NCBI RefSeq assembly: GCF_010586825.1
Contig: NZ_JAAAGB010000008.1
Coordinates: forward strand, 186,001 to 250,000
DNA from: Draconibacterium mangrovi
GTDB lineage: Bacteria; Bacteroidota; Bacteroidia; Bacteroidales; Prolixibacteraceae
Direction: 5' to 3'
Length of the DNA: 64,000 nucleotides
The translations under genes and the position numbers were made by a program. The notes under the pieces were generated by a model. The model was not told the origin of the DNA. It did no database searches and worked only from the letters and a program-made list of their open reading frames with translations. Shown one piece after another: positions 1 through 64,000 of this stretch (within the stretch, counting starts at the first letter, position 1; each line of letters opens with the position of its first letter).

Positions 1-791
1 TATAAGTTGTAATCTTTTTCTTCGCAGTCATTTAACGAGTTGTATGGATTGTGCGGCGGGTTCATTGATACAAAAACAGCAAAAGGCTTTTCCGGATCGC
101 GCTGTCCTTTCTCATTTTTCAGATACGCTATTACCTGGTTGGCTTCGTGTTTTGGCGACCATTCTTTCGGTTCAGTTCGTTGCCCCTGATTATTATAATA
201 ATGTGGATCTTTGTGAACATCCCAGGTGCCGTATGAGTACCAATGCTGAAAGCCATGACGGTCTTCTTCGGGAGTATATGCATCCCAGGCAGGAGTACGT
301 GGATCGACATAATTTCCCGGATTTATCGGATCATTTGGTTTCGGATAATCTAAATGCCATTTGCCAAAATACGCAGTATTATACCCCTGCTGATCTAACA
401 CATCGCTAAAACATACGGCATCCTTGCGAAGCGAACTTACCGGACGGTTTGAATTACAATTTAAAGGCACGCCACTCGCCCCGGGAAACATTCCTGTTAA
501 TAAACTTCCGCGGTGAGGGCTACAAATTGGAGCATTGCTAACCATATTTGTTAAAACTACCGCTTCATTGGCAAAACGATCCAGTTCCGGCGTTTCTACC
601 GGGTCTCCAATAGTACGGATTGCATTTTCGTATCCAGGCTTCTCCCAAAAGCCCATTGCCTGCTTACGAAACTGATCGGGAAAAATGTAAACCAAATTTG
701 GCTTAGCCGGTTCGGGATTACTGCATCCGCAAAGAAGAATGCCTACCGTGTAACAGACAATAATCCAGCTATTTTTGATTTTAAATTTCAT
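1..791 (-). CDS. S1 family sulfatase, lipoprotein, C-terminal part outside window
   Basis: Reading leftward from the ATG at 789-791, an open frame runs off the window edge (about 263 codons visible). A lipoprotein signal ends in a lipobox at LLCGC (Cys21 or Cys23). The diagnostic sulfatase signature C-S-P-H-R-G-S-L-L-T-G is at residues 90-100. Cys90 is the residue converted to formylglycine in this family, and the Asp39-Gln40 pair fits the N-terminal metal site. The HDPxF-like half and C-terminus lie outside the window. It would remove sulfate esters from a glycan in the periplasm or at the outer membrane. It follows the GH88 gene by 33 bp and is probably the third gene of the leftward GH2-GH88-sulfatase operon. 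It needs an anaerobic (anSME) or FGE-type maturase, which is not seen here: the FGE-like protein at 25063 lacks the catalytic cysteines. The exact substrate cannot be told. Confidence 0.9.
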   Translation of the reverse strand, partial: MKFKIKNSWIIVCYTVGILLCGCSNPEPAKPNLVYIFPDQFRKQAMGFWEKPGYENAIRTIGDPVETPELDRFANEAVVLTNMVSNAPICSPHRGSLLTGMFPGASGVPLNCNSNRPVSSLRKDAVCFSDVLDQQGYNTAYFGKWHLDYPKPNDPINPGNYVDPRTPAWDAYTPEEDRHGFQHWYSYGTWDVHKDPHYYNNQGQRTEPKEWSPKHEANQVIAYLKNEKGQRDPEKPFAVFVSMNPPHNPYNSLNDCEEKDYNL

Positions 792-824
792 TAGTTAGTT
801 CGTTTATTCGATAGAAAGTTATTT

Positions 825-2036
825 CTAATTGTTATTATCAATATTCTTTAATCTTAAAAGTGCTTCAATAAAATAATAATCGGCATAAACCAGAGGTTCA
901 TCTATTTCGCTATTGTGTGGTACCGAGCCTGTAGAATGTTTTAAAACAAAACCCCAATTCGTTCCGGGTTTAGCCATGTATTGCGAAGAAGCAAGTGAAG
1001 TAAGCAGCTCCCTGGCATATTCCACGTAAGTGTAATTATTGGTAAGCGTCTGTAGTTCGATTAATGCGGAAGCTGTTATAGCAGCAGCCGATGCATCGCG
1101 TGGCTCACCTGTTTTTTCCGGCACATCATAATCCCAGTAAGGAATCAGGTCATCTGCCTGATTGTTATGATTCATAATATATTCAGCAACATTTTGTGCC
1201 TGTTTTAAATAGGCCGGAATACCGGTTTTACGGTAACACATGGTATAGCCATACAATGCCCAGGCCTGTCCGCGTGCCCATGCCGATTCATCAGAATACC
1301 CTTGTGCTGTAGTTTTGTTTCTCACCTTTCCTGTTTTCGGATCGTAGTCTATAACATGGTAACAACTGTTATCTTCCCTGAAATGGTTTGTTAGGGTTGT
1401 AAGAGCATGTTTATTGGCAATGTCTTTATACTTGCTGTCGCCACTAACCTCGCTGGCCCAATAAAGCAACTCCAGGTTCATCATGTTATCAATAATTACC
1501 GGGAATTCCCATTTGTCCTTGCCATGATCCCATGACCGGATACATCCCACAGTTGAGTCAAACCGGCTAATTAATGAATTGGCTGATTGTAAAAGAATGT
1601 TTTGATACGCTTCGTTTTGCTTAATCTCATAGCCTTTTCCATAGCTGCAATACATCATAAAACCTAAATCATGCGTACGTGTATTATATTGCATTGGTTC
1701 TAACTTCGAGGTATATTCTTTAGCGGCAATTTTCCATTTGTCATTTTTTGTATACTCATACATTTGCCAAAGTTCTCCGGGGAAAAAACCACTTGTCCAT
1801 TCCACCAATCGACTCATTTTAATTTTCTCGTTTTCCACCGATCGTGGCGAAACAAAAGTTGCTGTTCGCAGCGAATCGGAAAGATGGAGCTGATAGGATA
1901 ATTGTTCTTCAACCAAGTTTAACAAATCATCGGTTTTAAGCTCAGGCTGGCGGGTATTCACTCCGCAACTAACCATTAAAAACAACAATGCTCCCCAAGT
2001 GAGATTTTTCATATTTGTATTTATTTTTATAATCAT
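825..2036 (-). CDS. Unsaturated glucuronyl hydrolase, GH88 family lipoprotein
   Basis: The 403-residue product has the alpha/alpha-barrel sequence pattern of unsaturated uronyl hydrolases. The two family aspartates are visible: Asp123 in THDLGF and Asp183 in IIDNMMN. Their spacing of 60 residues matches the Asp88/Asp149 pair of Bacillus UGL. Such enzymes hydrate the 4,5-double bond left by polysaccharide lyases and release the terminal unsaturated glucuronic acid. The lipobox is MVSC (Cys24). The first ATG overlaps the stop codon of the upstream GH2 by one base (TAATG). A second Met at residue 9 (start 2012) gives a more typical lipoprotein signal and may be the true start. Context is the GH2 upstream and sulfatase downstream, in one operon with a PL8 elsewhere in the locus. 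GH105 is the main alternative family, but the HDLGF/IDNMMN pattern favours GH88. Confidence 0.9.
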   Translation of the reverse strand: MIIKINTNMKNLTWGALLFLMVSCGVNTRQPELKTDDLLNLVEEQLSYQLHLSDSLRTATFVSPRSVENEKIKMSRLVEWTSGFFPGELWQMYEYTKNDKWKIAAKEYTSKLEPMQYNTRTHDLGFMMYCSYGKGYEIKQNEAYQNILLQSANSLISRFDSTVGCIRSWDHGKDKWEFPVIIDNMMNLELLYWASEVSGDSKYKDIANKHALTTLTNHFREDNSCYHVIDYDPKTGKVRNKTTAQGYSDESAWARGQAWALYGYTMCYRKTGIPAYLKQAQNVAEYIMNHNNQADDLIPYWDYDVPEKTGEPRDASAAAITASALIELQTLTNNYTYVEYARELLTSLASSQYMAKPGTNWGFVLKHSTGSVPHNSEIDEPLVYADYYFIEALLRLKNIDNNN

Positions 2037-4063
2037 TATTCATTTATTACCTTCCAGATGCAAACATCTGTTTTGCGTTTTTTACCTTTACCTGCTTTTA
2101 CTTCAATTTTATTTTCGCCGTTTTGCAACTGCCGTTTCTCCCAAATAAATGTGGCATAATTACCTTGTTGAACTCCCTGAGATTTTCCATTGATAAAAAG
2201 CTCAACTTCATTAAAACTGGAATAAACTTTAATGTCTGTAACATTTGTTTCCCGTTCTGTAAACCGACGGTTTGTAATGTATAGTGTTGGTTCTTTTGTA
2301 TTCCAGTTGGCTTTGTAAAACCAAAAAGCATCTTTTTTTACTTTTCTGTCGAAACTTATTAATCCTTTATCATTCCGCCCGTCTGAGTCACCTTCGGTTC
2401 GGTGGGCAGCGCCAAAGTCAAACATGTTCCAAATGTAAGTGCCCCATAGATACGGTCTGCTGTCAATGGCTTTCCAGTTTTCTTCATGATAGTAAGCCTG
2501 CCATGCTTCGGGATGCCACTTGCTTGTTGCAACCGGTTTTTTTAATTCATTCTCGTGCTGGGAAATACTTGCTCCTGCCCCATATTCACTAATTCCGATA
2601 CATCGGCCTGGGAAATTTTTATGCACCCGATCGGCCCAGTTGCCAATTTCTTCGGGTTTGCCACCATACCATCCGTAATAACGATTCCAGGCAATTAGGT
2701 CAGTAATATGGTTAATTTCTCCGTTAATATTACTTGCAGCAGATGTTATACGCGACGGATCGAGTTGATGAGCCAATGCCTGCAATTCAGCCAGGTACGA
2801 AGCAGGGTTGTCGCCATCTTCTTTTAATTCGTTAAATAGCCCCCAAAACAATATTCCAGGATGATTATAATTTTGTTTAATCATTTCGGTGAGTTGCAGT
2901 TTACCGTTTTCGCGAAATGAAGTTTGATCAACAAAACCTTTATTTCGGTATCCGCCCGGACCAACAAAAGGAATTTCCGACCAAGTTACAAGTCCGGCTT
3001 CGTCGAGTAAATTATAGAAATACTGATCATTAGGATAATGCGCCAGACGAATGGCATTTGCCCCCATTTCCAGAATCAATGCTAAATCCTCGTTGTGGTG
3101 TTGTGGCAAAAGCGCATTGCCAATTTCACTTCGGTCCTGGTGACGACAAACGCCCCTCAGTTGAATATGTTTTCCGTTTAAGAAAACTCCTTGTTCCGGG
3201 TCAACAGAAAAATAGCGTATTCCCAGCGACTGCTTTACCGAATCAATGAGCTGGTTGTTTTCTTTTAGCAGAACTACTGCAGTATACATAAACGGATCGT
3301 TAACCCCATCCCAGAGATGTGGATTTTTGATCTGAAATGGTAGTTTAACTACTGCTTGTCCCGAATGGTTCAATGAAACATTTTTTGTTTTGCTTACCAC
3401 CAGTCGATTATTATCCAAGATTCTCATTTCCAGATCAAACTCACCTCCACTTGCTGAATTAATCCGAATTTCAGATTCGAATTCAGCACTATCTTCAGTT
3501 ACCTGTAAAGGCGTTAAATAAACTCCGGAAGATGCATAATCTAAAGGAGAAACGCACGTACGTGACGTTCTTAATATTGAAACATTACGGTAAATTCCGC
3601 CATAGAAATTAAAATCGCCCAACAGAGGCATTACGTCAAGAAAAAGCGCATTACTTACACGTACTCTAATTTCGTTTTCCTGTCCGTATTTAACGACATC
3701 GGTAATTTCAAAATTAAATGCAGTATAACCACCGCGATGCTCGCCAACGTGTTTACCGTTTATAAAAACATTGGCAACCGTATTTACACCCTCAAATTGT
3801 AAAAACAGGCGCTCCGCTTCCCAATCTTTCGGAATATCAATAATTTTTCGATAAATACCTTCGCCTCTAAAATAGTCGGGATTGCCATTTAGCGCATCCT
3901 TATCATTCCAAGTATGCGGTACATTAACAGATTCCCACACTTCCTTTTTTACTTCGTAGCCGAAGGCAAAGTCCCAGTTTTGGTTTAGCGACACCACCTC
4001 GCGGCTGTAAATGCTAATTATGCCAACGAAAAAGATGGTTAGAAATACTATTGTTCGTTTCAT
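2036..4063 (-). CDS. GH2 beta-glycosidase (beta-galactosidase or beta-glucuronidase)
   Basis: 675 residues with a Sec signal peptide (about 1-20). The order is GH2 sugar-binding jelly roll (about 25-170), Ig-like domain (about 185-285), TIM barrel (about 288-580) and a C-terminal Ig-like domain. The predicted acid/base is Glu412 in FNEL and the nucleophile is Glu493 in ISEYG. A conserved RLAHYP motif sits at 339-344. It is shorter than LacZ-type enzymes and lacks the small-chain domain. It would cleave a terminal beta-linked galactose, glucuronate or related residue in the periplasm. It is the first gene of the leftward operon with GH88 and sulfatase. It is clearly paralogous to the GH2 at 29906: both share VCRHQDR and EDLALI.EMGA segments. 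The specific sugar cannot be read from the sequence. Its upstream region carries a candidate HTCS-box cluster at 4219-4276. Confidence 0.9.
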   Translation of the reverse strand: MKRTIVFLTIFFVGIISIYSREVVSLNQNWDFAFGYEVKKEVWESVNVPHTWNDKDALNGNPDYFRGEGIYRKIIDIPKDWEAERLFLQFEGVNTVANVFINGKHVGEHRGGYTAFNFEITDVVKYGQENEIRVRVSNALFLDVMPLLGDFNFYGGIYRNVSILRTSRTCVSPLDYASSGVYLTPLQVTEDSAEFESEIRINSASGGEFDLEMRILDNNRLVVSKTKNVSLNHSGQAVVKLPFQIKNPHLWDGVNDPFMYTAVVLLKENNQLIDSVKQSLGIRYFSVDPEQGVFLNGKHIQLRGVCRHQDRSEIGNALLPQHHNEDLALILEMGANAIRLAHYPNDQYFYNLLDEAGLVTWSEIPFVGPGGYRNKGFVDQTSFRENGKLQLTEMIKQNYNHPGILFWGLFNELKEDGDNPASYLAELQALAHQLDPSRITSAASNINGEINHITDLIAWNRYYGWYGGKPEEIGNWADRVHKNFPGRCIGISEYGAGASISQHENELKKPVATSKWHPEAWQAYYHEENWKAIDSRPYLWGTYIWNMFDFGAAHRTEGDSDGRNDKGLISFDRKVKKDAFWFYKANWNTKEPTLYITNRRFTERETNVTDIKVYSSFNEVELFINGKSQGVQQGNYATFIWEKRQLQNGENKIEVKAGKGKKRKTDVCIWKVINE

Positions 4064-4218
4064 TTTAAAATCAACAAGTAGCTTTTCATGCTACGTTATA
4101 ATTCATAAACCGTGCGAAAATGTTAGACGTTTAATTAGTTCCTTATACTCAACTAATCTTTAGCCATTTTCACACTACAAGCTTACACCTTGTTGCTGAA
4201 AATATCTTGCAGTTGTGT

Positions 4219-4276
4219 TGCAAGTTCTTTCATATTGGTGCCGAACTTGCACATTTGACGCATGGGTGCAACATGT
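4219..4276. promoter_or_regulatory. Candidate HTCS operator cluster upstream of the GH2-GH88-sulfatase operon
   Basis: A perfect 9-bp inverted repeat TGCAAGTTC (4219-4227) / GAACTTGCA (4243-4251) overlaps GCACATTTGACGCAT (4249-4263) and is followed by TGCAACATGTAT (4267-4278). The GCA(A)CATTTG core also occurs about 90-110 bp upstream of the LacZ-type GH2 and of the first susC. A weak -7 candidate on the minus strand (TAAGCTTG, 4178-4185) lies 60-70 bp downstream of the cluster. Similarity was judged by eye, and the statistical significance is unknown. Confidence 0.35.
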
Positions 4277-4681
4277 ATGAAAATAGCTTCAAAACCGATA
4301 TTCTCTGAAAAGTTTGTTTCGGCAGTGAAAAGGCCTTAACAGTTACTAAGCTATTATACATTGGAATACATAAGTTTATGTCTAGAATGAAATTCGATGA
4401 TATAGTACATTAGACAGAAGTCTGAAGTCTGAGAACGGAAGAAAAAGATTCTACAATGTTTTCCGAACTCCGGTCTACGGTCCAAAAAAAAGAAATTTAT
4501 AGAACGAAAGTAGCTACAATAAAACCTGACTGCAGTGAAGTAATAACGATGTGAATTCAAATTGAGCCTTTTATTCCTCAATCGCCATTAACTCCTGAAT
4601 AATCCAGGACAAGCAATTGCAATTTCAAAGTTTCGCTTAAGGCTTACCCGTAAAAACAATTGAAATATCGAAATAATAGTG

Positions 4682-4715
4682 AAAAAACCGGCTAACTATA
4701 CAAAGCTAACCGGTT
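4682..4715 (-). terminator. Leftward intrinsic terminator without an obvious gene upstream
   Basis: Read on the minus strand, the arms 4705-4715 and 4686-4696 form an 11-bp stem with two G-U pairs and an 8-nt loop, followed by six T residues. On the plus strand the same positions become A-C mismatches, so the structure is optimised for a leftward RNA. No leftward gene lies between it and the HTCS start at 5186. It is either the relic of a lost gene or the end of a small leftward RNA. Confidence 0.6.
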
Positions 4716-5185
4716 AAACTAAACTAAAACTGATGCGTAAAATAGGGCTACCAAAAACTCTATGGACAATTCTAGTTTTAAATATTTACCAATAAATATT
4801 TTGTTTTACTTTTTTACCTCTCCCTAAATAAAATCATCGTTCCTCAATAAAGCCTGACATCTTCCTTCGCCCGGGGAGAAAAAGCGAAACCCCATGGCAA
4901 AGCGTCTGGGAATTCTTTAGATTAAACTTTTCAATGTTTGTACTTTAAAACAGAAGATAGATTTTAAATTGTAAGATTATGGTTTTGTAATGTATTCTGT
5001 TAACACGACCGAATCATTTTTTTACACTAATGTTGCCCTTTAACACATGTGTTTCATTTGTGAAACATTAATGCAAAAAGTTATAATATACGTTAACTAA
5101 ATTTGCAGCGCGTATAGCGTCTTAAAGCATTAAAACAATTAAGACTAAACTGTCGTAATACCTTTGTGAAAACAATTGACTAATT

Positions 5186-8100
5186 TTGAAACAGACTAAA
5201 TTAATAAAACAATTTATTTTGAAACCGTTCCTGATATTATTATTCGTCTTGGTGGCTTCCCAAGCACTATTTGCCAAAGACGTCTCCTTTCAGCAAATTT
5301 CACCCGATGGAGGAATCGTTGTTGGTGGTATTAACGATATCATACAAGACAAATATGGTTATACCTGGGCTGCTACTTCTCAAGGCCTTATTAAATACAG
5401 CAGTGCTGGTTACGAAATCTACAGAAGTCTTGCCGACGATACGCTTTCGCTTGCATCCGACGATATTAATGGTTTCTTCATTGATAAAAATCAGCGACTA
5501 TGGATTGGAACAAGCCTGGGAATTTGCTGTTACAATCCCGATGAGAATAATTTTAATCGATTCCGCTATGTTCTTCCTGATCATTCACTACCCAACCACA
5601 ATGTCAGGCAAATACTCATTGATTCGGAGAATAACCTGTGGATTATTAGTCGACACGGATTAGGAATTATTAATATAAATCAAAAAGTTTATTACCCGGT
5701 AAGTTTCCCTGATGGAGAAATCCCAAATATTATTTGCAAAGATAAAGAAGGAATACTTTGGATAGGCAGTGTGGAAGGCAGTTTGTTTACTATCAACAAT
5801 TCAACATTGGAGGTTCAGCTTGTAATAAAAGGACTGGGTTCGAAAATTAATTCAATTTGTGAAGCAAATGAATTACTTTGGATTGGTACTGAAAAAAACA
5901 GCTTGGAATGCATAAACAAATCAGGCAATATTGTAGCCCACCCAAGTTTCAACAAAGTTATTCCGAAAAACGAAACGATAAGAAAGATTATTCAGTCCCA
6001 CGATGGAAGATTATGGATTGGCACCTACCATGGACTATTCATCTATCAGGATGGAAACGTTTCGCATTACGATTCAAGAAATAACAACTTACCACACACT
6101 TCAATTTATGCTTTATACGAAGATCCGAATTCAGGAATTTGGATTGGAACCTGGTCAGGAGGTATTAGTTATTATAGTCAATTTAAAAATCAATTTACAA
6201 ATTATCGGCATACAAACAGTGCTACCTCGTTAAGCAATAACATTGTTAGTAGTTTTGCCGAGAATCAGTATCAGCAACTTTATGTAGGTACCGAGGTTGG
6301 CGGAATTAACTTCTTTAACCGGGAAGACAAAACGTTTAAAATTATTCCCCTGGATAAGAATTTGAGCGAAGCAAACATTAAATGCCAGACATTCGACAAA
6401 TTTGGAGGCCATTGGGTTGGCACAAATAAAAACGGGCTGTGGTATAAAGCACCGGGAAGACTGTATTTTCAGCATTTTGCAAAAGGAGTAAACGATGGTA
6501 ATCATGTTTCTTTCGACGAAATTTATGATTTGCAAGCCACCGATACAGGGATATGGATTGCAACGCATGGCCGTGGCGTAAATTTCTATAATTTTGCCAG
6601 CGGAAAGATTGAATTTGTAAGCATTTCTTTTGCAGAAAAACACCCAAATAACAACTATGTTAGAACTTTATTCGTCGACAAACATTCGCAGCTTTATCTT
6701 GGAACTTTAAACGGAGCATTTGTTATTAACCTGAAACAAAATGAACTGAAAGCAGATAAAATAATAAACGACTATATCTATTCCATTTTCCAAAAAAGTG
6801 ATGACGAAATTTGGTTTGGGACACGCTCGAATGCAATTTATATCTACAACACCAAACAAAACAAAGTCACACATTTTAATGCCAATGAATTGCTTGAAGG
6901 CAGAGATGTATATGGTATTATTGAGGACGAAACAGGAAAACAATGGATTACTTCCAACAACGGTTTAATCTGTTACAATTCATCAAACAACCAGGCTAAA
7001 CGTTATACCTTCGATGATGGAATTCAGGGGGCACTATTTTCTGCCAATTCTGTTTTTAAAGACAACAATGGATTTTTGTATCTGGGAGGAACAAACGGCT
7101 TTACAGTTTTCAATCCTGAAGGAATAAAACAAAACAATATACCTCCCAAAGTAACGGTTTCAACTGTTACTGTAAATAATAAAAAAACGCTATTTCTCAA
7201 TTGCCTCGATGAGAAAACGATTACATTAGAACCCGATGAAAACACACTCCGAATCAATTTTGTATCAAACAATTATTTGTCGTCGCAAAAAAATCGTTAT
7301 CACTATCGTTTAACAAACTATTTAAACGAGTGGCAAGATTATGGTAGTGAAACAAGTTTACTTTTCGCTAATTTACCGTGGGGAAAATATACTTTCGAAG
7401 TAAAAACAGCAAATAACGATGGGGTTTGGTCTTCAGAAAGTGCCCGGTTGAATATTATTATTTCCAAACCATTTTTTGCATCAAACCTTGCATTGATAAT
7501 TTATTTTTTACTGGTTGGTTTCGTGATTTTTATGATAGTTAGAACAGCTAAAAGAAGAGCTGCTGCACGCGCAGAAATAGAGCGGGAAAGAATGCGCCAC
7601 AAGCAGGAAGAACAAATTCATGAACTAAAACTTCGCTTGTTTACCAATATTTCACACGAATTTAGAACCCCTCTATCGCTGATTACAGGCCCGTCAAAAC
7701 AACTTAAATCCGACAGCTCTTTATCATGGTCACAAAAATCATCGGCAGACATTATTTACAGGAATTCACAACGAATGTTAAACCTTATCAATCAAATTAT
7801 TAATGTTCAAAAAATTGATAAAGGCGTTGAAGAACTGGAATTAGTAAATAACAATATTGTATCATTTATTCATGAATGTTGTAAAAACTTTAACCTCAAA
7901 GCAGAAGAAGAACAAATTAAGTATGAATTTAAAAGTGATTTTGATGTATTAAACATCGATTATGATGAAAAGAAAATTGATTTTATTATTACTAATCTGG
8001 TTTCGAATGCATTTAAATATACCCCAAAGTTTGGAGCGATAAATGTAAAAATTAGCGACACTCCATCAATATCATCCGATTACAGCAACTCCTTTAGTTT

Positions 8101-9205
8101 CGGGAATTCGCCTGAAGGTGAGCGAATAATCATATCAGTGTCAGATACCGGCCCGGGAATACCAGCCAGCGAATTGGCATCTGTTTTTGAACGGTTTAAG
8201 CAAGGTAAGGAACATAAAAGCGGGTCAGGTATTGGACTTCATTTGTGTAAACAATACACCTTGTTACTGCATGGATGCATAAAAGTACAAAGCACAAAAG
8301 ATCGTGGAAGCTGCTTTACTATTGAAATTCCAACTATTCAAAGCGGATCGCGTGTTCTACAAACAAACGATAATATTCCCGGAGAAGTGCTTGAAACGGT
8401 TTCGGTTAATAGCCATGTGGCCTTTTTAAATCGGGCAGATAAAGAATCACAATTCAGCATACTAATTGTAGAAGACAATATTGATCTGGCCCATTACATC
8501 AGCAATTTGTTAAAGGCTCAAAATTTTAAAACTGAGATTTCGCAGAATGGAGAGAATGCACTTACGCTTCTTCTTAAAGATACATTCGATCTGATTATAT
8601 CAGATGTAATGATGCCTGAAATGGATGGTTTCGAATTTTGTTCAAGAGTAAAAAGCGATATAGCGATTTCCCATATTCCAGTAATTCTTTTAACCGCTTT
8701 ATCCACCACACAAAATAAAGTAACAGGGCTTTCAAAAGGTGCTGATGCATACATTACAAAACCGTTCGAAGACGAAATTCTCCTTTCCTATATCTACAAT
8801 CTACTTTCGCAGCGACAACAACTTCACGAATATTTTCTGTCGCAAAACAACGAAGTGCCAAATAGCCAGCTTAATGGCCTGGATAATTATTTTCTGTCGA
8901 AAGTGAATGCTGTGATTGAAAATAACATGGACAATGAAGAACTTGATGTTGAAATGATGATGCAGGAAGTTGGATTTAGCAGAAGTCAGTTACACCGTAA
9001 GTTAAAACAAATAACAAACCATTCAGTTACGGAGTATATTCGGAACTACAGGTTAAAAAGAGCCATTGAGTTAATGAAAACCAATGAATTTAATATTGAT
9101 GAAATATCGTTTAAGGTAGGCTTTAATACGCATTCCTATTTTACACGTTGTTTCAAAAAGAAATATGGGGTAAGCCCTAAAGAATATATAAAGTTAAAGC
9201 TCTGA
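5186..9205 (+). CDS. Hybrid two-component system (HTCS) sensor-regulator
   Basis: 1339 residues in the classic HTCS order: signal peptide (about 1-30), periplasmic two-component propellers with repeated LWIGT-type blades (about 35-650), Y_Y_Y domain (about 680-760), a single membrane segment (about 765-790), a HisKA helix with phospho-acceptor His in SHEFRTP (about 823), HATPase_c (about 930-1060), receiver domain with phospho-Asp in ISDVMMPEMDG (about 1139) and AraC-type HTH (about 1235-1339). It senses an oligosaccharide in the periplasm and activates PUL transcription. The start is TTG at 5186: no in-frame ATG gives a signal peptide, whereas the TTG start gives a good one. It is monocistronic and lies between the two arms of the locus, so it probably controls both. 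Confidence 0.95.
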   Translation: MKQTKLIKQFILKPFLILLFVLVASQALFAKDVSFQQISPDGGIVVGGINDIIQDKYGYTWAATSQGLIKYSSAGYEIYRSLADDTLSLASDDINGFFIDKNQRLWIGTSLGICCYNPDENNFNRFRYVLPDHSLPNHNVRQILIDSENNLWIISRHGLGIININQKVYYPVSFPDGEIPNIICKDKEGILWIGSVEGSLFTINNSTLEVQLVIKGLGSKINSICEANELLWIGTEKNSLECINKSGNIVAHPSFNKVIPKNETIRKIIQSHDGRLWIGTYHGLFIYQDGNVSHYDSRNNNLPHTSIYALYEDPNSGIWIGTWSGGISYYSQFKNQFTNYRHTNSATSLSNNIVSSFAENQYQQLYVGTEVGGINFFNREDKTFKIIPLDKNLSEANIKCQTFDKFGGHWVGTNKNGLWYKAPGRLYFQHFAKGVNDGNHVSFDEIYDLQATDTGIWIATHGRGVNFYNFASGKIEFVSISFAEKHPNNNYVRTLFVDKHSQLYLGTLNGAFVINLKQNELKADKIINDYIYSIFQKSDDEIWFGTRSNAIYIYNTKQNKVTHFNANELLEGRDVYGIIEDETGKQWITSNNGLICYNSSNNQAKRYTFDDGIQGALFSANSVFKDNNGFLYLGGTNGFTVFNPEGIKQNNIPPKVTVSTVTVNNKKTLFLNCLDEKTITLEPDENTLRINFVSNNYLSSQKNRYHYRLTNYLNEWQDYGSETSLLFANLPWGKYTFEVKTANNDGVWSSESARLNIIISKPFFASNLALIIYFLLVGFVIFMIVRTAKRRAAARAEIERERMRHKQEEQIHELKLRLFTNISHEFRTPLSLITGPSKQLKSDSSLSWSQKSSADIIYRNSQRMLNLINQIINVQKIDKGVEELELVNNNIVSFIHECCKNFNLKAEEEQIKYEFKSDFDVLNIDYDEKKIDFIITNLVSNAFKYTPKFGAINVKISDTPSISSDYSNSFSFGNSPEGERIIISVSDTGPGIPASELASVFERFKQGKEHKSGSGIGLHLCKQYTLLLHGCIKVQSTKDRGSCFTIEIPTIQSGSRVLQTNDNIPGEVLETVSVNSHVAFLNRADKESQFSILIVEDNIDLAHYISNLLKAQNFKTEISQNGENALTLLLKDTFDLIISDVMMPEMDGFEFCSRVKSDIAISHIPVILLTALSTTQNKVTGLSKGADAYITKPFEDEILLSYIYNLLSQRQQLHEYFLSQNNEVPNSQLNGLDNYFLSKVNAVIENNMDNEELDVEMMMQEVGFSRSQLHRKLKQITNHSVTEYIRNYRLKRAIELMKTNEFNIDEISFKVGFNTHSYFTRCFKKKYGVSPKEYIKLKL

Positions 9206-9584
9206 ATAATACCGATTACCCAAAAATATATGAATTATATTCAATACCAATACTTTTATACTGCCTTCTAAAAAGTTTTGAGCCTCAAGCATTATATAGT
9301 ATTGGTTGCTACCCCAAACCTGCCTCGCCAGTAGTTCCCGAAAGTTGTATCGTATAACTAATTCTTTTCCCGACCAATTCTCTTTTAGTCCTAAGTCATT
9401 TGGGGCAAGCTACGCGTTCATGGCACTCGATAGTTAACAAAAACATTTTCGTTTCTTACTTTACAAGGCAAACAAACATCCAAGGATACCAATAATTACC
9501 TAATAGTCTATTTTTTCCATCGACTATTAAATTAGTATCGTTTTATGTTTTGTTATGCATAATACAAAATTTAAATGCGTACTA
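9206..9584. other. Convergent intergenic region after HTCS, no gene seen
   Basis: The 379-bp gap lies between the ends of the rightward HTCS and the leftward LacZ-type GH2. It contains inverted repeats ACCAATACT (9246-9254) / AGTATTGGT (9298-9306) and TAATAGTC (9501-9508) / GACTATTA (9522-9529). Neither is followed by a convincing T-run, so I do not call a terminator. No coding remnant is recognised. Confidence 0.4.
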
Positions 9585-13097
<3,513 letters not shown>

Positions 13098-14225
13098 TTA
13101 TATTGCAATTGAATTAATCCAGTATTTAAAATTCCGGCTATACCGGTTTCCCGAAATAATTGATTCGATATAATCTTCACAGCGTGGTTCAATGTATCTT
13201 AGTTCATCTAGTACATACAATGTTCCGTTGGGGTTATATGGCTTATTATAAGCAGAATTACTTTTGTCGGGTTCCCAGGATGTGTTCACAAACTCAAGAT
13301 GAACATTGTTTGCCGGGTCGATAAGATAGGGTTCCCAAAAAGTAACACAGTCTTCAAGCGAACTGCCTTTGTTGTTTTTTAACCGATATAAACGTAGCGC
13401 TGCATCGCGCCCTTTAAAAGTTGCTACCGATTTTAATATACGTGAATAAAACAATAAGTTATAGGCATGATAGGTTAAGGCATCTCTGTTAACAAAATCG
13501 TGAGATATGCCATCGGATAATATATTTAATTCAATATGGCTTTTAAACTGACTGACAGCATAATTGTACAATATTTCATCTTCTAAAATTTCAGCAAAAT
13601 AGAAAAGAAAGTTTATCCGAATGGTATTCCAGTTGTTTTCGAGCAGAGTACCATCTAGTTTCAGGTTCTTATAATAGTTGGCCCGCATTTTTATCCATTG
13701 ATCAATTTGTTTTCTGTCGCCTTCGTCAATGCTTTTACGAATAATTGAGTAGGCTTCGTAGATGGGAGATAATAACGACTCATTTGGGGTGTGCTTTGTT
13801 GGTTCGTTAATTAATGCCCAATTTAAAATTAGAGATGTTGCCTTGTTTAAATAGTTTTGAGCCTGAATTGACTCCTTATTCATAAAAAACCAGCTAACGG
13901 CAATCTGGTAAATGTCGTTTGCACTTTGTTTATATTTGGACTGATCTGCATTATCAAGGCTTTTAACGCTGTATGAATCGTGTAACATTGCTTCTTCTGC
14001 CGGATTTGTAATCCAGCTATTGAATGCCGCTTTCGCATCTGCCGATGTCTCCAGTTCTTTAAGTGCCGAAGCCCAGGTTAAGGAGTCCGCAATAAGATTG
14101 GGAAAAAACTCAATGTTACCTTTCAGATCGTTTTCAGGGAGGTCTTCCAAGGCATCGCTACTTTGGCACGAATACACCATGTAAACTGCCATTGATAAAA
14201 CTAAAAATACTCTTTTCGAAATCAT
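13098..14225 (-). CDS. Alginate-lyase-like lipoprotein, alpha/alpha-toroid polysaccharide lyase
   Basis: 375 residues with signal peptide and lipobox VYSC (Cys20). The helical, Trp/Tyr-rich sequence carries the two signatures of the Alginate_lyase (PF05426-like) superfamily: LENNWNTIR (195-203), supplying the Asn that neutralises the uronate carboxylate, and DFVNRDALTYHAYNL (243-257), with candidate catalytic His/Tyr. In Bacteroidota such proteins are assigned to PL5- or PL38-like families and cleave uronic-acid polymers by beta-elimination. I infer that it is a lyase for the uronic-acid part of the substrate, complementing the PL8 of the same locus. It shares a 760-bp divergent region with the susC operon. 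The exact family and substrate (alginate, glucuronan or other) are not determinable by eye. Confidence 0.72.
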   Translation of the reverse strand: MISKRVFLVLSMAVYMVYSCQSSDALEDLPENDLKGNIEFFPNLIADSLTWASALKELETSADAKAAFNSWITNPAEEAMLHDSYSVKSLDNADQSKYKQSANDIYQIAVSWFFMNKESIQAQNYLNKATSLILNWALINEPTKHTPNESLLSPIYEAYSIIRKSIDEGDRKQIDQWIKMRANYYKNLKLDGTLLENNWNTIRINFLFYFAEILEDEILYNYAVSQFKSHIELNILSDGISHDFVNRDALTYHAYNLLFYSRILKSVATFKGRDAALRLYRLKNNKGSSLEDCVTFWEPYLIDPANNVHLEFVNTSWEPDKSNSAYNKPYNPNGTLYVLDELRYIEPRCEDYIESIISGNRYSRNFKYWINSIAI

Positions 14226-14837
14226 ATCTAAATATTAATATTTCTTTTACTCACTTTTCAAGGCTAAATTCAAAGCAAAAGAAGTAAATTGATTATTGGT
14301 TTACTTGCAGTTTTATTGCATATTATTATACAATTGTTCCGCGAAAATAAAGCATGTGCCATCCGTGCAACATTGGTGAAATTTGACCTTACATTTTTCA
14401 GCAATTTTGTTTTCATTGAGTTGTTACCATGTGGAGAAAATGGTTCTTCTTATTTCTGTCAGGAATTATTTTGGATAAGACTAACAATTATTTCCTGAAA
14501 AAACAGGACGTAATAATTCAGGAGAATAAAGTAAATTCTTGAATTTGAATATCCCCGTGGCAAAGCCAGGGGAAATTATTAAATTATAAACAGTGAAGAA
14601 TTCACCAATCATAAAATTGGGAATTTACCGAAACCGATTTTAAGTCATCACCGAAACCTGTATTCATTACAGATTGTAATTTCGTTTTCTATGCAGCTAC
14701 GACAAAGGCAAAAAAGCGAAATAATCAATAAAATCAGATTGACTGGATTAGCTGATGTAAGCCTTTAGCAAAACCGCTCACTTTAACCAACCCTACAAAA
14801 TCAAAAAAAACGTAAATCCCTCATTCCCAACTTGAAT

Positions 14838-14886
14838 ATATGTTGCATTTACGAAACATCTGTATCGACCTGCAACATTTGTATCG
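14838..14886 (+). promoter_or_regulatory. Candidate HTCS operator upstream of the susC operon
   Basis: Two direct repeats, AACATCTGTATCG (14855-14867) and AACATTTGTATCG (14874-14886), match at 12 of 13 positions and are spaced 19 bp start to start. An upstream half ATGTTGCA (14840-14847) resembles the reverse of the second repeat's TGCAACAT. GCAACATTTG is shared with the GH2 leader at 12875-12884. The repeats lie 40-80 bp upstream of the -7 box at 14929, a normal place for an activator of the HTCS class. Confidence 0.45.
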
Positions 14887-14928
14887 TTTTGTGCAATGAT
14901 ACTTCAAAAAGTTTACCCACGCATCTTA

Positions 14929-14936
14929 TAAGTTTG
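14929..14936 (+). promoter_or_regulatory. Candidate -7 promoter element for the susC operon
   Basis: TAAGTTTG matches the Bacteroidota -7 consensus TAnnTTTG. It lies about 50 bp before the susC start, with no clear -33 TTG. A missing -33 element fits an activator-dependent promoter and the operator immediately upstream. Confidence 0.45.
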
Positions 14937-14985
14937 ACCGAGACAAAATCAATAACACAATAAAGGATCAAATTAACATGAATTT

Positions 14986-17900
14986 ATGATTATGAAAAAG
15001 AGCAATTTGATTTATCGGCAAAGGAAAACCACCCTCCCCGGTAAATTTAAAACTAAATCAAAGCTAATCCTGTTGTTAGCTATTCTTTGCGTGTTTCAGG
15101 TAAATGAGGCATTTGCAGCACATGCAACACCCAAAACTCAGCGTGTTGATAATGATATTAAGTCTGAAACAGCCGCACAGCAAGAAAAGCGTATTGTTTC
15201 AGGTTTCGTACGAGACGAGCAGGGAGAGGCAATTCCCGGAGTATCAGTAGTTGTTAAAGGAACGGTTAATGGTACCATTACAGATGTAGATGGAGCCTAT
15301 ACGGTTGAGGTTTCAAAAGATGACATACTGATGTTTTCGTTTGTTGGTATGGCAAGTCAAGAAGTTGCTGTGGGACAAAAGAAAACGGTGAACATTGTAC
15401 TGAAGAATGCCGACATGGAACTGGAAGAAATTTCTGTTGTAGCCTATGGTACCAAGAAAAAGGCAACCATAACCGGGGCAATTTCATCTGTGGGAACCGA
15501 AGATTTGGTAAAAATACCAACAGCATCAGTTAGTAACATGCTCGCCGGTTCGGTTTCCGGTTTGGCGTCGGTTCAGTATTCTGGACAACCGGGTGAAGAT
15601 AACGCGAATCTTTATATTCGTGGTATTGCAACGCTTAACTCATCATCGCCATTGGTATTGGTAGATGGTGTTGAGCGTAGTTTTACACAAATCGATCCCA
15701 ACGAAATTGCCGATGTTACAGTTCTTAAAGACGCTTCATCAACAGCAGTTTTTGGTGTAAGAGGAGCCAATGGTGTTATTCTTGTAACAACCCGTCGTGG
15801 AAAAACCGGAGCACCAAAAATTAGTTTGTCTTCTACTTTTTCGATACAAACACCTACTCGACTGGGAAAATACGTTGGTGCCAGAGACTACATGTTATAC
15901 ATTAATGAAACAGATATGAACGATGGCCGGTCTCCTTCGTTCTCGCAGGATATTTTGGATATTTATGAGGATCCAAACCGGAATAAGCTGATCTATCCTG
16001 ATACCGACTGGCAAGACATGCTTTACGACAAATATGCTCCACAACAACAACACAATGTAAATATAACCGGCGGTTCGGAAAGAGTACGCTATTTTGCCTC
16101 GGTGGGGATGTTTAATCAAAAAGGTATTTTTAATGGAAACAAAGACCTCGATTATAACGGTAACTTTTCCTATCATCGAAATAATATCCGTGCCAATCTC
16201 GATATAGATGTAACCAAGAGTACGCTGGTTTCGGTAAATATTGGAGGACGAATTGAAAACCGTAATGAACCACAGGGATTTAATGATAATTTCTTTAATA
16301 ACATTAGGGAGGCTAATCCGCTAAGTGCCGGTTTAGTTGATGGAGTAAATATTAAAGGGAATCCTCAATACATGATTATTCCAGGATCAGGAATGGACTA
16401 TTATATACGTGGAGTAGACAATAAAACAACCAATGTTCTTAACCTCGACTTAAAAATAAAACAAGATCTTGATTTTATAACCAAAGGTTTAGATCTTAGC
16501 ATTAAAGGTTCGTACAATAGTTATTATACGTACCAAAAAACCAGAACAACATCGCGTCCTTCGTATACCCCGTGGTTCCGTAAAGACATTCCGTGGTTGG
16601 ATGCACCGGCAAGCGAAGAAGAAGGTGAAGAGGTAATCCTGATTAAGGAAGGTGATTATGGTGAAGTAAACTATACCGACTCTTACGGAAAAGGCAGAGA
16701 TTTTTATATTGAAATGGCCACGAACTACAAAAGAAGTTTTGGCAGCCATAACGTGTCTGGTCTTTTAATGTATAATGCAAGCCGAATATTTTACCCTCCA
16801 AGCTATCCTGATTTGCCAGAAGGTTATGTTGGAATTGTTGGTAGAGCTACATATGATTACAAAAGCCGTTACCTCGCTGATTTTAGTGTGGGCTACAACG
16901 GTTCTGAAAAATTCCATCGCGATAACCGCTATGGATTATTCCCTTCTGCATCGATTGGCTGGGTAGTTACAGAAGAAGGATTTCTGAAAGACAATTCAGT
17001 AATATCCTTTTTAAAAATTCGTGCTTCGTATGGTTTGGTTGGTGCAGATAATATTGGCCGGTTCTTGTATTTGCCCGATAGTTATAAGTTTGGTGGCGGA
17101 TACATTTTTGGAGGTGTTGCCGGTGGAAACAACCCGGGTGGAGCCTACGAAGGTTCTATTAACAACAAGGATGTAACCTGGGAAACTTCGCAAAAACAAA
17201 ATTACGGTGTTGATATGCGTTTTCTGGGTGCCAGGTTAGCTGTAAGTGCCGACTATTTTATGGAAAAACGCGATGATATCCTTATCAAAAGAAATACCTT
17301 CCCGACTTTTGTGGCCTACAATCCTCCGGCTGTAAACATGGGTAGGGTTGACAATAAAGGTATGGAACTCAGTTTGAAATGGCACGACAAAATTAATGAG
17401 TTCAAATACAACATCGGGATAATTGGTTCTTACGCTAAAAATACGGTTGTATTTAAAGACGAAGTTCCAAATCCGGAAAATCCGTGGACACTTGCTACCG
17501 GCCATGCGTTGGGGCAACCATTTGGGTATAAATTCCTGGGATTCTATTACGACGGCATGTTAAACGACCAGGGGGTTGATGCCATTGAAACACAACCAAC
17601 CTTAAAAGAAGGCGACTGTGTTTATGCCGACACAAATGGCGATGGCTCAATCGATGACAACGATAAAATAGCTATTGGTTATCCAAACTATCCCCTGTTT
17701 ACTGCTGGTGTTACCACAGGATTCGAATGGAAAAAGCTCTCGTTTAGTATGACTTGGAATGGTGCTACAAAAGTATCGCGTGTGTTCGAAGGCGTATTGC
17801 GCGAACCTCTGGGACCAACCGGTAACCGATCGTTAATGCAGGAACAATTCGACAACCGTTGGACTCCGGAAACCGCAGAAACCGCAACTTTGCCTCGCGC

Positions 17901-18174
17901 AACCGTAACCGATCTTGCAAAAAACAGCCAGCTATCTTCCTTGTGGATAAAAGATGCCAGCTATATAAGATTAAAGAACATTCGGGTTGGATACGATATT
18001 AATAATGCCTTTCTAAAAACGATAGGTGTTAAAAATATGAATCTTTTTGCCGTAGGCTATAACCTGCTTACACTTGATAAATTAGGGGTTCTCGATCCTG
18101 AAATTCGTACGCAGGGTAAACCAACCTATCCATTGATGAAAGTATATAGTTTAGGAGTTAACGTTACTTTCTAA
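14986..18174 (+). CDS. susC: SusC-like TonB-dependent outer-membrane transporter 1
   Basis: 1062 residues. A long N-terminal region with signal (about 1-45) is followed by a carboxypeptidase-D-regulatory-like domain (about 70-150, VSGFVRDEQGEAIPGVSVV), TonB plug (about 160-265, with LVLVDGVER and VTVLKDASS) and a 22-strand barrel ending in an aromatic residue (NVTF). There is no STN domain, as usual for HTCS-controlled systems. It imports oligosaccharides across the outer membrane with the SusD encoded 33 bp downstream. It is the first gene of a rightward operon reaching 33483. The start may be the second Met (14992, MKKSN). Confidence 0.95.
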   Translation: MIMKKSNLIYRQRKTTLPGKFKTKSKLILLLAILCVFQVNEAFAAHATPKTQRVDNDIKSETAAQQEKRIVSGFVRDEQGEAIPGVSVVVKGTVNGTITDVDGAYTVEVSKDDILMFSFVGMASQEVAVGQKKTVNIVLKNADMELEEISVVAYGTKKKATITGAISSVGTEDLVKIPTASVSNMLAGSVSGLASVQYSGQPGEDNANLYIRGIATLNSSSPLVLVDGVERSFTQIDPNEIADVTVLKDASSTAVFGVRGANGVILVTTRRGKTGAPKISLSSTFSIQTPTRLGKYVGARDYMLYINETDMNDGRSPSFSQDILDIYEDPNRNKLIYPDTDWQDMLYDKYAPQQQHNVNITGGSERVRYFASVGMFNQKGIFNGNKDLDYNGNFSYHRNNIRANLDIDVTKSTLVSVNIGGRIENRNEPQGFNDNFFNNIREANPLSAGLVDGVNIKGNPQYMIIPGSGMDYYIRGVDNKTTNVLNLDLKIKQDLDFITKGLDLSIKGSYNSYYTYQKTRTTSRPSYTPWFRKDIPWLDAPASEEEGEEVILIKEGDYGEVNYTDSYGKGRDFYIEMATNYKRSFGSHNVSGLLMYNASRIFYPPSYPDLPEGYVGIVGRATYDYKSRYLADFSVGYNGSEKFHRDNRYGLFPSASIGWVVTEEGFLKDNSVISFLKIRASYGLVGADNIGRFLYLPDSYKFGGGYIFGGVAGGNNPGGAYEGSINNKDVTWETSQKQNYGVDMRFLGARLAVSADYFMEKRDDILIKRNTFPTFVAYNPPAVNMGRVDNKGMELSLKWHDKINEFKYNIGIIGSYAKNTVVFKDEVPNPENPWTLATGHALGQPFGYKFLGFYYDGMLNDQGVDAIETQPTLKEGDCVYADTNGDGSIDDNDKIAIGYPNYPLFTAGVTTGFEWKKLSFSMTWNGATKVSRVFEGVLREPLGPTGNRSLMQEQFDNRWTPETAETATLPRATVTDLAKNSQLSSLWIKDASYIRLKNIRVGYDINNAFLKTIGVKNMNLFAVGYNLLTLDKLGVLDPEIRTQGKPTYPLMKVYSLGVNVTF

Positions 18175-18207
18175 TACCAGGTTTTAAAACTTTTAAAAGA
18201 TTGAAAA

Positions 18208-20220
18208 ATGAAATCAATACTAAAAAATATTTTACTTATTGGCGCCATTGCAACGGTCATCTTCTCCACGTCGTGTGTAGATGAGTTTCAAGTAGGCGAC
18301 GATTTTCTGGTGAAACAACCCAGTACCGATGTTACCGAAGATACCATATTCAGCGATGCGGTATATGCCCGTAAATTTCTGTGGAATTCATACAAATATC
18401 TTCATTATGGTTTGGTTGATCCTACAAACTATGGAGCACAACTAGGCTCGGAGAGTTTGAATACACTGGCCGATGATTGTCAGAGTTTTCTAAACTGGGC
18501 AAATGGTACATCTTATTATTACAACGGATTGATGAATGCCTCGAAAGAGGGCTATAATTCGAAGTGTAATTACCGTGATAACAGGCGTTGGGATGGAATA
18601 CGTGCAGCATGGGTTTTTATTGAAAATGCTGATCGTGTGCCTAATTTCGATACCGGCGAAAAAGAGCGTTTAATAGCCGAGGCAAAAATGATTATCGCTT
18701 GCAATTACTCCGATATGTTTCGTCATTTTGGCGGATTACCACTGGTAAAAAAAGCATTCCGACCTGCTGACGATACCAATATCGGACGGGCAACTGTTGA
18801 AGAAACGGTTAACTTTATTACCGGCTTGTGTGATGAGGCTGCCCAGGATTTGCCCTGGCAACTTGATGCCAGTGACATGAGTACATGGGCAGGCCGTTTT
18901 ACAGCTGCTGCTGCTAAAGGATTAAAAGTGCGGGTATTGTTGTTTGCTGCAAGTCCCTTGTTTAATTCGTCAGACACCTGGTCGGGTGTAGAAAACGAAT
19001 CAGTGTCAGCTTTGCATTCTTCATATGGGAATTACGATCAGCAGCGTTGGCAGAAGGTTGTCGATGCCTGCGAAGATTTCCTCAGGAGCAATGGTGGATT
19101 AACACCTGACGGAGGTATTTATTCACTTCACCAAAATTCAAACTATCGTTTGGCGTACCGTGAAGCCTATTACAACAGAAGCAATTCTGGCATGTTAATC
19201 TCATCGCGTCGCGAAGACAAAGCGCCATCAAAATGGAATTATAAATATTTCCCTACAATATGGGTTCGCTGGCATGGTTTGCAACCTACCCTTGAGGGAT
19301 TAAATGCTTATCCAAAAGCCGATGGTACGCCATTCCTGGAAAAAGATATGCCTTGGTTAAAATCAAATGCTGAACAGCAGGAAGCATTGGATAACGGAAC
19401 TTATGTTGATCCGTTTGCAAATCGCGATCCAAGAATTTACGAGATAGCCCATATCTCCGGAAAAAGTTATTATAACGGACACAAATTTGCGGGTTACATG
19501 GGAGGTCAGGACCGTGGCGACAAAGAAGACGGATCGCAGATTAACACCTCGAAAGGCTTTGCCGTATCTGGTTTTACCAACTATAAATTCACGCTAAATT
19601 TTGCCGATGAGTTCAATGGAAATACCATTCACTGGCCATACTTGCGTTTGGCAGAAGTTTACCTGAGTTATGCCGAAGCATTAACCATGGTTGGCAGGAC
19701 AGCAGATGCCTACGAATGGGTTGATGCTGTGAGAGCTCGTGTTGGATTACCTGGTATTCTGGAATCGAATCCTGAGCGGAAGGCAATTGATGTAACACAT
19801 CCCGATTTTAGTGTGGCTATTCCGGCTGATGAATTCCTGCTTAAAGAAATTTTGCGCGAACGTAACTGTGAGTTTACTGCAGAGGAAGTACGTTTCTTTG
19901 ACCTGGTTCGCTGGCGTTGTGCTCCCGATTTCAGAAAACGTCTTACCGGATTGCTATTCTGGAGATATAAACAAGCGGATGGTACTATCGTAAACGATGA
20001 TGCATCATTTGTTTACAATAGTTTTCCGATGAATAAGAGATATATTCAGGATGGAGAACAGGGAAAAGAACATGTCATTAAAATATACCCTGGTAACCAA
20101 GATTTTACTATATCAGCCGATGCACACGGAAGTATGTGGAATCCGAAATGGTATTTATCGGCTTTTCCTACCGACGAGCTAAATAAAAACTATGGATTAA
20201 CTCAAAACCCAGGGTGGTAA
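18208..20220 (+). CDS. susD: SusD-like surface glycan-binding lipoprotein 1
   Basis: 670 residues, longer than typical SusD proteins (about 500-600). Signal and lipobox STSC (Cys23) are followed by a RagB/SusD fold with TPR-like helices and the family's C-terminal segment (LRLAEVYLSYAEAL, then ILRERNCEFTAEEVRFFDLVRW). It caps the adjacent SusC and binds glycan at the cell surface. The spacing from susC is 33 bp, so they are co-transcribed and form the functional pair. Confidence 0.95.
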   Translation: MKSILKNILLIGAIATVIFSTSCVDEFQVGDDFLVKQPSTDVTEDTIFSDAVYARKFLWNSYKYLHYGLVDPTNYGAQLGSESLNTLADDCQSFLNWANGTSYYYNGLMNASKEGYNSKCNYRDNRRWDGIRAAWVFIENADRVPNFDTGEKERLIAEAKMIIACNYSDMFRHFGGLPLVKKAFRPADDTNIGRATVEETVNFITGLCDEAAQDLPWQLDASDMSTWAGRFTAAAAKGLKVRVLLFAASPLFNSSDTWSGVENESVSALHSSYGNYDQQRWQKVVDACEDFLRSNGGLTPDGGIYSLHQNSNYRLAYREAYYNRSNSGMLISSRREDKAPSKWNYKYFPTIWVRWHGLQPTLEGLNAYPKADGTPFLEKDMPWLKSNAEQQEALDNGTYVDPFANRDPRIYEIAHISGKSYYNGHKFAGYMGGQDRGDKEDGSQINTSKGFAVSGFTNYKFTLNFADEFNGNTIHWPYLRLAEVYLSYAEALTMVGRTADAYEWVDAVRARVGLPGILESNPERKAIDVTHPDFSVAIPADEFLLKEILRERNCEFTAEEVRFFDLVRWRCAPDFRKRLTGLLFWRYKQADGTIVNDDASFVYNSFPMNKRYIQDGEQGKEHVIKIYPGNQDFTISADAHGSMWNPKWYLSAFPTDELNKNYGLTQNPGW

Positions 20221-20325
20221 TCCTGTCAAACATTTTTAGATGTAATTGCCGGGACAAGTGAATCCATTAAAAAATGGACCATAAGCAATAGGCAGTTTAT
20301 TGAAATAAAAATAAATGATAAACAA

Positions 20326-23300
20326 ATGAAGAAGATATTTTTAAAATTATACTTGGGACTTTCTTTGTTGATTGCATTGCAGGCAAATGCCAATCCAACC
20401 GATTTAACCGGAAGGTTAACCGATGCGAAAGGAAATCCAATTTCCGGGGCTAAAATTGCTTTGGCAGGTAAGCCTTCAGCATATAGCGTTACAAACAAAG
20501 AAGGAGCCTATACAATAGTAGCTGAAGTTGGAGATACTGCATTGGTTTCAACGAGTGCACAGTTTTCTAAAAAAGTAGTTTTAGGTCAGCAACAAACAAT
20601 TGTATTGGGCAAGGATGCATCTCCTGTAATTTACGGGACAGGAATTGTAAAGAACAATGCAGAATCAACAGCGGCAGTTTCAACAGTTTTTGCCGACAGA
20701 TTGGAAAAATCGTCATCAAAATTGAATGTCTCAAATGCTTTATTCGGCGAATTGCTTGGATTAAGTGTACTTGAAAACAGTGGCGTTAATGAAGATAAAA
20801 GAGCCAGATTCAACATGCGTGGACTTGGTACTCCAATGGTATTGGTCGACGGATTTGAGCGCGATTATAACGACCTTACGGTTGAAGAGGTTGAGTCGGT
20901 TACTTTATTAAAGGATGCTGCATCCCTCGCAATTTATGGAATGCGCGGAAGTAACGGAGTTATTCTTGTTACTTCCAAAAGGGGAAAATATAATACAACC
21001 GAAATTGAAGCAAGTTATGACAGAAGTATAAATTTTGCAGAACCTTTTGTTCCCATGGTTAATGCTTATGATTACGCTATGGGTTTAAACGAGGCACTTG
21101 CAAACGATGGGCTTTCTTCACAGTACAACAATTACGAGCTAAATGCTTTCCAAACAGGAACCCAACCTTTGATATATCCCAATGTGAATTGGGCTGATGA
21201 GACTTTAAATAAGATCGCTCACTCGAACTCGCTAAATATGCAAGTACGTGGTGGTAGCGAGGTGGTTCGTTATTTTACCTCTATCGGGTACGATACCGAT
21301 AAAGGCATTGTTGGTGTTGACGCACCCGATGCTTCTATCCCAAATCAGTTCCAGTATTCGAACCTGAATGTTCGTTCAAATCTCGATATTTCTATCTCAA
21401 AAAATACGCTTCTCAGCATTAATTTATTGGGTAAACTGAAAGAGAAAAGTAGCCCTATGTTAAGTGCAACCTCGCTGATGGAAACTATTTACAATACACC
21501 TTCGGCTGCGTTTCCTGTAAAAACAGAAAATGATGAATGGGGTGCAAGCACCAACTGGACAAAAAACCCGGTAGCCGACCTGGCCAATGCCGGTTTTTAT
21601 AAATACCATACCCGTACTTTACTTGCTGACTTTACCGTAAATCAGAATCTTGATATTATTACGAAGGGGTTAAAAGCAAGAGTTAGCCTTGCTTACGATA
21701 GCGATGCCGTAATGTATGAACGTAAAAACAGAGATTACAGAACAGAAACCATCATTACCAGTTTCGATGAAGACGGAAATCCGATTGACATCGAGTACAA
21801 CCAGATTGGAGAGAATGAAGGAAGTTATTCTTTTAGCCACTGGTTAAGTACACAATACCACAGAACAACTTTGAAGGGCATAATCGATTACAACCGGACT
21901 TTTGGATTATCAACTGTTAGCGGTGGTTATATTTACGAGCTTACCAGCCTTGTAAACAAAGGTATTCAGGAAACATACAACCGCATAAATAATTCGTTGT
22001 TTATGTCCTATGCGTACGATTCAAAATATTTACTTGATGCCTCTTTCACTCTGGCTTCATCAAATATATTAAATCCAAGACGTAAGTGGGGGTATTTCCC
22101 GGCAGTATCTGCTGCATGGGTAATCTCAAACGAGGATGTAATGAAGGAAAATGAAGTAGTGAATTACCTGAAACTGCATTCATCGGTGGGTATTTTGGGA
22201 AGCGACAATATGGATTTCGATGCTTACAAACAGGAATACAAACCGGGCTCAAACGTTCTCTTCGGAAACTTTATCGGCGCTCCTACCTTACAAATGGGTG
22301 CCTTGCCTGTAAGAAATCTTACCTATGCTAAAACCCTCAGTCTTAATATCGGTTTGGAAGGAACTCTATATAGAAATCTCAATTTCGAAGTTGAATTATT
22401 CCATAACAAAGTTTACGATATTCTTACCGGGATTGGCAATATTAATTCATCAGTGTTGGGTGTTAATCCTGGGTATGCGAACGATGGAGAGAGAACTTTT
22501 AAAGGCTTCGAGTTAGGATTGGGATACCATAAAAATGTTGGCGATTTTAAATATGCCGTTAATGGTAAATTTACTTTTAACCGAAGCAAAATCGTTAACA
22601 TGAACGAACGTTCGTGGAAGAATGATTTCAACAAAGCTACAGGCCATTCCGTTGGGCAGATATTCGGATACGAAGCTGAAGGTTTTTTCAAAGATCAGGC
22701 AGATATCGACAACAGCCCGGTACATACTTTCTCTGAAGTACAAGCAGGCGATATAAAATATAAGGATCAGGATAAAAATGGTGTTATCGATCAATACGAC
22801 AGGGTTGCCATTGGTAATAGTTCATACATGCCCGAACTTTATTTTTCATTCGACATGAATATGGAGTATCGCAACGTAGGAATGAGTTTCTTGTTTCAGG
22901 GTGTTGGTAACTACAGTGCTATACTTAATACAACAAGTATTTACCGCCCTCTGGTAGGAAATAATAATATATCGCAGCATTACTACGATAACCGTTGGAC
23001 AGCTACAAATCAAGATGCATTGTACCCGCGATTAACTACCGAATCGAACGAAAATAATGAACAAAACTCTACCATTTGGCTGCAGGACCGATCGTATCTG
23101 AAATTGCGCAGTGCCGAAATTTATTACAACCTGCCTGAGCAACTGGTGAATAAAGTTAAGCTGGATAATGCCAAAATTTTTGTGCGGGGTTACAATTTGT
23201 TTTCAATTGATAAAGTTGATCTAGGCGATCCTGAAACTCTTGGAAAAAGGGATATGAATGATGATGAATCAACAGGTATTAGTTATCCCTTATACAGGAC

Positions 23301-23331
23301 TATTAACCTTGGGGTAAAAATTAGCTTTTAA
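20326..23331 (+). CDS. susC: SusC-like TonB-dependent outer-membrane transporter 2
   Basis: 1001 residues: signal peptide (about 1-22), carboxypeptidase-regulatory-like domain (about 25-95) that is divergent from that of SusC 1, plug (about 105-220, PMVLVDGFER and VTLLKDAASLAIYGMRGSNG) and a barrel ending ISF. It is paired with the SusD-like protein encoded 38 bp downstream. Two different SusC/SusD pairs in one operon suggest import of two product classes or sizes from the same polysaccharide. The 105-bp gap before it contains only a short AT-rich hairpin (TCCATT/AATGGA) without a T-run, so the operon likely continues through. Confidence 0.95.
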   Translation: MKKIFLKLYLGLSLLIALQANANPTDLTGRLTDAKGNPISGAKIALAGKPSAYSVTNKEGAYTIVAEVGDTALVSTSAQFSKKVVLGQQQTIVLGKDASPVIYGTGIVKNNAESTAAVSTVFADRLEKSSSKLNVSNALFGELLGLSVLENSGVNEDKRARFNMRGLGTPMVLVDGFERDYNDLTVEEVESVTLLKDAASLAIYGMRGSNGVILVTSKRGKYNTTEIEASYDRSINFAEPFVPMVNAYDYAMGLNEALANDGLSSQYNNYELNAFQTGTQPLIYPNVNWADETLNKIAHSNSLNMQVRGGSEVVRYFTSIGYDTDKGIVGVDAPDASIPNQFQYSNLNVRSNLDISISKNTLLSINLLGKLKEKSSPMLSATSLMETIYNTPSAAFPVKTENDEWGASTNWTKNPVADLANAGFYKYHTRTLLADFTVNQNLDIITKGLKARVSLAYDSDAVMYERKNRDYRTETIITSFDEDGNPIDIEYNQIGENEGSYSFSHWLSTQYHRTTLKGIIDYNRTFGLSTVSGGYIYELTSLVNKGIQETYNRINNSLFMSYAYDSKYLLDASFTLASSNILNPRRKWGYFPAVSAAWVISNEDVMKENEVVNYLKLHSSVGILGSDNMDFDAYKQEYKPGSNVLFGNFIGAPTLQMGALPVRNLTYAKTLSLNIGLEGTLYRNLNFEVELFHNKVYDILTGIGNINSSVLGVNPGYANDGERTFKGFELGLGYHKNVGDFKYAVNGKFTFNRSKIVNMNERSWKNDFNKATGHSVGQIFGYEAEGFFKDQADIDNSPVHTFSEVQAGDIKYKDQDKNGVIDQYDRVAIGNSSYMPELYFSFDMNMEYRNVGMSFLFQGVGNYSAILNTTSIYRPLVGNNNISQHYYDNRWTATNQDALYPRLTTESNENNEQNSTIWLQDRSYLKLRSAEIYYNLPEQLVNKVKLDNAKIFVRGYNLFSIDKVDLGDPETLGKRDMNDDESTGISYPLYRTINLGVKISF

Positions 23332-23369
23332 GCAAACCAATTAAACGAAGAACCTTAAATTTTAGAGTA

Positions 23370-25046
23370 ATGCAAAAAAGAAATTCAATATTACTGTTGT
23401 TGGGATTATTTTTAATCTCACTCTCTTCCTGCGAAGATTTCCTGGAATACAGCGAGTCTTCCACTTTGAATAAAGAGTTGGCCTTTAGCAACATGGAAAG
23501 AGCAACAAAAGTAGGGCTTAACAGCTATACTTTTTTACAAGACAACTTCGGCGGAGCAATGCGTTCATCGGCATGCGACGAATCGCAATACGTTTGGGCC
23601 ACCAATTCAATTCACCGATACTACAACGGCAGTTGGTCGGCGTTTACTACAGTCGACGATCAATGGGAGCATTATTACAAAGGAATTCATGCCTGTAACG
23701 ATTTCCTGGAAAATGGAGCAGACTTAACGTTTGACGAATATAGTTTTCAGGAAAATTTTAAAAACGAATATCAAAATTTCCAGAATCTGAAATGGGAAGT
23801 TCGTGCTTTACGTGCCTACTACCATTTTGAGCTGGTTAAACGTTATGGAGATGTTCCTTTAGTAACCAATACGTTGACTCTTGCGAGCGCAAACAACGTT
23901 ACACAAACACCAGCAAAAGAGGTTATTAAATGGATTGCCAACGAATGTCAAACGAGTTACCAACATCTGCCCGAGTCGTACGATTATACAGGAAACCCAT
24001 ATGGAGGACAAGCCGGACGTGTAACAAAGCTCTTTGTAAAGGCACTCGAAGCACGCGCTATGTTGTATGGCGCAAGTCCATTATTCAATGAAGGTTCCTA
24101 CGATAATGAACTTTTACGTTCGTCGGCAAAAGCCTCATTAAATATAATTGAAGAAATGGAAGGCAAAGGCGTAAGCCTTGCAAATATTGCTTATTCCGAC
24201 TTGTGGAATTCAGATGGAGACAAGCATGTAAAATGCCCGTCGGTTATTGCAAAAATAAGAAAAGGCGCTAGCAATAATTTCGAACGCGAAAACTTCCCAA
24301 TTTCAGTTGAAGGAGGAAAAACAGGCAATTGCCCGACTCAAAATTTGGTAGATGCCTACGATATGCAATCCGGATTTACTTATGATCCTGCAAATCCGTA
24401 TGCAAACCGCGATGAGCGTTTGGCAGAAACAGTAGTTGTAAATCAATCGGTATGGGCCTATCAGGATACCATGGATATTTCGGAAGGCGGAATGGCTGGC
24501 TTACCGAATAAAGGAGCTACTCCTACAGGATATTACCTGAAGAAATTTGCTATGGGAAACACCAACCTGAAACCAACTGGTACAACCCAGCATAAAATGA
24601 TCTGGATATTGTTCCGGTTAGGCGAAGTTTATCTGAATTACGCCGAAGCTGCAAGTCAGCTCAACGGAGTTTCAGGAACCGACGGTGACCTTTACATTTC
24701 GGCGGTTGATGCGCTAAATAAAGTGCGCGCGCGTAAAGGATTAACTATCGATCCGATTTCTGCCAACTTGTCGTTATCTGAGTTTATTTCGAAATACAGA
24801 AAAGAGCGAATGGTAGAGCTTGCATTCGAAGATCACCGTTTTTGGGATATTCGCCGCTGGGAAATCGGCCCTTCATCGGTGATGATTAAAACCATGAAAA
24901 TTCAGAAGGCTGTGGAAGGTAATTTTACGTACCAAATTCAGGAAGACAATTCAACTCGTGTTTGGGATGATAAATACTATTTCTATCCAATTAACCAAAA
25001 GGAATTGGATGCCAATAAAAATCTTAATCAAAATAAAGGCTGGTAA
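23370..25046 (+). CDS. susD: SusD-like surface glycan-binding lipoprotein 2
   Basis: 558 residues of standard SusD size. Signal and lipobox SLSSC (Cys21) are followed by a RagB/SusD fold with KWEVRALRAYYHFELVKRYGDVP (about 145-168) and C-terminal LGEVYLNYAEAASQ and YRKERMVELAFEDHRFWD segments. It is the partner of SusC 2 and lies 38 bp downstream of it. The next gene starts 16 bp after its stop. Confidence 0.95.
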   Translation: MQKRNSILLLLGLFLISLSSCEDFLEYSESSTLNKELAFSNMERATKVGLNSYTFLQDNFGGAMRSSACDESQYVWATNSIHRYYNGSWSAFTTVDDQWEHYYKGIHACNDFLENGADLTFDEYSFQENFKNEYQNFQNLKWEVRALRAYYHFELVKRYGDVPLVTNTLTLASANNVTQTPAKEVIKWIANECQTSYQHLPESYDYTGNPYGGQAGRVTKLFVKALEARAMLYGASPLFNEGSYDNELLRSSAKASLNIIEEMEGKGVSLANIAYSDLWNSDGDKHVKCPSVIAKIRKGASNNFERENFPISVEGGKTGNCPTQNLVDAYDMQSGFTYDPANPYANRDERLAETVVVNQSVWAYQDTMDISEGGMAGLPNKGATPTGYYLKKFAMGNTNLKPTGTTQHKMIWILFRLGEVYLNYAEAASQLNGVSGTDGDLYISAVDALNKVRARKGLTIDPISANLSLSEFISKYRKERMVELAFEDHRFWDIRRWEIGPSSVMIKTMKIQKAVEGNFTYQIQEDNSTRVWDDKYYFYPINQKELDANKNLNQNKGW

Positions 25047-25062
25047 TAATTAATTCGTAAGT

Positions 25063-26766
25063 ATGAAAAAAATAATTAATACAATAATGGTATTGGCAGC
25101 CAGTGCAATAATCATGTTCTCGGGCTGCAACAAGGATGATCTTCTAATAAATAATGTCGATATTGCTCCTGTTCCGTTAAAAATGGAACTATCAAAAAAT
25201 GTAATTATTTCGGGAGATAGCCTGATCTTACAATTTAGTGTAGAGGGTAATGGCGATATGACTGCCAACAAAGATATTCCAATCACCCTTTCTGTTTCCG
25301 ACGAAAATGGCCAGGACGCATCGGAATATTTTTTGGGTTTTACCAAAACAATTACTTTTCCTTTAGGCGAAAAAGTGTTTACAAAAACGTATCAGCTCAG
25401 TAAATTACAAATGCCAAAGCAAGAAGTTACTGTCAGTGCCATATCAGAGGCAACAACTATTTCGAATAACTCTGTAGCATTAACTATTTCAAACAATACG
25501 CTGAGTAAAATGCTTTCGTTCAAAATTGGCGATGAAGAAGTTGCTGTTGAGGATGGAACTACAACCGTGCATCTTTTAGTGCCAACAGGAACAGATTTAA
25601 CGAACCTTGAGCCTGTGGTTGTAGTTTCTGCCGATGCCACGTATGAACCTCAAGGTCCGCAGGATTTCACCAGTCCGGTGATATATACAGTTACAGCTCA
25701 GGATGGAGTTACTTCGCTTGAGTACACGGTTACTGTAGAAGTAGAAAAAAGTACAGATGCTTCTTTAGAGTCGTTAATTCTTGGAGGCTATGTGGGTATT
25801 ATCGACAATGATAATTCAACTGTAATAGTAAATGTACCTGTTGGAACCAATACTGCAGATTTAACTCCTACGGTTATTCCTGCCTTTGGTGCAAGCTTCC
25901 AAATTAGTGGAAATACCTGTGTGGTTACTGCTGAAGACGGAATTCATACCAGTAACTATATGATTAGTTTTGTTGAAAAAGCATTTGTTCCGAAAATGGT
26001 ATTGGTTGAAGGCGGAACATTTACAATGGGTGCCGGTGGCGATGACGCTACGTTCGAAGCTACTATTTCAAGAGATTTGTATGTAAATATTATTGAAATT
26101 TCCTGGGGACAATACAGTGAAGTACTTGGTGCCGACAGAGGTGCAGTTTGTGGCTGGCGATTCAAACCAATTGGCCCCGACGTGGCTATGCAGAGTGTTA
26201 CTTTCTTCGATGCTGTTGATTTCTGCAACGAGCTGAGCAAAATGCACGGCCTCGATCCGTATTATGAAATAAGCGAACAAGTGGAAAAAGCTGATGGAAA
26301 TCTGTCGGATGCTAAAGTAACAATCATTAATCCGGAAGGAAATGGATACCGGATTCCAACTGAAGCCGAATGGGAATTTATTGCCCGTGGAGGAAATAAG
26401 TCTGAAGGGTATACTTACCCCGGAAGCGATGTTATTACTGAAGTAGGCTGGGTTCAGGAAAATGCTATTAAAACCTATAATAACTGGGGAAGTCCATTCC
26501 CGGGAGGTCTTTTAAAAGCGAACGAATTAGGAGTTTACGATATGTGTGGAAACGTAAGAGAATGGTGTTGGGATTGGTTTGGAGATTATCCCGGGTTGCC
26601 AACAACAGATCCTACGGGACCAGCAAGTGGAGAAAACAAGACCACACGCGGAGGACAATTCTGGAGTAAAACAACCGGAGAAACTGCGGTTTGGATGCGT
26701 GGCAATCCTTATGCTCCTGAAACATCGAGGTACGACATTGGTATAAGGGTAGTTAGAAATAAATAA
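25063..26766 (+). CDS. Surface lipoprotein: Ig-like repeats fused to FGE/SUMF1-like domain
   Basis: 567 residues with lipobox FSGC (Cys22). After an N-terminal Ig-like part come two DUF5018-type beta repeats (about 145-230 and 235-305, each with a PVGTxxxxLxP pattern). A C-terminal formylglycine-generating-enzyme-like (FGE-sulfatase, C-type-lectin-like) domain runs from about 310 (MVLVEGGTFTMG) to the end. The usual core ends RGGSW.C....CR.A.R, but here it reads RGGQFWSKTTGETAVWMRG, so both copper-binding cysteines are missing. It is therefore unlikely to be a sulfatase-maturing oxidase. Its position directly after susD 2 is where surface glycan-binding proteins are encoded, so I infer a glycan-binding role with the FGE fold as binding module. 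Confidence 0.82.
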   Translation: MKKIINTIMVLAASAIIMFSGCNKDDLLINNVDIAPVPLKMELSKNVIISGDSLILQFSVEGNGDMTANKDIPITLSVSDENGQDASEYFLGFTKTITFPLGEKVFTKTYQLSKLQMPKQEVTVSAISEATTISNNSVALTISNNTLSKMLSFKIGDEEVAVEDGTTTVHLLVPTGTDLTNLEPVVVVSADATYEPQGPQDFTSPVIYTVTAQDGVTSLEYTVTVEVEKSTDASLESLILGGYVGIIDNDNSTVIVNVPVGTNTADLTPTVIPAFGASFQISGNTCVVTAEDGIHTSNYMISFVEKAFVPKMVLVEGGTFTMGAGGDDATFEATISRDLYVNIIEISWGQYSEVLGADRGAVCGWRFKPIGPDVAMQSVTFFDAVDFCNELSKMHGLDPYYEISEQVEKADGNLSDAKVTIINPEGNGYRIPTEAEWEFIARGGNKSEGYTYPGSDVITEVGWVQENAIKTYNNWGSPFPGGLLKANELGVYDMCGNVREWCWDWFGDYPGLPTTDPTGPASGENKTTRGGQFWSKTTGETAVWMRGNPYAPETSRYDIGIRVVRNK

Positions 26767-26935
26767 CATAGCAGAGAAGGTAGATAATTGAAGAGTTGGT
26801 GATCTTTACAGACATCAACTCTTCGTATTTATCAACATGTTTAATTGTAGTTACAAATTCGGGAATACAATCAAACAAGCCTTCTTGCTTCGTGCTGTAA
26901 TTTTAAAGTTAATATTAGCCGTTTAAAAATAAGGT

Positions 26936-29716
26936 ATGATTCTAGCAAAAAGTAACAACATAAAGGCGATCTGTTTTTTCGTCATTATTTTTTTTACCAT
27001 ATCAAGCAGCTATTCGCAACAACCAGTTACAATTACCGAAGAACACCGAAGCAGTTATCCATCTGTTAAAAACCAATTTACGTATTCAGCACTTGGGGGG
27101 GAAACCGGCACAACTTCCGCCATAATAACTGCTGCCAAAACCGAGGTAGCTGATCTCAATATTGTTCTGGAATCAAACGGAATTGATGTGAGCGGTAATG
27201 CCATTCCCAAATCAGATCTTTTAAATGGAGAGAAGATGCTGGCATGGTCGAAAAATATGCAGGCACTCGCTTTGGCAGCTCAAACAAATACTCCTGATCC
27301 GCAGGCAAAAACCGCTCTTATAAAACTAACAAAACACCTTTTAAAACAATGTAAGATTAATGGTTGCGATGGTAGCGGTATGTCGGGCCGAGATTATACT
27401 TTTTATTGGGAAATGTGGAAAGGCTGGTTATGTGCGATGCCTGTTTTTCAGACATACGATGCATCTGTAGAAGGATCAGAACTGGCTTTGGAGGCATTAG
27501 CTTTTATTAAAAAAGTGTATAATTATGAGGCGATTCATGCAAATCCATTCGATGTTAATGACCTGTCGTATGCAACCGGCGATTTTATTTACACCCATAC
27601 CCGGTTTCTGTTTTGTATGGCTGCATACAATGCAACGGTTGATGAACAAATAGAAGACTATATTCGTATTCAGCGTTTGTACGAAAATTATGCGGTACCC
27701 CGCGATGGAGGAATTTACTACGGAAGCGGGATTTGGATCGATGGCACATTTGCACACCATGGATCGGCACATTCGAGTTACTTTTATCAGTTACGACAGT
27801 GGATCGACGATATGTGGAAAATGAGAAGTACAGCTTTCGCAATCAGTCTCGAAGCCTATAATAATATTGCAAATGGAGTGTATTCATTTTATCTGCAAAC
27901 GACCGATGGAGCAGCATTGGCAAGTACGCTTGGCGGAAGAAACCCATTAAATTCGGTCAGAAACTGGATGCTTGCACCGTCGTATTTTATTAATCTTGTA
28001 AAAATGGGTGGTTTGCTAAAAGAAAATCAGGCCTTCGATCCGGAAATGGCTGCCAAATTTAACTACTTAACCAATACAAGACATACTTTCGATGTCCCGG
28101 CCGAAAACCTCGATGGCTTTCATCAAATGAATTATTCGGGAATGGGATTGTACAGAGGTACAACAAATGGTAACCGGTGGGTAGCCACAATGCGCGGTTT
28201 TACCAGTAAAAACTGGGGAGCTGAATTTATTAATAGAATTAATACATTTGGTCGCTATCAAAGTCACGGCGTTCTGGAAATAATCTATTCAAACGACAGC
28301 TACACAAAAGAAAACTCGGGCTATCCCAGCGATTCTAAAACCTGGGATTGGAATGTGATTCCCGGAACTACAACTGTTCATCACTCTCCGAACAGATGGC
28401 ACAGCATCCAGGTTATTAACAGCTCGTCGTTTTCGTGGCAAAAAAAGAATTTTGTTGGCGCTCTTACCAACGGTGCAAGCGGAATATTCGCAATGGATTA
28501 CGAAGAAGATCCGGTAAATGGAGGATGGGGCAAGTCTTACAATGTAATCGACAATCTGAAATTTAAAAAAACGGTATTTTCTCATAACAATATTATGGTG
28601 TGTCTCGGCTCCAATATTCAAACGGCACCAACCACTTCCCGACCGGATGATAAAGTTTGTACCAACCTGTTTCAGTTTGTATACGAACCGGTAGCCACTC
28701 CTAAAGGATTGTACCTTAATGGTTCCAAAGAAATAGGTGGTACCATCGTTTCATCAACAAATTTAACAGGTAATAACTGGCTTATATCTCCTTCCGCGAC
28801 AGGTTATTATATTCCTGAACAAAGTGGATCTCTTGAACTGTATAAAGGAAAACAGTCGGTACCACAATGCGATGTTTACCCACGTAACAATTCTGCTACG
28901 GAGGCAACATATGCCGATAAAATGGTGAGCCAGGATGTTGCAAAATCGTGGATAGCGCATCCTGCCGGAACCAGTAAATACGAATTTGTAGTTGTTCCGG
29001 GTACTACTCCTGCAGAAATGATGGAGAAAGGGAAAAAGCTGGGGAGTGGAAAAAGTGTTTACTCCATCGTTCAACAGGATGAAGTGGCACATGTAGTTAA
29101 TTTCGATGATGAGGATCTTAATTGTTATGCAATTTTTCAGGCAAGTACTAATTTGCCGTCCCCTCTTGTTTCCGCTACAAAACCTTGTTTAATTCTTGTA
29201 AAACCTGTTGAAGATGGCTACAATATTTCAATTTGTACGCCCGATTTAAACCCTCAGATTAATTCGGTGGTTCGACCCAAAGGATGGCTGGCCGGAGAAT
29301 CTCTTATTTCCTTTAAAATTAAAGGATATTGGGAATTAATGGATGCAACAGATAAAGTTACTGTAACTGCACGTGATGCTTCTACAACTACTGTTTCTGT
29401 TATTCTTCAGCATGGGTTAAACGAAACTTTTAAGCTAACGTCAACGCCTACTTCTATAATCAATAATAAAAGCTTTCAAGATCGTAAGCTTTTGGTTTAC
29501 CCTAATCCTTGCGAGAATTTCATCAGGATAAACGGAGATTTTAACACAGCGATGCAATGGGAGATTGTGAACCTGGCCGGTCAACTTGAAAAATGTGGAA
29601 AAACTATTTCGGATGTAGCTATCGATGTTTCATCCCTTAATTCAGGAGTGCATATAGTTACTGTTAAGAATCACGGTGAAAGAAAGAGTTCTTCAGCAGT
29701 GTTTATAAAAAATTAG
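26936..29716 (+). CDS. Polysaccharide lyase family 8, secreted by type IX system
   Basis: 926 residues. Signal peptide (about 1-27) is followed by an alpha/alpha-toroid domain (about 50-400) with DGGIYYGSGIWIDGTFAHHG (about 257-276) supplying the putative catalytic His and the Asn/Tyr region, and TLGGRNPLNSVRNW (about 330-345) supplying arginines. The super-sandwich domain (about 400-800) has the family's NRWHSIQ-type segments. A type A T9SS sorting domain forms the last about 75 residues (VYPNPCENFIRING). PL8 enzymes cut chondroitin, hyaluronan or xanthan side-chain regions by beta-elimination and leave 4,5-unsaturated uronic acids. As an endo-lyase routed by T9SS it would act at or outside the cell surface and feed both SusC/D pairs. 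The GH88 at 825 would handle its products. Which uronic acid polymer is cut is unknown. Confidence 0.88.
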   Translation: MILAKSNNIKAICFFVIIFFTISSSYSQQPVTITEEHRSSYPSVKNQFTYSALGGETGTTSAIITAAKTEVADLNIVLESNGIDVSGNAIPKSDLLNGEKMLAWSKNMQALALAAQTNTPDPQAKTALIKLTKHLLKQCKINGCDGSGMSGRDYTFYWEMWKGWLCAMPVFQTYDASVEGSELALEALAFIKKVYNYEAIHANPFDVNDLSYATGDFIYTHTRFLFCMAAYNATVDEQIEDYIRIQRLYENYAVPRDGGIYYGSGIWIDGTFAHHGSAHSSYFYQLRQWIDDMWKMRSTAFAISLEAYNNIANGVYSFYLQTTDGAALASTLGGRNPLNSVRNWMLAPSYFINLVKMGGLLKENQAFDPEMAAKFNYLTNTRHTFDVPAENLDGFHQMNYSGMGLYRGTTNGNRWVATMRGFTSKNWGAEFINRINTFGRYQSHGVLEIIYSNDSYTKENSGYPSDSKTWDWNVIPGTTTVHHSPNRWHSIQVINSSSFSWQKKNFVGALTNGASGIFAMDYEEDPVNGGWGKSYNVIDNLKFKKTVFSHNNIMVCLGSNIQTAPTTSRPDDKVCTNLFQFVYEPVATPKGLYLNGSKEIGGTIVSSTNLTGNNWLISPSATGYYIPEQSGSLELYKGKQSVPQCDVYPRNNSATEATYADKMVSQDVAKSWIAHPAGTSKYEFVVVPGTTPAEMMEKGKKLGSGKSVYSIVQQDEVAHVVNFDDEDLNCYAIFQASTNLPSPLVSATKPCLILVKPVEDGYNISICTPDLNPQINSVVRPKGWLAGESLISFKIKGYWELMDATDKVTVTARDASTTTVSVILQHGLNETFKLTSTPTSIINNKSFQDRKLLVYPNPCENFIRINGDFNTAMQWEIVNLAGQLEKCGKTISDVAIDVSSLNSGVHIVTVKNHGERKSSSAVFIKN

Positions 29717-29736
29717 TACCGGCTAATATTACGAGG

Positions 29737-29909
29737 AATTAAATTCGGACTATAACAATGTGGTAGAAGATTTTAAACAGAAACTAGTGGAAGTAAGACA
29801 AAACAACCTGAGTAAAAGTTATGAAGAACGCATTTTGAATTACCATCCAAAAAATAAACAGCGAGTCAACACTATACACCAAAACGATCAGAAATCAAAA
29901 CAATCATGA
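29737..29909 (+). pseudogene. 3' remnant of a deleted gene, probably a sulfatase
   Basis: Between the PL8 and GH2 genes, one frame stays open for 57 codons after an in-frame TAA (29734-29736) and has protein-like composition: YYEELNSDYNNVV, then EDFKQKLVEVRQNNL, then SYEERILNYH. It ends in a TGA overlapping the GH2 start as ATGA (29906-29909), a typical translational-coupling junction. It has no usable ATG and is too short to be a full gene. The acidic YxxVxxxFKxKLxEV helix resembles the C-terminal tail of S1 sulfatases (inference). It appears to be the end of a gene whose body was deleted. Confidence 0.5.
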
Positions 29910-32020
29910 AATCTAAAAATGTAATTACACTCATACTAGTGCTATTCAGTATTTACAGCAGCTTTTCACAAGGGCGCAAAACCTACTCATTCAACGAAGA
30001 ATGGGAATTTAAAAAAGGACCATTTTCTGAAAATCCGGTTATGCTTTTAAATTCATGGGAACAAAAGTGGCAGAAAGTTACCATTCCCCATACCTGGAAT
30101 GCAAAAGACATGCAGGAAAAACACAATGCCTTTTATGCCGGCGAAGCCTGTTACCGAAAAATATTTCACGCGAATGAAGAGCTAATAGACAAACGTATTT
30201 TTCTACGCTTTGAAGGTGTTGGACAAGTAGCCGAACTTTATGTGAACGGAACTTTTGTGGGCAATCATAAAGGGGGTTATTCAGCCTTTGCTTTTGATAT
30301 AGCACCGGCACTAAAATGGGGCGAAGATAACGAAATCATCCTGTTGGTCGATAACGCCTCGCGCCCCGATATAATACCTGTAAACCACAGTTTATTTGGT
30401 GTTTATGGCGGTATTTACCGTCCCGTGTCCATGATTGTTACCGACAAAGTAAATATTGCAGTTACCGATTATGCTTCGAATGGCGTGTACATCAGCCAGC
30501 GCAATGTTAGTTCAAAAAGTGCCAACGTTAGTGTGAAAGTGAATCTCGTAAATAAAAATCTTTACGCGCACCAGGTAACTCTGGAAACGCGAATTGCTGA
30601 TATCAACGGGAATGAAGTTCAGAGCAATTCTTCGGAAATAAACCTCACGCCGCAGGGAATGCAAAGTTATGTACACAACTACACCATTCGAAAACCACAC
30701 CTGTGGCAGGGACTCGACGATCCGTACTTGTACAGGGTAGAAACAATTTTAAAAGAAAACGGAAAAATTATCGACAAGGTTGTTCAGCCGCTCGGTTTGA
30801 GAAATATTGAAGTACGTGCCGGAGAAGGTGTGTTTCTTAACGGCGAAAAATACCCGATGTATGGCGTGTGTCGTCATCAGGACAGGTGGCAGCTTGGAAG
30901 TGCACTACAGAAAAAGCACCACGACGAAGACTTGGCGTTGATCATGGAAATGGGAGCTACAACCATTCGCCTGGCGCATTATCAGCAGTCTGATTATTTC
31001 TACTCGAAGTGCGATAGTCTGGGTTTACTGATCTGGGCAGAAGTGCCTTTTGTGAACCGCGTTACCGGAGAAGAAGGTCCGAATGCAAAACAGCAACTCA
31101 CAGAATTGATCCGTCAGAGTTTCAATCACCCTTCGATTTATGTTTGGGGCATGCACAACGAGGTGTACCAGCCACACCTGTACACTGCTCAGCTAACACA
31201 GGAAATGCACGATCTGGCCAAAAACGAAGATCCGGGACGCTACACCGTGGCTGTAAATGGCTACGGACATATTGAACACCCCGTTAACCTGAATACCGAC
31301 ATTCAGGGAATGAACCGCTATTTTGGCTGGTATGAGAAAACAATTCCCGAGATTGAAGGCTGGGTTGAAGACCTGGAAAAAAATTTCCCGGATCAGAAAG
31401 TGATGCTGACTGAATATGGTGCCGATGCAAATATTCATCACCAAACCGAATATATTGGCAACACCATTCGCTGGTGGGACGATTATTTCCCGGAAACCTA
31501 CCAAACAAAAATACATGAAATACAATGGGGAGTAATTGAAAAACATCCGTATATAACCGCTTCATACCTTTGGAATATGTTCGATTTTGCGGTGCCAATG
31601 TGGTCGCGCGGCGGCGTTGAGGCACGTAATATGAAAGGGCTTATTACTTTCGACCGGAAAGTAAAAAAAGATGCGTTTTACTGGTACAAAGCCAACTGGA
31701 GCAAGGAGCCGGTAGTTTATCTGACACAACGACGTAATACCGATCGCGAAAAGCAAGTTACCACCATTACTGTTTATTCGAATGTTGACCGCCCGGAGGT
31801 GTATGTAAATGACACCCGTTTAGCTGATCCGAAAACAGGTACCACTTCGGTGCATTATATTTTCGAAAATGTAGAGCTGCAAAAGGGCACAAACACGATT
31901 AAGGCCGTTGCGCTTGACGGCGAACAAACCATCGAAGATCAGATGGAGTGGAACTACTCGGGCGAAAAAAAACGGGAGAGTTTGGAATACCTGAACGACA
32001 AAGCACATTTTGGATTTTAA
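29906..32020 (+). CDS. GH2 beta-glycosidase, paralogue of the GH2 at 2036
   Basis: 704 residues. Signal peptide (about 1-22) is followed by a GH2 jelly roll (about 25-180), Ig-like domain (about 195-300), TIM barrel (about 303-600) and a C-terminal Ig-like domain (about 610-680). The predicted acid/base is Glu419 in MHNEV and the nucleophile is Glu503 in LTEYG. VCRHQDRWQLG and EDLALIMEMGA closely resemble the GH2 at 2036-4063. Its ATG overlaps the TGA of the preceding gene remnant, so it is a continuation of the long rightward operon. Two related but distinct GH2 enzymes probably attack different beta-linkages of the same substrate, either galactoside or glucuronide. Confidence 0.9.
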   Translation: MKSKNVITLILVLFSIYSSFSQGRKTYSFNEEWEFKKGPFSENPVMLLNSWEQKWQKVTIPHTWNAKDMQEKHNAFYAGEACYRKIFHANEELIDKRIFLRFEGVGQVAELYVNGTFVGNHKGGYSAFAFDIAPALKWGEDNEIILLVDNASRPDIIPVNHSLFGVYGGIYRPVSMIVTDKVNIAVTDYASNGVYISQRNVSSKSANVSVKVNLVNKNLYAHQVTLETRIADINGNEVQSNSSEINLTPQGMQSYVHNYTIRKPHLWQGLDDPYLYRVETILKENGKIIDKVVQPLGLRNIEVRAGEGVFLNGEKYPMYGVCRHQDRWQLGSALQKKHHDEDLALIMEMGATTIRLAHYQQSDYFYSKCDSLGLLIWAEVPFVNRVTGEEGPNAKQQLTELIRQSFNHPSIYVWGMHNEVYQPHLYTAQLTQEMHDLAKNEDPGRYTVAVNGYGHIEHPVNLNTDIQGMNRYFGWYEKTIPEIEGWVEDLEKNFPDQKVMLTEYGADANIHHQTEYIGNTIRWWDDYFPETYQTKIHEIQWGVIEKHPYITASYLWNMFDFAVPMWSRGGVEARNMKGLITFDRKVKKDAFYWYKANWSKEPVVYLTQRRNTDREKQVTTITVYSNVDRPEVYVNDTRLADPKTGTTSVHYIFENVELQKGTNTIKAVALDGEQTIEDQMEWNYSGEKKRESLEYLNDKAHFGF

Positions 32021-32058
32021 ACAACTTATATAATCATTAAAAAATCAAAACTTTAAAT

Positions 32059-33483
32059 ATGAAAAGAACAATTTTTTATCTGGTGTTGATCCTTGCTTTT
32101 GCTACCACAGGAATAGTGCAAACATCTGCACAGAAAGAAGTAAAATACGGGCAATATAACGGATTACCACGTCAGGACCAGGCCATGAAAAAGTGGCGCG
32201 AGAATCGTTTCGGACAGTTTATTCACTGGGGATTGTATGCCATTCCGGGTGGAGTATGGGAAGGAAAAACCTATTCGTATGCTGCCGAGTTCCTAAAATC
32301 TTCAGCAAAAATTTCGGATGAAACCTGGGATGCATTGGCAAATGATTTTTCGATAGAAAAATACGATCCGAAGGAATGGGCAAAAATCGCCAAAAACATG
32401 GGCGTAAAATACGTAACCATCACTACAAAACACCACGAGGGATTTTGCTTGTGGCCCAGCGAATACACCGAGTTTGACATTGAGAATACGCCATACAAAA
32501 AAGATCTGTTGCGCGAATTTGTTGATGCCTACACCGCTGCCGGAATTGATGTGAATTTCTATTATTCGGTACTGGACTGGCATCACCCTGACTGGCGTTA
32601 CGACATTGAAAACACAGAAGATGAAGTGGCTTTTGAGCGCCTGAAAGAATATACTCAAAACCAACTAGTGGAGCTGGTTACCCGCTATCCCGAAGTAAAA
32701 GGTCTTTGGTTCGACGGTACCTGGGACAAATCGTGGAAAAAGAATGGACTTTTTTCATACGAACTGGAGAAAATGTTAAAAGACATTAGTCCGGGTCTGG
32801 TCGTGAACAGCCGCATGCGTGCCGATGAATACGGGGCAAGGCATTTCGACTCTAATGGTATTTTAATGGGAGATTATGAATCGGGTTACGAACGACGTCT
32901 TCCCGATCCAAATAACAAAGAGGTGCTAACCCGCGACTGGGAATGCTGCATGACGATACCTGAAAATCAGTGGGGATACCACAAAGACTGGACAATCAGT
33001 CACGTTAAATCGCCTTTGGAATTAATAGAAATGCTGGTGCAATGTACGTCGCAGAATGGTAATTTTCTGCTCAACTTCGGACCGATGGGCAATGGCGACA
33101 TCCGAAAAGAAGAACGTGAAGTTGCCAAAGAAATTGGCGCATGGATGAAACAAAACAGCGAAGCAATTTATGGCTGCGGTCCTGCCGGATTAGTAAAACA
33201 AGATTGGGGGTTCTATACCCACAACGATAAAACCGGAAAAGTATTTATGACGGTTTTTAACAACCCGGTTTCCGGGAAATACCGGGTGAGGCTTAACAAA
33301 GGACAAACGCTTCAAAAAGCCTCTTTCATCAACAATCAAAAAGAAGCACTCAAAATCGAGCAAATCAGTTCAACCGATTATTTTGTTGTTCCTGAAAAAG
33401 TAAACAGCCAACAACCTTTTGTAATCATTCTGGAAATTCTGAATAAAGAGTCAGGTAAATTTCATCAGAAAGCATTGACTTAA
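32059..33483 (+). CDS. GH29 alpha-L-fucosidase
   Basis: 474 residues with a signal peptide (about 1-24). The GH29 catalytic barrel covers about 30-370. HWG (56-58) and KHHEGF (124-129) bind fucose, and Asp219 in LWFDGTWD is the predicted nucleophile. A short C-terminal beta-sandwich follows. It releases alpha-linked L-fucose from oligosaccharides. It lies 38 bp after the GH2 and is the last gene of the rightward operon, followed by a strong terminator at 33524. It indicates a fucosylated substrate, or at least fucosylated side chains. Confidence 0.93.
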   Translation: MKRTIFYLVLILAFATTGIVQTSAQKEVKYGQYNGLPRQDQAMKKWRENRFGQFIHWGLYAIPGGVWEGKTYSYAAEFLKSSAKISDETWDALANDFSIEKYDPKEWAKIAKNMGVKYVTITTKHHEGFCLWPSEYTEFDIENTPYKKDLLREFVDAYTAAGIDVNFYYSVLDWHHPDWRYDIENTEDEVAFERLKEYTQNQLVELVTRYPEVKGLWFDGTWDKSWKKNGLFSYELEKMLKDISPGLVVNSRMRADEYGARHFDSNGILMGDYESGYERRLPDPNNKEVLTRDWECCMTIPENQWGYHKDWTISHVKSPLELIEMLVQCTSQNGNFLLNFGPMGNGDIRKEEREVAKEIGAWMKQNSEAIYGCGPAGLVKQDWGFYTHNDKTGKVFMTVFNNPVSGKYRVRLNKGQTLQKASFINNQKEALKIEQISSTDYFVVPEKVNSQQPFVIILEILNKESGKFHQKALT

Positions 33484-33501
33484 AATTGAAGGAGGAGAAA
33501 A

Positions 33502-33897
33502 CTACTGTTTCCTATTGTAAAAAAACTCGTCACTAAATGACGAGTTTTTTTTAAATACTTTCGTATGTCCCGTTTTGACGTAGTTTTCACGACACCTTTT
33601 TGCCATCTCTTTGTAAATATGTTGCATCTCCGTCTCCCAGCAATCAAATTTTTCCTTAGCATCCATTATCATCGGATCTAACCAGCTTAACGGCTCCCCA
33701 TACAGCGCTATGTAAGCCATATTGCAATACCCGTTTGTTGAGATATTTAGGCAAGAAGGCATTTCAACAATATTGTTAAAATCAATATAAACCTTGTCTT
33801 CATTAGTCTCCTTTTTGCAGCGTAAAAATTCAAGTACTGCTTTCACTTGCTTTGTACTTCCATTAATTGTTATAGTATTTTGTGCATAATTTGGCAT
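33502..33897 (-). CDS. Small protein with DUF1281-like N-terminus
   Basis: 131 residues, no signal peptide. The N-terminus MPNYAQNTITINGS matches the MPNWCxNxLxIxG opening of DUF1281/ferredoxin-like proteins common on plasmids, phages and integrative elements. The remainder is rich in charged residues, Cys and Met and has no recognised motif. The last codons run through the GH29 terminator hairpin, so the stop at 33502-33504 may not be the native end. It is unlike the surrounding CAZyme genes and sits next to a truncated HTCS gene, which fits a piece of mobile or foreign DNA. Confidence 0.55.
   Translation of the reverse strand: MPNYAQNTITINGSTKQVKAVLEFLRCKKETNEDKVYIDFNNIVEMPSCLNISTNGYCNMAYIALYGEPLSWLDPMIMDAKEKFDCWETEMQHIYKEMAKRCRENYVKTGHTKVFKKNSSFSDEFFYNRKQ
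33521..33552 (+). terminator. Strong intrinsic terminator after GH29
   Basis: A perfect 9-bp stem AACTCGTCA (33524-33532) / TGACGAGTT (33538-33546) with a 5-nt loop is followed by a run of eight T (33545-33552). It lies 40 bp after the GH29 stop and ends the rightward PUL operon. It is also preceded by A-residues and overlaps the 3' end of the leftward ORF at 33502. Confidence 0.85.
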
Positions 33898-33919
33898 AAC
33901 TCTTCTTTTTAAAGTTTAA

Positions 33920-34120
33920 CTATTGTATTTTTTTAGTGCACCGAGGATGTCGTGCGATTACCTTTTTCAGTTCCTGTTCATAAAAACGAATGTCAGATAA
34001 TGGAACTTTAAAGCCACGAAACTCCTCTAATTTGGATGCATTCATATCAATATGAAGCTCCAGTAACTTTGTATCAATTCCGTGCCTTTGAAATTGATAA
34101 ACCACAAAAGACAATTCCAT
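33920..34120 (-). CDS. Hypothetical 66-aa protein
   Basis: 66 residues starting MELSFVVYQFQRHGID, with a helical, basic C-terminus (VIARHPRCTKK). It is 22 bp upstream of the DUF1281-like ORF in the same orientation, so the two could be co-transcribed. I do not recognise a family. Its start lies within 20 bp of the breakpoint of the truncated HTCS at about 34136, so it may itself be part of the inserted segment. It could be non-coding. Confidence 0.3.
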   Translation of the reverse strand: MELSFVVYQFQRHGIDTKLLELHIDMNASKLEEFRGFKVPLSDIRFYEQELKKVIARHPRCTKKIQ

Positions 34121-34135
34121 CGGGTCAAATGATAA

Positions 34136-34576
34136 CTAGCACAAATTACCAACCTCATTAATAATAGAGACAGTGTACGTAAATACTATATCAATTCGCC
34201 AATGGCCAAACTTAAGTCTATTGCGCATACCAAAGCTGATGAAATATTTTTAGAAAAACTAAATGAAATTATACTACAAAATATATCAAACTCTGATTTA
34301 GATGTTGATATGCTTGCCGAGCAAATGAATATGAGTCGCCCTACCCTTTACCGTAAAATTAAGGCTGTTTCTGATTTAACTCCAAACGACTTGATTCGTA
34401 CCTGTCGTTTAAAAAAGGCAGCCAAGTCTATCGAAGAAGGAGAACTTAGTTTAAATGAAATAGCCGAAAATGTAGGATTTAATTCTCAATCCCATTTTAG
34501 TCGCTCATTTTCAAAACAATTTGGCTCTACCCCATCTGACTATTTAAATAACATCAAGAATAAGTCATCGGTATAA
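34136..34576 (+). pseudogene. 3' fragment of an HTCS regulator (AraC-type HTH only)
   Basis: An ATG-initiated frame (34202-34576, 124 codons) encodes an AraC-type HTH: LAEQMNMSRPTLYRKIKAV, then VGFNSQSHFSRSF. The same frame is open upstream of that ATG back to a stop at 34133-34135. It reads LAQITNLINNRDSVRKYYI, the linker normally found between the receiver and HTH domains of HTCS proteins. Coding homology therefore extends beyond the only plausible start. All sensor, kinase and receiver parts are missing. It is best explained as the stump of a second HTCS gene cut at about 34136. A residual DNA-binding protein from 34202 is possible. Confidence 0.75.
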
Positions 34577-34702
34577 CTTGGAAAATGTTTTTTGCAACCT
34601 TCCGTAATCGATTTAGCATTAAAAATTGTATAAAATTTTAAACTAATCTGAAGTACCCTCTAACCAGAGTTCATTGCATTCAATTCTAACAAACTATTTG
34701 AA

Positions 34703-35646
34703 ATGAAAAATATAGTATTCCTATTCCTTCTAACACTAGCGTCAACACAACTAATAGCACAAAAACGTTATCGCGATATAATAACTGAACGACTACTTCT
34801 ACATATAATTATGCCGAAAAAGACGGACAGAAGCTTGATCTGGATATTTATACACCAGCTAGTGATAACGAAACAAATCGTGTGGTACTCCTTTATCTTC
34901 ATGGTGGTGGTTTTTCCGGGGGCATAAAAGATTCCCCTGAAATTGTAGCATTTTGCAATAAAATTGCCCAACATGGTTATGTGGCCGTTTCAGTAAATTA
35001 TCGGTTAATAAGAAAAGGAACCCAAAGCGGATTTGGATGTGATTGCCCGGTTACTGAAAAACTTGCAGCTATTGACACTGCAGTGTACGATCTCAGAAGT
35101 GCCGTTCATTTTCTGGAAGTTAATAAAGATAAATTGGGGATTGATCCTCGAAAGATAATTTTAGCGGGGAGCAGTGCTGGTGCCGAAACCGCGTTATGCG
35201 AAGTTTTTAATACACCAAAATATACAACAGATCAGGCTCCATTTAAATATGCCGGTGTAATTGGAATGGCTGGTGCTATTTCCGATGTTTCAAAATTAAC
35301 ATCAAAAACATCAATTCCGGCATTGCTATTTCATGGCACTTGTGACCAACTTGTTCCGTATGGTTCTGAGCCGCATCGTTACTGCGAAAAAGAATCAGCA
35401 GGTTACATGATTATGAATGGCTCGAGAACCATCGCAGATAAACTTGAAAAGCTGGAAAAACCGTTTTGTTTGTATACATTTTGTGGAGAAGACCATAAAA
35501 TAGCGCATATACCAATGTCGGAAAAATTTGATGAGATTATTAAATTTTGCTATCAATGGGTGATACGCGACTCGAAAAAACAGGAGCAGTATATTATTTC
35601 AGGTGATCACAACTGTGATTATCTTGCTTACGATGGGTGTAATTGA
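34703..35646 (+). pseudogene. Secreted alpha/beta-hydrolase (esterase), frameshifted
   Basis: The frame from the ATG at 34703 encodes a signal peptide (MKNIVFLFLLTLASTQLIAQ) and a few mature residues (KRYRDIITE). Hydrolase homology then continues in the next frame from about 34792 (TYNYAEKDGQKLDLDIYTP). That frame is closed by a TGA at 34786-34788, and a single missing base near 34790 would join the two. The downstream part has the HGGGFSGG oxyanion-hole motif, nucleophile motif AGSSAG, an Asp in HGTCDQLVP and a candidate His near the end (GEDHKIAH). These features fit carboxylesterase or carbohydrate-esterase-like enzymes. It is either a recent pseudogene or an assembly error. Confidence 0.75.
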
Positions 35647-35991
35647 TAGTACAGAATATATATATAAAATACTGATGTAGGCATAGCTTGATAAAATTTT
35701 GGTCCAAATTTGTATATTTGATACTACAAAATAAAATTTCTGAATTATAAGAGAGACTTTATCGAGAACAAAAATTCTACACCTCTGTAAAAACTGATTT
35801 TAAGCGCATAAGGAAACATAAAATCGTCCTTTACTGGGCACAAAAAAGCAACAATCTTATTTTGATTGTTGCTCTTTGTTTTCCTTTTCAATATGCAATA
35901 GAAAATCATTTCATCGTTGTTCATATATAGCAATTCGTTCCTGCAATTTCAAGGCAATACTTATTATACAGAACAGTCTGAGTCCATTAGG
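35647..35991. other. Convergent intergenic region, terminator only
   Basis: The 345-bp AT-rich gap lies between the esterase and the leftward BNR protein. Apart from the hairpin at 35842-35873 I see nothing supported. The leftward 62-codon frame at 35745-35933 overlaps the hairpin and is not called. Confidence 0.5.
35842..35873 (-). terminator. Intrinsic terminator after the leftward BNR-protein operon
   Basis: A perfect 10-bp stem AGCAACAATC (35847-35856) / GATTGTTGCT (35864-35873) with a 7-nt loop is followed on the minus strand by six T. It lies about 120 bp after the stop at 35992. A nearly identical stem occurs after the GH125 gene at 60459-60485. Confidence 0.8.
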
Positions 35992-37188
35992 TTAAGGCAT
36001 TAGCTTTACCCACTTTTTAGGAGTTTGATAATTTGCATAGTCAATAATTCGATGAAATGTAAGATAGTTGGCATTATGCTGACTATCAGCACCTCCGTTC
36101 TCATCATCAAAAGCAGTTCTTGAAACGAATATGATGTCTTTTCCATCAAATTGAAAATCAGCATACTGAAAACCATGCTTCTCCACATCCGGGTGGTACA
36201 ATACAATACCTTTTACCGACCAGTGTCTAAGATCATCGGAAAACATAAGTGCTAAGGTGTTTCGTGTCCTCTCGGGATTATACCCTTTCTCCTGTTCTGG
36301 CACATAGTTGCTAATTGACCAATATTTCTTCGTCACAGGATCAAAAAGAATATTAAACTTCTTACATCCTCCGGGGAAATTTATAAAACCCGAAGAGGAA
36401 TTAAAAGTAGCGGTTTTGCCATCCTGTGAAACATCAATAATTGCAGCTTTCTCACCATCCGGCTGGCGATAATCTACCCGAAGGATGTTATGTAATTTAT
36501 CGTCAGGACCAATAACCACATTGCCTTCAAGCCATCCGCCAAAATTACCATTCAGATAAGCGTCATCAAAAGGCATCGGATTTGTTTTAGTCCAGTTTGA
36601 TGCCTTTAACAGATCACAATTCAAAGGTGCTGAAACAACAAACGCCCGAAAATGCTTTCCCCAGCCTCTTACCGGTCCATCCATGTCTTCAACAGCTTTC
36701 CATATTCGGTTATCATAAAAAACAACCGAAGTGGGTGCCGTATGAAAATGTCCGTTAAAGATACGCCCGGAATACCTGTCAATGGGGGTAGTCCAGGTGT
36801 AACCTCCATCAACAGATTTTCTAATAACCAGATCACCACCACTAGCAACAGGCCCTAAAATGTATAGAGTATCTTCTATCTCAAACAGTTTAGACCAAGT
36901 CTGCCCAATTATCTTTGCTACCTGTTCCCATGATTCACCCCTATCCGTGGACTTAAAAATCTGAACAACTGTTGATGTTTCGTTCATTCCCGGTCCAAAA
37001 AATTCATGGCTAGCAATATAACTCCCATCAGAAAGGATACATATGCCTGGTGATCCTATGTAAAATCCTGCACCGGCAAAACAATGGTTAACAACCACGC
37101 CCGGAATATCATCCGTTTTAAAATGCTGACCATTAGAATAGAATGCAACAAGAAGAAAAGACAAGAATGATAAGATTAGTTTGTTCAT
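35992..37188 (-). CDS. BNR-repeat (sialidase-fold) secreted protein, probably not a sialidase
   Basis: 398 residues with a signal peptide (about 1-20). Asp-box repeats STDRGESW (about 83-90) and SVDGGYTW (about 127-134) mark a six-bladed propeller of the sialidase superfamily. True GH33 enzymes have a (F/Y)RIP motif whose Arg binds the carboxylate. The equivalent region here reads FYIGSPGICILSDGS, without that Arg. It is therefore probably an enzyme of another specificity or a binding protein. It is the last gene of the leftward run, 164 bp after the LacZ-type GH2, with a terminator 120 bp downstream. Confidence 0.75.
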   Translation of the reverse strand: MNKLILSFLSFLLVAFYSNGQHFKTDDIPGVVVNHCFAGAGFYIGSPGICILSDGSYIASHEFFGPGMNETSTVVQIFKSTDRGESWEQVAKIIGQTWSKLFEIEDTLYILGPVASGGDLVIRKSVDGGYTWTTPIDRYSGRIFNGHFHTAPTSVVFYDNRIWKAVEDMDGPVRGWGKHFRAFVVSAPLNCDLLKASNWTKTNPMPFDDAYLNGNFGGWLEGNVVIGPDDKLHNILRVDYRQPDGEKAAIIDVSQDGKTATFNSSSGFINFPGGCKKFNILFDPVTKKYWSISNYVPEQEKGYNPERTRNTLALMFSDDLRHWSVKGIVLYHPDVEKHGFQYADFQFDGKDIIFVSRTAFDDENGGADSQHNANYLTFHRIIDYANYQTPKKWVKLMP

Positions 37189-37352
37189 TTTTATATGGTA
37201 TTAATACTAAATCTCGGGCGCCATCATTTCTATTGATTGTTTAATTTTTAAATCTTGTAATGCCCTATCTGTTAGTTAATTTATTTTCCAGTACCCACAG
37301 TTTACATTGCACCTTGCACTGAAGACAGATAATTCACCGTTTACTGCCAACA

Positions 37353-40511
<3,159 letters not shown>

Positions 40512-40523
40512 TTAGCTTCTAAA

Positions 40524-41978
40524 TTATTTGTTTCTCACAGAACTCATTCTTACTTGGTCGGAGAGCATTTTTTTTGACCGATAAAAGAAAAAATATCCCG
40601 ACAAAATGACCGTTACAATACATCCGATAAATACCGACAATGAATAGGGCAACATCAATCCTTCCGGGGCTACCAGAATATAAGTTGTCACCACTACGGT
40701 CATAAAAATAGCGGGGATCAGTGCGATCCAAAAGTTCTCGCCCCTAATGAGCATATAAACTGCTGCGGTCCACAATACAACAGTTGCCAGCGTTTGGTTT
40801 GACCACCCAAAATACCTCCAAATAATATCGAAATTGATTGTTGTAAGCAGAATTGCAACAAGAAAAATCGGTATGGTAATAACAAGCCGCTGCACCAGTT
40901 TCCCTTGCTTAAAGTTAAAAGTATCGGCTATGGTTAAACGTGCACTTCGAAATGCGGTATCGCCCGAAGTAATGGGTGCAGCAACAACGCCAATTATCGC
41001 GAGTAATCCCCCGATTTTTCCCAGCATCGTATCACAAATTTGATTAACCACCCAAGCTGCGTTGTGTCCCGGCTGAGCCATTGTTTCTCCCAGTTCGCGA
41101 ACACCGCCAAAAAATGTCATGGCAGCAGCGGCCCATATCAATGCAACAATTCCTTCGGTTATCATCGCACCAAAAAATATCTTTTTCCCATCGGCCTCAT
41201 TTGAGAGGCAGCGGGCCATTAAAGGCGATTGCGTAGAATGGAAACCAGAAATCGCTCCACAGGCGATGGTAATAAACAACATTGGAAATACGGGGAATTT
41301 ACCGGGATTCGCATGCATGTTGGATAATGTTTCCGGTGTAAGATCGGGGATCGTATAGTTGCCGAAAAGTAATACCGCAAAAATACCCAATGCCATAAAC
41401 AGTAACGAACCACCAAAGAACGGGTAAATTTTTCCGATTAATTTATCGATGGGGATCATTGTTGCCAGAATGTAATAGAGGAATATGATGAAGATCCAGT
41501 ATAAGGCGCTTACACTTGAAAGTCCGGCAAGAATGGTTGCAGGCCCTTTTACAAAAACTACCCCAACCAGAATGAGCAAAACCAGAGCAAAGATCCGCAT
41601 AAAATTTTTGACGCCAACACCCAGATATTTTCCCACAATTTCGGGGATACTCTCTCCTCCGTGCCGCACTGAAAGCATGCCCGAAAAATAGTCGTGCACC
41701 CCACCTGCGAATACTGAACCCAGCACTATCCAGACAAAAGCTACGGGTCCCCACATGGCTCCGGCAATGGCACCAAAGATTGGTCCCAGGCCTGCAATAT
41801 TCAAAAACTGGATCAAGAAAATCTTGCTTGTTTTCAGGGGCACATAATCCACTCCGTCGTTTTTTTCTATTGCAGGAGTAGGTCGGGAAGAATCACTTTT
41901 GAATTTGCGATCGACATAGCCTCCATAAATAAAATATCCGGCTACCAATACCGCAATCGAAATAATAAATGTAATCAT
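40524..41978 (-). CDS. cstA: CstA-family inner-membrane transporter
   Basis: 484 residues with about 12-14 hydrophobic segments and no signal peptide. It matches the carbon-starvation protein A family: an N-terminal YGGYVDRKF segment, QFLNIAGLGPIFGAIAGAMWG (about 57-77), GGVHDYFSGMLSVRHGG and APITSGDTAFRSAR (about 330-343). Known family members import peptides or pyruvate. It lies 8 bp after the upstream unknown gene and is co-transcribed with it and the FAD oxidoreductase. A CstA inside a glycan locus is unusual and suggests uptake of a small organic acid or similar product of the neighbouring enzymes (inference). Confidence 0.88.
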   Translation of the reverse strand: MITFIISIAVLVAGYFIYGGYVDRKFKSDSSRPTPAIEKNDGVDYVPLKTSKIFLIQFLNIAGLGPIFGAIAGAMWGPVAFVWIVLGSVFAGGVHDYFSGMLSVRHGGESIPEIVGKYLGVGVKNFMRIFALVLLILVGVVFVKGPATILAGLSSVSALYWIFIIFLYYILATMIPIDKLIGKIYPFFGGSLLFMALGIFAVLLFGNYTIPDLTPETLSNMHANPGKFPVFPMLFITIACGAISGFHSTQSPLMARCLSNEADGKKIFFGAMITEGIVALIWAAAAMTFFGGVRELGETMAQPGHNAAWVVNQICDTMLGKIGGLLAIIGVVAAPITSGDTAFRSARLTIADTFNFKQGKLVQRLVITIPIFLVAILLTTINFDIIWRYFGWSNQTLATVVLWTAAVYMLIRGENFWIALIPAIFMTVVVTTYILVAPEGLMLPYSLSVFIGCIVTVILSGYFFFYRSKKMLSDQVRMSSVRNK

Positions 41979-41986
41979 CCTGTAGC

Positions 41987-43096
41987 TTATTTTGTTTTCA
42001 AAACCTTTTGCGTTAATGTACGCACATAGGCATCGTCACCATTTAAAAAGTTATTCAACAGTGTCTCTGTTTCTTTATTTTCAAGGAATTCCGGTTGATA
42101 AAGCTGATAAACCAGATTGAGCGAAGTAACCTGTAGTTTGCCCTCGTTTACAAAGAGCAGAAGCTGCCGGAAGATCTCTTCTGAAACGCCGCCATTTTCT
42201 ATTAGCCGCCAAATAAGTTCCACATTTGCACTGGTCGAAAAGAAAGGCATTTCATCAACCAGCTGTTTTTGGATCTGCTCATCTTTCAGCACCTTTTTCC
42301 GAAAATAATCCAATGCTTTTTCGGCCATTATTTCATCTTCCGATTTTATAAAGCTTAAGATGCGTGGATAAAACGTCTCGTGATATTCCGGATGCTGTTT
42401 CACCGTTTCAATCGCCCATATAATTTTTTCGGGTTTATTCGAGTCAAGCATTTGTGTTAGAAAAACAGCATCAATACGTTCATCCAGTAAGCGAAATATT
42501 TCCTGTTGAGTAGGGCCGTATACCGTGTGCCAAATCGTATGACACGAGTAAACAGCATCTTTTACTACTACCTCTGCCAAAGCTGGCTGAGTAGCTGCCG
42601 TGTAGCCATCCAACTCATATGGATTTTTTATCGAATCAGGAATAATTACCAAATCCTCCTGTTTCAGGTTTTTCAGAATAGAGGAACGGTCTTTTAAAAT
42701 TTTATCCAGTTTTTGATAGTCTTGTGGCTCAAAAATGGTATGATCCGATTTTGTCAGCGGCTCGTTATCAGGCACCTGAAAGCCGAGATAATTACCGGCG
42801 CCATCCCAAAAAAGCCAAAGACGGATCATTTTGCACTTCCCTGAAATACAAACGTCTTTAAAAAAATGCCGTGCAAACCACAGTGGCATTCCATTGTCGC
42901 CCTGCAGCTCAATAATTTGCTGATCAGAAGATGCATCGGAAGTATCGTTAAAGGGATGCAATACGCGTGTTCCTTCCCAGTCCAGAAAATTTTCCTGTGT
43001 ACTTCCCACCTTATAATGGGAAAGACAGAACAATCCTCCGGAAAGGATCACAACCAGAATCCAGAGGTTCTTCCTAATTAATGTTCGCCCAAACAA
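41987..43096 (-). CDS. Membrane-anchored or exported protein of unknown function, HEAT-like C-terminus
   Basis: 369 residues. An N-terminal hydrophobic segment (about 11-27) could be a signal or anchor. The middle has a Cys pair in CISGKC (about 83-88), WDGAGNYLGFQVP, and DGYTAATQPALAEVV followed by YSCHTIWH. The TAAT segment faintly resembles the SGAT motif of FMN-binding domains, but I would not assign it. From about 205 to the end the sequence is helical with HEAT-like repeats. It lies between a secreted FAD oxidoreductase (20 bp upstream) and CstA (8 bp downstream), in one operon. I infer an accessory or redox-partner role, without proof. Confidence 0.7.
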   Translation of the reverse strand: MFGRTLIRKNLWILVVILSGGLFCLSHYKVGSTQENFLDWEGTRVLHPFNDTSDASSDQQIIELQGDNGMPLWFARHFFKDVCISGKCKMIRLWLFWDGAGNYLGFQVPDNEPLTKSDHTIFEPQDYQKLDKILKDRSSILKNLKQEDLVIIPDSIKNPYELDGYTAATQPALAEVVVKDAVYSCHTIWHTVYGPTQQEIFRLLDERIDAVFLTQMLDSNKPEKIIWAIETVKQHPEYHETFYPRILSFIKSEDEIMAEKALDYFRKKVLKDEQIQKQLVDEMPFFSTSANVELIWRLIENGGVSEEIFRQLLLFVNEGKLQVTSLNLVYQLYQPEFLENKETETLLNNFLNGDDAYVRTLTQKVLKTK

Positions 43097-43116
43097 ACTA
43101 ATTGACTTTATGATTT

Positions 43117-44970
43117 TTACTTTCTCGGTCCCAATGTACTACCCATGTTATATTTTTGCACATTTCCCATGTCGTACTTACCAACACCAGTGTCGATCAA
43201 ACTTTTTAGTTCGCCCAAATAGTATTCGTAAACACCGCGCGGGTTGGTATTGTGTTCCGCGGCAATTGAAGCAGCCATACCAACCACTTCCCCCATCATT
43301 CCGGTTGTGCGCATCACGCGAACTGTTCCCAGCGCCACGTGCGTTACACTAATATTTCGCCCTGCCATAAACAGGTTATCCACATTTCGCGAGTAAAAGC
43401 AGCGGTAAGGAATTGGATACAAATGAACTTTCTTGTGCACGGCTATCGATTTAAACTCGCTTCCCGGAAAATATTTTGTGTTTTCAGGATCGGGATAATG
43501 CAGGTCTATCGTCCACGAAGTTGGTGCTGAACCATCAGGATAAACTACATAGTCAGTAAGATCCTGCTCCCTTAATATCAGGTCTCCCATTAGTCTTCTC
43601 GACTCACGTTTTCCAGCGACATAAGCTACCCAGTCTAATTTTCGGTTTTGGTATTTCGCTTTCTCCGAACTATGATTTTTCAGAAACGACCAATTGGAAT
43701 ATACCACCAATAATCCATAATCGCGGATTCGTTCGAATTCAGAAATCTGGTCGTAATTCATTCCGGTTTCCCAGGTCCATTCGCCCATGGTCACCTGCTG
43801 TGAATTCTCTTCATTAAAATCCACACCATATTCAAATTCGGGAAATACACTGGCATTTTCACCTTCAACCGAATACCATTGAACCGAAGCTCCCATGGTC
43901 AAATCATCAGCAACTTCAGGTGCACTTGGCTCGCCATATTCATTTCTGCCTTCGCGGCCCATTGCAAAGTCGGCTCCGGCCAAATAACCAATAGTACCAT
44001 CGCCGGTACAATCAGCAAACAAGGGAGCGGAAAAAGCCAACTCCTCTGAAGTCTCAATATTTTTAGCAATTACCTGCGTAATTCGCGAACCTTCCATTTT
44101 TACAGCAAAAGCCCGGCAACTGGCAAATAAGGTAATATTTTCTTCAGCCAACACCATACTCATTTTTTTATCATCTTCGTAATAGGCAGCAGGCTGTGCA
44201 TTTCCGCCTTTGGTTGGCCCAATTTCATTTACAATTTTTCCCAGTGCCGGATTTGGTTCTACCATTGCTCTTCCGCCCAAATGTACCCGAACCTCAGAAC
44301 TGTTATTACCCCCCAAAACAGGACGATCCTGAATAAGTGCCACTTTAATTCCCAATCGGGCACCGGATATTGCAGCGCCTATACCGGCCATTCCTCCACC
44401 AATTACCACCAGGTCAAATTCGCCGGCATCTTTTGGTTTTTCAGGCATATCAAGCAGTTTCTTTCTGAAACTGGTGAGTTCCGCCAGGTCTGAAGGAGGT
44501 ATTTCCTCACCTTTTGTAAGATATATTGCATCTACACGCCCGTTAAAACCGGTGAGGTCGTGCAAGCTTAGCGTTACTTTATTATTGGGAATATTTACTT
44601 TACCTGCACTTTGCCAGATCCACACTGAACCGGAATTTCCCAAAACATCACCAACGGGATTACCATTGATAATGATCCTGAATTGTCCGGGACCTTCGCC
44701 TTTATACCACGGCGATGTCCAGTTGAAGGTGCGCACAAAAACCTTGTATTCACCAACAGAAGGAACGCTGACCGTTGCCTTTGCATCGGCTACAGGAACG
44801 CCCATTCCATGCGCCATCAGATAAGATGATCCCATCAAATCCATAAACTGCTGATCGACTACCCAGCCACCTTTTTCGCTAAAGCTTTCGGCTTCAACTA
44901 ACACTGAGTTTTTCTGCGCTGAAAGCAAAAATGTACAAAACACAAACGCTAATAAAAATGTGTATTTCAT
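43117..44970 (-). CDS. Secreted FAD-dependent oxidoreductase with N-terminal carbohydrate-binding-like domain
   Basis: 617 residues with a signal peptide (about 1-18). Residues about 20-155 form a beta-rich domain starting VLVEAESFSEKGGW that resembles carbohydrate-binding modules. A FAD_oxidored (PF12831-like) domain follows, with the dinucleotide motif VVIGGGMAGIGAA (188-200), GGNNSSEVRVHLGG and the second FAD motif DCTGDG. It probably oxidises a sugar or sugar acid outside the cytoplasm, but the substrate is unknown. Export of a flavoprotein is itself unusual. It is followed at 20 bp by the unknown 369-aa protein and then CstA, forming a compact three-gene leftward unit. Confidence 0.82.
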   Translation of the reverse strand: MKYTFLLAFVFCTFLLSAQKNSVLVEAESFSEKGGWVVDQQFMDLMGSSYLMAHGMGVPVADAKATVSVPSVGEYKVFVRTFNWTSPWYKGEGPGQFRIIINGNPVGDVLGNSGSVWIWQSAGKVNIPNNKVTLSLHDLTGFNGRVDAIYLTKGEEIPPSDLAELTSFRKKLLDMPEKPKDAGEFDLVVIGGGMAGIGAAISGARLGIKVALIQDRPVLGGNNSSEVRVHLGGRAMVEPNPALGKIVNEIGPTKGGNAQPAAYYEDDKKMSMVLAEENITLFASCRAFAVKMEGSRITQVIAKNIETSEELAFSAPLFADCTGDGTIGYLAGADFAMGREGRNEYGEPSAPEVADDLTMGASVQWYSVEGENASVFPEFEYGVDFNEENSQQVTMGEWTWETGMNYDQISEFERIRDYGLLVVYSNWSFLKNHSSEKAKYQNRKLDWVAYVAGKRESRRLMGDLILREQDLTDYVVYPDGSAPTSWTIDLHYPDPENTKYFPGSEFKSIAVHKKVHLYPIPYRCFYSRNVDNLFMAGRNISVTHVALGTVRVMRTTGMMGEVVGMAASIAAEHNTNPRGVYEYYLGELKSLIDTGVGKYDMGNVQKYNMGSTLGPRK

Positions 44971-45062
44971 GGTATTATTGAGTTTAATAATTATCTAATA
45001 ACTTAATTATTTTTCTATCTCCTTTTTATGATTCTGTACTCCAGGCCGAAGTATGCTTCAGG

Positions 45063-47528
45063 TTATTTATATTCCAGCCAGGTTGTTGCCTCACAATCTT
45101 CGTCAGTTGAAAAGCGAATCCAGCGTGCCTGAAAACTTTCAGGGAACTCGTATTTATATGTTTTACCCGATTCAACAGTCACTTTTTTGTACAGCATCCA
45201 CGGGCCATGGCCAATGGGTTCCACTTCGATATTAAAATCCACTGAATAATCTTTGTCGTGCGAAATCTCCAGAGTACGCTTATCATAGAATCCAATCAAA
45301 TACGGATCCGAAGGAGTATTGGCTTTAACAACCGTATTTTTCCATGGGCCGCCGTGTCCGGTTGGTTTTCCCATTTTCCACAAATCATCAATGGCGCCAA
45401 CCCATACGGCAGCATTTCCATCTTGCGAAACTACAACATGCTCACCTTCCTTCACATTAGCATCAAGGCCAGTCATTACCAATAAGCCCCGATAAGATGC
45501 ATAATCATGAATTCTGAAATTATGAGATGCCACAGGTCTGATTTTAGCAAAACCATCTGCGTTTTCGGCAGGCAATTCATAGAATGTTCCGGCACAATTC
45601 AACAGGTCGCGTTCGGTTGCAACTTCCCGGCAAATGCGTAATTGAGCGGCATTCGTAAGTTTCTGATATACATCATTTCCCAGAGGCAATCTCCACCGCC
45701 GACCGGAATCATCAATTACCAATACTGATGAATTCTCAAACTCAACCACATTCTCGGGAATTGCAAATTTCTCTTTTATAAAACTATTGGTTTTTGCATC
45801 CTCTTTATGAAGCAGCTTCAAATTCTTATCCAGTTCATAGTATCCCTTTTCAGAAACGATACCGTTTTTTATATCAACAGCAGAAATTCCTAAGGCTCTT
45901 CTGTTATCACCCAAACCATATAGTAATCCGCCGGTACTTTCATTTTTATTGATCGTTGAGAGCCCTGCAAAAATGCCGGCCGGTGCCGATTTCCTTTCAT
46001 CAACAGACGTATAATTAAAATTAACCGTAGCAATGGTTTTGATATTTGATGAAACACGGATCCATTCTCCTGTTTCATCATCAGCAAATTCAACAAATTC
46101 AGAAGTTCCGGGTGCCACTTCAATGGTTTTAAAATTGCTAAAATTCCCTGTTCCGTTGTTATCCACTTCAAAGCTGAATTCTGCAATATTTTTTCCGCTG
46201 TTCTTAATCCAGGCACAACGCTTACCCCATCCCGAGAACAAGAATGGTTCTGAATATTCTCCGGCATTTACCTCATCGTTAAGCCACACTGCTCCGGATA
46301 CTGTTGCCGGCCCCAGGAGGTCGGGTTTGTCAGGAGAGGTAAACCACAGATTTGAATTCGATTGCCCCGGGCCCTCAATATTGCCCTTTTGTTTTCGTTT
46401 GTTAAGGAATTCCTTTTGTGCCGAGTCATCGCAGCCAAAAACCAGCTGATCATTCCAACGGGTAAAGTCGCCAATTACTTTTAGATAGGCGCTTCGCGGA
46501 CGAATGCCGGCAGAATTTTTTGCAGTAAAATCGCCCGGAAAATGCCAGAACATTCCGTGCATTGTCATCAGGTAATCGGGATTGCCTTCAGTTCCAACAT
46601 CTCTGATTCTGGGCCATTCGGTATTCCAGCCATGAGCACCATCGTAACTATGACTTGCTTTAGGCAGGCGGTAAAAATCCCAACCGGTTTGTGCATCACG
46701 AACTCCCAGCAAAATAGATTTATGGTCCCATCCGGTTGCCCAAACCGGATCGGTTGCCGGATTTGGATTTCCGAAAGTTCCTCCGGGACCGGTAAGTTCT
46801 ACAAACTGGTTACGGCGCACCACTTTCCAGTCTTTTCCGTCCCATTCTGCCAGAATTCCTGATTCTACATCAAAGCGGCGGTTAGCTTCCTGTGTTGCCT
46901 CCCCGTTATTGGAATACACCAAAACGCCTTGTCCTGAATACAAACCTTTACCGTGCGCACCAGGCAACAATTCAGCCTCTTGTGCCATTTCTCCGGGTTT
47001 CCGGTTCACATTTCCGTCTTCATATAAAGTTTTTACGTTCAATGTATTTACATCCACCTCATAAAAACCTTCCTCCATGGTGCCGTAGTAAATTTTATTG
47101 GCCGGATCAGTCAGGTGGCGGGCATTTCCGGTATGTCGACCGGGCATCTCTTTGTATGGAATAACCCGGACATTCCGCTCGGCATCAATGGCGTAAGGGC
47201 CAATAAACAGCTGGTTACTTTCGTGATGTATCATGCGGTTGGCGGGAGTTCCGCCAATACTTTCCTCTCTAACTACCTGTTCGAACCCGGGTGTAATCTC
47301 ATACAGTTTATCTGAGGAACCAAACGGAAGATGGGGGCCATAAGTCATCACCCACAAGCGACCGGCCCATGGGACTACAGCTCCTGTTCCACATTCTCCT
47401 TCGTTATTATAATAAGCCAGTTCGGGGTAAATACCACTTACCTGAACAGGTTTTTGGACTGTTTCTTTTTTGGTCTGACAGGAAACTATCAAAGCCAAAA
47501 CGGCAATGAATGAAATTAATTTTAGCAT
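45063..47528 (-). CDS. Large lipoprotein of unknown function, probable beta-propeller
   Basis: 821 residues with lipobox LIVSC (Cys17). The opening after the signal reads YYNNEGECGTGAVVPWAGRL, followed by repeated blade-like segments rich in Trp, Gly and Tyr, including GRLWVMTYGPHLPFGSSDKL. An Ig-like or jelly-roll section follows (about 430-520), then a second propeller-like part and a C-terminal beta-sandwich (about 740-821). I recognise no catalytic motif or named family. It lies between the GH36-like gene (292 bp away) and the FAD oxidoreductase (92 bp) in the leftward galactoside locus. A glycan-active or glycan-binding role is inferred only from position and surface location. Confidence 0.7.
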   Translation of the reverse strand: MLKLISFIAVLALIVSCQTKKETVQKPVQVSGIYPELAYYNNEGECGTGAVVPWAGRLWVMTYGPHLPFGSSDKLYEITPGFEQVVREESIGGTPANRMIHHESNQLFIGPYAIDAERNVRVIPYKEMPGRHTGNARHLTDPANKIYYGTMEEGFYEVDVNTLNVKTLYEDGNVNRKPGEMAQEAELLPGAHGKGLYSGQGVLVYSNNGEATQEANRRFDVESGILAEWDGKDWKVVRRNQFVELTGPGGTFGNPNPATDPVWATGWDHKSILLGVRDAQTGWDFYRLPKASHSYDGAHGWNTEWPRIRDVGTEGNPDYLMTMHGMFWHFPGDFTAKNSAGIRPRSAYLKVIGDFTRWNDQLVFGCDDSAQKEFLNKRKQKGNIEGPGQSNSNLWFTSPDKPDLLGPATVSGAVWLNDEVNAGEYSEPFLFSGWGKRCAWIKNSGKNIAEFSFEVDNNGTGNFSNFKTIEVAPGTSEFVEFADDETGEWIRVSSNIKTIATVNFNYTSVDERKSAPAGIFAGLSTINKNESTGGLLYGLGDNRRALGISAVDIKNGIVSEKGYYELDKNLKLLHKEDAKTNSFIKEKFAIPENVVEFENSSVLVIDDSGRRWRLPLGNDVYQKLTNAAQLRICREVATERDLLNCAGTFYELPAENADGFAKIRPVASHNFRIHDYASYRGLLVMTGLDANVKEGEHVVVSQDGNAAVWVGAIDDLWKMGKPTGHGGPWKNTVVKANTPSDPYLIGFYDKRTLEISHDKDYSVDFNIEVEPIGHGPWMLYKKVTVESGKTYKYEFPESFQARWIRFSTDEDCEATTWLEYK

Positions 47529-47820
47529 GTTTTAATTCGTATTATTGGTTTTACACGTATAATACCAAATCAATAAGTTTGTACCATTCCAAAATGCGGA
47601 AAGCAACAAGTGAACTCCCACAAGTCAGAGCTGCAGTATCTCAAAGGTCTGATGTTTCCCAAATCGCCAATCCCCATTAAATCCCTGTACCTGCGCATCG
47701 AGATCAGTTCTTTTGCATAATTTCAATCTCTTGTTCTCCTATTAGATTCTTACTGATAAAAAAGCATAAACCATGTAATGCCAGTTTTTTCTGTATACAA
47801 ACAAACAGAAGTATTCTTTT

Positions 47821-49866
47821 CTAATCTTCAACTTTATATTCATACAAACCGTACGAAAACTCATCTGGCAACTCAAACTCAATTTCATGTTTCGAACTCG
47901 AGATGGTTGCTATTTGTTTTCCCTTACCCAAAACCGGCGTTAAAACAATATTTTTCTTCGCCGGCAACAGTGTTTTCATCAACCGGGAAGTTTCCTCGTT
48001 TTTTTCACGAAACACAAGTATATAACCACTTTTTTCATCTTTAACTGACTGAAAACCTGACCAGCTATAACCACTGGGTTCGTCTCCAATGGGATAAATA
48101 TCGCCCGAATGAATATCGGCCTGAATGCTTCGGTATTTTTTTATCACATCTCCAATTTTCATCGCTTCTTCCGGCAAACCGGTCCCTTCAAACCAGGCCA
48201 GGGGCTGCGCCATCATGGTAATTGCAAACTGGTACTCGAAAGGGATGAAATACGGAGCCAATGGATCATCTCTGCCATAAACAGCTTTGTTGCGCCATTT
48301 ATTCAAAAACTCAATCTGAAAGTTTTTGGTGGGTACATAAGCTGATAATTGCCAGAGATTGCGCAAGGTCCAGTGCGGGTAATAATTTCCCCAATCGGTA
48401 TAGCGGTTTTCGAGGAAAATATTGCCATACGAATTCATATAGTAATACCCTGTTCGGTTACCGGCAGTGGCATCGAGGTTAATAACAATATTCCCGTCAG
48501 ATTCGACAGATACCTTATCAAAAAGCATTTGCAAGCGATGATCTGCCAGCTTGTCGGGCAGCATAATACCATCGATTTTAAAGTATCTGATGTTATTTGT
48601 TCTATACAGATTGAGTATGATCTCGGCATCTGCTTCCCAGTTTTCGTAACTGTTGTGATCACTTGGGTGGAACCAAAGCCCCAGCTGAATGTCTTTTTTG
48701 CGGGCATATTCCACAAAGGGTTTAAACCCGTTTGGCAATCGTTCGGCATGTGGTTTCCAATCGTCTTCCGACCACAAATCCCATTTGTTTCCTGCAGACT
48801 GGGCAGAGTTTTGTGAGAGTCCCTGCTGCCATCCATCGTCGATCTGAAAATGTGAAATGCCCAGTTTTTCACAGGCATCCAGCTCGGCTTTTAAAAACGC
48901 TTCGCTAATGCTTGCATCCTTGTTTCGGTCGCCCCAGGTATTCATCATGATCATCTCATCGCGAACGGCAAATGTTCGGCGAATTGATTTTAGATACAAA
49001 TGCAACGCATGCGTAAAACCATGTTCCGAACCATTATAAACGCCAATCACTGTTCCGTAAAGTTTTACCCATTCGCCTTTTATCAACTCTTGGGTTGAAA
49101 TACCGGCGCCGGCAACATTTATTGAATTTCGTACCGACTTAAAATCATAACCGGGATAACTCAACTGAACAAACGAACATGGGGCTTCCTTCAGAATAAA
49201 AATTCCGGGCGCACCGGATTCTGCAGAAGATACCTGTAACAAATTCCCTTTAAGTTCCAGGTCATTTCTGAAAGCCACAAATTGCTGCTCTTTCACCAAA
49301 TTATTGTTATGGTCGGTTCTGTCGAAAAACTCCACTGCTTTTAAATGTGGATACTTATATTTTGAATTAATATTCTCCAGACTAACTGGTACTTGCAAAA
49401 AGTCCTGCGTTTTTTCAAGAGTTGAATTTTCAGCAATAAAAAGGTAGTTTTCGCACGAAATGGCCGGCACATTGTCGTAAATGCGGAATATCCGTTTCAA
49501 CTTAAAAGTTCCATAGTCGAGTAAAACCTCCACCTCTGAATGGGCGTAATTCAAATTGCTGGCTGAAACCTGTTCTGTTTTAAATGATGATTCCTTTAGC
49601 GAAAACATTTCATTAACCTGAAAAGCCGGCAGAGTTGAAGAAACAAGAAGACTTTTGCCACTTTGGTTATCGATTAAATCAGTTGCTAACAACTCGCCGT
49701 TATTCCAAAGAAACTGTCGTTTAATCAGCGAATTTGATAGTGTTAAAGTGTCGTTTTTCAGGTATGCCCGGGTTTGTGCGTTTCCGTTACAAATACAAAT
49801 AATAGAAAACATACAACCTAGCACTATACAAAAAATTGTTTTACGGTTTACATCTGAAATTTTCAT
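47821..49866 (-). CDS. GH36-like alpha-galactosidase (clan GH-D)
   Basis: 681 residues with a signal peptide (about 1-30). An N-terminal beta-supersandwich (about 35-295) precedes a TIM barrel (about 300-590) and a C-terminal beta domain. The clan motif FQIDDGWQQG (340-349) and the candidate nucleophile Asp432 in YFKIDGI are visible. The acid/base lies further on and I do not assign it. GH36/GH27 enzymes release alpha-linked galactose, but distant members act on other sugars. It follows the susD terminator (50005-50033), so it is probably transcribed from its own promoter. With the LacZ-type GH2 it points to a galactose-rich substrate for this locus. Confidence 0.8.
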   Translation of the reverse strand: MKISDVNRKTIFCIVLGCMFSIICICNGNAQTRAYLKNDTLTLSNSLIKRQFLWNNGELLATDLIDNQSGKSLLVSSTLPAFQVNEMFSLKESSFKTEQVSASNLNYAHSEVEVLLDYGTFKLKRIFRIYDNVPAISCENYLFIAENSTLEKTQDFLQVPVSLENINSKYKYPHLKAVEFFDRTDHNNNLVKEQQFVAFRNDLELKGNLLQVSSAESGAPGIFILKEAPCSFVQLSYPGYDFKSVRNSINVAGAGISTQELIKGEWVKLYGTVIGVYNGSEHGFTHALHLYLKSIRRTFAVRDEMIMMNTWGDRNKDASISEAFLKAELDACEKLGISHFQIDDGWQQGLSQNSAQSAGNKWDLWSEDDWKPHAERLPNGFKPFVEYARKKDIQLGLWFHPSDHNSYENWEADAEIILNLYRTNNIRYFKIDGIMLPDKLADHRLQMLFDKVSVESDGNIVINLDATAGNRTGYYYMNSYGNIFLENRYTDWGNYYPHWTLRNLWQLSAYVPTKNFQIEFLNKWRNKAVYGRDDPLAPYFIPFEYQFAITMMAQPLAWFEGTGLPEEAMKIGDVIKKYRSIQADIHSGDIYPIGDEPSGYSWSGFQSVKDEKSGYILVFREKNEETSRLMKTLLPAKKNIVLTPVLGKGKQIATISSSKHEIEFELPDEFSYGLYEYKVED

Positions 49867-50004
49867 TGTAAATGGTTAAAGTTGGTTCTAATTTCTCCTT
49901 TGATCAAGAGAAATCGCATACCTGTAATAGTTGCAAAATCCCTTTTAGGAATGACACTAAGTTAATTAAAACAAGGTCACAGCAAAAACTAAACGATTAT
50001 TACG

Positions 50005-50033
50005 AAAAAAAGCCTGCCCAAAAAGGCAGACTT
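50005..50033 (-). terminator. Intrinsic terminator after the susCD pair
   Basis: On the minus strand a 9-bp stem (50025-50033 with 50010-50018, one G-U pair) and 6-nt loop are followed by seven T. It lies about 25 bp after the susD stop. The minus strand just before the stem carries repeated TTTAGTTTAG sequence that also precedes the orphan terminator at 4682. Confidence 0.8.
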
Positions 50034-50059
50034 ATAAAATTAACTAAACTAAACTATTC

Positions 50060-51748
50060 TTAATAGCCTTCATTTTGTACAAGATTTTCGTTAATTAAAA
50101 TCTCTTTCGAAGGTATTGGCCATAAATATTGTTTACTGGCATCAAATGTTCTTAATCCCAAAAGCTTAATTAATCCGGCATTATACATCGAAGCAAAATC
50201 AGCAATTCCATCTTCATCGATTTCCGGAGTTTCCGGGAAAAACCACAAGCCCTGATTTACAACTTTTTCTCTTAACTCATCTACATCAAGCATACCGTAA
50301 TTAGGAATATTCAATACCTTTTCGGCTAACCCCCAGCGTATGATATCCATATAACGGCGTCCTTCGAATGCAAACTCCATGCGACGTTCGATACGAAGTG
50401 TTTTGCGTAGTTCGGCCTGACCAGTTGTTGTTACTGCCGGGTAGGATACAACATCTTCGACATTTACTCCGTAGGCACGTGCGCGCACCTGGTTAATGGC
50501 ATCCAGAACCGACTCGTCGATGTCATTCAATTCAATTTTTGCTTCGGCATACATCAACAATACATCGGCGTAGCGCATGATAATGATATCGCCATCGGTT
50601 TTATAATCGTCCGACCAGTCTTCATCAACACGTTTTTTCCAAATCAAACCGTTATATGATGCATATTGGGCATTCGCTCTGGTATCGTTATTTTTAACAT
50701 ATGTACCTGAATTGAAACTATAAACCGTTAGCGAATCAGGATGTGGCTGATACATAAATCCCAGGTGATTGGTTTGAAACTCAACAATGGTTTCAGCACA
50801 TCGCGGATCACGATTCTCAAATGGATTTTGTGGATTAAAAAGTGGCGATTCATCGATTGGCAAACCATCGGTACACAGAAACGAACAGAACAATTCCCAC
50901 GACGGATCTTTTGCTGCCCATCCTCCTGAGTTCCTTGAAATGTAATTCTTACAATCGGTAAAAGCTTCGTCTAATTCTACCGAACGTGGAACAACAAAGA
51001 TGGTTTCTACCGAGTTTTTGGTTGTTGATGCAAACAATTTTCCAAAATCTGAATACAATTCATAGATATCCAGATCCATACATGCTTTGGCGGCGTCGCG
51101 AGCAACTTCGTAGTCTCCCATGTAAAGCGCAATCCGGGCTTTCAAAGCCAATGCAGCACCTTTAGTAGCTCTTTGGTTCTCCGAACTTCCATAACTTTCA
51201 GGTAAATATGTGGCTGCAAAATCATAGTCCTCGTAAATACCTTCAAGAATGATCTCTTTATCTGTTCTTGACATGGTAAATGACTCATCCAAACCGATAA
51301 TAGATGTTGAATATATAACATCGCCCCAGTGAGAGATTAGACGGGCATATTGAGCTGCCCTGTTAAAGCGGGCGTCAGCTTTATACCTATTCAATTTATC
51401 TTCGGAGATCTCGTCTGTAATTTCATCCAGATTTTTAATAAGCGTATTGGCACGTGTTATTACTTTATAGGTACGCGACCACCAATCGGAAACGGTACCG
51501 TCTTCGCCCGACATTGTTCCGCCGGTTATTGAATTGGTTGTTCCACGGTAGGTCCAATCGTCTGTCCACTGATCATCGTCCCTCGGCCAAAATACGCCTC
51601 TGTAAAGATCGTTAATAGACATCTCAATTTCAGTTTCATCAGAATACCAGTTCTCGCTTGAACCTTCAGACAACGGACTTAAATCCAGGTCTGCACAAGC
51701 TGTAAATACCAGAAGTATTAATAGTGTATATAATATTTTAATTTTCAT
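50060..51748 (-). CDS. susD: SusD-like surface glycan-binding lipoprotein 3
   Basis: 562 residues with lipobox FTAC (Cys18). It is a RagB/SusD protein with family segments around AARFNRAAQYARLISHWGD (about 125-143), MRYADVLLMYAEAKIELND (about 388-406) and ERRMEFAFEGRRYMDIIRWG (about 453-472). It lies 12 bp after susC 3, forms its partner, and is last in the sigma/anti-sigma/susC/susD unit before a terminator. Confidence 0.95.
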   Translation of the reverse strand: MKIKILYTLLILLVFTACADLDLSPLSEGSSENWYSDETEIEMSINDLYRGVFWPRDDDQWTDDWTYRGTTNSITGGTMSGEDGTVSDWWSRTYKVITRANTLIKNLDEITDEISEDKLNRYKADARFNRAAQYARLISHWGDVIYSTSIIGLDESFTMSRTDKEIILEGIYEDYDFAATYLPESYGSSENQRATKGAALALKARIALYMGDYEVARDAAKACMDLDIYELYSDFGKLFASTTKNSVETIFVVPRSVELDEAFTDCKNYISRNSGGWAAKDPSWELFCSFLCTDGLPIDESPLFNPQNPFENRDPRCAETIVEFQTNHLGFMYQPHPDSLTVYSFNSGTYVKNNDTRANAQYASYNGLIWKKRVDEDWSDDYKTDGDIIIMRYADVLLMYAEAKIELNDIDESVLDAINQVRARAYGVNVEDVVSYPAVTTTGQAELRKTLRIERRMEFAFEGRRYMDIIRWGLAEKVLNIPNYGMLDVDELREKVVNQGLWFFPETPEIDEDGIADFASMYNAGLIKLLGLRTFDASKQYLWPIPSKEILINENLVQNEGY

Positions 51749-51760
51749 AATTGCTTGCGT

Positions 51761-54700
51761 TTAAAATTTAACAGAAACACCAAAAATAAAAGAGGCAGTA
51801 ATTGGATAACCGTAAGCAGAAACCTCAGGGTCCCATCCTTTTGGATACTTATTGAACGACAAAATATCGGAAACACTTCCGTAAACACGGATGTTGTTGA
51901 TATTTATTTTCTGGCTAACAGCACTCGGAATATTGTACCCCAGGGTCATATTTTTCAAACGTAAATACCGTCCGTTAAACAACCAGTAATCCGACATAGC
52001 GTAGTTATTACTTGTGTTATTGTAGGTTAAACGCGGATACTTTACGCTTAAATTTTGTTGTTCCGTATTATAAACGCTCCAGTAATTTCCATCCAGAACT
52101 TCCTGTATATTCCCCCAGTTGTCGCGCAACGGTTGAACCATTGCTGTACTCATGCGTACGTTCTGTTTACCTACGCCCTGAAGGACCATCGAGAAATCGA
52201 AGTTTTTATACCCAAGTCGGATATTAGCTCCATACATATAACGCGGTAGTGATCCTCCCAGTAACTGACGGTCGTAATCAGAAGAGATAATACCATCGGG
52301 CACTCCATCCGGACCACTGATATCTTTATATTTTATATCTCCGGGAGAAACATTTGAATTTAACACAGCCGAATTGTCCACCTCTTCCTGCGTTTGAAAC
52401 AAACCTTCGGATACATAACCATACCATTCGTTAAACTCACTACCTTTAAATTTCACCTGATCGCCCAGGAATTGAATACCCCCAAGGTCGCCCATTTCAG
52501 ATGTAAAATCAGACAAGTTAGCCGATACCGAGTAGCTAAAATCACCAATTCTGTCGTTCCAGCTCAGTTCCAACTCCCAGCCTTTTGTATTCATTTTACC
52601 AGTGTTCTGCTGTGGATTATCAAAGCCGATGTAGTCCGGAATCTCCAGATCGAGCAACATATCTTTTGTTTTCTTCTGATAATAATCAGCTGTAACATGG
52701 AATCGGTTATCGAAGAAAACAGCATCGAAACCAAAGTCGAGCGACTCAGTTGTTTCCCAGGAAATATCCTCAATTGCATAGGCCCATTGTGCGGCTGTTT
52801 GCGAAGACACGACATTGTTTCCCTGGTAAAAAAGTGCACTTGAAAAACCAATAGTCGATTGATATGGGTAATTACCAATACGTTCGTTACCCAATGTACC
52901 CCATGATGCACGAAGTTTTAAGAACGACAGTGCCGAAATATTTTGCATGAACGACTCTTCAGAAATTACCCACCCGGCAGAGAATGAAGGGAATGATCCC
53001 CAACGGTAATCTTTTGCAAAACGCGAAGATCCATCGTAACGTATATTTCCCTGCAAGAAATATCGGTTGTTATAGTTGTACATTACACGGCCAAAATAAG
53101 AACGGTAAGCATTCTCATATGCATTTCCTCCGTTACTCAGGTAATTCTCGTTGCCCAAATCAAGGTATGGGTATGACATCAGTTCCAACTGATCGCTTGA
53201 TGCCCCAAGTTCCTCGTAGAATGCAGAATAATCCTCGTAACCTGCCATTAAATTAAAATTATGAGCATTGATCGACTTCACATAATTTGCAAGAAATTGC
53301 TTCGTTACCTGGTAATTATCGTTACGTGTTTCACTTAGGCTTGTTGATGATGCCCATTGCAAAGTTCCAACGTAAGTATTCGGATCTTCATAATCAGTAT
53401 ACTGTACTTTTTTCAGAAACTGCTTTCCTTTATCGTAGTTGAAACGAGGTGAAATAACAGCTGATAGTTTTAATCCTTCAAGCGGTGTAAAATCCAAAGC
53501 AACTTTACCTCCAACCTGATTATACCAGTATTGTCTACTTCCGCCCTCTTTTACCTGCCCATAAATATTGGCTCCCGATTTTCCTTCGGCAATCAAACCA
53601 TTCGACCAAACTGCGGCATAAACAGGTGCAGAAACTCTCATATCATACATCGGGTCTCTGCTTGGATTGTTCGAGATAGACCGTTTTGCATAGAAATCGA
53701 TAGAGGCCGACAAAAACTCATTTATTTTAACATCGTTATTAAAACGTGCGGTAAGTCTTTCGTAGCTACGTCCCTCGTACAATCCATCGGTTTTATCATA
53801 CGACAGGATGGCTTTGGTTCGAACAACCTTTGATCCGGCAGTAATACCTATCGAATGGCTTTGGCGAGGAGCGTTGTCTTTTAGAATCATGCCGGTCCAA
53901 TCGGTATCGGGATACATATCCGGATTTTCCGCATTTAAAGCAGCATAATTTTCTACAACATCCTGCGTGTAGGTAGGATATTCTCCTCCTTCAATATTTC
54001 CATTATCATTCCAACGTAATTCGTTTACCAATTGCATGTAGCGAACTGCATCGGCGTATTCTGTCAGCTCTGTTGGTTTTTCAATTCCGTATTCAAAATT
54101 GTAATCCAACCACAGTTCGCCTGATTTGGCACGTTTTGTTGTCACCAAAATAACACCTGCTGCAGCTCTCGATCCATAGATAGAAGCCGAGGCAGCATCT
54201 TTCAGTACAGAAATATTTTCGATGTCATTTGGATTAATATCGTTAATGCTTCCAACCGGCACACCATCAACAATAACCAGCGGGCTGCTTTCGCCAATTG
54301 TAGTAATACCCCTGATTCGAATTGTTGAACCGGAACCCGGTGCACTGTTATCACGGGTTACCATAACGCCGGCCATGGCTCCCTGTAAAGCTTGCGAAAC
54401 CTGAGTTGACTGACGCTCGGAAACTACCGAACCTTTAACTGACCCAACAGCACCGGTTAAGTCACTCTTTTTTACGGTACCATAACCAATGGCTACAACC
54501 TCTTCAATTCCGATTGCCTCCGATTGCATAACAACAGAAAATTCAGTTTGGTCTCCAACTTCAACTTCCTGGGTTGCCATTCCCACAAAGCTGAATACAA
54601 GAACCTGGGAACTGTTTTCAACATTTAGAGAGAAATGACCATCCATATCGGTAACGGTACCAATTGTTGTACCTTGAACAACCACTGTTACTCCTGGAAG

Positions 54701-55153
54701 CGTTTCTCCTGTTTCAGATATTACGGTACCTGTTACTTTTCGGGATTGCTGAAAGAAATCGTCATTCTCTCTCAATTGCAAATCTTCAGGACTCAATACA
54801 ATCTGACGATTATTGATAAAGTATTTTACTCCTTCTCCCTGAAATAATTCATCTAGTACCTCTTCAATTTTTTTATTATTGATGTTCACATCAATTTTTC
54901 GTTCTACGTCTATAAGTTTGTTAGAATAGAGAAAGTAGAATTCGCTACTTTCTTCAATTTCGAAAAGAACATCTTTCACTGTAGCGTCTTTCATCTCGAG
55001 CGACAAACGGGTTACCTGCGAATAGGAATCAATCGCAAAAACCTGGGCTATAGCGAAAAATATCAAAAAGCTAGTTAGTTTCATAATTCTAATCAATTTT
55101 GTCAGACCGGGACACAAGAAGTCCGATCCAACCATTTCTCGATTTTTTTCCAT
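51761..55153 (-). CDS. susC: SusC-like TonB-dependent transporter 3 with STN signalling domain
   Basis: The frame opens at 55180, but the ATG at 55151-55153 (MEKNREMVG) gives the usual N-terminus of this class, so about 1130 residues. The order is signal (about 1-45), STN domain (about 50-115, LSLEMKDATVKDVLFEIEES), carboxypeptidase-regulatory-like domain (about 135-210), plug (about 220-325, SPLVIVDGVPVGS) and barrel ending VKF. The STN domain contacts FecR and signals substrate presence to the ECF sigma factor encoded upstream, the FecA-FecR-FecI arrangement. Its 5' leader carries a predicted antisense RNA (55165-55254). Confidence 0.95.
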   Translation of the reverse strand: MEKNREMVGSDFLCPGLTKLIRIMKLTSFLIFFAIAQVFAIDSYSQVTRLSLEMKDATVKDVLFEIEESSEFYFLYSNKLIDVERKIDVNINNKKIEEVLDELFQGEGVKYFINNRQIVLSPEDLQLRENDDFFQQSRKVTGTVISETGETLPGVTVVVQGTTIGTVTDMDGHFSLNVENSSQVLVFSFVGMATQEVEVGDQTEFSVVMQSEAIGIEEVVAIGYGTVKKSDLTGAVGSVKGSVVSERQSTQVSQALQGAMAGVMVTRDNSAPGSGSTIRIRGITTIGESSPLVIVDGVPVGSINDINPNDIENISVLKDAASASIYGSRAAAGVILVTTKRAKSGELWLDYNFEYGIEKPTELTEYADAVRYMQLVNELRWNDNGNIEGGEYPTYTQDVVENYAALNAENPDMYPDTDWTGMILKDNAPRQSHSIGITAGSKVVRTKAILSYDKTDGLYEGRSYERLTARFNNDVKINEFLSASIDFYAKRSISNNPSRDPMYDMRVSAPVYAAVWSNGLIAEGKSGANIYGQVKEGGSRQYWYNQVGGKVALDFTPLEGLKLSAVISPRFNYDKGKQFLKKVQYTDYEDPNTYVGTLQWASSTSLSETRNDNYQVTKQFLANYVKSINAHNFNLMAGYEDYSAFYEELGASSDQLELMSYPYLDLGNENYLSNGGNAYENAYRSYFGRVMYNYNNRYFLQGNIRYDGSSRFAKDYRWGSFPSFSAGWVISEESFMQNISALSFLKLRASWGTLGNERIGNYPYQSTIGFSSALFYQGNNVVSSQTAAQWAYAIEDISWETTESLDFGFDAVFFDNRFHVTADYYQKKTKDMLLDLEIPDYIGFDNPQQNTGKMNTKGWELELSWNDRIGDFSYSVSANLSDFTSEMGDLGGIQFLGDQVKFKGSEFNEWYGYVSEGLFQTQEEVDNSAVLNSNVSPGDIKYKDISGPDGVPDGIISSDYDRQLLGGSLPRYMYGANIRLGYKNFDFSMVLQGVGKQNVRMSTAMVQPLRDNWGNIQEVLDGNYWSVYNTEQQNLSVKYPRLTYNNTSNNYAMSDYWLFNGRYLRLKNMTLGYNIPSAVSQKININNIRVYGSVSDILSFNKYPKGWDPEVSAYGYPITASFIFGVSVKF

Positions 55154-55160
55154 AATTTTG
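55153..55160 (+). promoter_or_regulatory. Candidate -7 element for an antisense RNA over the susC leader
   Basis: TAATTTTG fits TAnnTTTG exactly on the plus strand, opposite to all neighbouring genes. It overlaps the susC 3 start codon and lies 55 bp before the rightward terminator. No clear -33 TTG is present. Confidence 0.45.
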
Positions 55161-55164
55161 TGAT

Positions 55165-55254
55165 GGTTTGAATTTGACAAGTTTAATCTTATTGTTATCG
55201 TAAAAATTCAGATCTGAGATGGAAAATGTTGGAGCATTTTCCATTTCGTTTTTT
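55165..55254 (+). ncRNA. Predicted DonS-like cis-antisense small RNA of susC 3
   Basis: About 90 nt between a -7 box (55153-55160) and an intrinsic terminator (55215-55254), on the strand opposite susC. It covers the untranslated leader of susC mRNA, between fecR and susC. In Bacteroides fragilis DonS, and in related sigma/anti-sigma-controlled PULs, small RNAs occupy this same place and orientation and repress susC expression. The terminator is observed directly. The RNA itself, its ends and its function are inferred. Confidence 0.5.
55215..55254 (+). terminator. Rightward intrinsic terminator with no rightward gene
   Basis: A 14-bp stem (55215-55228 with 55235-55248, ten perfect inner Watson-Crick pairs plus two G-U pairs) with a 6-nt loop is followed directly by six T (55249-55254). 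On the minus strand the two G-U pairs become A-C mismatches and no T-run follows, so it serves a plus-strand RNA. All genes from 35992 to 64000 are leftward. Confidence 0.75.
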
Positions 55255-55376
55255 AGGTATCATTTCATTGGCAAGTCTTTTTAGTTCATAAATTGGTTTG
55301 TTAGTTGTTTATTCCAAAACAAGCGATATTAGTTTTATTGTTTGTGTCAAAATGACTGATAATCTGGTTTGATAAG

Positions 55377-56459
55377 CTACCTGGCACTTACAATGTATTC
55401 TATTTTCTCAATGCCATTTTCGCCGTCATCATCAATATACTTTGTGCTGTACATCAGTGGCGCGGCTTTACACAAGTATTCTAAAACCATAGGTAGCGTT
55501 TCGTTCACAACCGTAAATGTAAACGGATGGCTATACAAGTTCTCGGTATCTCCGGCTAAAAGAATATCTGCATCAAAATGTCTTTCAAGCGTTTTACAAA
55601 CCTCCTGTAAAGGGATATTTCTGAATACCAGTTTCCCGTCTTTCCAGGCCACATCATCCATTACATCCTCACGTGAAATCGCTACTTTACTGTCTTCCAA
55701 ATTTAAAGTGGCTTTGTCGCCCGGAGTCAATTCGATACTACTCCCCGACTTATCTCCTACCCTGCTTAGTTCAACTTTTCCTTCAACCAAAACGGTCTCA
55801 ACTTTACTGTCATCGGCATATCCTTTTACATTGAACTTGGTTCCGGTAACTTTTATCCGTGCTCCGTTGGCAGTTACAAAAAAGGGCAAATCTTCGTTAT
55901 GGGCTACTTCAAAATAGGCCTCACCCAAAAGCAGAATATCGCGTTCTTTTGTATTAAACTGGTTCGAGTATTTTATTTCAGTCTCAGAGTTTACCCACAC
56001 CCGGGTTCCATCCGGAAGCGTTAATCTGCTTTGTTCTGCTGTGGGAACATAAACAGAAAAATATTCAGGATTTGTATTTTTATTGCTGATATAGTTTGTT
56101 ACTAACGTAAACGAAATCATCAGAAAAATAACTGCAGCGGCAGCTACTCCACCCCGGTAAATAAACTTCGAGGTTTTTAAAATAACGGTCTTGGATTTCT
56201 CTTCCCGGTAATTATTCCAGGTTTCTTCAAACTGGTTGTGCAGTTTTACATCCGGAACTTCGTCCAGTGAAGTATGGTCCTCCATCGAACCTAATCCGAG
56301 TATAATTTTCTCAGCCTGATCGGCAGCATATTTTGTATCAGGAAATGCTTTAAAATAAGCTTTCCACTTTTTTTGTTGTTTTACCGACTCATTAATGACA
56401 TACTCGGTGAAGTTTTCACTAAACAAAAAATCATCGATATCTATATATTTCTTATGCAT
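55377..56459 (-). CDS. FecR-type anti-sigma factor
   Basis: 360 residues. A cytoplasmic N-terminal sigma-binding part (about 1-90) is followed by one membrane segment (about 93-116, GVAAAAVIFLMISFTLV), a periplasmic FecR domain (about 130-225, RLTLPDGTRVWVNSETEI and GEAYFEVAH) and a C-terminal DUF4974 domain (about 275-345). It holds the ECF sigma factor inactive until the STN domain of SusC 3 reports substrate. It lies 45 bp after the sigma factor gene and 223 bp before the susC 3 start, where the antisense RNA is predicted. Confidence 0.95.
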   Translation of the reverse strand: MHKKYIDIDDFLFSENFTEYVINESVKQQKKWKAYFKAFPDTKYAADQAEKIILGLGSMEDHTSLDEVPDVKLHNQFEETWNNYREEKSKTVILKTSKFIYRGGVAAAAVIFLMISFTLVTNYISNKNTNPEYFSVYVPTAEQSRLTLPDGTRVWVNSETEIKYSNQFNTKERDILLLGEAYFEVAHNEDLPFFVTANGARIKVTGTKFNVKGYADDSKVETVLVEGKVELSRVGDKSGSSIELTPGDKATLNLEDSKVAISREDVMDDVAWKDGKLVFRNIPLQEVCKTLERHFDADILLAGDTENLYSHPFTFTVVNETLPMVLEYLCKAAPLMYSTKYIDDDGENGIEKIEYIVSAR

Positions 56460-56504
56460 TAAAATCTTTCTTTATCAGAATAATGGAGAATCTCCAAAAA
56501 TGTA

Positions 56505-57113
56505 CTATTCCATTTTCCGAAATAAATGTAAGAGCACTATCATTTTTCCTTTCGGCTGCTCATCATCAAAATCTTTTCGGATATTTTTTAGCGCATTACA
56601 CAAGGTGTTTCGTACTGTTTGATACGAAACACCAAGCACTTCTGCAATTTCTTTATTATTTAAGCCTGAAAAATATTTCATGTAAATAATTTCTTTTTGA
56701 CGTGCTCCAAGTTTATTCACCGATTTGAACAATACTTTAAGCGTTTTATTCTCATCTTCATTTTCGCCAAAAGACGGCTCAACACCTTCGTCAAAACTAA
56801 AATCGGGATTTAGCGGATCAAACAGTTCGGTTACCTTATATACTTTTTCATTTAAAGCCTTAAATAGCCTCCTTCGAATAGAACAAAGCAAATACAGACG
56901 AATATTATCGGTATCGCTTAACCTGTCTTTTAGCACTAGAATATTTACAAATAAATCTTGTATCAGATCTTCAACAAGAGAAGTATCAGAAGTAAACTTA
57001 CGACAGTAATTGTATAAAAACCGATAATGATCAAAGTAAATTTTTTGAAAAGCGACCTTGTGTCCCTTCCTAAAATTCTGCCATATCCGGATATCGGTTT
57101 CTGTTTTAGCCAA
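56505..57113 (-). CDS. ECF RNA polymerase sigma factor
   Basis: 202 residues. Sigma-70 region 2 covers about 20-85 (FQKIYFDHYRFLYNYCRKF and DLIQDLFVNI). Region 4 covers about 130-185 (LGARQKEIIYMKYFSGLNN, KEIAEVLGVSYQTVRN HTH). It is a FecI-type sigma factor of the kind that drives PUL expression in Bacteroidota. It is first of the leftward sigma/anti-sigma/susC/susD unit. The 810 bp upstream have no gene and should contain its promoter. Confidence 0.95.
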   Translation of the reverse strand: MAKTETDIRIWQNFRKGHKVAFQKIYFDHYRFLYNYCRKFTSDTSLVEDLIQDLFVNILVLKDRLSDTDNIRLYLLCSIRRRLFKALNEKVYKVTELFDPLNPDFSFDEGVEPSFGENEDENKTLKVLFKSVNKLGARQKEIIYMKYFSGLNNKEIAEVLGVSYQTVRNTLCNALKNIRKDFDDEQPKGKMIVLLHLFRKME

Positions 57114-57923
57114 GTTCTATTAATTTAGTTTGACTTATAAATGTAATAGTACTCTAAATGTACCATCCAAAATCAAAAAAAAAGTTCAATTAATTTACAT
57201 TCGAACTCTAAACAGACAATCAAGATGAAACATCTGCTTAATACTCCAAGCAAAACAAACCTCTCGTATAAGCCTCTCATCCTGACACTTAACACATACA
57301 CGCATCTACAGCAAGTGATTAAAAATTAGAGAAATAGATTCTTAAGAAATTGTGACTTTTTTACTATTGGACTAGGATTTTCTGAAATGGCTGAACATAA
57401 TGACCATAAATAAGCCTGCTCTCTAAAGACAGGAGTTTAGTTTCTGTTTCACTGATCCCAATTTAAACTAAATGACAACTGGATTTATGTTGCGTTGAGA
57501 CTATTCAATAAGATGCAGTTAAAAGAGAATTAAAATATTTGTACTCGAGATGGCTAATTACAAGATCAATTAAGTCAATCAAGCATATTCATCGGAATTA
57601 ATTAAGTTAGAAAACAGAGTTATATGAATCTACTTTGTATTCGCAATTTCTCAAAAATTGAAAGATTAGGTTAGTAAGCTCTATATAATTTGATATATTC
57701 AATTGATATTTGAACTATTAAACAACTAGTAATTATAGAGCTACCTGAAAGCGACCATTAAACAAATAGCAAACATAATAGTTGATAATTAGCGCATTAC
57801 AAAATAAATTGTGCTCTTTTTCTTTTTTTTATATGACTATAACAAAATAAGCGTTACAGCTTATTGGACTAATTTAATAGACACAGATCGTTTAAAACTA
57901 GTTTTTTCTTTTTTCTTTAGAAA
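57114..57923. other. AT-rich 810-bp intergenic region upstream of the ECF operon
   Basis: No frame here looks coding. A weak leftward hairpin (57415-57433, CCTG-TCT / AGA-CAGG with a bulge) and a TTTAAACTAAA stretch at about 57463-57473 resemble a decayed version of the terminator cassettes at 4682 and 50005. A 9-bp inverted repeat AGCTCTATA (57677-57685) / TATAGAGCT (57734-57742) flanks a 48-bp AT-rich spacer. TATGTTTG on the minus strand (57770-57777) fits a -7 box but lies about 650 bp from the sigma gene. Confidence 0.4.
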
Positions 57924-60119
57924 TTATTGAACATGATCAATACCCTTAACTGTTGGCACCACCGGTTTAATGGTACCATCTTCATTGAATTCCATTTTAT
58001 CGATACAAACTTCGCGGTGATATCCGGGACCATCTTTTAAATGCTTTGCATTGATTCGATGATACACCATGTACCATTCGTCTTTACCAGGCACCTGAAG
58101 TACCGAGTGGTGTCCGGTTCCGTATATACCGTTGTCTGCATCCTGAATGAGCACAATTGGGTTTTCGGCCACTTTAATTGGCCCCATTGGCGATTTGGAA
58201 GTTCCGTAAGCAACATGATAATTTGGTGAACCCGTATCATCAACCGACCACATAAAATAATAGGTTCCTTCGCGGTAAATCACATAAATTCCTTCGCGGA
58301 AAGCATAATCAGCAAGCGTTCCTCCTTTTGGCGTTAGTACTTTTATTGTCTCCTTTTTTAGGGAAACCATATCGTCATTCAGCTCTGCTGCTGCCAGATA
58401 ACCATTTCCCCAGTAGATGTATGCTTTACCTGAAACGGGATCGATAAAAGCACAAGGATCGATTTGTTGTCCCCTGCCTGCAGGAGATTCCTTTATCATC
58501 GGCTCTTTTCCGGCAACGAACGGACCGGTTGGATCATCCGCTACCGCTACACCAATCTGTTTTCCTCCTCCGGCCACATAGTTTCCGCTGAAATAGTAGT
58601 AGTATTTATAATCGTCACCCACTTTTTTTTCCACAATGGTTGGAGCCCACGAACTGCCGTTAGCCCACGGCACATCGCCGGCTTTCATATCCAGAATTTT
58701 ACCTTCATCTTTCCAGTTCACTAAATCATCAGAAGAAAACACTTTGAAATAGTAGCCCGACCAACCCCGAAATCCGTCAGAAGTTGGATAGATGTAATAT
58801 TTCCCGGTTTTGTTGGAATACAACACTTGCGGATCGGCGTAAAAGCCAACCAGTGCCGGGTTATGGTCTTCTGACGCAGTAACACTATAAACCACCGGCT
58901 CCTGCCCAACAATGGTAAACGTATAGTCAACTGCACCTTTCGAAAAATCCTGCGGGCCCTGAGGTGCAACCGTTATACCTCGCCAGGCGGTAAACTGCGG
59001 ATCAAATGTGCTTAAATCTGTGCCTACTCTTACAGGAAGATGAATCGTCTTTTCCTCCCCGTTAATAAGCACATTGTTCTTTTTTAACTGATCGGAAGTG
59101 GCATCAATAAACAAATCATCAGGCCTTGCATAAGTTGTCAATAAGCGTTTGTACTCCTCCGAAGTTATGGGCATTACCGTACCGTGGCGCGGATGAAAAT
59201 TCATCGAAATCTCCTCGTCGATCACTTCGAAATGTTGTAAATCAGGGCTTTTTGTAAACTGGTAGCGGCCGTTGGTGTAAACATCGTACATGAGTATCCA
59301 CTCATCAGAATTATTCAGTTTGAAAACGCCTGAGCCTTCCACCCGTTCCGTTTCTTTATCCACACGATCAAAATTCGGATATGTGTACCCTTCTGTGAGT
59401 TTATCAGAAATAGCCAGTTTTATTCCCGGAGCTCCACTCTCCGACTTATGGAACAAATAGAACTTACCGTCTTTTTCAATAATATCCCCGTCGATGCAAG
59501 CATTGTTGGTTGGATTGTATAACAACTGTTTTGGTGCTGCCTCGAAACCACTAAAATCCTTATTGGCATAGGCATAATAAATAATATCAGGATGCGCACC
59601 TTTGTCTTTCATCGACCAGTAAACCATGTATTTTCCTGCGGCTTTATCGTAAATGGTTTGCGGCGCCCAAACACGGTCTACATCACCAAACTCTTCGGGG
59701 TACGTCTCCGGAATATTAATTACTGTTGTTTTCCAGTTAATCAGATCAGTCGATTTCATCAAGATCATCGCGAAATTATTCCAACCCTGTTCGGGCACAT
59801 ACAAATCGGTGGCAACCATGTAAAAGGTTTTACCATCGGCGCCACGTAAAATGTGCGGATCGCGAACGCCACCTGACGTACTGATCTTTTTGGAATCCAA
59901 AACCGGCTGGTTGTTGTTTAGTGCACGATAGTTATAACCATCGGTACTTACCGCATAGCGAATGGCCTCACCCCCCGGCCCATTACCCGTAAAATAGGTA
60001 AACAGGTAGGCATCAGTTTGTGGTGTTTTGTTTTGACACGAAACGATTGGAAACAGTCCTGCCAAAAACAGGAGACATTTTAGCATTGCCACTATTGACT
60101 TAGGTTTTGATTTATTCAT
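57924..60119 (-). CDS. Tandem GH43 lipoprotein with two catalytic domains
   Basis: 731 residues with lipobox PIVSC (Cys28). The first GH43 five-bladed propeller is about 35-330: Asp87 in GVRDPH is the base and Glu261 in VEGSG the acid. A DUF5018-like Ig linker (about 345-415) contains APQGPQDFS, also found in the surface lipoprotein at 25063. The second GH43 propeller is about 422-725: Asp429 in YADP is the base, Asp554 in QIDP the modulator and Glu609 in FREG the acid. Both sites look intact, so the protein may have two activities, such as arabinofuranosidase, xylosidase or galactofuranosidase types. It is transcribed separately from GH125/GH92, with the terminator at 60459 between them. Confidence 0.88.
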   Translation of the reverse strand: MNKSKPKSIVAMLKCLLFLAGLFPIVSCQNKTPQTDAYLFTYFTGNGPGGEAIRYAVSTDGYNYRALNNNQPVLDSKKISTSGGVRDPHILRGADGKTFYMVATDLYVPEQGWNNFAMILMKSTDLINWKTTVINIPETYPEEFGDVDRVWAPQTIYDKAAGKYMVYWSMKDKGAHPDIIYYAYANKDFSGFEAAPKQLLYNPTNNACIDGDIIEKDGKFYLFHKSESGAPGIKLAISDKLTEGYTYPNFDRVDKETERVEGSGVFKLNNSDEWILMYDVYTNGRYQFTKSPDLQHFEVIDEEISMNFHPRHGTVMPITSEEYKRLLTTYARPDDLFIDATSDQLKKNNVLINGEEKTIHLPVRVGTDLSTFDPQFTAWRGITVAPQGPQDFSKGAVDYTFTIVGQEPVVYSVTASEDHNPALVGFYADPQVLYSNKTGKYYIYPTSDGFRGWSGYYFKVFSSDDLVNWKDEGKILDMKAGDVPWANGSSWAPTIVEKKVGDDYKYYYYFSGNYVAGGGKQIGVAVADDPTGPFVAGKEPMIKESPAGRGQQIDPCAFIDPVSGKAYIYWGNGYLAAAELNDDMVSLKKETIKVLTPKGGTLADYAFREGIYVIYREGTYYFMWSVDDTGSPNYHVAYGTSKSPMGPIKVAENPIVLIQDADNGIYGTGHHSVLQVPGKDEWYMVYHRINAKHLKDGPGYHREVCIDKMEFNEDGTIKPVVPTVKGIDHVQ

Positions 60120-60516
60120 ATGTATGTAGTTTTATATACGGATTTTATTGCCACAAATTTATTTAACCGATAGCTTTTAAACTGTTACAGAATCGTCAAA
60201 TTGAAGAAACAAATTCGAAAAACCGCTCAAAAAAAGGATCAATTATAGCGATTGTTTCCTTTTTTCAAAACTTAACCCGAAAGAATATTGTATTCATTCC
60301 TCTGTTTAATTATGGTTTGTCGTTGCGCAACGATCCTTAATTTTAGGACTAATTTTCAGGCCTCATTACCTATTGTGATTTAGAATTTTTCAGCAACAAC
60401 GAGGTTTGGTATCAAAAACTAAAAATCGTTGAATTAAGAACAGCTTTACCAAATAAAAAAGCAACAACCTAAATTAGATTGTTGCTTTTTGTGATGTATC
60501 TTTTTTGGAAGACCAA
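60120..60516. other. Intergenic region between GH125 and GH43
   Basis: It contains the GH125 terminator (60454-60485) and a perfect 12-bp palindrome CGTTGCGCAACG (60321-60332), 200 bp upstream of the GH43 start, which could be a regulator site. No gene is seen. Confidence 0.45.
60454..60485 (-). terminator. Intrinsic terminator after GH125
   Basis: An 11-bp stem (60475-60485 with 60459-60469, one G-U pair on the minus strand) with a 5-nt loop is followed on the minus strand by six T. It lies about 30 bp after the GH125 stop. The stem sequence AGCAACAATC is shared with the terminator at 35842-35873. Confidence 0.8.
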
Positions 60517-61953
60517 TTAAACCTCTAACAGGTTCTCTTTCCCTTCGTTAACCAGCTTTAACACCAGCTCGCCAAACAAGGTATTTGCCCATGCAAACCA
60601 CGAACGTGTGAAGTTTGCAGGATCGTCTTTGTGGAAAGTTTCGTGCATAAAACCGGTATCGGCGTCGGTATCGCGCAAGGTTTTAATACACCAGCTTATT
60701 TCCTTATCATCCGAGCTCGTCATAGCACGCATAATAATACTCATTGGCCAAACCATATCGTATCCAACGTGAGGGCCACCAATTCCTTCGGCTGCTTTTC
60801 CTTTAAAGAAATAAGGATTGTCTTGGCTCCAAACCAGCTTGCGGGTATTTTGGTAAATTTTATTGTCTTTATCAACCAGTCCTAGATAAGGCAAAGCCAG
60901 CAAACTTGGCACATTTGCATCATCCATAAACGTGTGGTTACCAAAACCATCTACCTCAAAAGCATAAACTTTTCCGTATTTTTTATGGTCTACAATGGCA
61001 TATTCCTTAATTGCCGCATCCACTTCTTTTGATAAAGCCAAACACTCTTTAGCAAATGCCTTATCGCCTGTAATTTCATTGCTAATTTCTGCCATTTGTT
61101 TCAATGATACAACTGCAAAAATGTTTGAAGGAATTAAAAAGCCGTAAGTAGTTGCATCATCCGATGGACGGAAGGTTGAGTTAATTAGCCCAACAGGTTT
61201 TAACGGACGTCCATAACCATGATTAGCAACTGTATCTAATTGCTGAGGTGTTTCGCGCTGAAATTTATAAGGTCCCAGGCTATCCTTGCGTTGCTGTTCC
61301 TTAAATGTTTTTACAATCAGAGCTGCTGCTTTTTGCCAGTCGGCATCAAAAACACTTTTATCGCCGGTAGTTTTCCAGTAGTTGTAAGCCAAACGAACGG
61401 TATAACACAGCGAGTCAATTTCCCATTTGCGTTCGTGTAAACCGGGTTTCATGTCGGTCATATCGCTCATCCAGTGTACTTCTTCTTCCTTTGTTTTGTT
61501 GAAAGCGTTGGCATAACTATCGAGCAAAACACATTGGGTTTGACGGTGAACAACTCCGGCCAGCAAAGTTTTCAATTCGTCATCCTGGTTGGCAAGAGGC
61601 ATATATGGCCAAACCTGGGCTGTTGAATCGCGCAACCACATGGCATGAATATCGCCGGTAATTACAAAAGTATCGGGTTTACCATTTAGCGTTCCGTGCT
61701 CAACTGTTGTATCCAGCGTGTTCGGAAAACAGTTTTCGAACATCCAGGCCAGCTTCGGATCTTTAATTTTTGCTTTTGCTGCTGCAATTGTTTCTTCTAC
61801 AGCCTTCGACACAAAATTACGTTCGCCGGCGGCAGGACGATTGCTTACATAGCTTTTTCTACCAGTCGCGGCCCAAACCGACGAACTTCCGGCAATTCCG
61901 ATTCCGGCAACTGTTAATGCTCCTGCTTTTATAAAATCTCTTCTTGTATTCAT
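60517..61953 (-). CDS. GH125 exo-alpha-mannosidase
   Basis: 478 residues. The N-terminus is a Tat-type signal (NTRRDFIKAG, then an AG-rich hydrophobic stretch), so it is probably exported folded. The DUF1237/GH125 alpha/alpha-barrel covers about 45-475, with HAMWLRDSTAQVWPYM (about 103-118), the family's FRPSDDATTYGFLIPSNIF (about 261-279) and GPHVGYDMVWPMSIIMRAM (about 392-410). Family members release alpha-1,6-linked mannose from N-glycans or mannan. It lies 33 bp after the GH92 gene in the same orientation, so the pair is co-transcribed and acts together on alpha-mannosides. Confidence 0.93.
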   Translation of the reverse strand: MNTRRDFIKAGALTVAGIGIAGSSSVWAATGRKSYVSNRPAAGERNFVSKAVEETIAAAKAKIKDPKLAWMFENCFPNTLDTTVEHGTLNGKPDTFVITGDIHAMWLRDSTAQVWPYMPLANQDDELKTLLAGVVHRQTQCVLLDSYANAFNKTKEEEVHWMSDMTDMKPGLHERKWEIDSLCYTVRLAYNYWKTTGDKSVFDADWQKAAALIVKTFKEQQRKDSLGPYKFQRETPQQLDTVANHGYGRPLKPVGLINSTFRPSDDATTYGFLIPSNIFAVVSLKQMAEISNEITGDKAFAKECLALSKEVDAAIKEYAIVDHKKYGKVYAFEVDGFGNHTFMDDANVPSLLALPYLGLVDKDNKIYQNTRKLVWSQDNPYFFKGKAAEGIGGPHVGYDMVWPMSIIMRAMTSSDDKEISWCIKTLRDTDADTGFMHETFHKDDPANFTRSWFAWANTLFGELVLKLVNEGKENLLEV

Positions 61954-61986
61954 TATTATTGGTTTTATTATTATTTCGATGATTAT

Positions 61987-64000
61987 CTATTCGGCTAAAA
62001 TAATTAATTCTTTTCCGGTTTTCAGTTGATCGTACGACACAAAATACCCGTCTACTTGGTTTCCGTCGATAGTGATATCATTAATCTTTCTCCCCACATT
62101 CCGTTTTGTAATGGTAATTAGTGACTCTTCTCCCAAATCCAGTTTAACAGAATCAAAAATCGGAACCGAAACAATGTATTCTGCATCGGCCGGTGAGTAA
62201 GGATAAATTCCCATGGCAGCAAAAACATACCATGCCGACATTTCTCCTGCATCATCCATTCCGCAAAGCGCATTTTCCCACTCGCCCATTCCGTAAAAAC
62301 GGTTCATGATACTATCGAGGTACATTTGCGATTTTTCCTGCTTTCCGATAAAGGTGTACAAATACGGGAAGCTGTGATCGGGCTGATTCCCATGGCAATA
62401 CTGCCCGATAAATGAAGAAACGTTTCGCGCAATATAACTGGCATTCCATGGGATTGAAAATAACGAGTCCAGCTTTTGCTCAAATTCTTCTTCACTTTTG
62501 TACAAGCCAATCAATCCTTTGGTATCGTGTGGTGCAAAAAACGAGGACTGCCAGGCATTGGCTTCACGGTACATGTATTCGTAATACGGGTATTCTGCAT
62601 TAAAATCAGGCACCCAATCCCCATTTTCAAGGCGTCCGCGCATTAATCCGGTTGACGGATCAAAGAGGTTTTTATAATTTGAAGTGCGCTTCATCAGCAT
62701 CTCATAATCATCCTGTTTTCCCAGTTCTTCGGCAAGAAGCGCCACGGCATAATCATCGTAAGCAAATTCGAGTGTTTTGGTAACGCCGGCTTTGGCTTTC
62801 GATTCCACATGTGGATTTTGAACTTCAGGAGTCGAAATGTATCCTTTTTCGATATACTCGGCAATGTGCGGACGTGTACCTCCTTCTTTTGTTGCATTGT
62901 TCAGCAACAGCTGGTAGGCACTTTCCATATCATAGTCGCGAATGCCGCGCAGGTACGAACCGGAGATAAACGGTGCTGCGTGATCGCCGTGAAAAAAGGT
63001 AGGCATAAAACCTGTGTTTTCGCCTTTATCAATCAACGACTGAATAACATCGGCAGTTACATCAGGCGAAAGCATTCCGAGCAAAACCAACTTATTGCGG
63101 TACGTATCCCAAAGCGAAGGATTGGTGTAATAACGAAATCCTTTGTTTACAACCTTCCCTGTTGAATCTGTAAAATCGCCATTTACATCGCTGCGTAATG
63201 CCGGCCACAAAAACGAACGGTACAACGAGGAATAAAACAACTCTTTTTCTTTTTCGGTACCGCCTTCAACCTTAATTTTTGCAAGCAAATTTTCCCAGGT
63301 TTGCGAAGCTTCAGTCTTCACATCTTCAAAACTCTTACCTGTTAACTCGGCTTCCAGATTCTGCTTCGCATTCTCTGTGCTTACAAACGAAAGCGCCAGT
63401 TTGAGCTCGAGCGGCTCATCTGATTCATTAAAAGAAACAAGGGCGATCTCACGTCGTGCATCGCCGCTTGTTTTCAGGTTTACTATTGTCCGGTTGGTTT
63501 CGGCATAGAAATATATTTTTTCGCCTGTTTGCTGAAATCCTTTAATTACATTGGCGCCTTCCTGTTCAATATGCCAGTCGCGAACCCGCTCGTTTGATTT
63601 CGACAGGTTCAGTATCATGTTTTGTGGTTTACCTTTTGGATATTCGTATTTATGGTAACCGCAATGCAAGGTGCTTGTAAGCTCTGCATCAATTGCATAA
63701 CGATCGAGTTTAACCTGGTAATAACCCGGTTCAGCCGATTCGTTTTCGTGGCTGAATTTTGACCCAAAATCATTTGCGGTAAAATCTTCAGTAACCGGAA
63801 GAACCGGTATGTGACACAAATTCCAGTGGCCTTTGTTGGTGTGTGTAAAAGCCAAGATAACATCGTCTTCGTATTCGTAACCAGCACCGCTGTTCCATTC
63901 GGTAATTGGGCTAAGCTGCACCATGGCGTTTGGCAATGAAGCCCCGGGATAAGTTAATCCGGCCCACACACGCCAGTCTTTTGGCGGATTGTAACCACAG
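61987..64000 (-). CDS. GH92 alpha-mannosidase, N-terminus outside window
   Basis: The frame enters from the right edge, with codons upstream of 63969 continuing in frame (CGYNPPKDWRV), so the start and signal peptide lie outside. About 670 residues are visible. GH92 hallmarks are TYPGASLPNAMVQLSP near the start, the (alpha/alpha)6 region with YREANAWQSSFFAPHD (holding the conserved Glu expected as acid catalyst), GNQPDHSFPYLY, and CGMDDAGEMSAWYVFAAMG near the end. GH92 enzymes are calcium-dependent exo-alpha-mannosidases, mostly alpha-1,2 or alpha-1,3. The opening ends HTNKGHWN rather than the usual HLSGTG, so a distinct subfamily is possible. It is co-transcribed with GH125. Confidence 0.92.
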   Translation of the reverse strand, partial: CGYNPPKDWRVWAGLTYPGASLPNAMVQLSPITEWNSGAGYEYEDDVILAFTHTNKGHWNLCHIPVLPVTEDFTANDFGSKFSHENESAEPGYYQVKLDRYAIDAELTSTLHCGYHKYEYPKGKPQNMILNLSKSNERVRDWHIEQEGANVIKGFQQTGEKIYFYAETNRTIVNLKTSGDARREIALVSFNESDEPLELKLALSFVSTENAKQNLEAELTGKSFEDVKTEASQTWENLLAKIKVEGGTEKEKELFYSSLYRSFLWPALRSDVNGDFTDSTGKVVNKGFRYYTNPSLWDTYRNKLVLLGMLSPDVTADVIQSLIDKGENTGFMPTFFHGDHAAPFISGSYLRGIRDYDMESAYQLLLNNATKEGGTRPHIAEYIEKGYISTPEVQNPHVESKAKAGVTKTLEFAYDDYAVALLAEELGKQDDYEMLMKRTSNYKNLFDPSTGLMRGRLENGDWVPDFNAEYPYYEYMYREANAWQSSFFAPHDTKGLIGLYKSEEEFEQKLDSLFSIPWNASYIARNVSSFIGQYCHGNQPDHSFPYLYTFIGKQEKSQMYLDSIMNRFYGMGEWENALCGMDDAGEMSAWYVFAAMGIYPYSPADAEYIVSVPIFDSVKLDLGEESLITITKRNVGRKINDITIDGNQVDGYFVSYDQLKTGKELIILAE

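Follow-up and report, generated by a model that had tools for sequence, protein, structure and literature searches.

A probable DonS-type antisense RNA opposite the susC leader of an ECF/anti-sigma-controlled locus in Prolixibacteraceae

Gene context of the fecR-susC gap

The window, i.e. the whole stretch of 64,000 nucleotides that was analysed, is part of a 5.9-Mb genome from the family Prolixibacteraceae, with Draconibacterium as the nearest named relatives (susC identity 81-87% in the loci L056 and L057). On the minus strand, an ECF sigma factor gene (56505-57113) is followed by fecR, encoding an anti-sigma factor with FecR and FecR_C domains (55377-56459), a susC homologue with STN, CarbopepD_reg_2 and Plug domains (51761-55153), which is the presumed antisense target, and a susD homologue (50060-51748), all assigned with Pfam. 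For susC, the ATG at 55153 was preferred to a TTG at 55180 based on the conserved start context. In agreement with the original prediction that genes between 36 and 64 kb point leftward only, all open reading frames of at least 200 amino acids in this region are on the minus strand. Genes for GH43, GH125 and GH92 enzymes are found at 57924-63999, upstream of the ECF gene, and suggest an alpha-mannan or high-mannose N-glycan substrate, resembling the DonS PUL.

The gap between fecR and susC comprises 223 bases, and its plus strand holds TAATTTTG, a 14-bp stem and six T. The stem is formed by GAGATGGAAAATGT and GCATTTTCCATTTC (55216-55229 and 55234-55247) with the loop TGGA and the apex GUUGGAGC, together termed hairpin II (55216-55247, plus strand). 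Of its 14 pairs, two are plus-strand G-U pairs that would read A-C on the minus strand, and a 15th pair, U-G (55215-55248), places the six T (55249-55254, plus strand) immediately 3' of the stem. The element TAATTTTG (55153-55160, plus strand), an exact TAnnTTTG, lies ~55 bases ahead of the stem and is the predicted -7 box of an antisense promoter; its first T lies opposite the A of the susC ATG. Hence, both the rightward terminator with plus-strand-favouring G-U pairs and six T and the box ~55 bp before it, as originally proposed, were found as described. TAnnTTTG occurs at chance frequency in the window, 67 times versus 77 expected, so that the box is meaningful only through its position. 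Likewise, a simple search for terminators over 600 bases returned one hit versus 0.4 expected, and the terminator stands above chance because of the fold of the whole RNA and the comparative evidence described below.

The predicted antisense RNA of ~90 nt (55165-55254, plus strand) folds with -27.8 kcal/mol and a z-score of -5.05, which was equalled by no shuffled sequence, into two adjacent hairpins, hairpin I (55165-55214, plus strand) and hairpin II. Its start at G55165 is deduced from a conserved C at position -12 of susC and from the base at which hairpin I begins, and its end is predicted inside the T tract. The RNA would be complementary without mismatch to the part of the susC leader that lies ~12 to ~100 nt ahead of the start codon. 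The sense strand can also form a 10-bp hairpin; the fold of the sense leader, with a z-score of -1.28, is near background. An Rfam scan of the window yielded no family at the gathering threshold in this region or elsewhere, and for 55100-55400 no family and only chance-level matches at E <= 5 were obtained.

Conservation of the hairpins and the start-codon box

To detail the conservation of the gap, nine distinct orthologous leaders were aligned (the window, L027, L028/L056, L029, L030/L057, L031, L032, L033 and L034), whose loci have fecR identities of 47-100%. Near fecR, the sequence of the gap varies freely, in contrast to the hairpin block, which is kept. For hairpin II, 115 of 117 cells are paired, with 11 two-sided changes; with the partner strand slid, only 44-57% are. 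RNAalifold, run without a supplied structure, recovers hairpin II as well as the 5' hairpin I, which begins at base 1 of the predicted RNA and whose pairs are kept by one- and two-sided changes. Taken in the antisense reading, both hairpins together comprise 170 Watson-Crick and 30 G-U cells, with A-C absent, and the same 30 G-U cells are A-C mismatches on the mRNA; therefore, the antisense RNA appears to be the molecule under selection. L057/L030 (GTTTAATT) and L032 (CAATTTT) have a weak T tract next to an intact hairpin. L033 and L034 have the same stem with loops of opposing orientation, which gives the impression of an inverted hairpin. The first ~18 bases of the predicted RNA (GGTTTGAATTTGACA, 55165-55183) are nearly invariant across the nine orthologues. 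This segment overlaps a codon further upstream at which susC might start in frame, the TTG at 55180 in the window and an ATG in L033 and L034.

The -7 box is likewise kept at the susC start in nearly all nine orthologues. Read on the sense strand, the antisense CATAnnTTTG is CAAAnnT-ATG, which is present at the susC start of 72 of the 124 FecR-SusC loci from the class Bacteroidia, compared with 4/311 ordinary ORFs of the genome and 3/50 SusC without FecR. In the susC start context, T(-1) is conserved to 91%, C(-7) to 65% and C(-12) to 56%, and the latter fits a putative RNA start at a G five bases past the box. Box and terminator co-occur across loci (p 8e-5 with a loose definition of the box). 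No conserved -33 TTTG box was found upstream of the -7 box in 66 aligned starts; this region contains just a T tract opposite the Lys codons of MKKK. FecR loci from the phylum's other classes were left out, as they have almost no box (1/26) and their neighbours are mostly other genes or miscalled. Both conservation checks suggested with the original prediction thus turned out in its favour, with the hairpin kept in 9/9 orthologues through compensatory changes and antisense-only G-U pairs, and the box kept also class-wide.

Recurrence, loop motif and mini-ORF in Bacteroidia

The genome contains 28 matches to FecR_C and 20 usable FecR-SusC gaps. An antisense terminator is present in 18/20 of these gaps at E <= -8 and in 17/20 at E <= -10, a sense-strand terminator in 0/20, and shuffled gaps gave values of 0.25% and 0%, respectively. 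Among control tandem gaps of similar size, with genome controls drawn from 400 kb of stretches, 14/74 have an antisense terminator (p 8e-8 versus 17/20), and about half of the listed control gaps with such a terminator also bear one on the sense strand. The fecR-susC gap of L015 contains two hairpins, one a weak antisense terminator and the other, ATGTTGGTAGCAT, lacking an antisense T tract. In other genomes, 48/52 further FecR-SusC gaps have an antisense terminator, compared with 7/50 SusC without FecR (p 1e-16). It is found, for example, in Sunxiuqinia, Carboxylicivirga, Parabacteroides, Phocaeicola, Tannerellaceae, Zobellia, Maribacter, Pedobacter and Pseudarcicella, and at least five gaps of Phocaeicola massiliensis (L285, L286, L287, L290 and L293) show the layout. 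Across the RNA family, the predicted RNAs have a median length of 88.5 nt (5-95% range 70-117), with 90 nt in the window. The G-U excess over all hairpins (178 versus 24) was set aside as main evidence in favour of the orthologue count, as this genome-wide excess is partly a selection effect of finding the hairpins by a scan of the antisense strand.

A covariance model, R1, was built from 28 hairpins of many genomes, with covariation in 12 of 13 pairs. Searched against the whole genome, where 150 of 3351 candidates were scored, its first nine matches (E < 0.5) are all susC leaders, with the window on top at 49.3 bits, and the next matches (E 0.69 and above) are without an adjacent SusC. The RNA covariance search that had been named as a check therefore supports the prediction among the candidates scored. 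One R1 match outside the FecR loci and the model set, L267, lies where susC directly follows a regulator with a C-terminal AraC-type HTH, judged HTCS-like by eye. This locus shows the same antisense hairpin with a TGTTGGCGCA apex and a mini-ORF (L267 2780-2950, G000:C11:312360).

A GUU-N3-5-GC apex was found in 46 of 97 distinct antisense hairpins and in 1 of 96 ordinary terminators (p 7e-16). It is on the antisense strand in 33 and on the mRNA in 13 cases, and the stems vary widely. A common form of this loop, one of several variants, is G-UUGGCG-C, which equals rUUGGCG, a motif named for plasmid antisense RNAs in a title cited in PMC10724649 and PMC3753616. The likeness of the loops suggests a possible loop-loop contact by analogy. 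The apex GUUGGAGC of the window matches the YUNR U-turn. As a general loop rule, YUNR was rejected: with a wide definition of the apex it is present in 60/97 hairpins and 80/96 control terminators, i.e. not enriched, in contrast to the narrower GUU-N3-5-GC.

In the susC mRNA leader of the window, a start-stop mini-ORF, ATG AAA TGA (55260-55268, minus strand), is preceded by TTGCCA (55274-55269). It is conserved, with differing in-frame stops in orthologues and other loci. Directly 5' of the hairpin on the mRNA strand, many loci across the class (~35) carry TTGCC[T/A]ATG with a stop 0-5 codons later. Read in the ATG frame, 26/30 reach a stop in their first five codons, compared with 9/30 and 3/30 in the other frames and a background of 31% (p 3e-10). 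Among 78 spacers, GCC[T/A]ATG occurs in 35 versus 0.5 expected, and a short ORF ending at most 40 nt from the hairpin in 53 versus 23.7 +- 3.9 expected. Loci lacking the mini-ORF often have the hairpin directly beside the fecR stop codon. We infer that a ribosome terminating beside the hairpin matters for the switch. An assignment of TGCCTATG as an ECF promoter element was rejected, as there is no aligned -35-like partner and stops follow in the ATG frame.

Proposed function and relation to known antisense systems

Judged from the sequence comparisons, the plus strand probably encodes a DonS-type cis-antisense RNA (~55165-55254), the proposed switch on susCD. Location, orientation, predicted length, the ECF/anti-sigma context and the conservation of hairpin and -7 box all support the DonS-type reading put forward originally. 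Four other explanations have to be weighed. The antisense promoter may fire and the terminator merely shield fecR and the sigma factor gene from read-through, leaving an RNA without regulatory role. The frequent position of the hairpin next to the fecR stop (~25 loci within 12 nt) would agree with such an insulator, as would the argument, cited in PMC7366714, that many bacterial antisense RNAs are considered noise. We nevertheless consider it unlikely, since insulation requires neither the shared loop motif (46/97 versus 1/96) nor a conserved 5' hairpin, and since DonS is reported to repress its PUL (PMC11697453). It is quite unlikely that the hairpin is instead a cis-acting element of the susC leader on the sense strand, e.g. 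for stability or attenuation, with no antisense RNA being made. The sense strand is able to form its 10-bp hairpin, the mini-ORF adjoins the hairpin on this strand, and CAAAnnTATG could be a translation signal or the target of a trans-acting sRNA such as FopS near susC starts (PMC11697453). Opposed to this are the wobble cells of the orthologues, 30/30 of which are G-U only on the antisense strand, the T tract, which goes with the same strand, the z-scores of -1.28 for the sense leader versus -5.05 for the antisense RNA, and the lack of sense terminators in all 20 own-genome gaps.

The hairpin is located downstream of fecR and bidirectional terminators do exist in the genome, as seen in the control tandem gaps; it could thus belong to the fecR operon, as a terminator that is bidirectional or was misread. 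As the minus strand lacks a T tract, FecR-SusC gaps have 0/20 sense versus 17/20 antisense terminators, and the hairpin lies 129 nt past fecR, adjoining susC, this is very improbable. A chance resemblance, to which the chance-level frequency of TAnnTTTG alone in the window would point, is refuted by the orthologue covariation; the gap terminators, the start-codon box, the R1 matches, the mini-ORF statistics and the fold with its z-score of -5.05 are all against it as well, and we give it next to no weight.

For the DonS-type antisense RNA, the following mechanism can be proposed. The primary sigma factor would start the RNA at the promoter whose -7 box shares bases with the susC start codon, and the RNA would fold into its two hairpins and stop at the intrinsic terminator, hairpin II, before fecR. 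Its exposed apex GUUGGAGC may first touch the matching loop of the leader, from where pairing would spread. By inference from DonS (PMC7366714, PMC11697453), susCD would be kept off for as long as the ECF factor is inactive: by pairing with the leader close to the start codon, the RNA would lower translation and/or stability of the susCD mRNA, and convergent transcription could help the antisense RNA. Once the ECF factor is active, transcription of susC would cross the antisense promoter and swamp the RNA, resulting in a sharp switch. As antisense RNAs of B. thetaiotaomicron correlate both negatively and positively with their PULs (PMC10994844), repression cannot be assumed and the sign of the effect is uncertain.

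More tentatively, and with a smaller chance of being correct, the leader may be a class-wide module of Bacteroidia that combines a mini-ORF or fecR stop, a GUU-N3-5-GC contact hairpin and a start-codon antisense promoter, and is coupled to the ribosome. The mini-ORF, or the fecR stop itself, would end directly 5' of the hairpin, and the GUU-N3-5-GC apex on either strand would mediate the loop-loop contact between mRNA and antisense RNA. A ribosome terminating by the hairpin would then set whether the antisense RNA can pair, and antisense control might thereby be coupled to leader translation, like in plasmid copy-number circuits. If the module is class-wide, a single RNA switch would be common to the majority of glycan importers under ECF control in Bacteroidia from the sea, soil and gut. 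The layout recurs in almost all comparable Bacteroidia loci, and an on-off switch of this kind is known only from gut Bacteroides. The conserved loop and the mini-ORF are testable handles on the mechanism, and the combination of box, hairpin and mini-ORF could annotate hundreds of such RNAs without RNA-seq.

The kind of RNA is already known, and as far as the accessible literature shows, the class-wide spread, the shared loop and the mini-ORF are new; Cao et al. 2016 and the work on Segatella copri may hold parts of these. Antisense RNAs associated with PULs are known from gut Bacteroides, where their mechanism is unexplained (PMC11697453), and for B. thetaiotaomicron ten, later 32, were annotated, several of them validated by Northern blot (PMC7366714, PMC10994844). 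DonS-type RNAs of 78-128 nt are divergent to susC (PMC7366714), and the 90 nt predicted here, with both ends being predictions, are inside this range. The RNA of the window further resembles DonS and the PUL cis-antisense RNAs of B. fragilis and B. thetaiotaomicron in being antisense to the leader of a susC homologue, in its divergent orientation and overlap with the 5' leader, in the PUL with an ECF factor, a FecR-type anti-sigma factor and an STN-type SusC, and in N-glycan-like enzymes nearby (GH92, GH125). Common to both are also the intrinsic terminator on the antisense strand, here predicted, and the primary-sigma-type -7 box, with the -33 TTTG not seen here. In contrast to DonS, the host is from Prolixibacteraceae, a different family and habitat, and the RNA is a predicted one; the layout is present also in Bacteroidaceae (Phocaeicola massiliensis), the family where such RNAs were found experimentally. 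The accessible literature on DonS-type RNAs makes no mention of the loop motif and the mini-ORF. The FopS family of B. thetaiotaomicron (PMC11697453) likewise comprises small RNAs acting at susC translation initiation regions, which is predicted here. FopS RNAs are paralogues of ~65-70 nt with a shared 5' seed for several PULs (PMC11697453), whereas the RNA of the window is cis-encoded and fully complementary to one leader.

The plasmid rUUGGCG systems, named in the title of Asano et al. 1998, share the stem-loop apex G-UUGGCG-C in an antisense/leader pair. Their genes and organisms are unrelated, the exact hexamer is just one of the loop variants here, and the motif is on the target RNA, unlike here, where it is more often on the antisense RNA. 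In the plasmid rUUGGCG systems, too, a short leader ORF lies beside the antisense target.
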